A stretch of 54,935 bases of DNA from Gammaproteobacteria bacterium (GTDB lineage Bacteria > Pseudomonadota > Gammaproteobacteria > Steroidobacterales > Steroidobacteraceae): the NCBI GenBank assembly GCA_025358295.1, contig JANYJY010000011.1, positions 1 through 54,935 on the forward strand, given 5' to 3'. The translations under genes were made by a program, and so were the position numbers. Each line of letters begins with the position of its first letter. Within the stretch, counting starts at the first letter, position 1. Below the pieces are notes generated by a model. The model ran no database searches. It saw only the letters and a list, made by a program, of their open reading frames with translations, and was not told the DNA's origin. Of the stretch, positions 1-54,935 are shown one piece after another.

Positions 1-384
1 CGATCGGCCACCCAGGATAAGCACTACTTCGAGGGCCTGCCGAGTCCATCCGCGGCCGCCATCGTCGCGGCGCTGGTGTGGCTGGCGAGCGATCAGACCA
101 ATATAGGGCTGACCGGCTTGATCCTGGCCTTCCTGGTCACGGTCTCTGCCGGCGCGCTCATGATCAGTCGTTTTCCGTTCAACAGCTTCAAGCAGGTGAA
201 TCCCGGCGCGCGCGTACGATTCACCTACATCATTCTGGTGCCGCTCGCTTTCATCTTGATCTTCCTGCACCTACCCATCAGTTTGCTGGTGCTGTTCGGG
301 CTATATGGTCTGTCCGCACCGACGCTCTGGGTCTACCGCAAGTTGCGGCGCCGGACCCGCCCCGCCGTCAGACCGCATGAATAG
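1..384 (+). CDS. pssA: CDP-diacylglycerol--serine O-phosphatidyltransferase, C-terminal part
   Basis: The reading frame is already open at base 1 and ends with TAG at 382-384, so only the last 127 codons are present. The fragment begins near HYFEGLPSPSAAAIVAAL, which matches the 'F.GLPSP.AA' stretch that follows the catalytic CDP-alcohol phosphotransferase motif in PssA proteins. It then has three hydrophobic membrane segments and a basic tail. The enzyme joins CDP-diacylglycerol and serine to make phosphatidylserine, the precursor of phosphatidylethanolamine, in the inner membrane. The catalytic DG..AR motif lies upstream of the window and cannot be checked. The stop overlaps the start of the next gene in ATGAATAG, so the two are probably co-translated. 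Confidence 0.85.
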   Translation, partial: RSATQDKHYFEGLPSPSAAAIVAALVWLASDQTNIGLTGLILAFLVTVSAGALMISRFPFNSFKQVNPGARVRFTYIILVPLAFILIFLHLPISLLVLFGLYGLSAPTLWVYRKLRRRTRPAVRPHE

Positions 385-1105
385 CGCGCTGCGCCGTGAA
401 TATCTTGCCGCCCTGGGGATACAAGCTTGGGTTGCGCGCGGTGCAACGGCACTGAATGTTGCGATCCCTGCCGCCGCCAGCGCAGTCGTAGCCCGAGCGG
501 CAGCGGCGCCGGCGCAGCCGTCCGATGCACCCGTGCCTCGAGAGGGCGGGGCTGATTGGCCGGAACTGCGGGCCAGGGTGGCTTCTTGCACACGCTGCAC
601 GCTGTGCAATACGCGCACCCAAACCGTCTTCGGCGTGGGCAGTCAGTCGGCCGAATGGCTGATCGTCGGCGAGGCGCCGGGCGCCGATGAGGACCGTCAG
701 GGCGAGCCCTTCGTCGGCAAAGCCGGTCAGCTGTTGAATTCCATGTTGTACGCCATTGGGTTGAAGCGCGAGCAGGTGTACATCGCCAATGTCTTGAAGT
801 GCCGACCTCCCGGCAATCGCGACCCCACGGCCAGTGAGGCTGCGGAGTGTCTGCCCTATCTCGAACAGCAGATTGCATTGCTGCGGCCCAAGCTCATGCT
901 GGCTGTGGGGCGGATCGCAGCGCAAAACCTGCTGCGCACCAATGTCACGCTGGGTGGGCTGCGACAGAAAGTGCACCGCTTCGGCCTGATGCAAGTGCCC
1001 TTGGTCGCTACCTATCATCCGGCGTACTTGCTGCGCACGCCGAGTGAGAAGGGAAAGGCGTGGGAGGATTTAAAATTTGCCCGGCAGGTGTGCGCGGGTG
1101 TCTAG
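377..1105 (+). CDS. Uracil-DNA glycosylase, family 4 (iron-sulfur type)
   Basis: A protein of 242 residues that removes uracil from DNA in base-excision repair. After a low-complexity Ala-rich N-terminus of about 60 residues come CTRCTLCNTRTQ, the active-site loop GEAPGADEDRQGEPFVGKAG, and then KCRPPGNRDPTASEAAEC. The early CxxC and the two later cysteines about 15 residues apart fit the 4Fe-4S ligands known for family 4 enzymes. A late TYHPAYLLR is the second conserved loop. The Ala-rich N-terminal extension resembles that of bacterial proteins once annotated as phage SPO1 DNA polymerase-related. The ATG at 377 overlaps the end of pssA by 8 bases and was chosen over earlier non-ATG starts that would run deep into pssA. 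Confidence 0.9.
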   Translation: MNSALRREYLAALGIQAWVARGATALNVAIPAAASAVVARAAAAPAQPSDAPVPREGGADWPELRARVASCTRCTLCNTRTQTVFGVGSQSAEWLIVGEAPGADEDRQGEPFVGKAGQLLNSMLYAIGLKREQVYIANVLKCRPPGNRDPTASEAAECLPYLEQQIALLRPKLMLAVGRIAAQNLLRTNVTLGGLRQKVHRFGLMQVPLVATYHPAYLLRTPSEKGKAWEDLKFARQVCAGV

Positions 1106-1586
1106 CGTCAAGCAAGAGGTCGAGTCTGCCTCGGTCGCGATCCGACCCATGCACGAACTCGACGTCCCTGTAGTCGTCGACATCGAACGGGCGGCGTATC
1201 AATTTCCCTGGAGCGAGGGGATATTTCGCGACTGCTTGCGCGTCGGCTATGTGTGCCGTGTGGTTGAGGCCGACAGTGCCCTAGCGGGCTACGGCATCAT
1301 GTCCGTTGGGGCGGGCGAAGCGCATATATTGAACGTCTGCATCGCCGATGAGTATCGCGGACGCGGCCTGGCTCGCAGGGTGCTTGTGTATCTTTTGGAG
1401 CGGGCACGTGCGTCTGGGATGCATGAGGCCTTTCTCGAAGTAAGGCCCTCCAACACGGCAGCCGCACATCTCTACAAGTCCATGGGCTTCGAGCAAGTGG
1501 GCGTGCGACGCGGCTACTATCAGGCCGCGGCGGGCCGCGAGGACGCCGCGGTTTTGCGGCGGCTGCTGTTGCCGGATGCTAAATAG
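1098..1586 (+). CDS. rimI: Ribosomal-protein-alanine N-acetyltransferase
   Basis: A GNAT-fold protein of 162 residues with the acetyl-CoA loop in EYRGRGLARRVL (pattern RGxGxA), followed by LEVRPSNTAAAHLYKSMGF, the C-terminal signature of RimI. RimI acetylates the N-terminal alanine of ribosomal protein S18, and in many bacteria it lies near tsaB. The chosen start is GTG at 1098, which overlaps the end of the glycosylase gene by 8 bases. The frame also stays open back to a TTG at 1077, and an ATG at 1149 would give a shorter product that still keeps the fold. The overlap with the upstream gene favours GTG 1098. The gene closes the short run of overlapping housekeeping genes at the left edge. 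Confidence 0.85.
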   Translation: MSSVKQEVESASVAIRPMHELDVPVVVDIERAAYQFPWSEGIFRDCLRVGYVCRVVEADSALAGYGIMSVGAGEAHILNVCIADEYRGRGLARRVLVYLLERARASGMHEAFLEVRPSNTAAAHLYKSMGFEQVGVRRGYYQAAAGREDAAVLRRLLLPDAK

Positions 1587-1690
1587 AACCGAGGGGTTCA
1601 TTGTTGCGCAGTCGTTGCGATAACTTGCGACATCGGCGGCGAGGCGTGTTTTCCGAGCCTTCGACAATCGCAGATTGAAATTTCGAAAGT

Positions 1691-1715
1691 AGGCCGGGGG
1701 GCGACGCCCCTGCCT
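1691..1715. terminator. GC-rich hairpin between rimI and the Fic gene
   Basis: AGGC (1691-1694) pairs with GCCT (1712-1715), and GGGGC pairs with GCCCC inside it around a GAC loop. The hairpin covers the Fic stop codon and lies between two converging genes, so it could end transcription from either side. There is no long T-run, so this is a structure-based guess. A smaller GAACC/GGTTC hairpin lies just after rimI at 1588-1601. Confidence 0.4.
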
Positions 1716-3243
1716 AGTCTTCCTGGGAGTGACTTACGAGTTCGCTTAGCAGTCTAGCGAAGGGCCTGATGTCCTGCCTGACGCTCGCGGATTCGAGCGC
1801 TGCCATATAGTCGTCCCGACGATCTAATGGGACAATCGTCCACGGATAGCCGCCGGATGCCAGCATGACGTTCATGAGGAAGCGAGCCATGCGTCCGTTG
1901 CCATCGAAATACGGATGTATGTAAACGAACATGAAATGCCCCAAGACCGCGCGGACAGCCGGTCCGGTCTCCGACTGGAGCAACTCGAAGAAGGCGGGGA
2001 CGAGGTCTCTCACGGCTTCATAGCTTGGCGGGACGTGCATCGACCTGCGAATGAAGACGGGACCGTTGCGGTAGCCCGCTAGGTCGGCGGGCTGGAGAAT
2101 GCCCGCCGTCACGCTTGGTCCAAATAGCTCCCGATACCATTCGCCATGGTCGGCATTCGCAACGATTCCTGCGTTCTGGTTTGCGAGCACTTTCTCGACG
2201 CTGGCCTTCACGGCCTGGAACGCCTGCCAGTAGCCGCGCGCGGCGAGTGCGTTTTTGTTCTCGCGGTCGTTCTCGTCGTTGTCGGGATTCCAGTTGCCGC
2301 AGCGCACCCGTTCGATCAGGGCGGCGCTCACGCGGTAGCCTTCGATTGAGAGCGAGTTATAGGCGTCGTCGATATAGATTCCATCGACCTGATGCAAATA
2401 GGCGCGCCTGTCGGTCGGTATGCCCGGCGCGGCGGGGAAGTGTTGGAGGACGTCTCCCCGCATCGTTGCCCACATCATCCGCATACGGGTCACGTAGGGA
2501 GAGGGCTCACGGGCGCTGAAAGTGATCGAGGTTTCGTCTGTGAAAGGATCGGATTCCTGGACCAGATAGCCCGCCGTCCGCATGGTCGCCAGAATGTCAT
2601 CGGCGATCCTTACCCTGCCGATATTGCGGAATGCTCCCGCCAGCCGTCCCGCAATCTTGCTGTGACCGCCGGAGAGCAGCCCTGAGAGGACTTCGGAAGC
2701 GTCGGGAATCATCGCGAGGGCGGCGCGCGTCGTTACAGGGCGGACCGCAAATTCGCCGGGACCGCAGGCGATCAGGGCGGTAGGAAGTTTCATCACGCGA
2801 AGGTCGTGCTTAATCTCGGTATCGGCTTTGGCGGGAAGCTCCAGGCGCACGTCGAATATGGACGTTTCGTAGAGGAGGCCGGTTGGCTTGTTACCTCCTT
2901 TTGGAGAGCGGACGAGCAGCTGGCGGGGAACAGTCCAGTCTCCGGAATGGAGACTGATGGATTGCTCCGGACTGAGACACCATTCGTCCCCGAAGCGGGT
3001 ATTGAGATAGTCTGCGCAGAAACCCCAGAATGACGCGTACCAGGCCGTGCTTTCGCCCGCCGTTTCGTCTGAGCGAGAAGGGACATACCAGCCCTTCATG
3101 ACTTCCGCAAGGAAGCCATTCTTGACCAGACGCTCGCGGTGAATGCGAGTAAGGTCGCTGGCGCGAATAGCAGCCTTACCCTTGTCCTGGAGTGCCTTCA
3201 GGAAGGATAGGGAGTTCGCGAGATTGTCAGACGGCGAGGCCAT
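1714..3243 (-). CDS. Fic-family protein with AbiEi-like DNA-binding N-terminal region
   Basis: A protein of 509 residues. The first roughly 60 residues (ASDLTRIHRERLVKNGFLAE, then KGWYVPS) resemble the winged-helix 'antitoxin' domain of the AbiEi group. Residues about 70-260 form a conserved middle region. The C-terminal half is a Fic domain with the catalytic motif HPYFDGNGRMAR (His443, Asp447, Arg451, Arg454), which transfers AMP or a related group from a nucleotide to a target protein. An inhibitory helix motif of the (S/T)xxxE(G/N) type is present as SLSIEG (Ser297, Glu301), so the enzyme is probably held inactive in cis (class II). No separate toxin or antitoxin gene is adjacent. The gene sits alone between rimI and prfC, with AT-rich DNA upstream, and looks like a horizontally acquired single-gene cargo. 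The target protein is unknown. Confidence 0.9.
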   Translation of the reverse strand: MASPSDNLANSLSFLKALQDKGKAAIRASDLTRIHRERLVKNGFLAEVMKGWYVPSRSDETAGESTAWYASFWGFCADYLNTRFGDEWCLSPEQSISLHSGDWTVPRQLLVRSPKGGNKPTGLLYETSIFDVRLELPAKADTEIKHDLRVMKLPTALIACGPGEFAVRPVTTRAALAMIPDASEVLSGLLSGGHSKIAGRLAGAFRNIGRVRIADDILATMRTAGYLVQESDPFTDETSITFSAREPSPYVTRMRMMWATMRGDVLQHFPAAPGIPTDRRAYLHQVDGIYIDDAYNSLSIEGYRVSAALIERVRCGNWNPDNDENDRENKNALAARGYWQAFQAVKASVEKVLANQNAGIVANADHGEWYRELFGPSVTAGILQPADLAGYRNGPVFIRRSMHVPPSYEAVRDLVPAFFELLQSETGPAVRAVLGHFMFVYIHPYFDGNGRMARFLMNVMLASGGYPWTIVPLDRRDDYMAALESASVRQDIRPFARLLSELVSHSQED

Positions 3244-3244
3244 G

Positions 3245-3360
3245 TAACCTATATCTCATTTATAGGTTATTGAGTCAATCAGTTTTTAGGTTATTAAGAA
3301 AACTCTAATTTAGGTTATAATGCTAATCAGTCTCAAGGTTATGGCGTTTGGAGTAACCAA
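3245..3360. promoter_or_regulatory. Array of 24-bp-spaced TAGGTTA operator-like repeats
   Basis: The core TAGGTTA occurs at 3263-3269, 3287-3293 and 3311-3317, with the near copy AAGGTTA at 3335-3341. The step is exactly 24 bp each time. Copies one and three also share AATCAGT at the same offset. An inverted copy TAACCTA lies at 3245-3251, right in front of the Fic start codon, and an inverted half-site TAACC lies at 3354-3358. The array fills the gap between the divergent Fic gene and prfC. Exact spacing and flanking inverted sites point to cooperative binding by a regulator. The DNA-binding N-terminus of the Fic protein is the obvious candidate, by analogy with AbiEi autoregulation; that link is inference. 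Confidence 0.75.
3294..3321 (+). promoter_or_regulatory. Candidate promoter of prfC inside the repeat array
   Basis: TATAAT at 3316-3321 is a perfect -10 box, and TTAAGA at 3294-3299 matches four of six -35 bases with a 16-bp spacer. The -10 overlaps the third TAGGTTA repeat, so a protein bound to the array would block it. Transcription would start near 3328 and give a leader of about 110 bases before prfC. Confidence 0.5.
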
Positions 3361-3399
3361 TTCGCCACTCCGCAGCAAAATAAAGGCAGCTTCCAATTT

Positions 3400-3419
3400 T
3401 TGTACAAAATGTTGTACAA
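3400..3419. repeat. Two TTGTACAA palindromes in the prfC leader
   Basis: The perfect 8-bp palindrome TTGTACAA occurs at 3400-3407 and again at 3412-3419, 12 bp apart, between the repeat array and the TTG start of prfC. It could be a second operator or an RNA element in the leader. No regulator is identified. Confidence 0.55.
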
Positions 3420-3438
3420 ACTCAATTAGGGCAGAATT

Positions 3439-5031
3439 TTGAGTAACGATATTTCCTTTGAAATCAACAAGCGACGCACCTTTGCCATCATCTCCCACCC
3501 CGACGCGGGCAAGACCACGCTGACCGAGAAGCTGCTGTTGTTCGGCGGTGCGATTCAAATGGCCGGGACGGTTAAGGGTCGCAAGGCAACCCGTCATGCG
3601 ACCTCGGACTGGATGCGCTTGGAGCAACAGCGCGGCATTTCCATCACCTCCTCGGTGATGCAGTTTCCTTATGCGGATTGCGTCGTCAATCTGCTCGATA
3701 CGCCGGGCCACGAGGATTTCTCCGAAGACACCTACCGGACATTGACCGCGGTCGACTCGGCCCTGATGGTCATCGACTGCGCCAAGGGGGTCGAGGAGCG
3801 GACCATCAAGCTCATGGATGTCTGCCGACTGCGCGACACGCCCATCATGACCTTCGTCAACAAGCTCGATCGCGACGGTCGGGCGCCCATCGAGCTGCTC
3901 GACGAGATCGAAAGCGTCTTGAAAATCCAATGTGCGCCCATCACCTGGCCGATCGGCATGGGGCGCGATCTGCTCGGCGTCTATCATCTGCTGGAAGACA
4001 GAATTTACGTCTATGTTGCCGTGGAGAAGGGCCGCGTAGGAACCCACGAGACCATCGACGGCATCGATAGTGCCGAGGCGCGCGAATTTCTAGGGACGAG
4101 GTACCGGGCCTTCATGGATGAAGTGGAACTGGTCCGCGGAGCCAGTCCGCGCTTCGATTTGCAGCTATATCGAGCTGCAAAGCAGACGCCGGTGTTTTTC
4201 GGCTCGGCCGTCAATAATTTTGGAGTCCGAGAGCTGTTGACGGCCTTCGTCGACCATTCTCCGGGTCCGTTGCCGCGCGCGACGTTGCAACGCCAAGTCG
4301 TCGCGAGCGAGCCGAAGCTCACGGGGTTCGTTTTCAAGATTCAAGCCAACATGGATCCCGGGCATCGCGATCGTATCGCCTTCATGCGTTTATGTTCGGG
4401 ACGCTATGCACGCGGCATGCGCATGCATCATGTGCGCCTCGACAAAGAGGTCCGCATCGCCGACGCGTTGACCTTTTTGGCATCCGACCGCAGCCAGGCG
4501 GAGGAGGCCTATGCCGGCGACATCATCGGCCTGCACAATCATGGAACCATCAATATCGGCGATACATTCACCGAAGGCGAGGATCTGACCTTTACAGGTG
4601 TGCCGAATTTCGCGCCGGAGATGTTCCGCCGCGCCGTTCTGAAGGATCCGCTGCGAATGAAGGCATTGCAGAAGGGTTTGTCGCAGCTATGCGAGGAGGG
4701 TGCCACTCAGTTGTTCAAGCCGTTGCGCAACAACGATTTGATTCTCGGCGCCATCGGTCAGCTGCAATTCGAAGTCGTCGCTTTTCGCTTGCAGGACGAA
4801 TACAGCGTGCAGTGCGTGTTCGAACCCATCAATGTGGCCATGGCGCGCTGGGTGAACCTTGCCGATGAGAAGCGGCTCAGAGAGTTTCGCGAAAAGGCCT
4901 ACGACAATCTCGCCATCGATCACACCGGCGGGCTGGTGTACCTTGCGCCGACGCGGGTCAATCTGGGGCTCACCGAGGAGCGCTGGCCGGAAATCGAATT
5001 TCTCAAGACGCGCGAGAATCTGGCGGCCTAG
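3439..5031 (+). CDS. prfC: Peptide chain release factor 3
   Basis: A GTPase of 530 residues that recycles RF1 and RF2 from the ribosome after termination. The translational-GTPase motifs are clear: G1 [13 protein letters not shown], the switch region [11 protein letters not shown]3 [18 protein letters not shown] and G4 NKLDRDGR. Domain II and the RF3 C-terminal domain follow, and the length matches the family. The start is TTG at 3439, which gives [20 protein letters not shown] and aligns with the usual N-terminus; no ATG is available nearby. The Shine-Dalgarno sequence is weak (AGGGCAG). The last 29 bases overlap the 3' end of the opposing tgpA gene. The promoter region is shared with the Fic gene's operator array, which is unusual for prfC. 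Confidence 0.97.
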
Positions 5032-6994
5032 GGCGGAAGGTGCGTACGGCCCCCTCGAATCGGCCGACGCCGGCAGGTGCAGGCGCGTCGGCGTAGCGCA
5101 GATCGGAATAGTCGCGACAGAGGGCGCCGACGGCAGGTCCTAAGTCCGGGCGCCGTTGCGCAACCCGGATCGCGTAGTCCTCCGCGCCTTCGTGCGCGAG
5201 ACGCGGTATGCCTACGGCCGCGAGTTTGATGCACAGCCGTGCGTAGGCGCGAATCACGGGATCCTTGCGCGGCGGCTCGGTTTCCCGGCGCACCGTCCAT
5301 GTGAGCCAGACCAGCACCAATGCCAATGCCGCGGCGAGCACCATCACGAGCTTTTGGCCGTCCGGCTCGGGAATATTCAGCCACTCCAGCACTCGCGTTT
5401 GCGAGTCTTGATCGAACAGCAGAATTCGCTCGCGCCACAGCTGCCGCATAGCGTCGAGCCTCAGTCGCAAGTCGGCGAGCCAAGGGGTGCCGTGCCGCCA
5501 AGGGCCGCCCGCGGGCTCATCGGCACCCGCGACGTCGCCTAAGCCCGGCTGCACTCGGGCCGGCGCGATGACCGATGTGGGATCGACTCGCTGCCAGCCG
5601 AGCCCGTCTATCCACACCTCGCTCCAGGCATGGGCATCGCTTTGCCGCACGATCCAATAGTCGGCAAACCGATTGAAAGTTCCGCCCTGATAGCCGGTTA
5701 CGACATGCGCAGGGATGCCTGCCGCCCGCATCAGCGTGGTGAATGCCGACGCATAGTGGCCGCAGAAGCCGCGCTTCGTGCCGAACAAAAATTCGTCCAC
5801 GGAATCGCCGGCGAGCTTGGGCGGCGTGAGCGTGTAGTAAAACGCTTCCTGAGCGAACATGTTGAGAACCGCCTGCACGTAATCCATGTCGTCGGGGTGC
5901 CCTTGGCGCAGGTCGTGCGCCAATTGCAGAGTCCGCGGATTGCGATTCGGCGGCAGCCTGATGTCCCGACGGCGCAGCGTGGCACTGAGGGGCTCCGTCG
6001 ACTGCACCTTGGTGTAGGAGGTCGCCACGACATCGATGGGCCGCGACACGGGGTCGGGCTGCACGAGGGTATAGTCATTGGTGAGAACACCGTGGGGCAG
6101 ATTCCATTTCGCGGGCCAATCGAGCGCGAATATCCAATTGTGCTGATGCGGCTCCAGGCTCAAGGTGTAGGTATAGGCTTCACCCTGCGTTTGCAGCAGG
6201 GGAGCAGTGAATCTCAAGGGATAACCGCGATTCCAGGTGTGTCCGTTGAAGTCGTGCATCACCGGGCCGCGCCAGTAACGCTCCTGGGGCGGCGGCGGAG
6301 CTGCAGCGAAGTGCACACGGAAGGCGATGTCGTCCGAGAGCGCAAGTTCGTTGATGTCGCCGGGGCTCATGCTGTCGCTCAAGCCTGATTCGGCCTTGCC
6401 GCCCTCGCTCGGCATCTGCCAGAGGGGCCCGCCGAAACGTGGAAAAAACAGCCAGAACACCAAGGCCAGCGGCAGCGCTTGGCTGAATATCCGGGCGGCG
6501 TAAAAGAGACTGCGCCGTCGGTCGGGAAGAGGCGCTGTACTGGTGACGCGCAGCAGCGTGGCCGTCGTCAGCCAGCAGACGCCGATGAGGTAAGCCAGCA
6601 GCCAAAACGAATCGCTCTCCAGGAGTGCCGACATGCTTACGAAATAAATGCAGAGCGTAATGATGTAAATGTCGCGCTGGGTCTCCGTCTCGAGCAGCTT
6701 CAATCCCGCCATCAAGGTCAGCAGTGCCGTGCCGGCGGATAATCCATTGAACGTCCGGAATTGCAAGAATAAGAGCGCGATCGCCAGCGCGGCGACGGCG
6801 AGCCGCACGAATCGCGGCGGAGCTGCGCGACCGCGGCGGGCGAGCGATAGCCGGATGGCTCCGGACATCGCCACCGTCGCGTAGACCCACGCCGGCAATG
6901 ATCCGATATGCGCGGCCAGAGCCAAGGCGAGACAGGCGCAGATACCGGCAAGCTGCTCGAATGACATGGCCTTTCTGGCTAATGCGATGCTCAC
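5003..6994 (-). CDS. tgpA: Transglutaminase-like membrane protein (DUF3488 / transglutaminase / DUF4129)
   Basis: A protein of 663 residues with the TgpA architecture. The N-terminal 200 residues hold about six membrane helices (DUF3488). A periplasmic transglutaminase-like domain follows, with the Cys-His-Asp triad visible in [24 protein letters not shown] and [10 protein letters not shown]. Another membrane helix ([18 protein letters not shown]) and a C-terminal DUF4129 region complete it. In Pseudomonas aeruginosa, TgpA has been reported as essential; its substrate is not established here. The start is GTG at 6994, overlapping the DUF58 stop in GTGA; the next in-frame ATG is at 6967. The frame is open further upstream, but that would lie inside the DUF58 gene. 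It is the last gene of the moxR-DUF58-tgpA module, and its end overlaps prfC. Confidence 0.9.
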
Positions 6995-7956
6995 GGCGGC
7001 TCCGCCATACCGAAAGCAGCCAGAGCACGAAGACAGGCGAAACGATGCGCCGCACCTCTGGACGGAGCGATCTCCACACCGGGAATACGCAGTCCATACA
7101 CGCGTTGCGCGCCGTCGCAGTCCAGTACCCACAGGCACAATTGTGCTAGGCGCGGCTCGGTGTCTTGTCCTGCCAGGGAAGTCCACTCCAGCCATTCAGG
7201 CTGTGCGGCCAAGCCCGTGTAGCTGCGGACGGCGGCCTCGCCGCCGCGGGCGAGCACCTTCCACGCCATGTGCTTCAGCGGTACGCCCGGCTCGTAGTCG
7301 CGCAGTCCGGCAAAATCTTCCTCGCCGCGAACTTCCGAGCGAGAAGCTGAACCTGCGCCTGCCGACCTCGGTAGCGTGCGCGTGCCATGGGGCGAAGGAG
7401 CGACGTAGGCCGTCAGTGACCCTTGCACATAGGTCCACGCTTGAAACCAGCCGAAGGGATAGCGCGTACGCAGCTCAAACTGCGCAATGCGGGATATTCC
7501 GCGATGCGCCATGGGGACCTCGACCAGTACCGACTCGGTCGAATTCGCCAGCACGCTGCGTGTGGCGGTGCCGCCCATGCAGCGAATCTCCACGTCGCGT
7601 CGATCGACCGTGGAATCGTTCTGCAGCATGAACCGGAATCCGGCATCGCCGCCGGCAAATGCGTCCGCTTCCGGAGTTACATCCACCCGCAGGCCGAGCA
7701 GATTGCGGTTGCAATGATGCATGGTGACCAGCGCCACACCGGCCATCAGGAATGCGAAAGCCAAGCCAAGATTGCTGTTGTAGTTCAGGCCCGCGATCAG
7801 CATCGCCGTAAGCAGAAATGCCAGCATCAGCCCGACGCGTGTCGGCAGAATATAGACGCGACGCCGATGGATCTTGATCGGCAGGGAGTCGCGGCCGTGT
7901 CGTCGGGCAGCCCAGGCGCGCAATCGATGGGAGGCTACCTGCCGCCAAGTGTTCAT
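6991..7956 (-). CDS. DUF58 domain-containing membrane-anchored protein
   Basis: A protein of 321 residues. A basic N-terminus is followed by two close membrane helices (about residues 39-80). The DUF58 region sits in the second half, with GSASRSEVRGEEDFAGLRDY and PLKHMAWKVLARG, the conserved 'R.Y..GD..R.I.W' type segment of the family. DUF58 proteins are encoded with MoxR ATPases and resemble von Willebrand A domain proteins; the pair is thought to act as a chaperone for envelope or metalloenzyme assembly. Here it lies 10 bases downstream of moxR and overlaps tgpA by 4 bases, so the three proteins probably work together on the inner membrane. Substrate unknown. Confidence 0.9.
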   Translation of the reverse strand: MNTWRQVASHRLRAWAARRHGRDSLPIKIHRRRVYILPTRVGLMLAFLLTAMLIAGLNYNSNLGLAFAFLMAGVALVTMHHCNRNLLGLRVDVTPEADAFAGGDAGFRFMLQNDSTVDRRDVEIRCMGGTATRSVLANSTESVLVEVPMAHRGISRIAQFELRTRYPFGWFQAWTYVQGSLTAYVAPSPHGTRTLPRSAGAGSASRSEVRGEEDFAGLRDYEPGVPLKHMAWKVLARGGEAAVRSYTGLAAQPEWLEWTSLAGQDTEPRLAQLCLWVLDCDGAQRVYGLRIPGVEIAPSRGAAHRFACLRALAAFGMAEPP

Positions 7957-7966
7957 GAGCCTCGCT

Positions 7967-8878
7967 TCAGGGAATGGGAACGGCCTCGAGCAGGCGAGTC
8001 ACCGCGGTGGGCCCGCTGTCTTTTTGTCGCACACGGTGTTCGACCACGGCGCCGAACACTGCCTGTACATGCTCCGGAATCACTGCGTCGCGGCCGGTAA
8101 TCAATGCCCATGCGCGGGCCGCGCGCAACAGACCGATGGCGGCACGGGGTGAGAGGCCGGCGTTCAAACCCGGGGCGTGACGTGTGTGCGCCACGAGCGC
8201 CTGGACATAGTCGAGCAGCGCGGGCGCGACGTGAATGTCCAGAACAGCCTGCTGGAGCCGCTGCAGACTGGCTGCATCGGCGACGGTCGAGAGCGAATTG
8301 ACCAGTTCGCGCCTGTCCACCCCGCTCAAGAGTTCGCGTTCTGCGGCGACAGCGGGATAGCCCAGGTGAACGCGCATCAAGAATCGGTCCAACTGCGACT
8401 CCGGCAGCGGAAAGGTGCCGACTTGGTCTTGCGGATTTTGCGTGGCGATGACGAAGAAAGGCTCCGGCAGCGCCATCGATTGACCGTCCAGGGTGACCTG
8501 ATGCTCCTCCATGGCCTCGAGCAGCGCACTCTGGGCTTTCGGCGAGGCACGATTGATTTCGTCGGCCAGTACCAGCTGCGCAAAAATCGGCCCACGCTGA
8601 AACCTGAATTTTCCCGTTTCACGGTCGAAGATCGACACGCCGAGGACGTCCGCGGGCAAAAGATCGCTGGTGAATTGCACGCGCTGGAACGACAGGCCCA
8701 GGGTTTTGGCAATGGCGTGCGCCAGTGTGGTCTTGCCGACGCCCGGTATATCCTCGATCAGCAGATGTCCGCGCGCCAACATGCACGCCAGGCATAGCCG
8801 AATCTGCGCATCCTTGCCCAGGATCACCCGATTGATTTGGGCAAGTATCGCCTCGATCTCGGTTCGCACCATGTTCAT
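7967..8878 (-). CDS. MoxR-family AAA+ ATPase
   Basis: An ATPase of 303 residues with Walker [16 protein letters not shown], Walker [21 protein letters not shown], sensor 1 FFVIATQNP and the arginine-finger region [12 protein letters not shown]. The helix-2 insert and C-terminal lid are those of the MoxR group. These ATPases act with DUF58 or VWA-domain partners as assembly chaperones. The ATG overlaps the valS stop in ATGA (8875-8878), which ties this module to translation of valS. The DUF58 partner follows directly. Confidence 0.93.
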
Positions 8879-11643
8879 TGATCTTTGAGCGCAGTCACTC
8901 GGGTGATTTGCGCCGCCAATTGACCCGCTTCGATGCGCAGTTCGTCGAGCCGTTGACGATCCTTGGCCACCACTTCGGCAGGCGCATTCCTGGCGAACTC
9001 GGCGTTGCTTAATTTGGCTTCCATTTTCTGCAGGTCGACGGCAACCTTGCGCTGCTGTTTCGCGAGACGATCCAGTTCGGCTGCCGGATCGATCAAGCCG
9101 GCCATCGGCACCAGTATTTCCAAAGTCCCCACGAAGGCGACGGCGGATATCGGCGCGGCTTCGGATCGCGCGATCATTCGCGGCGGCTCGATCCCCGCCA
9201 GGCGCTGCAAATAGTGCAGATTGCGCGCGACACGGTCGGTATCACCCGAGTTCGCGTTTTGCAGCAGCACGTCGAGCTTGCGGCTGGTCGGGATGTCGAG
9301 TTCGCCGCGGATCTGGCGCACGCCTTCGATGAAATCGATCACCCAACGCATCTCCGCTTCCGCCCCGGCATCGACCATGACGTCGGCCGCGCTGGGGAAG
9401 GCGCAGCGCATAATGGTGTCGCCGGTTGCGCCGGCGCTGACACGCGCTCGCTGCCATATTTCTTCGCTGATATAGGGTGCGACGGGGTGCAGGGCGCGCA
9501 GCAGCGTCTCGAGGCAATTGATCAAGGTGAAACGCGTGCCGCGCTTTGCCGCGTCACCGGCGGCTTCGGCGTGCAGCACGGCTTTGGATAATTCCAGGTA
9601 CCAATCGCAAAACTCGTGCCAGGTGAATTCGTACAGCGCATTGGCCACATTGTCGAGACGATATTCGGCGAATCCCGACTCGATCCGCGAGAGCATGGCG
9701 GCAAGGCGCGCTTGGATCCAGCGGTCCGCCAGGCTGAACTCGGCGCCCTCCGCTCGGCAATCGTGATTCTCGACGTTCATCAATACATAGCGCGCAGCGT
9801 TCCACAGCTTGTTGCAGAAGTTGCGGTACTCCTCGACGCGGCTCATGTCGAAGCGCAGGTCGCGGCTTTGGGTGGCTAGCCGCGCAAAGCAAAGACGCAG
9901 CGCGTCCGTGCCGAATGCCGGAATGCCTTGGGGAAACTGCTTGCGGGTTGCTTTTTCGATCACCGGTTTCATCTGCGGCTGCATCAATCCGCTGGTGCGC
10001 TTGGCGAGCAGGGCGTCGAGTGAAATGCCATCGACGATGTCGAGCGGGTCAATGACATTGCCCTTCGATTTGGACATTTTTTGGCCGTCGTGATCACGGA
10101 TCAATCCGTGGACGTAGACTTCCCTGAACGGCACCTCGCCGGTGAACTTCAAGCCCATCATGATCATGCGGGCAACCCAGAAGAATATAATGTCGAAGCC
10201 TGTGACCAACACCGACGTTGGGTAGTAGGTGCTGAGGGCGTGCGTCTGTTCCGGCCACCCTTGCGTGGAAAACGGCCAGAGGGCCGAGGAAAACCAGGTA
10301 TCGAGCACATCGTCGTCCTGCCGCAGCGGCATCGAGGGGTCTATGCCGTTTGCGGCACGGGCCTCTGCCTCGTTGCGCGCGACGAACCAGCGGCCCTCAG
10401 TGTCGTACCAGGCGGGAATCCGGTGTCCCCACCAAAGCTGCCGGCTGATGCACCAGTCCTTGATCTTGTGCATCCACTCGAAGTAGACCGATGACCAATT
10501 CTCGGGAACGAAGCGGATGCGGCCGCTTTCGACCGCGCGAATGGCCGGCTCCGCCAACGGCTTGATATCGACAAACCACTGGTCGGTGAGCAAGGGTTCG
10601 AGAACCGCGTTGCTGCGATCGCCTCGCGGCACAGTGAGCTTGTGTGGTTCCACCCGCTCAACGAGCTCGAGCGCTTCAAGGTCGGCGAGCACGCGGCTGC
10701 GCGCGACGCCACGGTCGAGGCCGCGGTATGCCGCAGGCACCTCGTCGTTGAGCGACGCGTCCGGATTCATGATGTTGATCAGCGGCAAGCCGTGGCGCTG
10801 CGCGACTTCGTAATCGTTGAAATCGTGCGCGGGCGTTATTTTGACGCAGCCGCTGCCGAATTTTGGATCGACATAGGTGTCGGCAATGATCGGCAAGGTG
10901 CGCGCAGTGAGCGGCAACCGTACCCGGCGGCCTACCTGGTGCCGGTACCGCTCGTCGTCCGGGTGCACCGCCACGGCAGCATCCCCCAGCAGGGTTTCCG
11001 GCCGCGTGGTCGCCACCACCAGGAACCCGTCGCCGTCTTCAAGCGGGTAGCGCAGATGCCATAAGCTGCCGGCTTCCTCTGCGGCGATCACTTCCAAATC
11101 CGACAGGGCCGTCTTGAGCACCGGATCCCAGTTCACCAGTCGTTTTCCGCGATAGATCAAGCCTTCCTTGTAAAGACGGACAAACACTTCCGTCACGGCC
11201 TGCGATAGGCCCGCGTCCATGGTGAAGCGATCACGCTGCCAGTCCACCGATGCACCTAGCCGGCGCATTTGATTGGCGATTTGACCGCCGGACTGCTCCT
11301 TCCATTGCCAGATTCGTTCGATGAATTTTTCGCGTCCGAGATCGATGCGGCTCTGGCCCGCGGCGTTCAATTGCCGCTCCACCACCATTTGGGTCGCGAT
11401 GCCGGCGTGATCGGTGCCGGGCTGCCAAAGGGTATCGAAGCCTTGCATGCGGCGATGACGGATGAGCGCGTCCATGATCGTGTCTTGAAAGGCGTGCCCC
11501 ATGTGCAAGGTGCCGGTCACATTGGGCGGCGGAATGACGATGGAATAACTGGGTCCATGGCCGCTCGGCGCGAAATACCCCGCAGCTTCCCATGTCTCGT
11601 AGATGCGCGACTCAATATCGGCGGGCGAGAAGGCTTTATCCAT
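8875..11643 (-). CDS. valS: Valine--tRNA ligase
   Basis: A class I aminoacyl-tRNA synthetase of 922 residues. The HIGH-type motif is [18 protein letters not shown], and the KMSKS motif is [20 protein letters not shown]. The editing (CP1) domain contains the family sequence [21 protein letters not shown]-terminal coiled coil ([20 protein letters not shown]) is the tRNA-binding arm typical of ValRS. Length is normal. It starts 8 bases inside the end of the upstream hypothetical gene and runs into moxR with a 4-base overlap. Confidence 0.98.
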
Positions 11644-11908
11644 GATCTTTCGGCGATTCCTGTATGACGGCGTGTTCCCGCAAAATGCGATCCACCAATT
11701 CCGGAAGCTGGGCTCGCAGACGGTCGAACACGCGCTCGAACAAAGTGGCCTCGATATCCTTTACCGCTTGATGCAGCAGCGAGTCGGCGAGTTCCAGGGT
11801 CTCGGTCAAAATAGCCGCATGCATGGCCTTGGCATCGGCCGACAGCTCCATGGGAGGACTGTCCTTGACCGATTCAGTGAGAATGGGGATATCGCGCGGA
11901 TCATGCAT
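11636..11908 (-). CDS. Small hypothetical protein between holC and valS
   Basis: A predicted protein of 90 residues, beginning [20 protein letters not shown] and followed by a charged, mostly helical region ([20 protein letters not shown] and [17 protein letters not shown]). There is no signal peptide or membrane helix. The gene overlaps holC by 8 bases and valS by 8 bases, which supports it being real and co-translated. I do not recognise the family. The helical, acidic make-up would fit a small partner-binding protein, but no function can be assigned. Confidence 0.65.
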
Positions 11909-12353
11909 CCGCGGTCTCGTCCATTTGGTGTGTTTCCAGCGTGACCTTGAGGTCGCGGTAGGTCTTGAAACGCTCGCGGCCGAGGCGGCGGCGCTCGTCA
12001 TCCGCATCTATGATCTCGACAATTCGGCCATAGCGCTCCCAGTGAGCCGGCAGGCTGGTCGACATGTTCACCAGCAGATCCGCATCGGCCGTCTCTGCGG
12101 CTCCCACGGTTAAGTGCACCCTGGCCGCCGGATCCATGGCTTGTCCAGCGTGGCAGATATTGTGCGGTATGAAGGAATTGTCGTTGAACGTCCACAGCAA
12201 GTCGTCGAGCGCCTTCGCATCCGCGGGTGTGTCGTTGGCGACGACGATGCGCAATTCCCGCAGATAGGCCTTTTCGATCAGGCGGCAGGCAAGCGTCCAG
12301 CGGGATTTTGCGACCGCGCTTTTAAGTACGTAAAAATCTACTCGTTCCGTCAT
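11901..12353 (-). CDS. holC: DNA polymerase III chi subunit
   Basis: A protein of 150 residues beginning MTERVDFYVLKSAVAKSRWT, the standard HolC start. The internal stretch DLLWTFNDNSFIPHNI is the family signature, in which the WTF and SFIPH residues belong to the conserved core. Chi belongs to the clamp-loader complex and bridges the polymerase to single-strand binding protein. The ATG at 12353 overlaps the pepA stop (ATGA), and earlier in-frame starts would lie inside pepA. The order pepA-holC-valS is common in gammaproteobacteria. Confidence 0.93.
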   Translation of the reverse strand: MTERVDFYVLKSAVAKSRWTLACRLIEKAYLRELRIVVANDTPADAKALDDLLWTFNDNSFIPHNICHAGQAMDPAARVHLTVGAAETADADLLVNMSTSLPAHWERYGRIVEIIDADDERRRLGRERFKTYRDLKVTLETHQMDETADA

Positions 12354-13846
12354 TTCGACCGAACGCGGTTGATCAGAAAATCGACGAGCAGAGGTATGGG
12401 CCGTCCCGTACTGCCTTTTTGCGCACCACTGAGCCATGCGGTTCCCGCCACGTCCAGGTGCGCCCAATGCAGATCCTTGGCGAACTTCGACAGGAACGAG
12501 GCTGCGGTGCTCGCGCCGCCCTCGCGGCCGCCGACATTGGCAATATCCGCGAAATTGCTCTTGAGCTGTTCGACGTATTCCTCCCCGATCGGCAGCCGCC
12601 AGGCGCGATCGTCCGCGCGAATGCCGGCGGACGCCAATTCGCCAGCCAGCGACTCGTTGTTGCTCATCAGTCCGCTGAAGTGGTTGCCGAGCGCGACGAT
12701 GCAGGCACCGGTCAATGTCGCCACATCGATTACCGCCGCCGGTTTGAAGCGCCGGCTGTAGGTGATGGCATCGCAGAGAATCAGCCGGCCTTCGGCATCG
12801 GTATTGAGTATTTCGACCGTTTGGCCCGACATGGTGGTGACGATGTCGGCGGGCTTTACGGCGCCGCCGCTGGGCATGTTTTCACAGGTCGGGACTATCA
12901 CAACGACATTGATCGGCAGCTTCAATTCGACTACCGCGCGCAGTGCGCCCAAGACGGTGGCGCCGCCGCTCATATCGAATTTCATCTCATCCATGGCGGG
13001 CGGGTCCTTCAAGGAAATACCGCCTGAATCGAAGGTGATGCCCTTGCCGATCAGACATACCGGCGCCGCGCCTTTCTTGCCGCCATGGTATTCACACACG
13101 ATGAGGCGGGGAGGTTGGTCCGATCCTTGAGTCACGGCGAGGAAGGCGCCCATCTTCAGCGCCTTGATGCCGCTTGCGTCGAATACCTTGACCTTGATGC
13201 TGGGAAAGGCCTTGGCCAGAGCCTGCGCACGCGTTCCGAGATAGGCCGGGGTGCACACATTGGGAGGCAGATTGGCCAGATCCCGCGACAGGGACATGCC
13301 GCTGCCGACCGCCGCACCTATGCGCAGACCCTCCATGGCCGATTTTGCGGCACGCGCATCCGCTACCGCCACGCTGACACTCGACAAGCGCGGCGCCTTT
13401 GGCTTGGGGTTGGTTTTCAAATCGGGAATCTTGTACAACTGGGCACAGAACACTTCGGCGACACTGCGCGCGCGATAGGCCACATCGAGGTCCGGCACGT
13501 CCTCCAGTGCCAGGTACACGATCGCGTCCTTAGCCCCGGTCTTGCCGAGCGCCTGCACGGTGGACTGCAGTGCCTTGCGGTATTGCTTACGCCCGAACCC
13601 GGCGCGAGCTCCCAGCCCGACCAACAGCACGCGTTCTGCGGCGGAACCCGCCGGTGCCGGCAGCAACAGCATGTCACCGAGCTTTCCGGCAAAGTCACCG
13701 TCACCATGCAGCTTGGCGAGCAGGCCGCCCAACTGCGTATCGACCTCGCGGGCCGCTTTTCCCAGATCACCATCCTCGTAAACGCCTACCACGGCGCATC
13801 CCGTTGCGTTGTGCGCTTTAGGATCGATAGTAGCCTTGAATTCCAT
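12350..13846 (-). CDS. pepA: Leucyl aminopeptidase (M17, manganese-dependent)
   Basis: A protein of 498 residues. The C-terminal catalytic domain shows GKGITFDSGGISLKDP, the signature NTDAEGRLILCDA, and DVATLTGACIVALG; these carry the two-metal ligands (Lys, Asp, Asp, Glu) of M17 peptidases. The N-terminal third is the usual macrodomain-like region. It removes N-terminal residues from peptides, and PepA homologues can also bind DNA. The start is the ATG at 13846 (MEFKATIDPKAHN), which aligns with other PepA proteins; a TTG at 13894 is possible but adds an atypical leader. It heads the overlapping chain pepA-holC-hypothetical-valS-moxR-DUF58-tgpA and is divergent from lptF. Confidence 0.97.
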   Translation of the reverse strand: MEFKATIDPKAHNATGCAVVGVYEDGDLGKAAREVDTQLGGLLAKLHGDGDFAGKLGDMLLLPAPAGSAAERVLLVGLGARAGFGRKQYRKALQSTVQALGKTGAKDAIVYLALEDVPDLDVAYRARSVAEVFCAQLYKIPDLKTNPKPKAPRLSSVSVAVADARAAKSAMEGLRIGAAVGSGMSLSRDLANLPPNVCTPAYLGTRAQALAKAFPSIKVKVFDASGIKALKMGAFLAVTQGSDQPPRLIVCEYHGGKKGAAPVCLIGKGITFDSGGISLKDPPAMDEMKFDMSGGATVLGALRAVVELKLPINVVVIVPTCENMPSGGAVKPADIVTTMSGQTVEILNTDAEGRLILCDAITYSRRFKPAAVIDVATLTGACIVALGNHFSGLMSNNESLAGELASAGIRADDRAWRLPIGEEYVEQLKSNFADIANVGGREGGASTAASFLSKFAKDLHWAHLDVAGTAWLSGAQKGSTGRPIPLLVDFLINRVRSK

Positions 13847-13935
13847 GTCCCAAACTCCGTATTTGTCTGTTCGTGTCGCCAAGGGGTTAAGCAAATAGTT
13901 TACTAGATTATTGCGAAGGCTCTAAGCTCGACACC
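13847..13935. promoter_or_regulatory. Divergent promoter region between pepA and lptF
   Basis: This 89-bp gap must hold promoters for both directions. Its middle is AT-rich (TTAAGCAAATAGTTTACTAG). On the minus strand TAAACT is a possible -10 box for pepA. No convincing -35/-10 pair was found for lptF. Confidence 0.35.
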
Positions 13936-15000
13936 ATGAAATGGACCGTACAGAGGTATGTGCTGCGCGAAGTCGTGCAGACCTGGCTTGCCGTTACCGG
14001 CGTCTTGGTGGCGATCCTGGTATCGAATCAGCTATCCAGGGTGCTGGGCCAGGCGGCGGACAACCAATACGGCCGGCTCGTGGTAATCGATCTGATCGCA
14101 CTGGGCGCGATCATGAATCTGTCGGTTATCGTCCCGGTTGGGCTATTACTGGCCGTCGTGCTGACCCTGGGTCGGATGTACCACGACAGCGAAATGACCG
14201 CGTTGCAGGCCTGCGGCTTTGGAACCACCCGGCTGTTGGCGCCGCTGCTGTGTTTCGCCACCGTCATTTCGGCGGGGTTGGCCTGGTTGGTGTTCGTGCA
14301 AGTGCCGCAGGCTGATGCTCAAGTGCAATTGTTGCGCCAATCGGCGCTAAAAGAGGCGCAGTTCGGCCAATTGGATGCCGGTCGATTTCGATCGTTCAGC
14401 GGCGGCGACGCGGTGTTTTATGCGGAACGAGTTGATGCCGAGGGCGTGCTGCACAATGTGTTCGTGCAGCGCGAGACGGAGGGCCGAATCGAAGTAGCCT
14501 TGGCCGACACCGCCACCTATTCAAAGGCCGCCGCGGACGGCGTGCATCTGGTCACGCTGTTCAACGGGCGACGGTATGAGGGCGTTGCGGGGCGCAATGA
14601 CTTTCGGGTGATTGAGTTCCGTGAACACGGGATTCCGATTTCGACGCCGACCGACGTCGTCGGCAACAAGGATCCAGACACCAAACCCACGCGTGAATTG
14701 CTCGGTTCGAGCGATCCGGCGGATATCGCTCAATTGCAATTCAGGATATCGACGCCGCTTATGGCGCTTGTGCTGACCCTGGTTGCCGTGCCCTTAAGCC
14801 GGCTGCGACCGCGGCAGGGTCGCTATGCCAGAGTCGGTTTCGCGATTGTCGTTTATTTCGTCTACTCGCAATTGTTGTACGCCGCCAAGGCCTGGTTGGA
14901 GAAGGGCGAACTGAGTCCAATCGTCGGTGTGTGGTGGGTGCACCTGGCGGCGCTGGCCCTCGGTGTTTACTTAGTCACGCGCGAAGCGCGGGCCGCATGA
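13936..15000 (+). CDS. lptF: LPS export ABC transporter permease LptF
   Basis: An inner-membrane protein of 354 residues. It starts with MKWTVQRYVLREVVQTWLAV, the amphipathic helix and first membrane span typical of LptF, and has three N-terminal and three C-terminal helices around a periplasmic beta-jellyroll domain. ALQACGFGTTRLLAP is the coupling-helix region that contacts LptB. With LptG and LptB2 it extracts lipopolysaccharide from the inner membrane and passes it to LptC and LptA. The stop overlaps the lptG start in ATGA. Divergent pairing with pepA is conserved in gammaproteobacteria. Confidence 0.96.
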   Translation: MKWTVQRYVLREVVQTWLAVTGVLVAILVSNQLSRVLGQAADNQYGRLVVIDLIALGAIMNLSVIVPVGLLLAVVLTLGRMYHDSEMTALQACGFGTTRLLAPLLCFATVISAGLAWLVFVQVPQADAQVQLLRQSALKEAQFGQLDAGRFRSFSGGDAVFYAERVDAEGVLHNVFVQRETEGRIEVALADTATYSKAAADGVHLVTLFNGRRYEGVAGRNDFRVIEFREHGIPISTPTDVVGNKDPDTKPTRELLGSSDPADIAQLQFRISTPLMALVLTLVAVPLSRLRPRQGRYARVGFAIVVYFVYSQLLYAAKAWLEKGELSPIVGVWWVHLAALALGVYLVTREARAA

Positions 15001-16064
15001 ACATTCTGGACCGCTACTTGTATCGCACGGTGCTCATCTATACGGGCATGGCAATGGCTGTTTTATTGTCTCTCGGAGCGCTATTCCTGTTCATCTCCCA
15101 GCAAGGCGATATCGGCGTGGGAAGCTACGGCGCCGGCGACGCATTCCTATTTACCATGCTCAATCTCCCCCAGACGGCCTTCGAACTGCTGCCGATCGGT
15201 GCGTTGATCGGCGCACTCATGGGTCTCGGCAATCTTGCCTCGGGCAGCGAGTTGGTGGTGACGCGCGCCTCGGGTGTCTCGGTGTGGAGAATCGCGTGGC
15301 CCGTGGGGCTTGCAGGCTTGACGCTGGCGCTGATCATGTACGGCATTGGCGAATACGCGGCCCCGCCGATGGCGCAGTTTGCGAAGCGCGAGAAGACTAC
15401 GAATAAATTGGCGGACGTGAGTTTCGCCGGGTCGAGCAGCGCATGGGTGAAGGACGGCGATCTGATCCTGCGAGTGCAAACCGGGGAAGTCGACCGTGCC
15501 TTCGGTGGCGTGTCGCTGTTCCAACTCGACGGGCCTACCAAGCTTCGTTCCATTCAGCGTGCCGAAAGAATTTCGGTCGCGGATCCCGGCCGTTGGAGCC
15601 TGCACAATGTGGCGACATCGCGTTTCGGGGAGGACCGTGTCGATGGCGATTTGGTCGGCGAGACGACGATGCAATCCAGGGTGAATCCAGAGTTTTTGGG
15701 TCTGGCAGCGACGGACCCTCAATTGTTGACGCTGCGGGGTCTGGCCTCGTACATCGAGCATCTGCGCCGCAACAGCCTCGATACCGCGTCGTACGAAATT
15801 GGCTATTGGTCGCGGATCGCGCGGCTCTTCGCCGTCGTTGTCGTGACGCTGCTCGCCTTGCCCTTTGTGTTCGGCCCGCTGCGCACCACCGGCGCGGGCA
15901 CGCGCACGGTTATCGGCGTGATGCTGGGCGTCGTGTTTTTTCTTATCACCCGAACCATCGAGAACGGCGGGCATCTGTTTGCTCTGAATCCCGTACTGGT
16001 AGGCTGGTTACCGACGGCCACCATCGGCCTTTGCACCGTGATCGCTATCTCAAGGACGCGCTAG
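14997..16064 (+). CDS. lptG: LPS export ABC transporter permease LptG
   Basis: An inner-membrane protein of 355 residues starting MNILDRYLYRTVLIYTGMAM. It has the same six-helix plus periplasmic jellyroll plan as LptF. LVVTRASGVSVWRIAWPVG is the coupling-helix region, and the C-terminal helices contain LPFVFGPLRTTGAGTRTVIG, typical of LptG. The ATG at 14997 overlaps the lptF stop by 4 bases, so the two subunits are made in equal amounts. It converges on the RDD gene with a 20-bp gap that has no obvious terminator. Confidence 0.96.
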   Translation: MNILDRYLYRTVLIYTGMAMAVLLSLGALFLFISQQGDIGVGSYGAGDAFLFTMLNLPQTAFELLPIGALIGALMGLGNLASGSELVVTRASGVSVWRIAWPVGLAGLTLALIMYGIGEYAAPPMAQFAKREKTTNKLADVSFAGSSSAWVKDGDLILRVQTGEVDRAFGGVSLFQLDGPTKLRSIQRAERISVADPGRWSLHNVATSRFGEDRVDGDLVGETTMQSRVNPEFLGLAATDPQLLTLRGLASYIEHLRRNSLDTASYEIGYWSRIARLFAVVVVTLLALPFVFGPLRTTGAGTRTVIGVMLGVVFFLITRTIENGGHLFALNPVLVGWLPTATIGLCTVIAISRTR

Positions 16065-16084
16065 CGCGAGATGAGGCGGCTGGG

Positions 16085-16519
16085 CTACTGCGGTATACGA
16101 ATGACTCGGGTTTTCGACAGCCGATCGTGCAGCGCCAGGTGCTCAGGATCCGCATACAGCCAAAGCACCCCCAGAGCGGCAGGGGCCCAAGCCAAGATTC
16201 CATAGACGTAGCGCAGGGCGGCCGCTTTCAAGCCCAGGGGCCTGCCCCCATCGGTAACGACGCGAATATGCCAGGCCCGCATACCCAAGGTCTGACCGCT
16301 GCGGGTCCAATTGAGCAAGTAATACCCGACGATCACGCCGATCAAACCTGCGCGATAGACATACGCCCAGGCGCCTGCCGTCGACGGCTCGACCGCCGAG
16401 CGATGGTTCAAGAAGACGGCGCCCGACGTAAACGCCACCAGCAGTGCAGTCAGCAGCACGCCGTCATACAGCAGTGCGGCGACGCGCCGGCCGAAGCCGG
16501 CACTCGTGCCGCTGCTCAC
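16085..16519 (-). CDS. RDD-family membrane protein
   Basis: A protein of 144 residues. It opens with AGFGRRVAALLYDGVLL, the R..A...D motif that names the RDD family, and has three predicted membrane helices. TRSGQTLGMRAWHIRVV and LHDRLSKTRVI are conserved family segments. RDD proteins are small membrane proteins of mostly unknown function; some are linked to ion or proton exchange. The start is GTG at 16519, overlapping the stop of the DUF4340 gene in GTGA. It is the last gene of the Gld-like ABC operon. Confidence 0.85.
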   Translation of the reverse strand: MSSGTSAGFGRRVAALLYDGVLLTALLVAFTSGAVFLNHRSAVEPSTAGAWAYVYRAGLIGVIVGYYLLNWTRSGQTLGMRAWHIRVVTDGGRPLGLKAAALRYVYGILAWAPAALGVLWLYADPEHLALHDRLSKTRVIRIPQ

Positions 16520-17580
16520 GGTTTTGGTGCAAGCACCGGCCTTTTCGTCGGCGAGAGTTTGTTGGCGGCGGGCGGAGCGGGCTTGGGCACCAGCAATTGT
16601 TCCACCGGCCGGAAAATGGCATCGAAACGATAACTCGCGATTTCGAACGCACGGCCAGCGGCTTTGGCACTCAAGGCCGGGTCCTTGCTCGCCTGCACCT
16701 GAATCCAATGCTTATCGCCGCTCGCTGCGCCGGTCAGCGTGATCACATTGCCTTCGGCCATGCTTACCGTGGCGACATCGGCGCGGCTGAAATCGATGCC
16801 GGTCGACGGCGACACGTCCTCGGCGGTCAGTGCACTCAACATGCTCGGTGCGGGCGCGAGTACGGCGGGATCCGCCGCTTTGCGCCCGGCCGGTACGCCG
16901 TCAAGGATGAAATCTCCGCCGCCGGCGGCGTTTGCGGTAGCGGCATTGGCTCCGGCAGCGCTGCGGTGGCGAATGGAGTACCCGGTGCCGGTTGCCGGCT
17001 TGACTTGCACGCTCTGGATTCCGGCTGCCGAAATATCGATCAGCTTCGATTCGATCCAATGACCGGGTTCGGTCTCGAATGTAATGCCGGGCTCGACGCT
17101 GTAGCTGGTATTTTCACCGACGCGCCGCGCAAAGTTACCTGCGCCGATGGCCTTGCCGACGATCACGGCATGTTTGCCATCTCGTGCGGTAAAGCTGATT
17201 TCCGTGCCGGTTACATTCGTGGAGGATGGATCTTCCACGCCAATGATGGAGAAACTTGCCGGATTGGCGGTCTTCTCCTCAACAATCTTGGCATCGCTCA
17301 ACGCCAGCAGCAATTTGCGCAGTGTCGACACATCGGCCGGGTAATCGGCGCGCTCGGCCACCGTCCAATGTCCGTCCGTCGCATGCAAAGTCACGGTGGG
17401 GACTGCGCCGCCTCGGCGCAAGCTGACGGCGGTCACGGTGCTCAATTCGCCCGCCAGCGAGGGTAACAACAACGCTCCGCGCAGGTCGCGTTGCAGGTTG
17501 CGTTGGGCGCTCAAGTAAAGGGCGCCGGAGAGAGCCAGCACTGCGGCCAGCGACAGCGCGATGAATCGCCGGCGGCTCAT
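16516..17580 (-). CDS. DUF4340 domain-containing protein
   Basis: A protein of 354 residues with an N-terminal membrane anchor (FIALSLAAVLALSGALYLSA) after a basic start, followed by a periplasmic region. It contains YPADVSTLRKLLLALSDAKI and RRVGENTSYSVEPG, typical of DUF4340 proteins, which are regularly encoded beside GldG-like proteins. The C-terminus is proline-rich. No enzymatic motif is visible. It overlaps both neighbours by 4 bases. A structural or ligand-binding role in the Gld-type ABC complex is likely from context only. Confidence 0.85.
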   Translation of the reverse strand: MSRRRFIALSLAAVLALSGALYLSAQRNLQRDLRGALLLPSLAGELSTVTAVSLRRGGAVPTVTLHATDGHWTVAERADYPADVSTLRKLLLALSDAKIVEEKTANPASFSIIGVEDPSSTNVTGTEISFTARDGKHAVIVGKAIGAGNFARRVGENTSYSVEPGITFETEPGHWIESKLIDISAAGIQSVQVKPATGTGYSIRHRSAAGANAATANAAGGGDFILDGVPAGRKAADPAVLAPAPSMLSALTAEDVSPSTGIDFSRADVATVSMAEGNVITLTGAASGDKHWIQVQASKDPALSAKAAGRAFEIASYRFDAIFRPVEQLLVPKPAPPAANKLSPTKRPVLAPKP

Positions 17581-19472
17581 GCGGCGCTCCTGCGCCGCCG
17601 GCGCAGCGACAGAACAATCACGCCGGCGATTGCCACGCAAAACGGCGCAATGGCTATGTTGATGACCTTGAGCCAGGTATTCAGCCGGTTGATGTCGACA
17701 TCGAGCCCGCGCTGAGTTTCACGCAGCTGCTTGCGAACTCGGGCTTTTTCGGCGACGAATCGTTTCAGTTCGGCTTCTTGTTCAGGCGACAGCACCAGCG
17801 AGGACTGATCGTTGCGCTTGCCCTGCAGTTCGGTCAGCTTGCTCTCAGTCTGTTGCAGCTCCGCTTGCAATTCCAAGGCCTTGCCGCGCAGGCGATCGTC
17901 GGCCTTGTGCCTGAGCGCTTCAACCCGCTCGAACGGGCGCGAGAAGGTCGCGCGGCCGCGCACGCTGATCAGAGCGCCGCTGCCGCTCAAATTGTCAAGA
18001 ATGTTGGCCACAAAGTCGCCGTTGTTCGCAAATGCCTGCGCAACGCGTTGCCCGAACACCTCGCGCATTTGTACCCACATGTAGTCCATTAAAAGGTCCG
18101 TATCCGCGACGATGACGATATTGGCAGGTGCTGCGGACTTCGCCAGATGGGCGATCGGAGGTCCGGCGGCCGGCTTTTGATCGGCAGGCGGTCCTTGCGC
18201 AAATGCTGACTCCACGGGACCGGTGACGCGCGCGGCGAGTGTGTAGCGCACACCCGTCGGCTTGAATCCGTCGCGCAGAGTGGACGGGTCAGTCAGTGCA
18301 TTGAAGCGTTGGGCAGGAATCAGCGCCGCGCTGGTCGAACTCTGCAGCAGCGGCTCAAATGTCGTCTTGGCCCCGGGATGCGCCGCCAGCGAGCCTGCCG
18401 CCGCGAGATTGATTTTATCGAGCGACGCCGAGACGACGTCTTTCTGATTCATGTCGCCGCGGCCCAGGCCGAGAATGCCTATGTGCCGGGTGGCAGGCGA
18501 TTGCATGCTGGTGCGAACGTCGAGGCCGCGCTCGAGGTCGCCGATCACCTTGGTCGGATCATAGTCGACACCCCAGACGGCGAGCAGCGGCGCCAAATTC
18601 GACGCATGATCCGCCATCGCCCCGGCCATGGGATTGGAAGGGTCCTGTCCGCTTGTGTCCCCGCCGGCGCTCGGATCGACGAACAGCAGAAGCCGGCCGC
18701 CGCGCAGTACGAATTGGTCGATGGCGTACAGGGTTTTCGGCGGCAACGCCTTCGGATGAACCAGCATCAACACGTCGACATCCTTATCGATGTGATCGAT
18801 GTCGGCAGTCAAGGAGCGTATCGAGAACAGTTCCTGGAGTTGAGTGAGAATCGGCCAAGGCTCGCCCATTTGTCCCGTCATCGGGTTGAATTGCCCTTGC
18901 AGCGCCAATGAGCTCAGGAGGCCGATCACCGGCTTTTTCGGCGTGCCTAATTCGTTGATGAGTTTGGCCACGTCGTATTCCAGAAATTCTTCGCGGTCGG
19001 CTTGAAAGGCGGGTATCGCCGAGCGGCCGTCGGTGGAGTTGGTGCCGCTCAATCCGAAATAAAGCGCATCGCCACTGCCTGCATGAAGCGATTGCAGCCC
19101 GAATTCTGCGGCGCGATCCTCTTCGTCCGAGAATGGCTGCGGATCAATGACCCGCAAATGAATCTTCCCGCCGGAACGCGTCGCGAGTTCTTCGAGGAAT
19201 TCACGCACACGGTTTGCGTACGGCATGACGAGCGGCGCCTGCTTGGCGGCCGCTTCGCGCGAAAAATAGAAATACAAGTTGATCGGTTCCTTGAGATCGG
19301 CGATGACCTGCTGCGTGCCGGGACTCAATGTATAGAGCCGATTCTGCGTGAGATCGACTCGCATGCCGCGAAGGCCGACGTTCGACAGCATGACCACGCC
19401 CAGGAACAACACGGCGAGTGCAACCAACCCGCCGACCCCCAATCCAATTCTTCGCCAGCGACTGCCGTTCAC
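17577..19472 (-). CDS. GldG-like ABC transporter auxiliary protein
   Basis: A protein of 631 residues. It has a membrane helix near the N-terminus (LGVGGLVALAVLFLGVVML), then RVDLTQNRLYTLSPGTQQVI, which marks the GldG/IFT52-like family. A long periplasmic domain follows (PVIGLLSSLALQG, then FVLRGGRLLLFVDPSAGG), then a coiled coil near 540-600 (LQAELQQTESKLTELQGK) and a C-terminal helix with a very basic end (RRRRRS). In Flavobacterium, GldG works with GldA and GldF in gliding. Outside Bacteroidetes these sets are common and their role is not known. The start is GTG at 19472, just after the permease stop. Confidence 0.85.
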   Translation of the reverse strand: MNGSRWRRIGLGVGGLVALAVLFLGVVMLSNVGLRGMRVDLTQNRLYTLSPGTQQVIADLKEPINLYFYFSREAAAKQAPLVMPYANRVREFLEELATRSGGKIHLRVIDPQPFSDEEDRAAEFGLQSLHAGSGDALYFGLSGTNSTDGRSAIPAFQADREEFLEYDVAKLINELGTPKKPVIGLLSSLALQGQFNPMTGQMGEPWPILTQLQELFSIRSLTADIDHIDKDVDVLMLVHPKALPPKTLYAIDQFVLRGGRLLLFVDPSAGGDTSGQDPSNPMAGAMADHASNLAPLLAVWGVDYDPTKVIGDLERGLDVRTSMQSPATRHIGILGLGRGDMNQKDVVSASLDKINLAAAGSLAAHPGAKTTFEPLLQSSTSAALIPAQRFNALTDPSTLRDGFKPTGVRYTLAARVTGPVESAFAQGPPADQKPAAGPPIAHLAKSAAPANIVIVADTDLLMDYMWVQMREVFGQRVAQAFANNGDFVANILDNLSGSGALISVRGRATFSRPFERVEALRHKADDRLRGKALELQAELQQTESKLTELQGKRNDQSSLVLSPEQEAELKRFVAEKARVRKQLRETQRGLDVDINRLNTWLKVINIAIAPFCVAIAGVIVLSLRRRRRSAA

Positions 19473-20207
19473 CTATTGCGCCTTCTTTATGTCGAGTACC
19501 AAGGCCGTTGCGGCCAACCAAAAGCCGATCAGGGCCGCGAAGTACACGAGATCGCGCAAATCGATGACGCCCCTGGAAATGGCTTCGAAGTGAGTAAAAA
19601 AACTCAATGAGGCAATCGCATCGACGATGGACTGCGGCAAGATTCCGCGCACAAAATCGAGCACCAGCGGAAACCCCGCCAGCAGGAACACGAATCCGAC
19701 CAGCGCCGCCGTGATGAACGCGATCACCTGATTGCGAGTCGCGGCCGACAGGCACATGCCGATCGACAAGAATCCGCCCGCCATCAACAGGCTGCCGAGA
19801 TAGGCCGCCAGGATTGCGCCGTTGTCGGGAGATCCCAGGTAGTTGACGGTGATCCAGATCGGAAAGGTCAGCAGCAGTGCGATGCCGGCAAAGCTCCAAG
19901 CCGCCAGAAATTTTCCGACCACGGCCTGCCACAGGGTAATGGGCAGGGTCATGAGCAACTCGATGCTGCCGCTGTTGCGTTCCTCCGCCCATAGCCGCAT
20001 GGAGATGGCCGGGATCAGCACCAGATACAACCAGGGATGCCAACGGAAAAAGGGCTGCAAGTCGGCCTGGCCGCGTTCGAAGAAGCCGCCCACTTGGAAG
20101 GTGAACACTGCGGACAGCACCAGAAAGATGACGATGAAGACGTAGGCCAGGGGCGTCGCAAAGTAGCTGCGCAACTCGCGCCGGAAAACCACCATTACCT
20201 TGTTCAT
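19473..20207 (-). CDS. ABC-2 type permease, GldF-like
   Basis: An integral membrane protein of 244 residues with six predicted helices. It starts MNKVMVVFRRELRSYFATPL, the usual opening of ABC-2 permeases, and carries RLWAEERNSGSIELLMTLPI, the conserved coupling segment. It pairs with the upstream ATPase and, by similarity to GldF, with the GldG-like protein downstream. The ATG overlaps the ATPase stop in ATGA. The transported substrate cannot be read from the sequence. Confidence 0.9.
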   Translation of the reverse strand: MNKVMVVFRRELRSYFATPLAYVFIVIFLVLSAVFTFQVGGFFERGQADLQPFFRWHPWLYLVLIPAISMRLWAEERNSGSIELLMTLPITLWQAVVGKFLAAWSFAGIALLLTFPIWITVNYLGSPDNGAILAAYLGSLLMAGGFLSIGMCLSAATRNQVIAFITAALVGFVFLLAGFPLVLDFVRGILPQSIVDAIASLSFFTHFEAISRGVIDLRDLVYFAALIGFWLAATALVLDIKKAQ

Positions 20208-21172
20208 ACGCCGGCCTCCTGCAGGGCATCCGAGACTCCGCTCCCCGGGGGTTGCGTCAACGTGCGAAATACCTCATCGAGGCGTCCGGATTCCAAATGC
20301 AATTCGGGCACTTCCCAGTTATTTCTGTCGATGATGGCGCTGACCGCTGACAAGGTATTGGCGCCACGTTTCGGCACCGCCGTCAGCCTGAGTTCGCGCG
20401 CATCGAATTCGACCGCAGCCACTTCCGCGAGCGCCGCGATTTCACGGCGCGCCGCCTCGAGTTCTTCGGGCTTCTCGAATCGCAGGCTCACCGCGTGATG
20501 GTAGCGCGACCGCGCTTCGAGCGCCGTCGGGGTTTCATCGGCCACGATGCGCCCATTGGCTATGATGATCGCGCGGGTGCAAACCTCGTGGACTTCTTCC
20601 AGGATGTGAGTGGACACGATAACCAGCTTATCCTTGCTCAGTTCATTGATCAGGCGGCGCACTTCATGCTTTTGGTTCGGGTCGAGCCCATCCGTCGGCT
20701 CGTCCAAGATCAAGACTTGCGGATCGTGGATCAGCGCCTGTGCCAGACCGACGCGGCGACGAAAGCCTTTCGATAGGGTTTCGACGACTTGCTGGGTCAC
20801 AGGCCCGAGCCCGAGCCGTTCGACCACGACCGCGCGGCGGCGGCAGCGCAGATCGCCCGTAAGGCCGCGTACGTCGGCGACGAAATCCAGAAATTCGCTT
20901 ACCGTCATTTCCCCATAGCTGGGCGCGCCTTCCGGGAGATACCCCATGCACGACTTGGCTGCGACGGGCGACCGCTCGATGTCGTGTCCGCAAACCGTCA
21001 CCTGCCCGCCGGAGGGCGCGATGAAGCCCGCGATCATGCGCATGGTGGTGGATTTTCCCGCGCCGTTCGCGCCAAGAAATCCCAGCACCTCGCCCGGCGC
21101 CACGCTGAAGGTCAAGTCATCGACGGCCAGCTTGTCGCCATAACGTTTGGATAAATGTTTCGTTGTGATCAT
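20204..21172 (-). CDS. ABC transporter ATP-binding protein, GldA/CcmA-like
   Basis: An ATPase of 322 residues. Walker A is GFLGANGAGKSTTMRMIAG, the signature is LSKGFRRRVGLAQALIHDP, and Walker B is VLILDEPTDGLDPNQ, with the switch histidine in VSTHILEEV. A C-terminal extension of about 100 residues follows the nucleotide-binding domain, as in GldA-like ATPases. It drives the adjacent ABC-2 permease. It starts the operon ATPase-permease-GldG-DUF4340-RDD, in which neighbouring genes overlap or abut. Confidence 0.93.
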   Translation of the reverse strand: MITTKHLSKRYGDKLAVDDLTFSVAPGEVLGFLGANGAGKSTTMRMIAGFIAPSGGQVTVCGHDIERSPVAAKSCMGYLPEGAPSYGEMTVSEFLDFVADVRGLTGDLRCRRRAVVVERLGLGPVTQQVVETLSKGFRRRVGLAQALIHDPQVLILDEPTDGLDPNQKHEVRRLINELSKDKLVIVSTHILEEVHEVCTRAIIIANGRIVADETPTALEARSRYHHAVSLRFEKPEELEAARREIAALAEVAAVEFDARELRLTAVPKRGANTLSAVSAIIDRNNWEVPELHLESGRLDEVFRTLTQPPGSGVSDALQEAGV

Positions 21173-21179
21173 GGGCGCC

Positions 21180-21233
21180 TTTGAGCGTTCATAAACTAAG
21201 GAGGTTCAATTTTTCTGCGATTTTTGAGCGTTC
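21180..21233. repeat. 11-bp direct repeat upstream of the ABC operon
   Basis: TTTGAGCGTTC is present at 21180-21190 and again at 21223-21233, 43 bp apart, or about four helical turns. On the coding strand of the ABC operon this reads GAACGCTCAAA twice, just upstream of the ATPase start. It may be an operator. AAATTGAACC between the copies contains a possible -35 element, without a good -10. Confidence 0.4.
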
Positions 21234-21266
21234 GCAGTATGCCGCAATACGCCGCGCGGTTTTCGG

Positions 21267-22034
21267 CTACGCGCCCCCAGCCTTCGCATCGATGGCCGCT
21301 TTGTTCTCTTTGAGTATACGCCGTACTTCGGGCAACGACGGCCGGCCCGCCATGCGCGCGATCAGCTCCGGCAATTCGTACCACTTACGTCCCCATTGCA
21401 CCAGGCGCGCCGCGTCGGCCACAACCTGCTCGCGGGCAGCTTCTGTGGCGCCACTGTCGGAAGGTACGGTGGACGGGATTTTTGCGCCGGGCTTGGCGGC
21501 CGGCTTCAACGGTCGGGTGGGCGGTTTCACCGCGGACCTTGCCGGGGCTTTCGGCGGCGCCGCAGCCTTGCGTTCTGTGCGAGCGACCTGGGCGGTTCCC
21601 AGGGGCGGCGGTTGCCGTTTTGGGGCAAGGAATTTAGGCATTTCACGCGTGCCCGTTGCGGTATCCGCAGCGGTTCGTACCGTGTCGTCCGCAGGGAGCG
21701 CAGTCAAGGCACGCTCGTTCTCCGCTGCCGCCGCGGGTATGAAACGCTCGATGTGTTCAGATCCGACCAAATTGGCAAGAAAGATCATCAGCTCCATCGA
21801 ATCCGAGTAAGTCGCATCGCCCGATTTTACGCGTGCTTCGACTTGGGCGCGCAACGCCGCGGTCTTTTGGATCGCGAGGTCGATAATCCATCGGCTAGGG
21901 CGCTGATGTTCGATCCACGGTTGGATTTTCCAGTAGCTGTCGTTGTCGAGGGAGGAGTATCTGGCGTGCAGCTCAAGGCTCTTGAGCCACTTATCCAATA
22001 ATTCCAGCAGTCGTTGATCCGCGGGTGTTGCCAT
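21267..22034 (-). CDS. Hypothetical protein with Ala/Pro/Lys-rich linker
   Basis: A protein of 255 residues that I do not recognise. Residues 1-95 are a compact, helical region (LLELLDKWLKSLELHARYSS, WKIQPWIEHQRPSRWIIDLA). Residues about 100-185 are a low-complexity linker rich in alanine, proline and lysine. Residues about 190-255 form a second helical module (VQWGRKWYELPELIARMAG, then LPEVRRILKENK). There is no signal peptide. The layout of two modules joined by a disordered, basic linker suggests a protein or DNA tether, but that is only an impression. A GGAG about ten bases before the ATG supports the start. It is divergent from the amidotransferase gene. Confidence 0.75.
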   Translation of the reverse strand: MATPADQRLLELLDKWLKSLELHARYSSLDNDSYWKIQPWIEHQRPSRWIIDLAIQKTAALRAQVEARVKSGDATYSDSMELMIFLANLVGSEHIERFIPAAAAENERALTALPADDTVRTAADTATGTREMPKFLAPKRQPPPLGTAQVARTERKAAAPPKAPARSAVKPPTRPLKPAAKPGAKIPSTVPSDSGATEAAREQVVADAARLVQWGRKWYELPELIARMAGRPSLPEVRRILKENKAAIDAKAGGA

Positions 22035-22141
22035 ATCTTCGGAGCTCCAGGTCGCACCCTAAACGAACCGCTGCCCGATGGCTAGCAGTACATCGTCATG
22101 CGGCTCATGAAGGCGGGCGGCAGGCTGGTAGACTGCGCGCC

Positions 22142-23878
22142 ATGTGTGGAATAGCCGGCATCGTTGGTTCGCGGGCAAGAGCCGACACCGCGCGCAGCAT
22201 GGCGCAGCGCCTGCAGCATCGCGGTCCGGACGGCGAAGGGGTATGGGCTCAGCCGGGCATTGCCTTGGCCCACCGCCGGCTGGCCATATTGGATTTGTCC
22301 GAGGGTGGTCATCAACCCATGGGGTTTGGCTCCCAGGTCCTCACGTACAACGGCGAGATATACAATCACGAGCGATTGCGCGCCGACCTTGACGGGCCAT
22401 GGCGATCGACGGGGGACACCGAGGTGCTGGTGCATCTGCTGGCGAAGGAAGGCATCGCCTGCCTCGACCGCTTGGTCGGGATGTTTGCCTTTGCCGCTTG
22501 GGACACTCAGGAGCGGCGCTTGCTGCTGGCGCGCGATCGCTTGGGCATCAAACCGCTGTACTACCAGGTGCTTCCCGACGGCATCGCTTTTGCTTCCGAG
22601 CTCAAGGCGTTGCTGGTCATGGGGCAACCGGAGATAGATCAGAGCGCAGTGCGCGATTTCTTGTTCCACGGGTACATTCCCGCGCCGAAGACCATTTACC
22701 GTGGCATTGCCAAGCTGCCGGCCGGACACGCGCTAACCTGGCAGGCGGGTCGGGTGCGCATCGAGAGCTATTGGAATCCGTCCACCGCAATCATAGCACG
22801 CGATGCCGGCGATACCGTTCGCGAGCTCGATTCATTGCTTCGCGATGTCGTGCCGGCGCACACGCTGTCGGATGTGCCGGTCGGCGTTTTTTTGAGCGGC
22901 GGCATCGACTCAGCGCTCACTGCCTATTATTTAGATCGTCCGCACACCTATACCTTGGGATTCGACGCCGGCGGCCGGAGCGAAGCCGATGCGGCACGCC
23001 GAGCGGCCGATCATTTGCGAACCCAGCACTTGGAGTTGTGCGCGCCTCAGGCAGATTTCAGCAGCGCGCTCGATCACATGCCAGGGCTGTTCGACGAGCC
23101 TTTCGGCGACAGCGCCGCGTGGTCCAATTATCTCATCGCCCAATTTGCCCGCCGCGAAGTAACGGTCGCGCTGAGCGGCGAGGGGGGAGATGAAATTTTT
23201 TGCGGCTATCCGCGGTATTGGTCGCGGATCGGCGCGCGCTCGACCCTATTCAACCGATCCATGGCCCGGTACCTGCCGCCGCTGTCGCGCTTCGCCTCGT
23301 CGATGCAACGCCGGGCCTATGTCGGGCTGCCCGCCTATGCAGCAGCGCTCGGCGGTTTGACCGCGCAGCAGATCGACTCCTTGTTGGCCAAGCCCTGGCA
23401 GGAGCCGGAGTACGACTATCTGTGGTTCTATCGACAATATTGGCGCGATGACCTGAGTCCGCTGGCACAACTACGCTGGCTCGACTTAAAGACCGACTTG
23501 GCCGAAGGCCTCATGACGAAGGTCGATCGAACCAGCATGGCGCACTCGCTCGAAGTCCGACCGCCGCTGCTCGATCATCGTTTGGTCGAGTTCATGTTGA
23601 GTGTGGATCCGGCCATTCTGGTCGATGAACGGCGGCGTCGCGGCAAACTGCTGGTCCGACAGCTCATGGAGCCGCGCCTGCCGGCGGGCCATCTGGGGCG
23701 GCCCAAATCCGGGTTTGGCCTGCCGGTGCACCGTTGGCTGCGGAGCAACCCGCAGGTATTGCACGATGCGGTGCGCCGCTTGATGGATCGGGGTGTACTG
23801 CGTCGCGCGGTCGGGACTGAATTTCGCAGGGCGTGGTCTCTGTTGGTGCTCGATCGTTGGTTTACCGCCTTTGGGTGA
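22142..23878 (+). CDS. asnB: Asparagine synthase-type glutamine amidotransferase
   Basis: A protein of 578 residues. The N-terminal class II glutaminase domain begins MCGIAGIVGS, with Cys2 as nucleophile, and includes LQHRGPDGEG and LTYNGEIYNH. The C-terminal synthetase domain has the ATP pyrophosphatase loop VGVFLSGGIDSAL and ALSGEGGDEIFCGY. It could make asparagine, but its neighbours are glycosyltransferases and nucleotide-sugar genes, and AsnB-like proteins in such clusters often amidate sugar or uronic acid residues. The sequence alone does not separate the two roles. The ATG at 22142 is fixed by the need for Cys at position 2. Its end overlaps the start chosen for the next gene by 8 bases. 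Confidence 0.9.
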   Translation: MCGIAGIVGSRARADTARSMAQRLQHRGPDGEGVWAQPGIALAHRRLAILDLSEGGHQPMGFGSQVLTYNGEIYNHERLRADLDGPWRSTGDTEVLVHLLAKEGIACLDRLVGMFAFAAWDTQERRLLLARDRLGIKPLYYQVLPDGIAFASELKALLVMGQPEIDQSAVRDFLFHGYIPAPKTIYRGIAKLPAGHALTWQAGRVRIESYWNPSTAIIARDAGDTVRELDSLLRDVVPAHTLSDVPVGVFLSGGIDSALTAYYLDRPHTYTLGFDAGGRSEADAARRAADHLRTQHLELCAPQADFSSALDHMPGLFDEPFGDSAAWSNYLIAQFARREVTVALSGEGGDEIFCGYPRYWSRIGARSTLFNRSMARYLPPLSRFASSMQRRAYVGLPAYAAALGGLTAQQIDSLLAKPWQEPEYDYLWFYRQYWRDDLSPLAQLRWLDLKTDLAEGLMTKVDRTSMAHSLEVRPPLLDHRLVEFMLSVDPAILVDERRRRGKLLVRQLMEPRLPAGHLGRPKSGFGLPVHRWLRSNPQVLHDAVRRLMDRGVLRRAVGTEFRRAWSLLVLDRWFTAFG

Positions 23879-24956
23879 CGCCCCGCGAATTCTGTTCGTC
23901 CCTGTTTCGGGACGATACGGCATGGGTGAATATGCGCGCTCCTTGGCCATTGCGCGCGCCGCGACCGGGCGGTGGCCGCGCGCGGACATTCACTTCCTCT
24001 TGAGTCGGCAGGCCCCCTATGCGGCCGACGCGCCGTTTGCCAAGACCCTGCTGCCGTCATCGCCGACATTTCATTCCGCGGCCGTTGTCAAAATGCTCGA
24101 GACGTTGCGGCCCAACGTGGTGGTATTCGACAACGCGGGGCGCACGGCGCAGTTGCGTGCCGCAAGCCGCTGCGGAGCGCGTATCGTTTACATCAGCTCG
24201 CGGGCACGGCAGCGGCGCAAAGCGTTTCGATGGCGTTGGATGCGGCTGATCGACGAGCACTGGATCGCGTATCCGGAATTCATCGCCGGCCGCCTCGGTT
24301 TTTTTGAGAAACTTAAATTGAGGACGCTCGCTCGACCCACGGTTCGCTACTTGGACGTCATCCTGTCGCGCGCGGACCCGGCGCGGCGCGGCGAGGTTCT
24401 GGCGCGTGCCGGCTGCACGGTCGGGGATTTTGTGTTGGTGATTCCCGGCGGCGGCACGGGCCATCCCGGCGCAGAGGAAGCCGCGAGCAAATTCCAGCAG
24501 GCCGCGCGCTCGCTCGCCGCTCACGGAGCGGCGACGGTGTACGTGGGTCCCCTCGATCCGGGGGCCGACGGGAGCAATGCCGTTAGCGATCCGCATTGGC
24601 ATCCCCTGGGTCCATTGCCGCAAGGCGATTTGGCCGAACTCATGCGCGCAGCACGCCTGATCATCGTCAATGGCGGTGCAACTTTGCTGCAGGCCATTGC
24701 CTGCGGCGGCGCCTGCATCGCGATTCCCATAGCACAGGATCAGTTCGAGCGGACTCGGCGCTGCGTTGACGCGGGTGTGGCGGTGGCGGCGACTCTGGAT
24801 GTGGACAGCATGGTGCAGAGCGCGGAGCGACTTCTCGGCGACGAGCCTCGGCGCGCGGCGCTTGCGGCGTGTGCTGCGGATTTGGGCCTTGCAGACGGCT
24901 TGGAGGTCGTGCTGCCGGCTTTGGCTCATTTGATCGAACCGGCCCAGAGAGCATAA
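23871..24956 (+). CDS. Glycosyltransferase family 28-like protein
   Basis: A protein of about 361 residues. The N-terminal part (APRILFVPVSGRYGMGEYAR) looks like the first Rossmann domain of a GT-B enzyme. The C-terminal part resembles the sugar-nucleotide-binding half of MurG-type enzymes, with FVLVIPGGGTGHPGAEEAAS and LIIVNGGATLLQAIACGGAC. The acceptor and donor are unknown. The start is uncertain: TTG at 23871 overlaps the asnB stop and includes the conserved first strand, while ATG at 23922 would cut it off. It lies in the polysaccharide group and ends directly before the next glycosyltransferase. Confidence 0.75.
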   Translation: MGDAPRILFVPVSGRYGMGEYARSLAIARAATGRWPRADIHFLLSRQAPYAADAPFAKTLLPSSPTFHSAAVVKMLETLRPNVVVFDNAGRTAQLRAASRCGARIVYISSRARQRRKAFRWRWMRLIDEHWIAYPEFIAGRLGFFEKLKLRTLARPTVRYLDVILSRADPARRGEVLARAGCTVGDFVLVIPGGGTGHPGAEEAASKFQQAARSLAAHGAATVYVGPLDPGADGSNAVSDPHWHPLGPLPQGDLAELMRAARLIIVNGGATLLQAIACGGACIAIPIAQDQFERTRRCVDAGVAVAATLDVDSMVQSAERLLGDEPRRAALAACAADLGLADGLEVVLPALAHLIEPAQRA

Positions 24957-25967
24957 ATGCCGACAGCTGTGTTACTGGGCTATGACCTCGAACAGCCTTC
25001 GTTCCGCCATCGTATGCGCTCTCTGGTCGGCCCGCTGGAGGCGGCGGGGTGGCAGGTGCGGCCCGAACGTTTTCCGAGCGGGCGATACGGACTTCGCACT
25101 TGGGAGCGCCGCGCGCTGCTGCGTGGCGCCGATGTCGTGGTTTTGCATCAAATCAAGTTGAGCGCCATCGAGGCGCGGCTGTTTGCCTCGTTCAGCCGGC
25201 GGCGCGTATTCGACGTCGATGATGCCATCTATGTGCGCAAGCCCCGCCGGCTCGGCGATGCGGCGGATAATTCGCCTTGGCGTAAGAAGAAATTTGCCGC
25301 GACCTGCCGGTGGGTGCACATGGTCGCCGCCGGCAACGACGTGTTAGCCGCTGTCGCGCGCGCCACGGCGCAGGCAGTCTCGATACTTCCGACCTCGATC
25401 GACACCTCCGTCTATCAGCCGGCAACGGCGTCGGCCGACGCTGCGCCGACCGTTGTGTGGATAGGCAGTCCGGAGAATCTGGTGTACTTGGAGATCATCC
25501 GCCCCGCCATGGCGCGACTGATGGGGCGGTATCCAACGCTCAGGATGAAGGTCATCTGCTCGCACTTTCCACAATGGCCGGAGGTCAATGTTGAACGCGT
25601 GGCGTGGAGTTCCGCAACCGAAAGCCAGTCCCTGGCCGCGGCGCATATCGGCGTTATGCCGCTGACCGATGATGAGTGGTCGCGCGGCAAGTGCGCGTTC
25701 AAATTGCTGCAGTACATGGCAGCCTCCTTACCCTGCGTGGCCTCGCCGGTCGGCGCCAATACCGAGGCGGTGATCCATGGTTACAACGGCTTCCACGCAC
25801 GCACGGCCGACGAGTGGGAAGTCCATCTGGAAACGTTGATCCGCTCGCCGCAGTTGCGGGCGCGCTTCGGCGCCGCCGGTCGGGCGCACGTCGAATCCCG
25901 TTATTCGATGCGCACCTACCAGGCGCGTTATGTGGAGATGCTGACCCGGGTGGCCTCGGCCGGGTAG
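24957..25967 (+). CDS. Glycosyltransferase, GT4-like
   Basis: A protein of 336 residues of the GT-B fold. It starts MPTAVLLGYDLEQPSFRHRM, and the motif RRRVFDVDDAIYVRKP is typical of a group of family 1/4 glycosyltransferases. VVWIGSPENLVYLEIIRPAM and CAFKLLQYMAASLPCVASPV are the C-terminal donor-binding segments; the latter has a Lys at the usual catalytic position and a short loop replacing the EX7E motif. The ATG follows the stop of the upstream gene by one base step (GCATAAATGC). It probably adds a sugar to a surface glycan; linkage unknown. Confidence 0.85.
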   Translation: MPTAVLLGYDLEQPSFRHRMRSLVGPLEAAGWQVRPERFPSGRYGLRTWERRALLRGADVVVLHQIKLSAIEARLFASFSRRRVFDVDDAIYVRKPRRLGDAADNSPWRKKKFAATCRWVHMVAAGNDVLAAVARATAQAVSILPTSIDTSVYQPATASADAAPTVVWIGSPENLVYLEIIRPAMARLMGRYPTLRMKVICSHFPQWPEVNVERVAWSSATESQSLAAAHIGVMPLTDDEWSRGKCAFKLLQYMAASLPCVASPVGANTEAVIHGYNGFHARTADEWEVHLETLIRSPQLRARFGAAGRAHVESRYSMRTYQARYVEMLTRVASAG

Positions 25968-26134
25968 GGGGTTTGAATGCGTCGAGGCTCGGAAGCCGGT
26001 ATCCTTTGGACGATGCATGTTCCAGTTGTTTTAGGGGCTGAATCATTTCTTCAATATTCAGATCCGGATCGGAGGCGCGGTGGGGTCCAGTGGCATACGG
26101 CAGTGTCTAGGACCGTTGAAATCACATTGGTTGC
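25968..26134. other. Intergenic region before the CDP-glucose genes
   Basis: A 167-bp gap without a gene. It contains the inverted repeat CTGAAT (26038-26043) / ATTCAG (26056-26061) and, directly after it, the palindrome GATCCGGATC (26061-26070). These could be operator sites or part of a promoter for the downstream pair. No clear -35/-10 pair was found. Confidence 0.4.
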
Positions 26135-27247
26135 ATGATGAAAGCTGAGGGCGAATCGGCGGCAATGCAGGATTCCATGACGAGGTTCTGGCGCGGGCGG
26201 CGAGTACTGCTCACGGGACACACGGGCTTCAAAGGCGCATGGATGAGCCTGTGGCTCGAAAGCATGGGCGCCGACGTCACAGGCTATGCCTTGGCTGCCG
26301 CCGGCGAACCTAATTTTTGGCGCATCATCGAAGCGGCGGCGCGGGAGAAGCCGACCCGTTCGCTGATCGCCGATATTCGCGATGCGCAGCGCGTCGAGGC
26401 GGCCGTGGCGCAGGCCGATCCGCAGATAGTGATTCACATGGCTGCTCAGGCGCTGGTCAGAGAATCCTACCGCGACCCCATCGGGACGTATGCGACCAAT
26501 GTCATGGGCACTGCCGCGTTGCTCCAGGCATGCAGGTCTTTGCGCCGACTCGAGAGCGTCGTCGTGGTGACCAGCGACAAGGTCTACGAGAACCACAATG
26601 AAGGCCGCGCCTTCACCGAAAACGACCGCGTTGGCGGGCACGATCCTTACAGCAACAGCAAGGCATGCGCCGAACTGGTGGTGGCGAGTTTTCGCGACAG
26701 CTTCTTTGCTCAGGGTCCGCCTATCGCCACGGTGCGGGCCGGGAATGTCATCGGCGGCGGAGATTGGTCGGAGGATCGCTTGATACCGGATTGCGTCAGG
26801 GCTCTCAAAACGAGGCAATCCGTCAACTTGCGCTACCCGGATGCCACACGACCCTGGCAGCATGTACTCGAGCCGATAGCAGGCTACCTGAGCCTGGCTC
26901 AGGCCTTGGTTACACATCCGCAGAAGACACCGCGTGCGCTTAATTTCGGGCCCGAGCCCGCATCCTTTTGCACGGTGCACGAAGTGGTCGACGCCTTTGG
27001 AGCACGATTTGCAGGTAAGCCGGGTTGGGTGCGCGATCCGGCGCCGCAGCCCGCAGAGGCGCAGGCGTTGACGCTGTCCTCGGCGTTGGCCGGGCAGGCG
27101 CTCGGCTGGCGCCCGCGGCTCGATATTCGTGAGTCTTTGTCGTGGACGGCGGACTGGTACTTGGCCCATTCGGCAGGGGAGAACATGGTGAAATTTTCCG
27201 AGATGCAAATTGCGCGGTATCGCTCGCTCATGAGGCAATCACCATGA
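26135..27247 (+). CDS. rfbG: CDP-glucose 4,6-dehydratase
   Basis: An extended short-chain dehydrogenase of 370 residues. The NAD-binding motif is VLLTGHTGFKGAWMSLWLES, where TGHTGFKG is characteristic of CDP-glucose dehydratases, and the active site has DPYSNSKACAELV (Tyr and Lys of YxxxK) and VTSDKVYEN. It turns CDP-glucose into CDP-4-keto-6-deoxyglucose, the branch point for 3,6-dideoxyhexoses. The start ATG at 26135 is followed by a second ATG; a later ATG at 26177 (MTRFWRGRRVLLTG) would also fit family length. Its stop overlaps rfbF in ATGA. The order rfbG-rfbF is the reverse of the classical rfbF-rfbG order. Confidence 0.93.
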   Translation: MMKAEGESAAMQDSMTRFWRGRRVLLTGHTGFKGAWMSLWLESMGADVTGYALAAAGEPNFWRIIEAAAREKPTRSLIADIRDAQRVEAAVAQADPQIVIHMAAQALVRESYRDPIGTYATNVMGTAALLQACRSLRRLESVVVVTSDKVYENHNEGRAFTENDRVGGHDPYSNSKACAELVVASFRDSFFAQGPPIATVRAGNVIGGGDWSEDRLIPDCVRALKTRQSVNLRYPDATRPWQHVLEPIAGYLSLAQALVTHPQKTPRALNFGPEPASFCTVHEVVDAFGARFAGKPGWVRDPAPQPAEAQALTLSSALAGQALGWRPRLDIRESLSWTADWYLAHSAGENMVKFSEMQIARYRSLMRQSP

Positions 27248-28020
27248 AGTGCGTCATTCTTGCGGGCGGCAAGGGCACGCGCATTGCCGAGGAGTCGAGC
27301 ACGCGTCCGAAACCCATGGTGGAGATCGGCAGTCAGCCCATCCTATGGCACATCATGAAACTGTATGCGTCATTCGGAATTCGCGAGTTTATTGTGTGCC
27401 TTGGATACAAGGGCTACATCATTAAGGAATACTTCGCGAATTATTTCCTGCATCAAGCCGACGTCACCTTCGACATGATTGAGAATCGGGTCGAGTACCA
27501 TGACTGCCGCAGCGAGCCGTGGAAAGTGACGCTAGTCGATACCGGCGAGGACACCATGACCGGCGGCCGCCTCATGCAGGTTCATAAATACCTGAATCCC
27601 GGCGAGCCTTTCTGCATGACTTACGGCGACGGTTTATCCAATATAGATATCGGCGCCGAGGTTGCGTTTCACATTGATCATGGCCGCAAGGCCACGGTGG
27701 CCTGCGTCAGGCCGCCGGCGCGCTTTGGCCGCATCGTCACCCAGGGCAGCCAAGTCGTGTCGTTCGAGGAAAAGCCCACGGCCGAAGGCGGCTTGATCAA
27801 CGGCGGCTTCTTCGTCCTGGATCCGAGCGTCATAGAACGGATCGATGGTCATGCAACGCTTTGGGAAAAGGAGCCCATGGAGAGTCTGGCTGCCGATGGA
27901 CAATTGGCCGGCTGGGTTCACCGTGGTTTCTGGCAGCCAATGGATACCTTGCGCGACAAGCAGACACTCAATTCGATGTGGGACAGCGGTGCCGCGCCCT
28001 GGAAACTATGGGAAGGCTAG
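27244..28020 (+). CDS. rfbF: Glucose-1-phosphate cytidylyltransferase
   Basis: A nucleotidyltransferase of 258 residues. It begins MKCVILAGGKGTRIAEESST, the nucleotide-binding loop, followed by RPKPMVEIGSQPILWHIMK, both diagnostic of RfbF. It makes CDP-glucose from CTP and glucose 1-phosphate and feeds the dehydratase encoded just upstream. GDGLSNIDIGAEVAFHIDHG carries the metal-binding aspartate. Full length for the family. Genes for the later steps (such as rfbH-type 3-dehydratase) are not in the window. Confidence 0.95.
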   Translation: MKCVILAGGKGTRIAEESSTRPKPMVEIGSQPILWHIMKLYASFGIREFIVCLGYKGYIIKEYFANYFLHQADVTFDMIENRVEYHDCRSEPWKVTLVDTGEDTMTGGRLMQVHKYLNPGEPFCMTYGDGLSNIDIGAEVAFHIDHGRKATVACVRPPARFGRIVTQGSQVVSFEEKPTAEGGLINGGFFVLDPSVIERIDGHATLWEKEPMESLAADGQLAGWVHRGFWQPMDTLRDKQTLNSMWDSGAAPWKLWEG

Positions 28021-28034
28021 CCTGAGAGGCGACT

Positions 28035-28487
28035 ATGAAGATTCTTCCCGGCTGGCATCCGATCGTCGTGCATTTTCCATTGGCGCTCGTGGTCACCGCG
28101 GCGATATTGCTGTCGTGTGCGCGTTTACTGCGTACGGAGCGCTTCACGTCGACATTGTCCACGGTGGGCACCTGGAATCTCTGTCTGGGCGCCGCTGCCG
28201 CGCTGTGCGCGCTCGGCAGCGGACTGGCCGCCGTGATCGGCATGGACGCCGGGGCCGCCGCGCGCCAGGCAGTTTCTGTGCATCTGAAATGGGCCGTATT
28301 CACGACGCTTGCGCTGGTGCTCTTGGCCGTCTGGCGCGGCGCGGGCAATGCGCAGGATTCGCGTCCCTCCTGGGTATTCATCGTCGTGCTGTTGGCCGCG
28401 ACGGCGGCGCTGATCGTGACGGGTTATCACGGCGGACAGAACGTGTTCAAGTATGGGATTGGTGTGCAAGGCATGCAGCGCCAATGA
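28035..28487 (+). CDS. DUF2231 membrane protein
   Basis: A protein of 150 residues with four predicted membrane helices. WHPIVVHFPLALVVTAAILL near the start is the family signature, with the conserved histidines of HPIxVHFP, and TGYHGGQNVFKYGIGVQ ends the protein in the usual way. The histidines suggest heme or metal binding; DUF2231 proteins often accompany cytochromes, but none is encoded here. It lies 14 bases after rfbF, though its function need not relate to glycans. A strong hairpin follows its stop codon. Confidence 0.85.
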   Translation: MKILPGWHPIVVHFPLALVVTAAILLSCARLLRTERFTSTLSTVGTWNLCLGAAAALCALGSGLAAVIGMDAGAAARQAVSVHLKWAVFTTLALVLLAVWRGAGNAQDSRPSWVFIVVLLAATAALIVTGYHGGQNVFKYGIGVQGMQRQ

Positions 28488-28491
28488 AATA

Positions 28492-28519
28492 GCCGTGCGG
28501 CCCTAAGGCGCCGCACGGC
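28492..28519. terminator. Bidirectional hairpin between converging genes
   Basis: GCCGTGCGGC (28492-28501) pairs perfectly with GCCGCACGGC (28510-28519) around an 8-base loop. It lies between the DUF2231 gene and the opposing lipoprotein gene. There is no strong T-run, but the 10-bp GC stem and the position support a terminator role. Confidence 0.6.
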
Positions 28520-28555
28520 GATCGATCTTCAATGGACGCTCGTCCGTCCGCCGGT

Positions 28556-30499
28556 CTACTGCGCCGGGGCCTGCCCAGTAAAATACGTCAGAACGTAGGC
28601 TTTCAGAGTCCCATCCGCCTGCGGAATGCCGTATACCTTCACGGGCACGCCGGCGACCAGTCCTGCCGTCAGGCTGGCAATACCTCCGCTGGTCGTCACG
28701 TCGATGGGGCTTATGGTGACGACGCCGTTGGTACGGTCCACTTGATAGACCAGAGTGGCCGAGCCGGATGTCGCGCCGATGTCCACGGTCGCCGCATTCG
28801 CTCCACCGATCACCGTCATCGTGAATGCATCATTCGTCAATCCATTGGCGACGAATCCGAGCGGCAATAGCGAGGGTGTCAGCATGGTGGTCGCTGCTGC
28901 CCAGCCCGCCGGATTGGCGGGATCATTCCACGCCGCGAAGCTGATGCCCCGAGACTGTACAACGCCCATCGTGCCGCCGAAATCAACGCTGCCGTCGGTG
29001 GCCGAGACAAATTGCGCAATGGCGCTGGTGCCGCTCGTTAGCAAAGTCGGATAGGCAAAGTTCCACCACTTGTAGCCGATAATGGCGTTGCCATTGGCGT
29101 CCATGCCGTTTGCCGTTGCATCGGCAATGTAGTCAAGCGTGTAGACGTAATCATCTTTGGCTGTTCTGAACAAGCGCGTCAACGTGAAGCCGGTGGTATC
29201 GGGCGCGGAAATCTGTCCGTCGTAAGCTGCGGTCTCGATATCGATGCTCTGCGCGACCAGCGGCGTGGCGAGAGGATCGACGACGCTTGCATGCACCTTG
29301 AAGCCGCGGACGAGATTGTGGTTTGTAATAAAGGCCGTGCCCGTGGCGATGGGTGTTGAGTCGACGGCGGGGTTTTGCGGCTCCCGAAAGAAGAACTGAG
29401 TATTGGCGTCGATGGTCAAGTCGACTCCCTTGCCCGACTCGTTGGCAACCGTGACGATATTGCTGCTCGTGTCGACGTGCAGCACATGACCTTCGGGGCT
29501 CAACCAGACATTGTTGAACTGGCTGCTGGCCCAGATGCGCGTCGCCACCAAAGTACCGTTCTCCTGATAGCGCGCGGCGATGCGAACGGACTTGCCGGTC
29601 AAGGATGACTCGCTCGAGAAGTCCTTGATGACGGTGTGAGTCTTCGCATCGACGTCGTAAAAGATCGTGCCGTTGGTCGCGTCCGCCAAGATCTGCAATG
29701 ACTGGGTTGTCGTTACGGCGGTCTCCGGACTCACCGCCGGCACCATCGGGAATTCCTTGGTGACCGTGATGGATGTGTTGTCGGACGAAATGGCGCTGAC
29801 GTCGCCGTATAGATGCCGCAATACCAGCCGTGTTAAATCGTGCAACGGGTGATGGTGCACCGGGCCGTTGAAGTTGACAGCCCACAATATGTTGCCCGCC
29901 CCTGGAGGAACGTGGCCCACTACGAAAGCCGGATGCCCGAGATCGAATTCAAGTTCGAGCGAATTGTTTTGGCCGGCAGTGACGACCAATGGCGAGGCGA
30001 GGTTCACGTTGACGGTCGCTGTGACATTCGGCGACGCGCCCTGAGTGTGTTGAACCTGTATCTGATCGTTGGGAATCGTGGTACCCGCTGCCGCCGCAAA
30101 GCCGGTCTGCGGGTTTGCTGCAACCGTGAGGAGTACGTCCCCGGGATTGGCGCTAACCGTGAGTACCGCTGTCGTATAGGTGCCGACCGGGACGCTGGTA
30201 TTGCCGAGTATTTCCGCCAACTGATCCAGTTGAGCCAGATTGATCATGGGCGCAGCAGCAGGTGCCGTGTACACCATGACGTTGCTGCCGCCGCCCTGGG
30301 GCACCAATGCGATCGATAGCACTTTGACTCCGATCGTTGCCCAGTCTTCCGTGGACGCATCACTCACCAGCATTGAAACATTGCCGGTTTGTGTGGACGG
30401 CATGGATGAGTCGGTGCTCCCGCCCGATCCGCCGCCGCAGGCAGCGAGTACTGCTGCTGCGATTCCGATCGGCAAAAATCGATATGCATTGTTAACCAT
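28556..30499 (-). CDS. DUF4382/DUF5666-type surface lipoprotein
   Basis: A protein of 647 residues with a lipoprotein signal: MVNNAYRFLPIGIAAAVLAA then CGGGSGGS, with the lipobox LAAC. The first folded part (GNVSMLVSDASTEDWATIGV, then NLAQLDQLAEILGNTSVPVG) matches the DUF4382 pattern. The rest is a series of beta-rich segments with repeated motifs about nucleation of 'VDxxTxxxI' type, similar to DUF5666 repeats. It is probably anchored in the outer membrane and has no enzymatic motif. The start at 30499 is supported by GAGGAG about 10 bases upstream. The composition is Thr-, Ala- and Gly-rich, as for an exported protein. Confidence 0.8.
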   Translation of the reverse strand: MVNNAYRFLPIGIAAAVLAACGGGSGGSTDSSMPSTQTGNVSMLVSDASTEDWATIGVKVLSIALVPQGGGSNVMVYTAPAAAPMINLAQLDQLAEILGNTSVPVGTYTTAVLTVSANPGDVLLTVAANPQTGFAAAAGTTIPNDQIQVQHTQGASPNVTATVNVNLASPLVVTAGQNNSLELEFDLGHPAFVVGHVPPGAGNILWAVNFNGPVHHHPLHDLTRLVLRHLYGDVSAISSDNTSITVTKEFPMVPAVSPETAVTTTQSLQILADATNGTIFYDVDAKTHTVIKDFSSESSLTGKSVRIAARYQENGTLVATRIWASSQFNNVWLSPEGHVLHVDTSSNIVTVANESGKGVDLTIDANTQFFFREPQNPAVDSTPIATGTAFITNHNLVRGFKVHASVVDPLATPLVAQSIDIETAAYDGQISAPDTTGFTLTRLFRTAKDDYVYTLDYIADATANGMDANGNAIIGYKWWNFAYPTLLTSGTSAIAQFVSATDGSVDFGGTMGVVQSRGISFAAWNDPANPAGWAAATTMLTPSLLPLGFVANGLTNDAFTMTVIGGANAATVDIGATSGSATLVYQVDRTNGVVTISPIDVTTSGGIASLTAGLVAGVPVKVYGIPQADGTLKAYVLTYFTGQAPAQ

Positions 30500-30725
30500 G
30501 ATGGTTGTCTCCTCGTTTAACATTAAATTCCCTGGCGATTTATGGCGCCTCATAGCGCCGCTGTTGACTGCACCAACGGTTCAACGTGGCGCACGTTGAC
30601 AGCTGCGAGCGTCGCCAATTGCCGACGAGGTATTTGCAGCAAGGAGGCTGTACGCGCCGAGGATGGCGCGCCCACGAGCCCGGCTTACTGCGCGGGCCGT
30701 GATGGATTTCTAATCGGGGGTCATG
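30500..30725. promoter_or_regulatory. Intergenic region upstream of the lipoprotein gene
   Basis: A gap of 226 bp without a gene. It holds a perfect inverted repeat, TCAACGT (30581-30587) and ACGTTGA (30593-30599) around GGCGC, and a smaller GGCGC/GCGCC hairpin at 30544-30559. The repeat sits about 85 bases before the lipoprotein start and may be an operator or the hairpin that ends the S46 peptidase transcript. No convincing promoter boxes were seen. Confidence 0.4.
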
Positions 30726-32786
30726 CTAGTGAGTCAGCTCTGAGACCAATCGATCAGCGTGATAAATTTTCTTCAGCGCTTCGGCGATGCCCGTGACATC
30801 CACCGCCACTGCGCGGTTCGCACTACCGTCATAGCCGAAGTTCCCGCCCAGAGACTGGATGTTGCCATCGAATATGAGTCCGATTGCCTCGCCGCCGCGA
30901 CCGATTACCGGCGAGCCTGAATTACCGCCGATGATGTCGTTGGTCGAGACAAAATCAAGCTGCGCTTTCGGATCAACCCACTTTTGCGCCTTCACCCAGC
31001 TGTCTGGAAGCTTGAAGGGATCGCGTCCGGTCGCGTGGGAATAGGCACCTGCGAAATTCGTCGTCGGCGCAATGCTGCGGCCGTTTTCCTCATAACCCGC
31101 CACTGCACCGTAAGATAGGCGCAGGGTAAAGGTCGCGTCGGGATATGCGCCCGTGCCTTCAAGCGCGAAGCGCGCCTTGGCAATCAGCGCGGCATTTTTG
31201 GTTATCACGGCCTTGACGGAGTCTTCGCTGTCGGCGCGCACCGCGCGGGCGGGCGCATCAAGCAAACGCGCAAAATCGATCAACGGATCGTGATAGGCGT
31301 CGATTGCGCTCGCCCCGCCGGTCAACAATCGCGTGCGGAATGACGCATCGCCCAGTTTCGTTCCGGACACCAACATGGTGGCGATTTCCTGCGGGCTGCG
31401 CGTGCCGAGCAGGGTACGCACGTCGGGGTCCGACGTGCCGAGGTATTCGCGCACCTTGGTGAGCCACCAGGTCAGCACCGTTTTTTCCAGATCTGCGTGT
31501 GCCGGCGCGGGCGAGACAATCTCCTGCCTCAGCGCCGGAAAGTTGGCCTCGGAATACTCCTCCAGCCGCTGTCCATCCGGCTTGCCCACTTCGGCCGCGT
31601 AACGATTCAGGGTCACGGCGTGACCCAGGAGCACCGACATCCATTGCGGAAATCGTTCAAGCAAGGAATTACGAACGGATATCTTGCGCTGGTGAGCCAC
31701 CGCCGTGGCGATGGCGTCCCAGGCTTCGCCGTACGTTCCCGCCAATTTGGGGTCGGCCGCCACGCGCTTGCGGAATTCCAACTCGGCGCGGGCCTGGTCG
31801 GCAATCAGCGGTCCCTGCACCAGGGCAAGCTGCCGCCCCTTGATGGCCTTGAGTGAATTCTCGATCCCGAACAACAACGTATTGGCCGTGCGCGCCTCTT
31901 CCGGGCCGCGTCGCGAGAATTCGGTCAAGACCCCGCGCAATTCAGAGAACAGATTCAAAACGAAGGGCTGCGCTATATCGCGTTGAAATTCCAGCTGCGC
32001 CAGGGTGTCGGCGCGTTCGGTGGATCCCGGGTTGCCGCTGGTGAAAGCGATGTCGCCCTGCTTCACGCCCTTGGCGGCGAATTTCAAAAAATTATCCGCG
32101 CGCAGCGGCTTGCCATCGTCGTAAATGCGCACGAAGGACACATCCAAATCGTAGCGGGGGAAGGTAAAGTTGTCCGGATCCCCGCCGAAGAACGCTGCCG
32201 CTGCTTCGGGTGCAAATACGATGCGCACGTCCTGATAGCGCTTGTATTTATATAGATCGTAGATACCGCCCTCGTACAGAGTGACGACCTGGCAGCGCAC
32301 ATCGGAAGCCGTGCCGCAGGCGCTTTCGATCTGGGCCTTTGCCGCCCGTTCGGCTTCATGAAAGGCGCGGTCCGATTTCCCTGCGGTGGCCGCCTCGATC
32401 TGCTGGGTTACATCGGTAATTTTTACGAGCTGATTGGCCTCCATGGCCGGGCATTTCTTCTCGTCGGCCGCCGTTGCGGCATAGAAGCCATTGGCGATGT
32501 AGTCGTGTTTGGCGTCCGCCAGATCGCTGACGCATTCTCTGACGCAGTGATGATTGGTCATGACCAACCCCGAGGACGATACGAGGCTGGCAGAGCAACC
32601 ACTCGTCAGACGGATGCTGGCAAGGCGAGCATGCTCCAGCCAGGCGGCGTCCGGCGCCCAACCATATTTCGCCTGCATCTTGGCTGTCGGGAAGTTGTCG
32701 TAAGTCCACATTCCTTCGTCGGCGAGGACGGGGAGCGCCAAGCTCAATGAGAATACCAATGTCATCACGCGGATTAGGATTGGCAT
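30726..32786 (-). CDS. S46-family dipeptidyl peptidase (DPP7-like)
   Basis: A protein of 686 residues with a signal peptide (LVFSLSLALPVLADEG). The chymotrypsin-like catalytic residues are visible: His in SSGLVMTNHHC, Asp in FPRYDLDVSFVRIY and Ser623 in IIGGNSGSPVIG. The residue 18 positions after the catalytic Ser is Gly (IFDGN). In Porphyromonas enzymes this position separates DPP7 (Gly, hydrophobic P1) from DPP11 (Arg, acidic P1), so a DPP7-like preference is predicted. It would release dipeptides from oligopeptides in the periplasm. The ATG at 32786 is preceded by AAGGGA. It lies upstream of the lipoprotein gene on the same strand but with its own gap. Confidence 0.93.
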   Translation of the reverse strand: MPILIRVMTLVFSLSLALPVLADEGMWTYDNFPTAKMQAKYGWAPDAAWLEHARLASIRLTSGCSASLVSSSGLVMTNHHCVRECVSDLADAKHDYIANGFYAATAADEKKCPAMEANQLVKITDVTQQIEAATAGKSDRAFHEAERAAKAQIESACGTASDVRCQVVTLYEGGIYDLYKYKRYQDVRIVFAPEAAAAFFGGDPDNFTFPRYDLDVSFVRIYDDGKPLRADNFLKFAAKGVKQGDIAFTSGNPGSTERADTLAQLEFQRDIAQPFVLNLFSELRGVLTEFSRRGPEEARTANTLLFGIENSLKAIKGRQLALVQGPLIADQARAELEFRKRVAADPKLAGTYGEAWDAIATAVAHQRKISVRNSLLERFPQWMSVLLGHAVTLNRYAAEVGKPDGQRLEEYSEANFPALRQEIVSPAPAHADLEKTVLTWWLTKVREYLGTSDPDVRTLLGTRSPQEIATMLVSGTKLGDASFRTRLLTGGASAIDAYHDPLIDFARLLDAPARAVRADSEDSVKAVITKNAALIAKARFALEGTGAYPDATFTLRLSYGAVAGYEENGRSIAPTTNFAGAYSHATGRDPFKLPDSWVKAQKWVDPKAQLDFVSTNDIIGGNSGSPVIGRGGEAIGLIFDGNIQSLGGNFGYDGSANRAVAVDVTGIAEALKKIYHADRLVSELTH

Positions 32787-32922
32787 GCGAATTCCCTTCG
32801 GCAAATTAATTATCGTGGTTCCATCGTCGATGGCTGCGCGGCCTGCCAGCAGCATTTTATCGCAAGTGGCGGACGCCAACGACATATTAGCAACGTTCGG
32901 CCGGTGCGCGAATGCGCTCTGG

Positions 32923-34047
32923 CTATTGTGCGGTCTTGAATTTCACCCAGATGCGGGTGATGGCGCGGGACTGCTCGGGAGAGTCCTGGGATTGAACGAA
33001 AAGTCTCGGACGCTGTTCGGCTGTCGGGTAGACGATGGCGTCCGTCAGTAGCGCCGGGTCAAGCGACGCATTGGCGGCGGAATTCGCATTGGCGAAGCCG
33101 ATGACATTGGTGATGCGGGCGATTACCGGCGGGCTCATCAAGTAGTTGATGAACAGGTGAGCATTGACGGGATTCGGCGCATCGGCCGGGATCGCCAGCA
33201 TGTCGAACCAGAGCAACGAGCCTTCCTTAGGGATCATGTAGTCGATTTTAATGCCGCTCTTGGATTCCTTGATCCGGTTGCGGGCTTGGAAGAAGTCGCC
33301 GTTATAGCCGAGGTCAACGCAGATGTCGCCGTTGGCAATTGCCTCGGTGCCGAGTGAGGAGTCAATGGTGCGAATGTAGGGCCGAATGCTGATCAACACC
33401 TTCTCGACCTCACCTAAGTCCGCTGCCGTCGGTGCGTTGGGGTTTTTGCCCAAATATTTGAGTACCAGTCTGACCACACCCGCGGGCGCATCCAGAATGT
33501 TGATGCCGCACTTCGCCAGTTTGGCCGCATAGGCGGGGTCGAAGATCAGGCGCCAGCTATCGAGCGGCGCATTCGGCAGAACTTCCGCCACCTTTTTTGC
33601 GTTGTAGCCGATACCGTAGGTGCCCCAGGCATATACGACGCCATGCGTGTTGCCAGGATCGTTGAGCGCCACCTTGGCCATGATCGCGGGGTCGAGATTG
33701 ACGAGGTTGGGCAACATCTTCTTGTCGAGGGGCCGGTATGCGCCGCTAAGAATCTGCCGCTGGAAATAAGGTGCCGTAGGAACCACGACGTCGTAGCCGC
33801 TATTCCCGGTCAGAATCCTGGCTTCCAACGTCTCGTTGGTCTCGAAATAGGAAACGCGGACTTTGATTCCCGTCGATTTCTCGAAAGAGGCGATGGTGTC
33901 GGGCGCCAAATAATCGGCCCAGATATAGAGATTAAGCACCTTGCCTTGATCGGCACGGCCATGTGCCTCGCCCATGTGCGCGTTGGAATCCGGCCCCTCG
34001 CAACCACCCAGAAAGCTTGCTGATGCCAATAATACGGCGGCCGACAA
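32923..34047 (-). CDS. Spermidine/putrescine-binding periplasmic protein (PotD/PotF-like)
   Basis: A protein of 374 residues. The N-terminus has a lipobox (LASASFLGGC), then KVLNLYIWADYLAPDTIASF, the opening of polyamine-binding proteins. ETLEARILTGNSGYDVVVPT and VYAWGTYGIGYNAKKV are also typical of PotD/PotF. It would bind putrescine or spermidine for an ABC importer, but no potA, potB or potC gene lies nearby. The start is uncertain: TTG at 34047 gives a short signal without a positive charge, and a CTG at 34071 would overlap the upstream stop and give a better hydrophobic core. Confidence 0.85.
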   Translation of the reverse strand: MSAAVLLASASFLGGCEGPDSNAHMGEAHGRADQGKVLNLYIWADYLAPDTIASFEKSTGIKVRVSYFETNETLEARILTGNSGYDVVVPTAPYFQRQILSGAYRPLDKKMLPNLVNLDPAIMAKVALNDPGNTHGVVYAWGTYGIGYNAKKVAEVLPNAPLDSWRLIFDPAYAAKLAKCGINILDAPAGVVRLVLKYLGKNPNAPTAADLGEVEKVLISIRPYIRTIDSSLGTEAIANGDICVDLGYNGDFFQARNRIKESKSGIKIDYMIPKEGSLLWFDMLAIPADAPNPVNAHLFINYLMSPPVIARITNVIGFANANSAANASLDPALLTDAIVYPTAEQRPRLFVQSQDSPEQSRAITRIWVKFKTAQ

Positions 34048-34067
34048 GCAGATGGCTGCGACGCTGT

Positions 34068-34409
34068 TCAGTGGCTGTCTCGCTGCAGGCGGGCTATCGC
34101 GGCGGCGGCGGCCGCTGATTCGGATTGCCTGGGATTGCGTTTCAATTCATAGCGAACCAATCGCTTTGCCAGCTTTCGGTCCCCGAGGCAGGCGGCAAGC
34201 AGCCGCGGGTCGGGGGGATGCATGGCTCGATGGCGAGCGGAGCGGCGCCTAAACACCGTCCAAATCACGCAGAACAACAACAATAGTATAGCCACGGGAA
34301 AGATGATGTGGGCCGAGTCGGCCAACGAATCGGTGACCACGTCAGGCTGAACCGGCTGTGGGCGGGTTTGCGGCGTGCCTGCCGATTGGGTGGGGGTGCT
34401 GATAGCCAT
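34068..34409 (-). CDS. Small hypothetical single-span membrane protein
   Basis: A predicted protein of 113 residues. A Pro/Thr/Gln-rich N-terminus (about 1-35) is followed by one membrane helix (IIFPVAILLLLFCVIWTVF) and a basic, soluble C-terminus (LGDRKLAKRLVRYELKRNPR). I do not recognise the family. The C-terminal part is helical and rich in Arg, Lys and Ala. It ends just upstream of the polyamine-binding protein gene on the same strand, so the two may be co-expressed. Confidence 0.65.
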   Translation of the reverse strand: MAISTPTQSAGTPQTRPQPVQPDVVTDSLADSAHIIFPVAILLLLFCVIWTVFRRRSARHRAMHPPDPRLLAACLGDRKLAKRLVRYELKRNPRQSESAAAAAAIARLQRDSH

Positions 34410-34490
34410 GGTTCGCTCGGCGCGCCTACGCAATCCTCTTCAGTGGGATGTTGCGTTGGGCGGTTACTTCCTTATAACTCATTGATTTTA

Positions 34491-34511
34491 TGGTGCTCTC
34501 TACGAACTTAC
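34491..34511 (-). repeat. Possible decayed copy of the tRNA-Glu 3' end
   Basis: TGGTGCTCTCTACGA (34491-34505) matches 13 of 15 bases of the tRNA-Glu 3' end (TGGCGCTCCCTACGA, 34624-34638), including the encoded CCA, in the same orientation. A separate exact copy of TCGAACTCGT from the T-arm occurs at 34548-34557. This looks like a remnant of an attachment-site or tRNA duplication 133 bp downstream of the intact gene. No integrase is present. Confidence 0.35.
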
Positions 34512-34592
34512 GCGGCGCTTGCCTGCCTCGCCTCTGCAGGGCCAGTGTCGAACTCGTATGACTGCCCATCTTAAGGGTCAATCGGCGTAAAG

Positions 34593-34619
34593 AGCCAGTC
34601 TTGGCTGGCCCGACGGGCC
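34593..34619 (-). terminator. Terminator-like hairpins downstream of tRNA-Glu
   Basis: On the minus strand GGCCC-GTC-GGGCC is followed by AGCCA-AGAC-TGGCT and then CTTTA. Two adjacent hairpins start five bases beyond the encoded CCA of the tRNA. The T-run is short. Confidence 0.5.
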
Positions 34620-34623
34620 GATA

Positions 34624-34699
34624 TGGCGCTCCCTACGAGATTCGAACTCGTGTACTCGCCGTGAGAGGGCGATGTCCTGGGCCACTAGACGAAGGGAGC
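34624..34699 (-). tRNA. tRNA-Glu (anticodon CTC)
   Basis: The minus strand folds as a complete cloverleaf. The acceptor stem is GCTCCCT/AGGGAGC, the anticodon stem TCGCC/GGCGA closes a CTCTCAC loop with CTC at positions 34-36, and the T-arm is ACGAG-TTCGAAT-CTCGT. The discriminator is G and CCA is encoded (34624-34626). CTC reads GAG codons, so a second tRNA-Glu with TTC is expected elsewhere in the genome. Confidence 0.97.
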
Positions 34700-34742
34700 G
34701 GTGATTGCGGATCTGGGGCGCTAAGGACCCAAGAGGGCTGGT

Positions 34743-34770
34743 AGTATACGGGCCAATTTTTTGGACTCAA
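34743..34770 (-). promoter_or_regulatory. Promoter of tRNA-Glu
   Basis: On the minus strand TATACT (34743-34748) is a five-of-six -10 box, and TTGAGT (34765-34770) is a four-of-six -35 box, with a 16-bp spacer. The promoter points at the tRNA gene 44 bases away. It lies inside the region that a TTG-initiated pcnB would cover, which argues for the later pcnB start. Confidence 0.65.
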
Positions 34771-34818
34771 GCGGAACCCTCCTTTTTGAACGCATCGTCG
34801 ACGCCATTCCAGCCTTTA

Positions 34819-36201
34819 GTGATTCCTCGATCTGAGCATTCGATATCGCGTGCAGCGATCTCTCCCAACGCCTTGAAAGTACTCTACCGCCTCAAAGAGG
34901 CCGGTTATCAGGGCTTTTTGGTGGGAGGCGCAGTTCGTGACCTGCTCCTGGGCATCACGCCAAAAGACTTTGACGTGGCCACCAATGCGCTGCCGGAGGA
35001 GGTCAGGCGGCTGTTCCGCAATTGCCGCCTGATCGGACGGCGATTTCGCCTCGCGCACGTGCATTTCGGCAATGAGATCATAGAAGTAGCGACTTTTCGG
35101 GCCGCAGCGGCGCCGGAACGAGAGGATACGGAGGACGCTGATCCGGAGGCGGATGTTGATGGTGGCGACAACGCGGGCGCGGCGCAGAGCGACTCTGAGC
35201 ATCGGGCCTTCGACCAGACCGGTCGAATCTTGCGCGACAATATCTACGGCACCATCGAGGAAGACGTATGGCGCCGCGACTTCGCGGCCAACGGTCTTTA
35301 TTACAGCATCGAAGACTTTTCCATTTGGGATTTCGTCGATGGTGTCAGCGATGTGCGCGCACGCCGATTGAAATTAATCGGTGATCCAGAGACCCGCTAC
35401 CGGGAGGATCCAGTGCGCATGCTGCGCGCGGTGCGTTTTGCGGCGAAACTCGACTTCGCGATTGAGCCGGCGACCGAAGCGCCCATTTCCAAGCTGGCAT
35501 ACTTGCTCGACGGTGTGCCGCCGGCGCGATTATTCGACGAGTGTTTGAAGCTGTTCTTATCCGGATTCGGCGCGAAGGCGCATCGGCGGCTGCAGCAGTA
35601 TGGCCTGTTCGAGCATCTGTTCCCCATGTCTGCCGCTGCGTTTGCGCTGCCGCCGTACGCGTATGCACAGGAGATGCTCGAACGCGGCCTGATTAACACC
35701 GATGAGCGTATCGCCGCCGATAAACCAGTGACGCCGACATTCCTGTTTGCAGTGGTGCTGTGGAGCGCGGTACTGCGCGAACTCAACGAGCGACAGGCGG
35801 GTCCCGCTCCCGATCTGGCGCAACTCATGCAGGCTTGCGACACGGTGCTGCGGGCACAACAATCGCGAGTGGCGATACCGCGCCGCTTTGCCATTCCCAT
35901 GCGGGAATTGCTCATGCTGCAGCCTCGATTTAACCGCCGTCATGGGATCAAATCCTTAAGTCTGTTGCAGCATCCGCGGTTTCGTGCGGCCTTCGATTTT
36001 CTGTTGTTGCGGGCGCAGGTCGGGGTGGCGGATCCGGAACTCGCCCAGTGGTGGACCGACATTCAAGTGCTGCCGCAGGAAGAGCGCGTCGCCTTGGTTC
36101 AGGCTCGCCCCGTTGAGCCGGTCATGGAGGGAGACGGCGCCGCCGCCGCACCCGGCCGTCGACGCCGCCGCCGCCGACGTGGCGGAGCGTCGCGCAATTA
36201 G
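34819..36201 (+). CDS. pcnB: Poly(A) polymerase I
   Basis: A protein of 460 residues if it starts at GTG 34819 (VIPRSEHSISRAAISPNALK). The catalytic head has FLVGGAVRDLLLG and KDFDVATNA with the two metal-binding Asp residues. The motif LIGRRFRLAHVHF separates poly(A) polymerases from CCA-adding enzymes. It adds A tails to RNA 3' ends and promotes their decay. An acidic insert of about 28 residues after ATFRAAAAPERED is longer than in the E. coli enzyme, and the C-terminus is an arginine run (GRRRRRRRRGG). In-frame TTG codons at 34786 and 34705 are alternative starts; the latter would overlap the tRNA-Glu promoter. Confidence 0.93.
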   Translation: MIPRSEHSISRAAISPNALKVLYRLKEAGYQGFLVGGAVRDLLLGITPKDFDVATNALPEEVRRLFRNCRLIGRRFRLAHVHFGNEIIEVATFRAAAAPEREDTEDADPEADVDGGDNAGAAQSDSEHRAFDQTGRILRDNIYGTIEEDVWRRDFAANGLYYSIEDFSIWDFVDGVSDVRARRLKLIGDPETRYREDPVRMLRAVRFAAKLDFAIEPATEAPISKLAYLLDGVPPARLFDECLKLFLSGFGAKAHRRLQQYGLFEHLFPMSAAAFALPPYAYAQEMLERGLINTDERIAADKPVTPTFLFAVVLWSAVLRELNERQAGPAPDLAQLMQACDTVLRAQQSRVAIPRRFAIPMRELLMLQPRFNRRHGIKSLSLLQHPRFRAAFDFLLLRAQVGVADPELAQWWTDIQVLPQEERVALVQARPVEPVMEGDGAAAAPGRRRRRRRRGGASRN

Positions 36202-36204
36202 GCT

Positions 36205-36696
36205 ATGACGTCGCTCTGGCGCCCCGCGTATGTCGCGATCGGCAGCAATTTGGACCAACCGCAAGCGCGCGTTCTCGACGCTTTCGAGCGGCTTGCCGCT
36301 CTGCCGTCCTCGCAGCTGATTCTGCGTTCACGCGTCTATAAGACTAGGCCGATGGGGCCGCAAGATCAGCCGGATTTCATAAACGCGGCGGCGGGTCTGT
36401 TGACCCATTTGAGTGCGCGGGAAATGCTCGCGGGCCTGCTGCAGATCGAGACCGCGATGGGCCGAAACCGGCTGGAGCGATGGGGTCCCCGCGTGATCGA
36501 CCTCGATCTGATTTGGATGCCGGGCGAGATTATCGATGAACCCGGATTGTCCTTGCCGCACCCCGGAGTGTCGATGCGCAACTTCGTCCTGTATCCTTTG
36601 GACGATATCGCCCCTATGCTGGCGATTCCGGGACACGGCAACGTGCTCGATCTGAAGCGGCGTGCCGGCGATGACGGAATTTCGGTCCTGGAGTAG
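36205..36696 (+). CDS. folK: 2-amino-4-hydroxy-6-hydroxymethyldihydropteridine pyrophosphokinase
   Basis: A protein of 163 residues. It begins with AYVAIGSNLDQPQARVLDAF, and the signature RWGPRVIDLDLIW contains the two Asp residues that bind magnesium. It transfers pyrophosphate from ATP to hydroxymethyldihydropterin in folate synthesis. The ATG lies three bases after the pcnB stop. The pairing pcnB-folk followed by a pantothenate block is standard in gammaproteobacteria; here a kinase gene follows and panB is missing. Confidence 0.96.
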   Translation: MTSLWRPAYVAIGSNLDQPQARVLDAFERLAALPSSQLILRSRVYKTRPMGPQDQPDFINAAAGLLTHLSAREMLAGLLQIETAMGRNRLERWGPRVIDLDLIWMPGEIIDEPGLSLPHPGVSMRNFVLYPLDDIAPMLAIPGHGNVLDLKRRAGDDGISVLE

Positions 36697-36710
36697 CACA
36701 AGATTTTTTC

Positions 36711-37376
36711 ATGGTGAGCGCAATACCGCACCGATTTATCGTCGTCGAAGGTCCGATTGGAGTCGGTAAAACCAGTCTGGCGCGCCGCTTGGCGCAATCG
36801 CTCACCGGCCAGCTGGTCTTGGAACAGGCGGATCAGAATCCTTTTCTCGAGCGCTTCTACAAGAATCCGCGGGCCGCGGCCTTCCAGACGCAATTGTTCT
36901 TCCTGTTCCAGCGGGCGCGGCAGTTGGAAGACGTGCGCCAAGAAGACCTGTTCGGCGCCGTGCGGGTGGCCGACTATTTGCTGGAGAAGGATCGGCTGTT
37001 CGCGCGCGTCACCCTCGATGACGCCGAATACGCGCTCTACGAACGAGTCTATGAAAGGGTGGTGGTGGATGCGCCCAAACCGGATCTGGTCGTGTATTTG
37101 CAGGCGCCGGTCGATGTGCTGATGGATCGCATCGCCAAGCGCGGTATCCGTTACGAACAACATATCGAACGAAGCTACCTGGATAAGCTCACTCAGGCCT
37201 ATGCGCGATTCTTCCACAGCTATGACGCTGCACCACTGCTCATCGTGAATTCGGCGGCGATCGACCCGGTGAATAACGACAGTGACTACAAGCAGTTGTT
37301 CGCCGAAATCAGCAAGGCGCGCCGCGGGCGCCATTTCTTCAATCCCGCGGGCAGCAGCCTGCTGCCGGCCGGCTGA
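36711..37376 (+). CDS. Deoxynucleoside kinase (deoxyadenosine/deoxyguanosine kinase type)
   Basis: A P-loop kinase of 221 residues. Walker A is IVVEGPIGVGKTSLARRLAQ. The DRS-type region is replaced by LEKDRLFARVTLDD, as in the bacterial dGK/dAK group, and the lid is RIAKRGIRYEQHIERSYL with several arginines. It phosphorylates deoxynucleosides in the salvage pathway. It is common between folK and panB in proteobacteria, and context supports the assignment. The ATG follows folK by 14 bases. Confidence 0.88.
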   Translation: MVSAIPHRFIVVEGPIGVGKTSLARRLAQSLTGQLVLEQADQNPFLERFYKNPRAAAFQTQLFFLFQRARQLEDVRQEDLFGAVRVADYLLEKDRLFARVTLDDAEYALYERVYERVVVDAPKPDLVVYLQAPVDVLMDRIAKRGIRYEQHIERSYLDKLTQAYARFFHSYDAAPLLIVNSAAIDPVNNDSDYKQLFAEISKARRGRHFFNPAGSSLLPAG

Positions 37377-37466
37377 ACCCCCCAGCCAAGATATCCTGCG
37401 GCAATCCCTAAAGGTCCCGCGCCGGCTGCCGAAGAATGGTCGGCGATCTCTCAGAAGCGGAACTCT

Positions 37467-38303
37467 ATGGAATTTCTCACTCGCAGTGCCTCGGTGCGGG
37501 ATCGGATCCGTATTTGGCGGGCCGCAGGCGCGCGGGTGGCACTGGTTCCCACGGCGGGCACTTTGCACAAGGGACATATGAGCCTGGTCGCGGAGGCGCA
37601 GGAGCGGGCCGATCACGTCATCGTGAGCATTTTCGCCGACCCGCGCGAACGACAGGCACCGACACTGGCGGCAGATCGCGGGCTGTTGCTCAAGATGGAC
37701 GCCACCGTGGCGTTCGTGCCGCCCCTGCAGGAAATCTATCCGCTCGGACAAGAGTCGGCGGCGTCGGTGGACGTGCCCAGCCTGTCCGCCATTCTCGAAG
37801 GCGCCCATCGACCCAGATATTTCTCGCGCGTTTCTACCATGCTGATCAAATTGTTCAATCTCATCAAACCTGACATTGCGCTGTTCGGCGAGCGGGACTT
37901 TCAGCAGTTGGTGATCGTGCGCCGTCTGGCCGATGATCTTTTTCTGCCGATCGACATCGTGGGCTGTCCCACCTGGCGGGACAGCGATGGTCTTGCAGAC
38001 TCGACCTCAAACCGGTCTTTAACGCCGGACGAGCGTACGCTCGCGCCGCGTCTGTATGCGACCTTGGGTAAATTCGCGGCGCGAATAGACATGGGGGCTC
38101 GCGATTTCGAGCGCCTGGAGCAGCAGGGCATGGAAGCGTTGCAGACGTGCGGTTTTGCGCCGGAATATTTTGCGATTCGCGCGGCCGCGGATCTTGGCAA
38201 AGTCCGCCCGGGTGTCCGTGACCTGGTGCTATTGGCGGCGGTGCGATTGAACTCGAATCGTTTGACCGACAATTTACGGGTGCGCTTGATCGACCGCTTT
38301 TAG
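37467..38303 (+). CDS. panC: Diverged pantoate--beta-alanine ligase (PanC-like)
   Basis: A protein of 278 residues with the PanC fold. The HxGH of the class is kept (PTAGTLHKGHMSLV), as are the LFGERDFQQLVI region and a degenerate KMSKS-like loop. Several substrate residues known from Mycobacterium PanC are changed: Met40 to Ala, Asn69 to Asp and Gln72 to Glu (SIFADPRERQ), and Lys160 to Arg (GERDFQQ). ADGLALSSRN is replaced by SDGLADSTSNR. The segment between the IFADP strand and VAFVPP is also shortened. The enzyme normally joins pantoate and beta-alanine for coenzyme A. It may be weak, altered in substrate, or decaying. panB and panD are absent nearby. The end overlaps queG by 30 bases. Confidence 0.82.
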   Translation: MEFLTRSASVRDRIRIWRAAGARVALVPTAGTLHKGHMSLVAEAQERADHVIVSIFADPRERQAPTLAADRGLLLKMDATVAFVPPLQEIYPLGQESAASVDVPSLSAILEGAHRPRYFSRVSTMLIKLFNLIKPDIALFGERDFQQLVIVRRLADDLFLPIDIVGCPTWRDSDGLADSTSNRSLTPDERTLAPRLYATLGKFAARIDMGARDFERLEQQGMEALQTCGFAPEYFAIRAAADLGKVRPGVRDLVLLAAVRLNSNRLTDNLRVRLIDRF

Positions 38304-39374
38304 GGAGTGCTGCTCGAGCGCCCATTGCACATGTTCGCGCACCACGGCTGAGGGATGGTTGGCGCGGCTGTGCAGCGATTCGAGCAGGGCGGGCGAGGTC
38401 GGCGCATTGCCGAGCGCGACGGCGATGTTTCGAAGCCAGCGCTCGTGCCCGATACGGCGGATCGCACTGCCTTCGGTACGCTGCAAAAACTGCGCCTCAC
38501 TCCAGGAGAACAATTCGATGAGTTGCGAATGGTCTAGGCCATGGCGCACGGCGAAGTCTTTTTCGACCGTGGGGCGCGCGAACTTATTCCAGGGACATAC
38601 CAGCTGGCAGTCATCGCAGCCGTAGATTCGATTGCCGATCGCGCGGCGGAATTCAAGCGGAATCGCGCCGGCCAGTTCGATGGTGAGATAGGAGATGCAG
38701 CGGCGCGCATCGAGCCGATAGGGCGCGACAATGGCTCCCGTGGGACACGCGGGCATGCAGGCGCTGCAAGTGCCGCAATGGGCGGTGCCCGCCGAATCGC
38801 TTGGCAATTCGATGTCCAGGTAAATTTCGCCGAGAAAGAAATATGATCCAGCGTCCCGATCGATCAAATTGGTATGTTTGCCAATCCATCCCAATCCCGC
38901 GTTTCGCGCCAGTGCCTTTTCCAGAACGGGCGCACTGTCGGTGAACACGCGGTAGCCAAAGGGGCCCACGGCGGTCACGATGCGGTCGCAGAGCTGCTGG
39001 AGCCGCGCGCGCATGAGCTTGTGATAGTCACGTCCCAGCGCGTAGCGGGAAACGTACCCGACGCCGGGGTCCGCCAGGGTGGCTTGCGCGTCGGCGGCAT
39101 CCTGCGGCCAATAATCCATGCGGACGCAGATACAGCTTACCGTGCCAGGCAGCAGTTCCGCCGGCCTGCTGCGCTTGAGGCCATGACGCGCCATGTAGGC
39201 CATGTCGCCGTTGAACCCCGCGCGCAACCAGTCCAAAAAATGCGCTTCATCGCTGCTCAGATCGATGCGCCCGATGCCCAGCCGGCTGAACCCCAATTCC
39301 GCGCTCCAACGTCGCAAATCGGCCATGAGGGCCGACGGATCGAGTTTGGTGGCGGGGGAGATTCCGGTGTTCAT
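38274..39374 (-). CDS. queG: Epoxyqueuosine reductase
   Basis: A cobalamin- and iron-sulfur-dependent enzyme of 366 residues that makes queuosine from epoxyqueuosine in tRNA. Two 4Fe-4S motifs are present: CGTCSACMPACPTGAI and CDDCQLVCPWNKFARP. The N-terminal cobalamin-binding domain includes GIGRIDLSSDEAHFLDWLRA, and the C-terminal HEAT-like repeats (RRIGHERWLRNIAVALGNAP) match the family. Normal length. It is divergent from tsaE, an arrangement often seen in gammaproteobacteria, and its end overlaps panC. Confidence 0.96.
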   Translation of the reverse strand: MNTGISPATKLDPSALMADLRRWSAELGFSRLGIGRIDLSSDEAHFLDWLRAGFNGDMAYMARHGLKRSRPAELLPGTVSCICVRMDYWPQDAADAQATLADPGVGYVSRYALGRDYHKLMRARLQQLCDRIVTAVGPFGYRVFTDSAPVLEKALARNAGLGWIGKHTNLIDRDAGSYFFLGEIYLDIELPSDSAGTAHCGTCSACMPACPTGAIVAPYRLDARRCISYLTIELAGAIPLEFRRAIGNRIYGCDDCQLVCPWNKFARPTVEKDFAVRHGLDHSQLIELFSWSEAQFLQRTEGSAIRRIGHERWLRNIAVALGNAPTSPALLESLHSRANHPSAVVREHVQWALEQHSLKAVDQAHP

Positions 39375-39419
39375 GCGCTTCAGGCGGGCTGGACGGCGAG
39401 TATCTGGCTAAGGGCTCCG

Positions 39420-39425
39420 TATAAT
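39420..39425 (+). promoter_or_regulatory. Candidate -10 box for tsaE
   Basis: TATAAT in the gap between queG and tsaE, 37 bases before the tsaE start. No good -35 box is present at the usual distance, so the site is tentative. Confidence 0.4.
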
Positions 39426-39461
39426 GGCTAAAAACACCGCGACTCGCCTGCCAATGAACGT

Positions 39462-39989
39462 ATGCCTCCCGACTGCATGATTTATGACCTGCCAGACAGC
39501 AGCGCGACCGAAACATTGGGCCGAGCGCTCGCCGCTTCATTGCCGCAGGCGGCGCGTTCTGCTGCGCAATCGGGCGCTGTCGTCTACCTGCGGGGCGATC
39601 TGGGCGCAGGCAAAACGACCTGTGTGCGCGGCCTGCTGCGGGCACTGGGAGTCGTGGGGACTGTGCGCAGCCCAACCTACACCCTGATAGAGACTTACTC
39701 TGTCGCGCCGCTCACCTGCGTTCATGTGGATCTGTATCGACTGCAAGTTCTCACTGAAGTGGATGAACTCGGGCTGCGCGACCACTTGGGGCCGGGCTGT
39801 CTGCTGCTGGTCGAATGGCCCGACAGGGGTGCCGGCGCATTGCCCCCGGCCGATTTGGAATTACTACTGAGCTACCAGGGCGAGGCGCGGCAAGCACGGC
39901 TGCAGGCCGCCACGACAGTGGGGTCAGCTTGGCTGTCGAACTTGGGACATGACACTAGATTAGTACCCTATGTATCTAATTTAACTTGA
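39462..39989 (+). CDS. tsaE: tRNA threonylcarbamoyladenosine biosynthesis ATPase
   Basis: A P-loop ATPase of 175 residues. Walker A is YLRGDLGAGKTTCVRGLLRA, followed by VRSPTYTLIETYSV and HVDLYRLQ, the TsaE signature. With TsaB and TsaD it makes t6A37 in tRNAs that read ANN codons. The last 25 residues or so form a tail with no family match and are encoded in DNA that turns AT-rich. The gene starts the tsaE-amiC-mutL-miaA-hfq run. Confidence 0.94.
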   Translation: MPPDCMIYDLPDSSATETLGRALAASLPQAARSAAQSGAVVYLRGDLGAGKTTCVRGLLRALGVVGTVRSPTYTLIETYSVAPLTCVHVDLYRLQVLTEVDELGLRDHLGPGCLLLVEWPDRGAGALPPADLELLLSYQGEARQARLQAATTVGSAWLSNLGHDTRLVPYVSNLT

Positions 39990-40023
39990 AAAATAACCTG
40001 CACAGGCGTTAACTTATTGAGCT

Positions 40024-41232
40024 ATGACATTTCGCGTATCGCAGCTCCTGTGGGGAATCGTGATGTCGACGTCGCTGTGGCTTCCGGCGCAGGCGGTCGA
40101 TGTGCGTGGGATTCGACTGTGGGCGGGCCCCGATAGCACGCGTGTGGTGTTGGATCTGTCGGGTAGCGCTCAGCACAGCCTGCAGATACTGAAGAACCCG
40201 GACCGAGTGGTCCTGGACGTGGCGGGAGCGAAGCTGGCGGGTGGCGTGCGGGCGGCGTCTGCCGGCACTGGGGCGGTGAAGCAGGTGCGCATGGCGCCTC
40301 GGCCCTCGGGGGAGTTGCGCATCGTCCTTGACCTGACACGGCCCATACAGGCAAAAAGTTTCTTAGCAGCGCCCAACAATCGCTACGGATATCGGCTGGT
40401 CGTCGACTTGGGATCGAGCCAAAACACGGACATGCCGGTGAAGGTGGAGCATGCGCCCCGCGATGCCCGCGACCTGGTTATTGCCGTCGATGCCGGCCAC
40501 GGCGGCGACGATCCGGGCGCCATCGGCAAGAACGGTACGCGCGAAAAGGACGTGGTGCTCGCCATCGCCCGAGAACTGGCGCTGAAGATCAATGCCGAGC
40601 CGGGGATGAAGGCGGTGCTGACCCGCGACGGCGACTACTTCGTGCCCTTGCGGGATCGCATGCGGCGCGCCCGCGCGCAGCAGGCGGATTTATTCGTCTC
40701 GGTCCACGCGGATTCAATTCGCGATCGGCGTGTCGACGGTTCTTCGGTCTATATCCTGTCTCAGCGGGGCGCAACGGATGAGGCCTCGCGCTGGCTTGCT
40801 GAACGCGAGAATGCGTCGGACTTGATCGGCGGCGTGTCGCTGGATGACAAGGACGATGTGCTCGCCTCGGTGCTTCTGGATCTGTCGCAGTCGGCTTCCT
40901 TGAGCGCCAGTCAGGTGGCAGCGGAGCGCGTGCTGCGGCAATTGAATCGCGTCGGCGAAGTGCGTAAGCCACAGGTGCAACAGGCGCGCTTCATGGTGCT
41001 CAAGTCGCCCGATATTCCGTCCATGCTGGTGGAGACGGCCTATATTTCGAATCCGCAAGAAGAGCTGCGCCTGCGCGGGCAAATGCACCAGGCCAAGCTC
41101 GCCGCCGCCATCCATCAGGGCGTGCACGATTATTTTTATGCCAACCCTCCGGCGGGCACTCGGATAGCGCAACTCGCATCCGGCGCGGCAGCGCGCTCTG
41201 CCGTGGGGGCGGGAGGCGACTCGGGCCTCTAG
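40024..41232 (+). CDS. amiC: N-acetylmuramoyl-L-alanine amidase with AMIN domain
   Basis: A protein of 402 residues. A signal peptide (WGIVMSTSLWLPAQAVD) is followed by an AMIN domain (about 25-135), which binds peptidoglycan at the septum. The zinc amidase_3 domain shows IAVDAGHGGDDPGA (His ligand), TREKDVVLAIA (Glu ligand), FVSVHADSI (His ligand) and MLVETAYISNP (catalytic Glu). A regulatory helix-like insertion is present at about SLDDKDDVLASVLLDLSQSA, as in amidases activated by EnvC or NlpD. It cuts septal peptidoglycan during cell separation. No C-terminal LysM domain is present, unlike some homologues. AmiB and AmiC cannot be separated here. Confidence 0.93.
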   Translation: MTFRVSQLLWGIVMSTSLWLPAQAVDVRGIRLWAGPDSTRVVLDLSGSAQHSLQILKNPDRVVLDVAGAKLAGGVRAASAGTGAVKQVRMAPRPSGELRIVLDLTRPIQAKSFLAAPNNRYGYRLVVDLGSSQNTDMPVKVEHAPRDARDLVIAVDAGHGGDDPGAIGKNGTREKDVVLAIARELALKINAEPGMKAVLTRDGDYFVPLRDRMRRARAQQADLFVSVHADSIRDRRVDGSSVYILSQRGATDEASRWLAERENASDLIGGVSLDDKDDVLASVLLDLSQSASLSASQVAAERVLRQLNRVGEVRKPQVQQARFMVLKSPDIPSMLVETAYISNPQEELRLRGQMHQAKLAAAIHQGVHDYFYANPPAGTRIAQLASGAAARSAVGAGGDSGL

Positions 41233-41259
41233 CCGCGGGGGCATCGGTTCGCCCCGCGG
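41233..41259. terminator. GC hairpin after amiC
   Basis: CCGCGGGG (41233-41240) pairs with CCCCGCGG (41252-41259) around an 11-base loop, directly after the amiC stop. There is no T-run, so it may stabilise the amiC transcript end or weaken read-through into mutL. Confidence 0.35.
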
Positions 41260-41278
41260 GGACTCGTGCTGTGCGAAA

Positions 41279-43084
41279 ATGCACGTCACGAGGTCGTTCT
41301 TGCCCATCCAGCTCCTATCCGATGCACTCATCAGTCAAATCGCTGCCGGCGAGGTGATCGAGCGCCCGGCTTCCGTGGTCAAAGAGCTGGTGGAAAATGC
41401 GCTCGACGCGCACGCCCAGCGCATCGACGTAGAGTTGGAGCGTGGCGGCTGCGGCATGATCCGAGTGCGCGATGACGGCATGGGGATTCAGCCGGACGAA
41501 ATCGCCCTGGCCCTGGCGCGGCACGCCACCAGCAAGATTGCCTCGCTCGATGATCTAGAAAACGTTGCCACACTGGGTTTTCGCGGCGAAGCGTTGCCCA
41601 GCATCGCATCGGTATCCCGCTTGTCGTTGGTGTCGCGGGCGGCGCAATCCGCGCATGCCTGGTCGGTGGATGTACGCGACGGCGCGCTTGCCGCTCCCGT
41701 GCCGGCGTCGCATCCGCAGGGAACCAGTGTCGACGTGCGGGATCTGTTCTTCAATGTGCCGGCGCGACGCAAATTTCTGCGCAGCGACGCCACCGAATAC
41801 CAGCACATCGTGCGCATGCTGGAACGTCTGGCGCTGTCGCGATTCGACGTCGCCTTCTCGCTCGTGCACAACGGCAAGCCGGTATGGTCGCTGCCGGCGG
41901 CGCACACCGGACCGGAGCGATTGACGCGCGTCGCCAAAATTTGCGGCGCAGAGTTCGCGGGCCATGTCATCGAATTGAAACACGACACAGAGAGCCTGCG
42001 GCTGTCGGGGTGGCTGGCCCTGCCGACGTTTTCGCGCAGTCAATCCGACCTGCAATTCGCGTTTCTGAACGGCCGTTTCGTGCGCGACAAACTGCTCGCC
42101 GGCGCTGTGCGTCTCGCCTACCGAGATGTCCTCTTCCACGGCAGATTTCCCGCCTATCTGCTTTATTTGGACATGGATCCGGCCGCCGTCGATGTCAATG
42201 CGCACCCGCAAAAATTGGAAGTGCGTTTCCGTGACTCGCGCCGCATCCATGATTTCGTGTTCCGCACTGTCGAGCGCGTGCTCGCCGACACGCGACCGAG
42301 CGCCGAGTCCGCCGGTAGCGCGCCGCTCGACTGGCTCACGGGTAGCGCACGCTTCGAGGGGGTGGCGGCGCCCAGCCAGGCCCGCTTCGTGCTGCCGGAG
42401 GGGCGCAGCCTGCGATCGGGCGAGGATGCCTATCGTGTCCTGGTGGCTCACGCTGAGATGGGGGTGAGCGACGCGGCGGACGCTACCCGGCCTGAGTCCA
42501 TCGACGCGCCCTTAGGCTACGCCATCGCGCAGCTGCACGGAGTCTACATCCTGGCGCAGACCGCCGAGGGCGTGGTGTTGGTGGACATGCATGCCGCACA
42601 CGAGCGGGTGATGTACGAACGCATGAAGAAATTATTGGCGGGGCAGACCGCGCAGCAAGCGCTGCTCGTGCCGCAAATTTTGCACGTGACGCCGGCACAG
42701 GCTGAAGCAGCCGAGACCCATGCGCAGGAGTTTGCGGCCCTGGGTTTCGCAGTGACCCGGCTGGCGCCGGATCAATTGGCCTTGCGCGCGGTTCCAAGCC
42801 TGTTGGCGGACCGCGATCCGGCGGCCATCGTACGCGACGTTCTATCGGATTTGCTGGAGCAAGGACACTCGCGTCGGGTCGAGGAATCGATCAATCACTT
42901 GCTCGCCACCATGGCCTGCCACGCCGCGGTGCGCGCGCAGCGCAGCTTGAGCGTGACGGAAATGAACGCGCTGCTGCGTGAAATGGAAGGCACCGATCGT
43001 GCCGACCAATGCAATCACGGCCGCCCAACCTGGGTTCGCTTGTCGCTTTCCGATCTCGATCGGCTGTTCTTGCGCGGCCGATGA
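41279..43084 (+). CDS. mutL: DNA mismatch repair protein MutL
   Basis: A protein of 601 residues. The GHKL ATPase part has SQIAAGEVIERPASVVKELV, the lid region RHATSKIASLDDLENVATLG and FRGEALPSIASVS. The C-terminal domain carries VDMHAAHERVMYERM, close to the DQHA(X)2E(X)4E endonuclease motif (Gln is Met here), plus ATMACHAAVRA and QCNHGRPTWVRL, the later metal-site motifs. This is the nicking type of MutL used by bacteria that lack MutH. It couples mismatch recognition by MutS to strand cutting. The stop overlaps miaA in ATGA. Linker residues 330-400 are low in conservation. Confidence 0.96.
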   Translation: MHVTRSFLPIQLLSDALISQIAAGEVIERPASVVKELVENALDAHAQRIDVELERGGCGMIRVRDDGMGIQPDEIALALARHATSKIASLDDLENVATLGFRGEALPSIASVSRLSLVSRAAQSAHAWSVDVRDGALAAPVPASHPQGTSVDVRDLFFNVPARRKFLRSDATEYQHIVRMLERLALSRFDVAFSLVHNGKPVWSLPAAHTGPERLTRVAKICGAEFAGHVIELKHDTESLRLSGWLALPTFSRSQSDLQFAFLNGRFVRDKLLAGAVRLAYRDVLFHGRFPAYLLYLDMDPAAVDVNAHPQKLEVRFRDSRRIHDFVFRTVERVLADTRPSAESAGSAPLDWLTGSARFEGVAAPSQARFVLPEGRSLRSGEDAYRVLVAHAEMGVSDAADATRPESIDAPLGYAIAQLHGVYILAQTAEGVVLVDMHAAHERVMYERMKKLLAGQTAQQALLVPQILHVTPAQAEAAETHAQEFAALGFAVTRLAPDQLALRAVPSLLADRDPAAIVRDVLSDLLEQGHSRRVEESINHLLATMACHAAVRAQRSLSVTEMNALLREMEGTDRADQCNHGRPTWVRLSLSDLDRLFLRGR

Positions 43085-44082
43085 ATTCCCCGGCCGATAG
43101 CACCTCAACCGGCGGCCGTCGGCGCGCCATCCTGCTAATGGGTCCAACCGGCACCGGGAAATCCGATCTGGCGCTTCGCTTGGCTGCGGCGCTGCCGCTC
43201 GAGATCATCAGTGTCGACTCTGCGCTGGTTTATCGCGGCATGGACATCGGTACTGCCAAGCCGACGACGGCCGATCGGGCGCGCATTGCCCATCACCTGA
43301 TCGACATCCGCGATCCTGCCGAGCGCTACTCGGCCGGCGAATTCACCAGCGACGCGCTGCAGGCCATGCAGGACATCTGGCGACGGGGGCGCTACCCCCT
43401 GCTGGTAGGGGGCACCATGCTGTATTTTCATGCGTTGAGCTTTGGTCTCGCAGACCTGCCGGCCGGGGATGCCGGCGTTCGAGCCGAGATTGATCGTCAG
43501 GCCGCATCCACAGGGTGGGCATCGATGCACCGAGAACTTGCGCAGGTCGATCCCGCGGCGGCGGCACGCATCCACAGCAACGATCCGCAGCGCATTCAGC
43601 GTGCGCTCGAAGTGTATCGGCTGACGGGGCAGCCGATCAGCCAATTGCAACAACAGCGGATGTCGGTATTTGACGACGTCGCCGTCACAGAATTTATCGT
43701 CGCGCCCCTTGAACGCGGGGATTTGCACACCAGAATCGAAGTGCGCTTCGGTGCGATGTTACACGCCGGCTTGCTGGCGGAGGTGCGGACGTTTTTCGAA
43801 AGAAGCGACTTGAGCGCGGAACATCCGTCGATGCGGGCGGTCGGATATCGGCAATTGTGGCAACATTTAGCGGGAAATTGCGGATTGAAAGAAGCGGCGG
43901 ACCAAGCGATTGCGGCGACGCGGCAACTTGCCAAGCGTCAGTTGACCTGGCTGCGTCGGCGCGATCGCGCGCAATGGTTCGATTCTATGCATCCCGATGT
44001 TGCACGCATGCTGATTGACGCACTGTCTCGGAGCGGATTTGCCGCGGCGTCCGGTGTAACACCGCATGGTGTGCTGTGCTAG
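43081..44082 (+). CDS. miaA: tRNA dimethylallyltransferase
   Basis: A protein of 333 residues with P-loop [20 protein letters not shown], followed by [20 protein letters not shown], the substrate-binding Asp-Ser loop, and later [12 protein letters not shown] and [15 protein letters not shown]. It adds the dimethylallyl group to A37 of tRNAs that read UNN codons. The ATG at 43081 overlaps the mutL stop. It stands before hfq as in most gammaproteobacteria. A small palindrome (GGTGTAACACC, 44053-44063) lies near its end and may belong to the hfq promoter region. Confidence 0.96.
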
Positions 44083-44161
44083 CATGAACGCGTGTATGCC
44101 TGGACCCGCAGGGAAGCGGTTCGGCAGTCCAAATGACACTAAAAAAGAAGGAGCATTCCCC

Positions 44162-44419
44162 ATGGCCCGTGGCCAGTCACTGCAGGATCCATTTCTAAAT
44201 GCCCTGCGCAAAGAACGCGTGCCCGTCTCAATTTATCTTGTGAACGGCATCAAATTACAGGGACAGATCGATTCGTTCGACCAGTTCGTCGTGTTACTCA
44301 GAAACAGCGTGAGTCAGATGGTCTACAAACACGCCATCTCAACCGTCGTGCCCGCGCGCAACGTGCGACTACCGACCGGCGAGGATGGAGAGGTCACGGA
44401 ACCGGCGATTGTCGAGTGA
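44162..44419 (+). CDS. hfq: RNA chaperone Hfq
   Basis: A protein of 85 residues beginning [20 protein letters not shown]. The Sm1 and Sm2 motifs are clear: [20 protein letters not shown] and [11 protein letters not shown]. The proximal-face and rim residues (QSLQDP, KERVPV) are conserved. It forms a hexamer that pairs small RNAs with mRNAs. A strong ribosome binding site (AAGAAGGAG) precedes the ATG. The C-terminal tail is short ([15 protein letters not shown]), as in many non-enteric gammaproteobacteria. Confidence 0.98.
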
Positions 44420-44469
44420 CGGCCTGCGCCGTGCTTCGGCCGACATGGCGAGGTCAGGAATACCAGTGA

Positions 44470-45792
44470 GTGGGCGGTTCTCTGCAGTTGTTTGAACGTC
44501 CTCGAGGGGGAGCGCGTGCCGTTCTCGTCGGCGTCGGCATCGGTCAGCCTGTCGATCCCAACGATACCGCTGAATTCTCCGCGCTGGCCGCATCGGCCGG
44601 TGCGCAGGGGGTGGGTGTGGTGCTGGCTTCGCGCGCCCGCCCGGACCCGAAATACTTCGTCGGTTCAGGCAAGGCTGAGGAAATTCGCGCCTGCGCGGAG
44701 GCACTCAATGCCGACGTGATCCTGGTGGATCAGACTCTGACACCAAGCCAGGAGCGCAACCTCGAGAAACTCACAGGCCGTCGAGTATTAGATCGCAATG
44801 GCTTGATTCTAGATATCTTTGCGCAACGCGCCCGCAGTTTCGAGGGCAAACTGCAAGTCGAACTCGCGCAGCTCTCGCACCTCGCCACCCGCCTGGTCCG
44901 CGGTTGGACCCACCTTGAACGCCAGAAGGGCGGCATCGGCTTACGAGGGCCCGGTGAGACTCAGTTGGAGACTGACCGGCGTCTCATTGCGAAGCGTATT
45001 CGCACTTTGAAGTCGCGTCTGGAGAAGCTCGGCAGGCAGCGCGACACAGGCCGGCATGTTCGGCGCGAGGTGCCGGTACCGACTGTCGCGCTGGTGGGTT
45101 ATACCAACGCCGGCAAGTCCACCCTTTTCAATGCGTTGACAGGCTCATCGGCCTATGTGGCCGATCAGTTGTTTGCGACTCTCGACCCGACCGTGCGGCA
45201 GGTCAAATTGGCAGGTGTGGGCGAGGTGGTGCTTGCGGACACGGTCGGCTTCGTGCGCGCGCTGCCTCACGAGTTGGTGGCGGCGTTCCGCTCAACTCTG
45301 CAGGAGGCGCGCGACGCCGATCTATTGCTGCATGTCGTGGACGCCAGCGACCCGCTGCGCGACGAGCGCATCGACCAGGTTCGCGAGGTGTTGCGCGGCA
45401 TCGGTGCCGGCGACATCCGCGAATTGGTGGTGCTCAATAAAATCGATTTGGTCGGGGAAAAGCCCCGGGTCGTGCAGGGCCCGGACGGCATTGCGGCGTT
45501 GGTATCCGCGTCCGCGGCCACGGGCGAGGGCCTGCCGGGTTTGCGCGAGGCTTTGGCCCATGCCGTGCGCCCCAATCAAGTACGGCGTACTCTGCACCTT
45601 GAGTTGCTGGCTGCAGCGGTGCGTTCGGACCTGTATCGGCGTAATGCCGTACGCACCGAACGGCAATGTGAGGACGGCAGCTGGGACCTTGACGTCGAAC
45701 TCGAATTGAACGAGGTTGCCAAATTATTAGGCAACAAGGGCGTCAAATTGGTGGACACTAAACGACGAGCCCGCGAACAGCGCGTCGCTTAA
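44470..45792 (+). CDS. hflX: GTPase HflX
   Basis: A protein of 440 residues that binds the 50S ribosome and splits stalled or heat-stressed ribosomes. The N-terminal HflX domain is followed by the GTPase motifs: G1 VALVGYTNAGKSTLFN, G3 VLADTVGFVRALPHEL and G4 VVLNKIDLV. A family motif in the N-terminal domain is IGLRGPGETQLETDRR. The start is GTG at 44470; a TTG at 44488 would give FERPRGGARAVLVG at the N-terminus, which matches many homologues closely. No ATG is available. Confidence 0.93.
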   Translation: MGGSLQLFERPRGGARAVLVGVGIGQPVDPNDTAEFSALAASAGAQGVGVVLASRARPDPKYFVGSGKAEEIRACAEALNADVILVDQTLTPSQERNLEKLTGRRVLDRNGLILDIFAQRARSFEGKLQVELAQLSHLATRLVRGWTHLERQKGGIGLRGPGETQLETDRRLIAKRIRTLKSRLEKLGRQRDTGRHVRREVPVPTVALVGYTNAGKSTLFNALTGSSAYVADQLFATLDPTVRQVKLAGVGEVVLADTVGFVRALPHELVAAFRSTLQEARDADLLLHVVDASDPLRDERIDQVREVLRGIGAGDIRELVVLNKIDLVGEKPRVVQGPDGIAALVSASAATGEGLPGLREALAHAVRPNQVRRTLHLELLAAAVRSDLYRRNAVRTERQCEDGSWDLDVELELNEVAKLLGNKGVKLVDTKRRAREQRVA

Positions 45793-45799
45793 GCTTCTC

Positions 45800-45827
45800 T
45801 TGTAGGCGACGGGTCGGCTGTTAGAAT
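45800..45827 (+). promoter_or_regulatory. Candidate extended -10 promoter of hflK
   Basis: TAGAAT (45822-45827) preceded by TG two bases upstream forms an extended -10 box. TTGTAG (45800-45805) is a weak -35 box with a 16-bp spacer. It stands 30 bases before the hflK ATG at 45857. Confidence 0.45.
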
Positions 45828-45856
45828 GCGCCGCTCCTCACACATAGGCATTACGC

Positions 45857-46996
45857 ATGGCTTGGAACGAACCCGGAGGCGAGAAACGCAATCCCTGGAA
45901 CCGCCCGCAGCAGTCGCAAAACGATTTGGACGACGTGCTGCGAAATTTACAGCGTCGGCTGTCGGCGCTGTTCGGGCGCGGCGGAGGCGCAACCGGCGGT
46001 GGAGCGGTGCCGGGCCCCTCGAACTTCGGCAAGGGCATGAGCAGCATACTCGTGCTGATCGGGGCTGTATGGATCGGCAGCGGTTTGTATCGGGTCGATG
46101 CGCAGGAGCGCGCGGTGGTGTTGCGCTTCGGCAAATATCTGCAGACCACGGGTCCCGGCTACAACTGGCATCTGCCGTGGCCGATCGAACGCAAGATCAT
46201 CGTAAATGTCTCGCACCAGTACAGCGTGGTCGACGACGCCAGCATGCTGACGGCGGACACCAATCTCGTCGAGGTCAAGTCCGCGGTTCAGTACATCCAG
46301 CCCGATGCGATGAAGTTGCTGTTCAAAGTGCGCGACGTCGAGGAGACGCTCAATCAGGTCAGCGAAAGCGCGGTGCGCGAAGCCGTCGGTCAGGCATCGC
46401 TCGATAAGGCTCTGGCACTGGATCCTTCGATCGCCGATCGCGCCAAACTTCTCTTGCAGCGCACGTTGGACAACTACGACATGGGCGTTCACATATTGAG
46501 CGTGAACTTCACCGGTGTGAATGTGCCGGAGGCCGTGCAGGACGCGCAGCGCGACGCCATCAAGGCGGATAAGGATCGTCAGCGCTATCAGCAGGAGGCG
46601 GAAATTTATCGCAACGACGTGCTGCCTCGGGCCCGCGGCGCGGCGGCAAAAGAAGTCCTGGATGCCGAAGCGTACCGCCTGCAAGTGCTCGCTCTGGCGC
46701 AAGGCGAGACTGCGCGGTTCGATCAGGTGCTCTCTCAGTATGAGCACGCGCCGGCTGTCACGCGTGAACGCATGTATCTCGAGACAATGGAAAACGTGTA
46801 CAAGAATTCCCGCAAGGTGATCGTCGATACCAAGAACGGCAGCAGCCTGCTGTATCTGCCGCTCGATAAGCTGGTCTCGCCCGGTCCGCAGTCTGTTGCC
46901 ATGCCAAACGACACCATGACGGTACCGCCGGCAAGGGTGCCCGAGGTCCAAGTGGGGACGTTGGAAGATCCGGCGCGCGCGCGTGGGGTGCGCTGA
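45857..46996 (+). CDS. hflK: FtsH protease modulator HflK
   Basis: A protein of 379 residues of the SPFH/band 7 family. The N-terminus MAWNEPGGEKRNPWNRP and a Gly-rich stretch (GRGGGATGGGAVPGPSNFG) precede one membrane helix (MSSILVLIGAVWIGSGLYRV). The band 7 domain follows, with ERAVVLRFGKYLQTTGPGYN at its start, and a coiled coil (DAQRDAIKADKDRQRYQQEA). With HflC it forms a large periplasmic-side complex around FtsH and controls its activity on membrane proteins. The stop shares a base with the hflC start. Confidence 0.96.
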   Translation: MAWNEPGGEKRNPWNRPQQSQNDLDDVLRNLQRRLSALFGRGGGATGGGAVPGPSNFGKGMSSILVLIGAVWIGSGLYRVDAQERAVVLRFGKYLQTTGPGYNWHLPWPIERKIIVNVSHQYSVVDDASMLTADTNLVEVKSAVQYIQPDAMKLLFKVRDVEETLNQVSESAVREAVGQASLDKALALDPSIADRAKLLLQRTLDNYDMGVHILSVNFTGVNVPEAVQDAQRDAIKADKDRQRYQQEAEIYRNDVLPRARGAAAKEVLDAEAYRLQVLALAQGETARFDQVLSQYEHAPAVTRERMYLETMENVYKNSRKVIVDTKNGSSLLYLPLDKLVSPGPQSVAMPNDTMTVPPARVPEVQVGTLEDPARARGVR

Positions 46997-47873
46997 TGCA
47001 AAACAGAATCCTGTATGTCTTGCTGTCGGTGGTTGCCCTCATTCTGGTGGTGCGCGCCAGCGTGTTCACCGTGGGCGAAGGCCAGCTTGCCATCAAGTCG
47101 ATCGGCGGTGAAATTGTCGATGCAAATTTCCAGCCGGGATTGCATTTTCGGATCCCCCTGTTCGAAGAGGTGAGCCGCTTCGACAAGAGGCTCATCACTC
47201 AGCTGTATCGGCAGGAGCCGTTCCTGACGCGCGAGCAAGAGCAGCTCAAGGTCGATTTCTACGTCAAGTGGCGCATCAATAATTTGCGTCGCTACTATGA
47301 AGCGACCGGCGGTACGGAAGAAGTAGCGAACGATCGCCTGGGTGAAACCATCAAAGACAGCATCAAGACCGTCGTGACGCAGCGCACGCTGCAGCAGGTG
47401 GTCACCGCCGAGCGCGCGGACTTTACTGAGTCGATGATGAAGAATGCGCGGCCAGCTGCCGATCAGCTAGGGGTGGATCTGGTCGATGTACGCATCACCA
47501 AGATTGACTTGCCGCAGCAGGTTCAGGATTCCGTTTTCGAACGGATGCGCGCGACGTTCAAGGCGCAGGCCGCCAAATTGCGCGCCGAAGGCATTGAGTC
47601 CTCCGAGCGCACCCGCGCCGATGCAAATAAACAGCAGACTGAAATTCTCGCCGACGCTGCGCGTCAGGCGGGTCAGATTCGCGGACAGGGAGATGCCTCG
47701 GCCAGCGAAGTGTATGCCAAGGTGTATTCCAAGAATGCGGAGTTTTATAGCTTCTATCGCAGCATGCAGTCATATCGCGAGGCCGTGGGAACCCAGGGCG
47801 ATGTACTGGTGGTTGCGCCGGACAATGCTTACTTCAAATACTTCAATAAGTCGCAGTCGCAGCCTCCGGCGCG

Positions 47874-47877
<4 letters not shown>
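46996..47877 (+). CDS. hflC: FtsH protease modulator HflC
   Basis: A protein of 293 residues, SPFH family, beginning MQNRILYVLLSVVALILVVR as membrane anchor. It continues FTVGEGQLAIKSIGGEIVDA, with the band 7 domain, and has the coiled coil AEGIESSERTRADANKQQTE. The C-terminal YKVYSKNAEFYSFYRSMQSY-like segment (KVYSKNAEFYSFYRSMQSYR) is typical of HflC. Partner of HflK. The stop overlaps the DUF2065 gene in ATGA. Confidence 0.96.
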
Positions 47878-49374
<1,497 letters not shown>

Positions 49375-49398
49375 GTCCCAAGCCGGGGATGAACAACA

Positions 49399-50706
49399 AT
49401 GACTTTGAATACCGCCGTCTCGGCCGGGCATGCTGCAACCTCTGCCGGCAGCGAGGCTGACGCCGGCTATTCGACCGATCTGAAGGCCTTCGTGATCGCA
49501 CTATTCTTTGCGTTTGGCGGAATCACCAGCCTCAACGACATCATCATCCCGAAGCTCAAGGCGCTGTTCACCCTGTCGTACGGCGAGGTGATGCTGGTGC
49601 AGTCGGCATTTTTCGCGGCGTACTTCATCATGTCGATTCCCGCGGCGGCACTGGTGCGGCGCGTCGGTTATATGCGCTCCGCAGTCGTCGGTCTGCTGAC
49701 TATGACCGCCGGATGCCTGCTATTCATTCCAGCATCCTCACATGGCGTGTTTGGCCTTTTTTTGGTGGCCTTATTCGTGTTGGCGTCGGGCATTACCACG
49801 GTCCAGGTGGTATCGAATCCATTGATTTCCATGCTGGGGCCTACGAGCACCGCCAGCAGCCGATTGACCTTTGCACAGGCATTCAATTCTTTGGGCACCA
49901 GCATCTTTCCGTACGTCGGTTCAATTCTGATTCTTGGCTCGCTCGCGACCGTCGATGCCGCGACCCTGTCCGGCGCAGCGCTTGCTGCCTTTCGCCGCGT
50001 TCAGACCCAGGTGGTGGTTCACACCTACATCGGGCTCGCCATTGCGCTCGTGCTGTTGGCCGGTGTCGTTTGGTTGCGCCGCAAGGGTCTGGTCGAGACG
50101 CGCGCGCCGTCGACACCTATCTTGCGCGCATTCAATTTGCTGACGCGGCCGCGATTTTCACTCGGTGCGCTGTGTATTTTTCTCTATGTGGGCGGCGAGG
50201 TGGCCGTCGGGTCGCTCATCGTCAACTACCTGATGCAGCCCACGGTATTCGATATGGCACCCGCGGCTGCCGGTAAGCATTTGATCTACTACTGGGGCGG
50301 CGCCATGGTGGGCAGGTTCATCGGCGCGTGGTTGCTGCGGTTGTTTGCGCCGGGCAAAGTGCTGGTGAGCGCGGCGCTGATGGTGATCACGCTGCTGACG
50401 GTCTCGGCGAATACCGACGGCGCCGTTTCTGGGTGGTCGTTGCTCGCCATCGGGCTGTTCAATTCCGTCATGTTTCCGACGATTTTTACCCTGGCCAGCG
50501 AGGGCCTGGGCAGGCGCGCGGCGGAGGGATCCGGCGTGATTTGCATGGCGATCGTGGGCGGCGCCATCGTGCCGCTGATCACGGGCCAAGCGGCGGATTA
50601 TTGGGGCTTGAAGCAGGCGTTGCTCGTGCCTGCGGCATGCTACTTCACCATTCTCGCCTACGGTTGGTTTGCGCGCCGGCCCCTGCCTTCGAGCGGCGTT
50701 GCTTAG
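49399..50706 (+). CDS. MFS sugar transporter, FucP family
   Basis: An integral membrane protein of 435 residues with about 12 helices. FVIALFFAFGGITSLNDIII is the first helix with the conserved Asn and Asp of the FucP/GluP family, and VVSNPLISMLGPTSTASSRL and FAQAFNSLGTSIFPYVGSI are strong family signatures. These proteins carry fucose, glucose, galactose or N-acetylglucosamine with protons. The exact sugar cannot be read from the sequence. It lies 24 bases after purA, without a functional link. Its stop overlaps the opposing DUF3096 gene. Confidence 0.92.
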   Translation: MTLNTAVSAGHAATSAGSEADAGYSTDLKAFVIALFFAFGGITSLNDIIIPKLKALFTLSYGEVMLVQSAFFAAYFIMSIPAAALVRRVGYMRSAVVGLLTMTAGCLLFIPASSHGVFGLFLVALFVLASGITTVQVVSNPLISMLGPTSTASSRLTFAQAFNSLGTSIFPYVGSILILGSLATVDAATLSGAALAAFRRVQTQVVVHTYIGLAIALVLLAGVVWLRRKGLVETRAPSTPILRAFNLLTRPRFSLGALCIFLYVGGEVAVGSLIVNYLMQPTVFDMAPAAAGKHLIYYWGGAMVGRFIGAWLLRLFAPGKVLVSAALMVITLLTVSANTDGAVSGWSLLAIGLFNSVMFPTIFTLASEGLGRRAAEGSGVICMAIVGGAIVPLITGQAADYWGLKQALLVPAACYFTILAYGWFARRPLPSSGVA

Positions 50707-50858
50707 AGGTGCAAGGCGCCGTTGCCGCCGAGCAAGCCGAGCAGGCCGGTGACGATCAGATAAATGGCGATGATGTAGTTGAGCAACCGCGGCACGATCA
50801 AAATGAAGATGCCGGCGATGAGTGCGACCAGGGGAGCAAGACTTATGCTCATATGCAT
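50703..50858 (-). CDS. DUF3096 mini membrane protein
   Basis: A protein of 51 residues: after MHMSISLAPLVALIAG come ILIVPRLLNYIIAIYLIVTG and a Gly/Leu-rich end. This matches the short DUF3096 family, which has two membrane helices around a PRLLNY turn. A good Shine-Dalgarno sequence (GGAGGT, five bases before the first ATG) supports it. Function unknown. It is the last gene of a small minus-strand set with the OFA transporter, and its stop overlaps that of the opposing MFS gene. Confidence 0.8.
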   Translation of the reverse strand: MHMSISLAPLVALIAGIFILIVPRLLNYIIAIYLIVTGLLGLLGGNGALHL

Positions 50859-50888
50859 TGCGACCTCCGATGGGGCTCGGGCCCCGTG

Positions 50889-50987
50889 TTATTGAAACAG
50901 CTTCAGGGCATTCTGCAGAGTCTTCATCACGCCCCACAATAGCGGAATTCCCACAGCTAGCCACAGAACTATGAGTCGTCCGTTCAT
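50889..50987 (-). CDS. MFS transporter small subunit-like protein
   Basis: A predicted protein of only 32 residues: MNGRLIVLWLAVGIPLLWG, then a short amphipathic end VMKTLQNALKLFQ. It has one membrane helix. The ATG overlaps the stop of the OFA transporter gene in ATGA, so the two are translationally coupled. Short proteins of this pattern are known as 'MFS transporter small subunit' next to OFA-family transporters; this call relies on that pattern. It probably binds the transporter in the membrane. Confidence 0.7.
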   Translation of the reverse strand: MNGRLIVLWLAVGIPLLWGVMKTLQNALKLFQ

Positions 50988-52342
50988 GACTGGGTGCTCC
51001 CGCGGTAGTGAAACTTCTCGTTCACCGCGCGCATGGCGAAATTGCACAAGAATCCGATCAACAGCAGGCCGCACATGATGTACATCGTGACCGAGTACGC
51101 CTGTGCCTTGGGTACGCCGCCGTCGATTTGGTACTGACGAATGTAATTCACGAGCATGGGACCGAGAACCCCCGCCACCGACCATGCGGTCAACAGCCTG
51201 CCGTGGATGGCACCGACCTGATAGGTGCCGAACATGTCGCGCAGGTATGCCGGAATGGTGGCGAAACCGCCGCCGTACATGGAGAGAATGACGCAGAACG
51301 CGGCCACGAACAGCGGAATGGAGCCGATATGCCCCAGCGTCGGCACAGCCGAATAGAGCAGTATCCCGAGCACGAAGAAGACCATGTAGGTATTGCGCCG
51401 GCCGATGTAATCGGAGGTCGAGGCCCAGAAGAATCGGCCGGCCATGTTGAACAGGCTGATCAAGCCGACGAAGCCTGCGGCGGCGGCCGGCGTCACGCGG
51501 CCGCTGAAGATTTCCTGAATCATCGGCGACGCCTGTCCGAGCACGCCGATACCGGCCGTGACGTTCATGCACAGGACCACCCATAGCAGCCAGAATTGCG
51601 GCGTGCGCCACGCCATGTCCACCGCCACATTGGCGGCGGTCACGAGTTGCTTGGGTTCTGCCGGTGCGGTCCAACCCGTGGGCTTCCAATCGGCCGGAGG
51701 CACGCGTATTGCGCATACGCCGATCATCATGAACATGAAGTAGATGACGCCCATGGTGACGAAGGTTTCGAGCACGCCGTTCGATACCGCGGTTTTGAAA
51801 TGATCCATGAGAATCACCGACAGCGGCGCCGCAATCAGCGCACCGCCGCCGAAACCCATGATGGCCATGCCCGTGGCCATGCCGGGCCGATCCGGAAACC
51901 ATTTGATGAGTGTCGATACGGGGGAAATATAGCCTATGCCGAGGCCGCAGCCGCCGAGCGTGCCGTACCCTAAGTAGACCAGCCAAAGCTGATGCAGGTG
52001 AATGCCGACCGCGGCGACGATGAAGCCGCCGCTGAAGCACATCGCAGCCGTGAACATGGATTTGCGTGGACCGACTCGTTCGACCCAGCGTCCGAATAGG
52101 GCGGCGGATAGTCCTAGAAAGGCGATGGCAATGGAAAACACCCAGCCCACTTCCTTCAAGTTCCAGTCACCGTGCGCCGAGGCACTGAGTCCAATCAATT
52201 TGGTCAGCGGCAGATTGAAGGTGGAGAAGGCGTACGCCTGACCGATGGACAAGTGAACTGCGAGGGCGGCGGGGGGGACCAGGAAGCGATTGAAACTCGG
52301 CGGCGCGACCGTCTGTTGGCGATCCAAGAACGATGCAGTCAT
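50984..52342 (-). CDS. OFA-family (oxalate/formate antiporter) MFS transporter
   Basis: A protein of 452 residues with 12 predicted helices. LSIGQAYAFSTFNLPLTKLI and KEVGWVFSIAIAFLGLSAAL are typical of OFA proteins, as is YGTLGGCGLGIGYISPVSTL, and WFPDRPGMATGMAIMGFGGG. The family exchanges small monocarboxylates or dicarboxylates such as oxalate and formate; some members carry lactate or pyruvate. Substrate not predictable. TACAAT (minus strand, 52364-52369) is a possible -10 box, and a small AGGGG/CCCCT inverted repeat lies directly upstream of it at 52371-52385. Confidence 0.9.
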   Translation of the reverse strand: MTASFLDRQQTVAPPSFNRFLVPPAALAVHLSIGQAYAFSTFNLPLTKLIGLSASAHGDWNLKEVGWVFSIAIAFLGLSAALFGRWVERVGPRKSMFTAAMCFSGGFIVAAVGIHLHQLWLVYLGYGTLGGCGLGIGYISPVSTLIKWFPDRPGMATGMAIMGFGGGALIAAPLSVILMDHFKTAVSNGVLETFVTMGVIYFMFMMIGVCAIRVPPADWKPTGWTAPAEPKQLVTAANVAVDMAWRTPQFWLLWVVLCMNVTAGIGVLGQASPMIQEIFSGRVTPAAAAGFVGLISLFNMAGRFFWASTSDYIGRRNTYMVFFVLGILLYSAVPTLGHIGSIPLFVAAFCVILSMYGGGFATIPAYLRDMFGTYQVGAIHGRLLTAWSVAGVLGPMLVNYIRQYQIDGGVPKAQAYSVTMYIMCGLLLIGFLCNFAMRAVNEKFHYRGSTQS

Positions 52343-52592
52343 AGATGGCCCTATCGGTTGTTAATTGTAGAGGGGGCGATCCCCTTTAATATGCTCGCTG
52401 CGGCACCGCTTGTCACTACGGGCGTGCCCGGCGAGCGCTCACAGCGTGGCCGTCCGGCCTGCGAAGCCTGTCACAATCCGGCAATGGCGGCGGACCGTAG
52501 TCCGCCAAGCGGCTGCGTCCGCGCAGGGAAACGTAAAACCGTGACTTCAGCTATCGAACCCATGCCGCGAAACCCGTACTTTGGACCCACTC
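52343..52592. other. Intergenic region between the OFA transporter and the diguanylate cyclase
   Basis: This 250-bp gap separates divergent genes. It contains the hairpin GGCGGAC-CGTA-GTCCGCC (52489-52506), with a seven-base-pair stem and a tetraloop, and the inverted repeat at 52371-52385. I compared it by eye with the c-di-GMP riboswitch pattern and found no match. No gene is supported here. Confidence 0.4.
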
Positions 52593-54548
52593 ATGAGTAA
52601 TGCCACGCTCGTATGCCGACGCGCCGCGGGAGCGGCGATCCGACGACTGCCCGTGCTGGCGTTCGCGTGGCTCGTGGGCGCCACAACTGCGCCGGCGGAC
52701 TGCCTCGTCAGCGCAGATTCTTCGATCCGCGAGCTTCAGTCCCTGGTGAGTCAGGACGCGCCGCGGGCGCTGCAGGAAGTGCAGCTTCAATTGGAGCCGT
52801 TGGAACGCGCGCCACTGCCGGATCGGCATCGCTTGGCCTCGTTGTATGCGGTGCAGGCATCGGCGTACAACATACTCGAGCTGGACGGCGACGCCAAAGC
52901 GGCAGCCATGAAGGGCTTGAAGCTCGTGCCGCTTGCCGGCGACCCGGTGCGTCTCGATTTGTTGACGACCTACGCCGAAAATGTGTACGACGCGCCGGGC
53001 ATCGAATCCGCACTGAACTCCATCGAGTCTGCGCGGGCCACGCAGACTCCCGGCTCGCTCGGCGACACCTGTTTGCTGATCACGCGCGGTCTGCTGCAGA
53101 ACCGGCAGGAAAAACCCGATCTCGCCATCAGCAGCCTGACCCAGGCATATCACGCTAGCACCACGCCCGAGTTTGCGACCGCGCGGGTGTTGGCCGCCGA
53201 AGTGTTGTCCACCGTCATGCGCAGCGCCGGAGATTTCACTCAGGCATTGGCGCTGAACGAAGAAGTCATCGAGTCGTATACCCAGAGCGGCGCGACCCTG
53301 AACCTGTCGGTCAGCCGGTTTCTGCGCGGAAAAATATTCAATATGATGGGTCAGTTCGGCGCCGCAATCGAGCAGTTCGCGGCCGCCCGCAAACTCAGCG
53401 TGCAGGTGAACGACGTACAGGGCGTGGCGTTTGCCGACCTGCTCGGCTGCAGTGCGCACGTCGAACTCGGGCTGCTGGATCGAGCGGCATCCGAGTGCAA
53501 CAACGCATTGCAGATGTTCACGTCATCGCGTTCCCTGGACGAGGTGAAGGAGACGAAGGCGCTGCTCGCACGCATCGATCTGACCAACGGTCGCGCCGAC
53601 AGAGCGCTCAACACCTTGAATGAAGTGCTGGATCAACGCGGCGCTGATTTGCTGCCGGCGCGAGTGCTCCCCCTGTACCAATGGCGCGCGCGCGCCAACG
53701 CCGTGCTGCACAACTACCGCGACGCCTATGCGGACTTGAGCGAATACGCGCGGCGTTACGAGTCTGCCAATGATGCCGAGCGGGCGCGGCAGGCCGCGGC
53801 GCTGCGAGCTCGATTCGAAATCGATCGTGAGATCGAACGCAACTCTGCGTTGAAGCATGAGCTCGACCAGTCGCGCGAACACTCGGAGCGGCAGGCGCGC
53901 GAACTTCGCTGGAATGCGATCGTGACCACCTTGGGCGTAGCGGTCATCGCTCTGCTCATCTATTTTCTCGTCGCCAACCGCCGCTATCGCCATCAACTCG
54001 TCAAATTGGCCAGCCTTGACGGCCTGACCGGATTGCCGAATCGACGCCGTACCGCGGAACTTGCCACGGCCGCCCTGGCGCATGCCACCCTGGCGCAGCG
54101 CCCGCTGACGGTCGCCATCATCGACATGGACCATTTCAAGGTCATCAATGATCGTTGCGGACACGCGGCGGGAGATTTCGTGTTGAAAGAGTTCGCGCGC
54201 GTGGGGCGCGAGGCGCTGCGCGAGACGGACATACTCGGCCGCTGGGGCGGCGAAGAATTTCTGTTGATCCTGCCGGATGCAACCCTTGAGTTCGCGCTGG
54301 CGAGCGTCGAGCGCATGCGCACGCTGGTATTCGGAATTCGACTGCCGCCGTCGGGTGCGGGTCTGCGAGTGAGCATCAGCGCGGGGCTGGCCACCAGTCA
54401 ACGACACGGGCGGTCGCTCGATGAAATAGTCGCGCGCGCCGATTCGGCCTTGTACGTCGCCAAGAACGAAGGACGCGATCTGGTGCGCGTGGCTGAAGAG
54501 GGCTACCTCGCCACGACCGCCGTACGTCGCGCGATCCGAATCAGCTAA
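52593..54548 (+). CDS. Diguanylate cyclase with TPR-like periplasmic sensor
   Basis: A protein of 651 residues. A signal-like N-terminus (LPVLAFAWLVGATTAPAD) leads into a helical, TPR-like region of about 380 residues (for example FRGKIFNMMGQF-type repeats, QALALNEEVIESYTQSGATL). A coiled coil (about 410-435) and a membrane helix (IVTTLGVAVIALLIYFLVAN) precede a GGDEF domain starting near residue 472 with SLDGLTGLPNRR. The active site is RWGGEEFLLIL, intact, and RETD five residues before it is the inhibitory I-site. It makes cyclic di-GMP in the cytoplasm in response to an unknown periplasmic signal. The ATG at 52593 is preferred over a TTG at 52581. Confidence 0.93.
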   Translation: MSNATLVCRRAAGAAIRRLPVLAFAWLVGATTAPADCLVSADSSIRELQSLVSQDAPRALQEVQLQLEPLERAPLPDRHRLASLYAVQASAYNILELDGDAKAAAMKGLKLVPLAGDPVRLDLLTTYAENVYDAPGIESALNSIESARATQTPGSLGDTCLLITRGLLQNRQEKPDLAISSLTQAYHASTTPEFATARVLAAEVLSTVMRSAGDFTQALALNEEVIESYTQSGATLNLSVSRFLRGKIFNMMGQFGAAIEQFAAARKLSVQVNDVQGVAFADLLGCSAHVELGLLDRAASECNNALQMFTSSRSLDEVKETKALLARIDLTNGRADRALNTLNEVLDQRGADLLPARVLPLYQWRARANAVLHNYRDAYADLSEYARRYESANDAERARQAAALRARFEIDREIERNSALKHELDQSREHSERQARELRWNAIVTTLGVAVIALLIYFLVANRRYRHQLVKLASLDGLTGLPNRRRTAELATAALAHATLAQRPLTVAIIDMDHFKVINDRCGHAAGDFVLKEFARVGREALRETDILGRWGGEEFLLILPDATLEFALASVERMRTLVFGIRLPPSGAGLRVSISAGLATSQRHGRSLDEIVARADSALYVAKNEGRDLVRVAEEGYLATTAVRRAIRIS

Positions 54549-54686
54549 CTCGTGGATTTAACACAAAATTAGGTGACTCGATGTGCGGCAGGAGAGTCTG
54601 GTCTCAATGAAGGCAGACGAATATCGCGCTTGGCAACTTCTTCCGGCGAAGCACATTAGAAATAGCACATAAGCCGCTGATTTAAA

Positions 54687-54771
54687 TGGTGCCCAGGAGA
54701 GGACTCGAACCTCCACGAATTGCTCCACTGGTACCTGAAACCAGCGCGTCTACCAGTTCCGCCACCTGGGC
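54687..54771 (-). tRNA. tRNA-Leu (anticodon CAG)
   Basis: The minus strand forms a class II tRNA. The acceptor is GCCCAGG/CCTGGGC with discriminator A and encoded CCA (54687-54689). The anticodon stem CTGGT/ACCAG closes the loop TTCAGGT with CAG. A long variable arm (TGGAGCAATTCG region) precedes the T-arm GGAGG-TTCGAGT-CCTCT. CAG reads CTG codons, the major Leu codon in GC-rich genomes. Confidence 0.97.
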
Positions 54772-54800
54772 AAGATGGGTCGCCGTACGCGAGGCGCAGA

Positions 54801-54829
54801 AATGTACGCACTGCCCTGGGGCTTGTCAA
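54801..54829 (-). promoter_or_regulatory. Sigma-70 promoter of tRNA-Leu
   Basis: On the minus strand a perfect -35 box TTGACA (54824-54829) is followed by a 17-bp spacer and TACATT (54801-54806), a four-of-six -10 box. The start of transcription would fall near 54794, about 23 bases before the tRNA. Confidence 0.75.
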
Positions 54830-54935
54830 TCAATCGCGTAAGCGATCATGCGGCCGTCAAAGCTGATAACCTTCCCCAGTGAAGCAATCGCTTTGCGTAC
54901 CCCCCGAAGGATTGCAGTAAGTCTCTATGACACGA
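54830..54935. other. Right-edge region without a complete gene
   Basis: The last 106 bases hold no complete gene. CAATCGC occurs twice (54831-54837 and 54885-54891), and AAGCGAT/ATCGCTT form an inverted pair around 54840 and 54886. An ATG at 54927 followed by ACACGA could be the start of a rightward gene cut by the window edge; nine bases are too few to judge. Confidence 0.3.

Follow-up and report, generated by a model that had tools for sequence, protein, structure and literature searches.

In a 54,935-bp stretch of DNA, referred to here as the window, a row of short direct repeats lies immediately in front of a fic gene. This arrangement raises the question of whether the repeats form an operator and, if so, for which gene and for which protein.

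Domain composition of the Fic protein

The Fic active site is of the type HxFx(D/E)GNGRxxR, and class II Fic proteins carry an inhibitory helix with the motif (S/T)xxxE(G/N) N-terminal to the Fic core. Both elements are recognizable in the protein encoded next to the array (Table 1). In an alignment of the window protein with 66 of 93 candidate homologues (A1; a second alignment, A2, comprises the window protein and 49 homologues), residues H443, P444, D447-R451 and R454 are invariant (HPxxDGNGRxxR), and the structure model places a helix at residues 290-300 in the region of the inhibitory motif. The Pfam family Fic (PF02661) matches residues 391-461 with 46.8 bits at a cut-off of 24. The PADLOC models PDC-S24 (E 1.1e-16, residues 389-488) and SoFic (E 2.2e-18, residues 290-504) also match the Fic part; the name PDC-S24 was not found in the literature searched. 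Judged by its active-site and inhibitory motifs, the C-terminal remainder of the protein is a class II Fic enzyme. Besides one full copy of the protein, the genome holds a single weak match, which is to the Fic part.

For the N-terminal half, no convincing Pfam family, no significant PDB relative by sequence profile and no match with E up to 0.001 in a viral fold library were found. AbiEi family models gave no sequence match for the window protein, and AbiEi_4 (E 0.045) and AbiEi_3_N (E 0.065) matched one of 50 members each. The AF2 model has a mean pLDDT of 90.6 for the whole protein and of 93.2 for residues 1-245. The best PDB folds for these residues are AbiEi (6y8q_A, E 8e-5) and Rv2827c (1zel_A, E 4e-4), both with a probability of 1.00, at 13-15% identity and with a TM by query of 0.38 and 0.54, respectively, in agreement with the AbiEi-like region that the first-pass annotation had proposed for the Fic protein. 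The next, weaker folds are the nucleotidyltransferases 4ok0 and 4o8s, which accords with the comparison of the AbiEi C-terminal domain with the nucleotidyltransferase fold. On an Aminobacter plasmid (L142), two adjoining genes are annotated as Fic, at 104-1225 and 1501-3039, of which only the second has the full length of the family.

The repeat array in the window

The copies of TAGGTTA at positions 3263, 3287 and 3311 and of AAGGTTA at 3335, already described by the first-pass annotation in front of fic, are present and follow each other in steps of exactly 24 bp. As fic is located on the minus strand, the copies read TAACCT(A/T) in its direction, one TAACCTT being followed by three TAACCTA, and 19 bp separate the end of the last TAACCTA from the fic start. 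The region is AT-rich, with about 40% GC compared with about 60% around it.

Table 1. Positions of gene, motif, codon and array features in the window.
Feature	Position	Strand	Basis
fic gene, 509 residues: AbiEi-like half (about 1-245) and predicted class II Fic part	1714..3243	-	ORF, Pfam, models, fold search
Fic active-site motif HPYFDGNGRMAR, residues 443-454	1882..1917	-	Alignment of 67 homologues
Inhibitory motif S297-L-S-I-E301-G302	2338..2355	-	297-301 invariant, 302 nearly so, in 67 aligned homologues
Codon 229 (Q), covaries with base 3	2557..2559	-	Covariation
Codon 131 (D), covaries with base 15	2851..2853	-	Covariation
Codons 117-119 (G-N-K), hairpin between two strands, covaries with base 14	2887..2895	-	Covariation; strands 108-113 and 119-122 in models
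Putative operator unit 4, nearest to start, core ACCTATA	3256..3279	-	Array caller
Putative operator unit 3, core ACCTAAA	3280..3303	-	Array caller
Putative operator unit 2, core ACCTAAA	3304..3327	-	Array caller
Putative operator unit 1, farthest from start, core ACCTTGA	3328..3351	-	Array caller on window upstream region
Promoter-like TTAAGA-16-TATAAT toward prfC, inside array	3294..3321	+	Consensus match only

The octamer TAGGTTAT occurs three times in the window, each time inside the array; 0.18 copies are expected, and none of 100 shuffles reached three. In an exact search of the 4.02-Mb genome, the array was the sole site of AWAACCTA-N16-AWAACCTA, with two overlapping matches. The looser pattern TAACCTA-N17-TAACCTA with up to two mismatches matched five times, three of them in the array; as the reversed pattern, used as a control, matched 23 times, the two pairs outside the array are at chance level. 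A wider regulon sharing the paired site elsewhere in the genome was rejected, given that the exact pair is absent elsewhere and loose matches are at chance. A chance origin of the repeats was rejected by the shuffles, the genome pair search and the lag profile across homologues described below.

The first-pass annotation had also listed inverted half-sites flanking the repeats. Their letters are present, as a 9-bp inverted match of 3245-3253 to 3261-3269 and an inverted match of only 5 bp at 3354-3358. As a conserved trait of the family they were rejected: a reversed core at most 60 bp from the start was found in only six of 105 arrays, the window among them, and at least some of the remaining five appear to be palindromic parts of the array. 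Directly at the fic start, the inverted repeat 3245-3269 might fold in the RNA into a hairpin that covers the ribosome-binding region; homologues do not generally share it. Shortly 5' of the prfC start there is another, unrelated inverted repeat, TTTGTACAA/TTGTACAAA at 3399-3420 with arms of 9 bp and a gap of 4 bp, which resembles an operator of its own.

Conservation of the array across homologues

Homologues were taken from genomes of the class (34 of 369 at E 1e-20) and, at E 1e-60, of the phylum (14 of 398), of other groups (8 of 297, 6 of 20, 10 of 289 and 4 of 78) and of the class of an Algoriphagus genome (20 of 395), from 65 named genome contigs and one viral contig, and from plasmids, for which 202 records had a match, 76 of them covering at least 80%. 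The first set contained 114 loci with an N-terminal match, from which L012 and L051 (no start), L030 (truncated) and L103 and L120 (short upstream region) were excluded; a 95% redundancy filter reduced the remaining 109 to 96, and seven plasmid loci added without that filter gave 103. For a first new set 23 loci were fetched, and 19 were left after removal of L144 (no start), L145 (truncated) and the redundant L137 and L140. A second new set, mainly from Bacteroidota, comprised 22 loci, of which L186 and L187 had no N-terminal match; the remaining 20 include L160 and L162, fetched for the question of two copies in one genome.

The first-pass annotation had proposed to look for the 24-bp spacing upstream of homologous Fic genes and had regarded homologues without repeats as speaking against its reading. 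The spacing was found, and most homologues carry repeats. The upstream regions of 76 non-redundant homologues, each compared with itself, showed mean excess identities of +0.207 (lag 24) and +0.156 (lag 48); all remaining lags between 10 and 59 stayed within +/-0.03, and 91% of the homologues exceeded +0.1 at lag 24. An array caller that scores flanks and the agreement between copies was passed by 105 of 122 non-redundant homologues at a threshold of 20, which was set after the first-set scores were known (shuffle maximum 15.4). None of 366 dinucleotide shuffles and none of 115 stretches located 250-450 bp upstream passed. Since 76 of the 122 homologues had served to train the caller's flank profile, the new sets give fairer pass rates: 13 of 19 and 13 of 20 new homologues had an array (26 of 39 together).

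Among named loci, arrays were found in Pseudomonadota (27/28), Thermodesulfobacteriota (6/6), Bacteroidota (6/8), Melainabacteria (3/3), Acidobacteriota (1/2), Myxococcota (1/1) and Bacillota (1/1), and in 60 of 73 loci without a phylum name. They accompany the fic gene on plasmids, too; a role as phage cargo was rejected, with only one weak phage record and one viral contig. Most of the 105 arrays have four units (58), followed by three (25), five (17), six (3) and two (2). In the 17 loci below the threshold, lag 23 was best in six (L031, L075, L102, L108, L124, L147) and lag 24 in eight, while L088, L125 and L152 had no clear 23- or 24-bp winner. Of the second new set, L160 is below the threshold with a period of 23 bp, and strong 24-bp repeats with other flanks were observed in the below-threshold loci L151, L175 and L184.

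Promoters and neighbouring genes

Upstream regions were scored with sigma-70 hexamer frequencies. In 38 of the 105 arrays, the -35 hexamer of the best promoter-like element begins at the second position of a unit, compared with 19 for the next register. In 33 of these 38 the spacer is 17 bp long, which puts the -10 hexamer at the start of the next unit, and two to four units are located downstream. As the unit consensus itself resembles promoter hexamers, this register is support, not proof, for an overlap of array and promoter. The window has no strong fic promoter in this register, and its own fic promoter is weak; the clearer site there, TTAAGA-16-TATAAT, is directed toward prfC.

In the window, fic is flanked by a rimI-like ORF on one side and by a divergent prfC-like GTPase gene on the other. 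Apart from prfC-like genes, no recurrent neighbour that could be a partner gene was found among the eight largest clusters from 113 upstream and 112 downstream flanks; the other clusters are the same stretch in other frames or comprise two loci only. An adjacent nucleotidyltransferase toxin gene was not recurrent in these flanks either. A prfC-like (RF3) gene is divergent beside fic in five of the 113 upstream flanks, from different organisms (window, 3244-5031; L004, L032, L040 and L091), possibly reflecting a recurrent insertion site or joint control. This adjacency, together with a promoter-like site that faces prfC from within the array (window, L004 and, more weakly, L032), would fit an array that mainly serves prfC, or both genes. 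The best such site is, however, located outside the array in L040 and is poor in L091, and prfC adjoins in so few flanks although arrays are general. We consider an array that serves mainly prfC, or both genes, very improbable.

Unit structure and residue-base covariation

The unit consensus is tACAACAtAATAAcCTAaAAATgg. Each unit consists of a near-constant half and a word at positions 13-19, which varies between homologues and recurs within one array (for example ACCTA, AGCTA, AGCGA, AACTA, AACTTGT, TACGTGT and CAATAGC). Across 105 unit consensuses C6 is invariant and A10 and A12 are nearly so, with entropies of 0, 0.24 and 0.22, respectively.

The word covaries with the protein: R117 is found with G14, K119 with C14, N119 with A14 and D/E131 with C15, and more loosely R229 with C3. 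The pair 117-14 ranks first of 12,144 residue-base pairs. Branch-independent contrasts were counted on a 103-row tree built from only the Fic domain, using all branches of the best tree. For R117/G14, 13 contrasts had the same direction, none the opposite, and three were without difference; K119/C14 gave 9:0 of 15, N119/A14 8:0 of 12, R229/C3 10.6:0 of 15 and K50/A9 10.7:0.8 of 26, and the 4.3:0 of 5 for residue 131/C15 was not significant. R117 was the best of 1,842 residue splits for G14, with a score of 13.0 versus 6.0 for the best of the other columns, and R229 was the best for C3 (10.7 versus 7.1). On strongly supported branches alone, in an earlier tree of 90 rows, there were four to five contrasts per trait, none of them opposed and none significant.

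The residue class differs in 746 of 748 pairs that are more than 60% identical and have a different base 14, and in one of 229 pairs that are more than 65% identical and share base 14, the pairs of both counts not being independent. L008 and L117, for instance, are 83% identical and carry R and Q at residue 117 and G and A at base 14, respectively. The link to base 3 is looser: five of 71 rows with R229 lack C3, and four of the 10 closest pairs differ in having C at base 3 despite R229 in both.

The coevolution points to binding of the boxes by the Fic protein encoded beside them. If a different, host-encoded regulator bound the boxes instead, the link to Fic residues would reflect shared ancestry only. 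Related proteins do carry related words, and base 14 is clustered on the tree, with 22 changes compared with 41.1 after shuffling. Ancestry would nevertheless have to accommodate these 22 changes and contrasts of 13:0, and the strongest pairs fall in the AbiEi-like half and are chemically sensible. As the arrays follow the gene on plasmids and through several phyla, a single host factor is unlikely, and we give this explanation very little weight.

In type III toxin-antitoxin systems, a structured repeat RNA and a terminator precede the toxin gene. A comparable role of the repeats as RNA, in a transcribed leader bound by the protein, would suit tandem repeats directly 5' of a toxin-like gene, units that follow the predicted promoter in the 38 arrays having it in register, and a somewhat more favourable fold of the window leader than of shuffles (z -2.0, matched by 8 of 200), but it was rejected as very improbable: there is no terminator-like site in 3100-3600 and no Rfam match in the window, predicted promoters are located inside arrays, the window hairpin derives from the inverted copy that homologues do not conserve, R229-C3 suggests a G on the other strand and hence duplex DNA, and the N-terminal fold is that of the DNA-binding AbiEi.

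Prediction on new sequences

The rule for base 14 was fixed in writing before new homologues were obtained, and the rules for the second set were likewise fixed beforehand. In the first new set, base 14 was predicted correctly in all 10 covered arrays (8 A, 1 C, 1 G), and in the second in both covered arrays, with 11 of 13 arrays outside the rule. Arrays outside the rule had amounted to 16 of 92 before and to 3 of 13 in the first new set. In the second new set, base 3 was correct in 12 of 13 arrays, which is a weak test as C3 is common, and base 15 in three of four, with one failure. Among six covered new homologues below the array threshold, base 14 agreed in L133 and L138 and disagreed in L149, L183, L184 and L185, where the register is unsure. 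In Bacteroidota, S or Y at residue 119 often occurs with C14. With clear arrays that fall under the rule, the code performs well; in Bacteroidota it is incomplete. The operator word is predictable from the protein in part of the family.

Proposed mechanism

Taken together, we assign a probability of about 85% to the reading that the array is the operator of fic and that one protein acts as autorepressor and Fic enzyme on head-to-tail boxes. That a single polypeptide is operator binder, inhibitory helix and Fic enzyme had been put forward by the first-pass annotation and is well supported by computation, namely by the conserved arrays, the residue-base covariation, the tests on new sequences, the AbiEi-like fold, the invariant Fic motifs, the in-register promoter-like elements and the lack of a conserved partner gene among the largest neighbour clusters. 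Arrays are usually rows of three to five boxes upstream of fic and often overlap promoter-like elements. Each AbiEi-like N-terminal half would bind one box, so that every box holds a single monomer. Reading of the constant half of the unit would fall to the conserved winged helix, and reading of the word to the hairpin that carries residues 117 and 119 together with the strand of residue 131, an arginine contacting the guanine of base 14. Base 3 would be the target of the segment around residue 229, where R would recognize C3 through the G of the opposite strand. With its boxes filled, the fic promoter would be closed to RNA polymerase, so that fic would repress itself and a potentially harmful Fic enzyme would be kept scarce. 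The built-in inhibitory helix would be a second brake on the enzyme, and a partner antitoxin would not be required.

With 10.5 bp per turn of the DNA helix, 24 bp correspond to 2.29 turns. The suggestion that this step serves to build filaments or chained dimers was not borne out: some relatives have a period of 23 bp, so a fixed helical phase does not seem to be required, and a single AbiEi-type box is about as long as these 23-24 bp (PMC3985639, PMC7319586).

A further-reaching idea, which we consider unlikely, is that the array itself is the antitoxin, the box-bound protein being enzymatically inactive and the private word taming only its own kind. If the array were lost, damaged or competed for, the enzyme would be freed, as in a one-protein addiction system or an alarm for DNA integrity, and the diversity of words would arise from mutual repression or exclusion of two loci that share a word within a cell, comparable to compatibility groups. 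Pairs of copies from a single genome have different words in G231 (L022 AACCTAT, L160 AACTGAG), G1013 (L120 ACCTA, L122 AGCGA) and G1287 (L171 irregular ACxxGGT-like, L188 ACCGAAT with two units), and the same word, CCTAGC, on the Variovorax RA8 plasmid; the three of four cases are too few to show avoidance. The code also raises the question of what makes a solo enzyme, frequently carried on plasmids, alter its operator word again and again.

Comparison with known systems

AbiEi of Streptococcus agalactiae and Rv2827c are type IV antitoxins that resemble the window protein in the fold of the DNA-binding half, with a winged helix, strands and a helix bundle (PMC3985639, PMC7319586). AbiE has 23-bp boxes over its own promoter, for which one monomer per box was proposed, with the winged helix of AbiEi on one part of the box and the C-terminal domain on the rest (PMC3985639), and the Rv2827c promoter has four boxes (PMC7319586). 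With its length of 23-24 bp, its constant half and word and the location of residues 117, 119, 131 and 229 outside the winged helix, the unit of the Fic family fits this box model. AbiEi and Rv2827c are separate antitoxins beside a nucleotidyltransferase toxin gene and their 23-bp boxes are inverted, whereas the window protein has its DNA-binding half fused to Fic without a conserved partner, and the boxes of its family are direct, head-to-tail and mostly 24 bp long, with private words.

CccR of Yersinia pseudotuberculosis, likewise a class II Fic protein, contains a DNA-binding domain and acts as a repressor of its own promoter (PMC9755527). It is SoFic-like, with the Fic domain first and a helix-turn-helix last, while the window protein has its DNA-binding half first and in the AbiEi fold; the two 10-bp repeats of CccR are inverted and 26 bp apart, in contrast to the direct repeats of the window family (PMC9755527). 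SoFic/FICD-type enzymes in the PDB share the Fic core and the class II inhibitory motif with the window protein, but their matches span residues 367-502 only and none was to the AbiEi-like half.

Self-repressing Fic proteins (CccR, PMC9755527) and AbiEi-type autorepressors are each already known. A fusion of AbiEi and Fic, 24-bp boxes in head-to-tail rows, and a code that links residues to bases from separate regions of an AbiEi-like module were not found in the literature searched, which was mostly without subscription journals. The protein very probably binds its own row of boxes and thereby switches itself off, and the joint change of the box word and a few residues among relatives gives a readable protein-DNA recognition code. 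This code opens DNA recognition by the AbiEi fold to tests by single-residue and single-base exchange.
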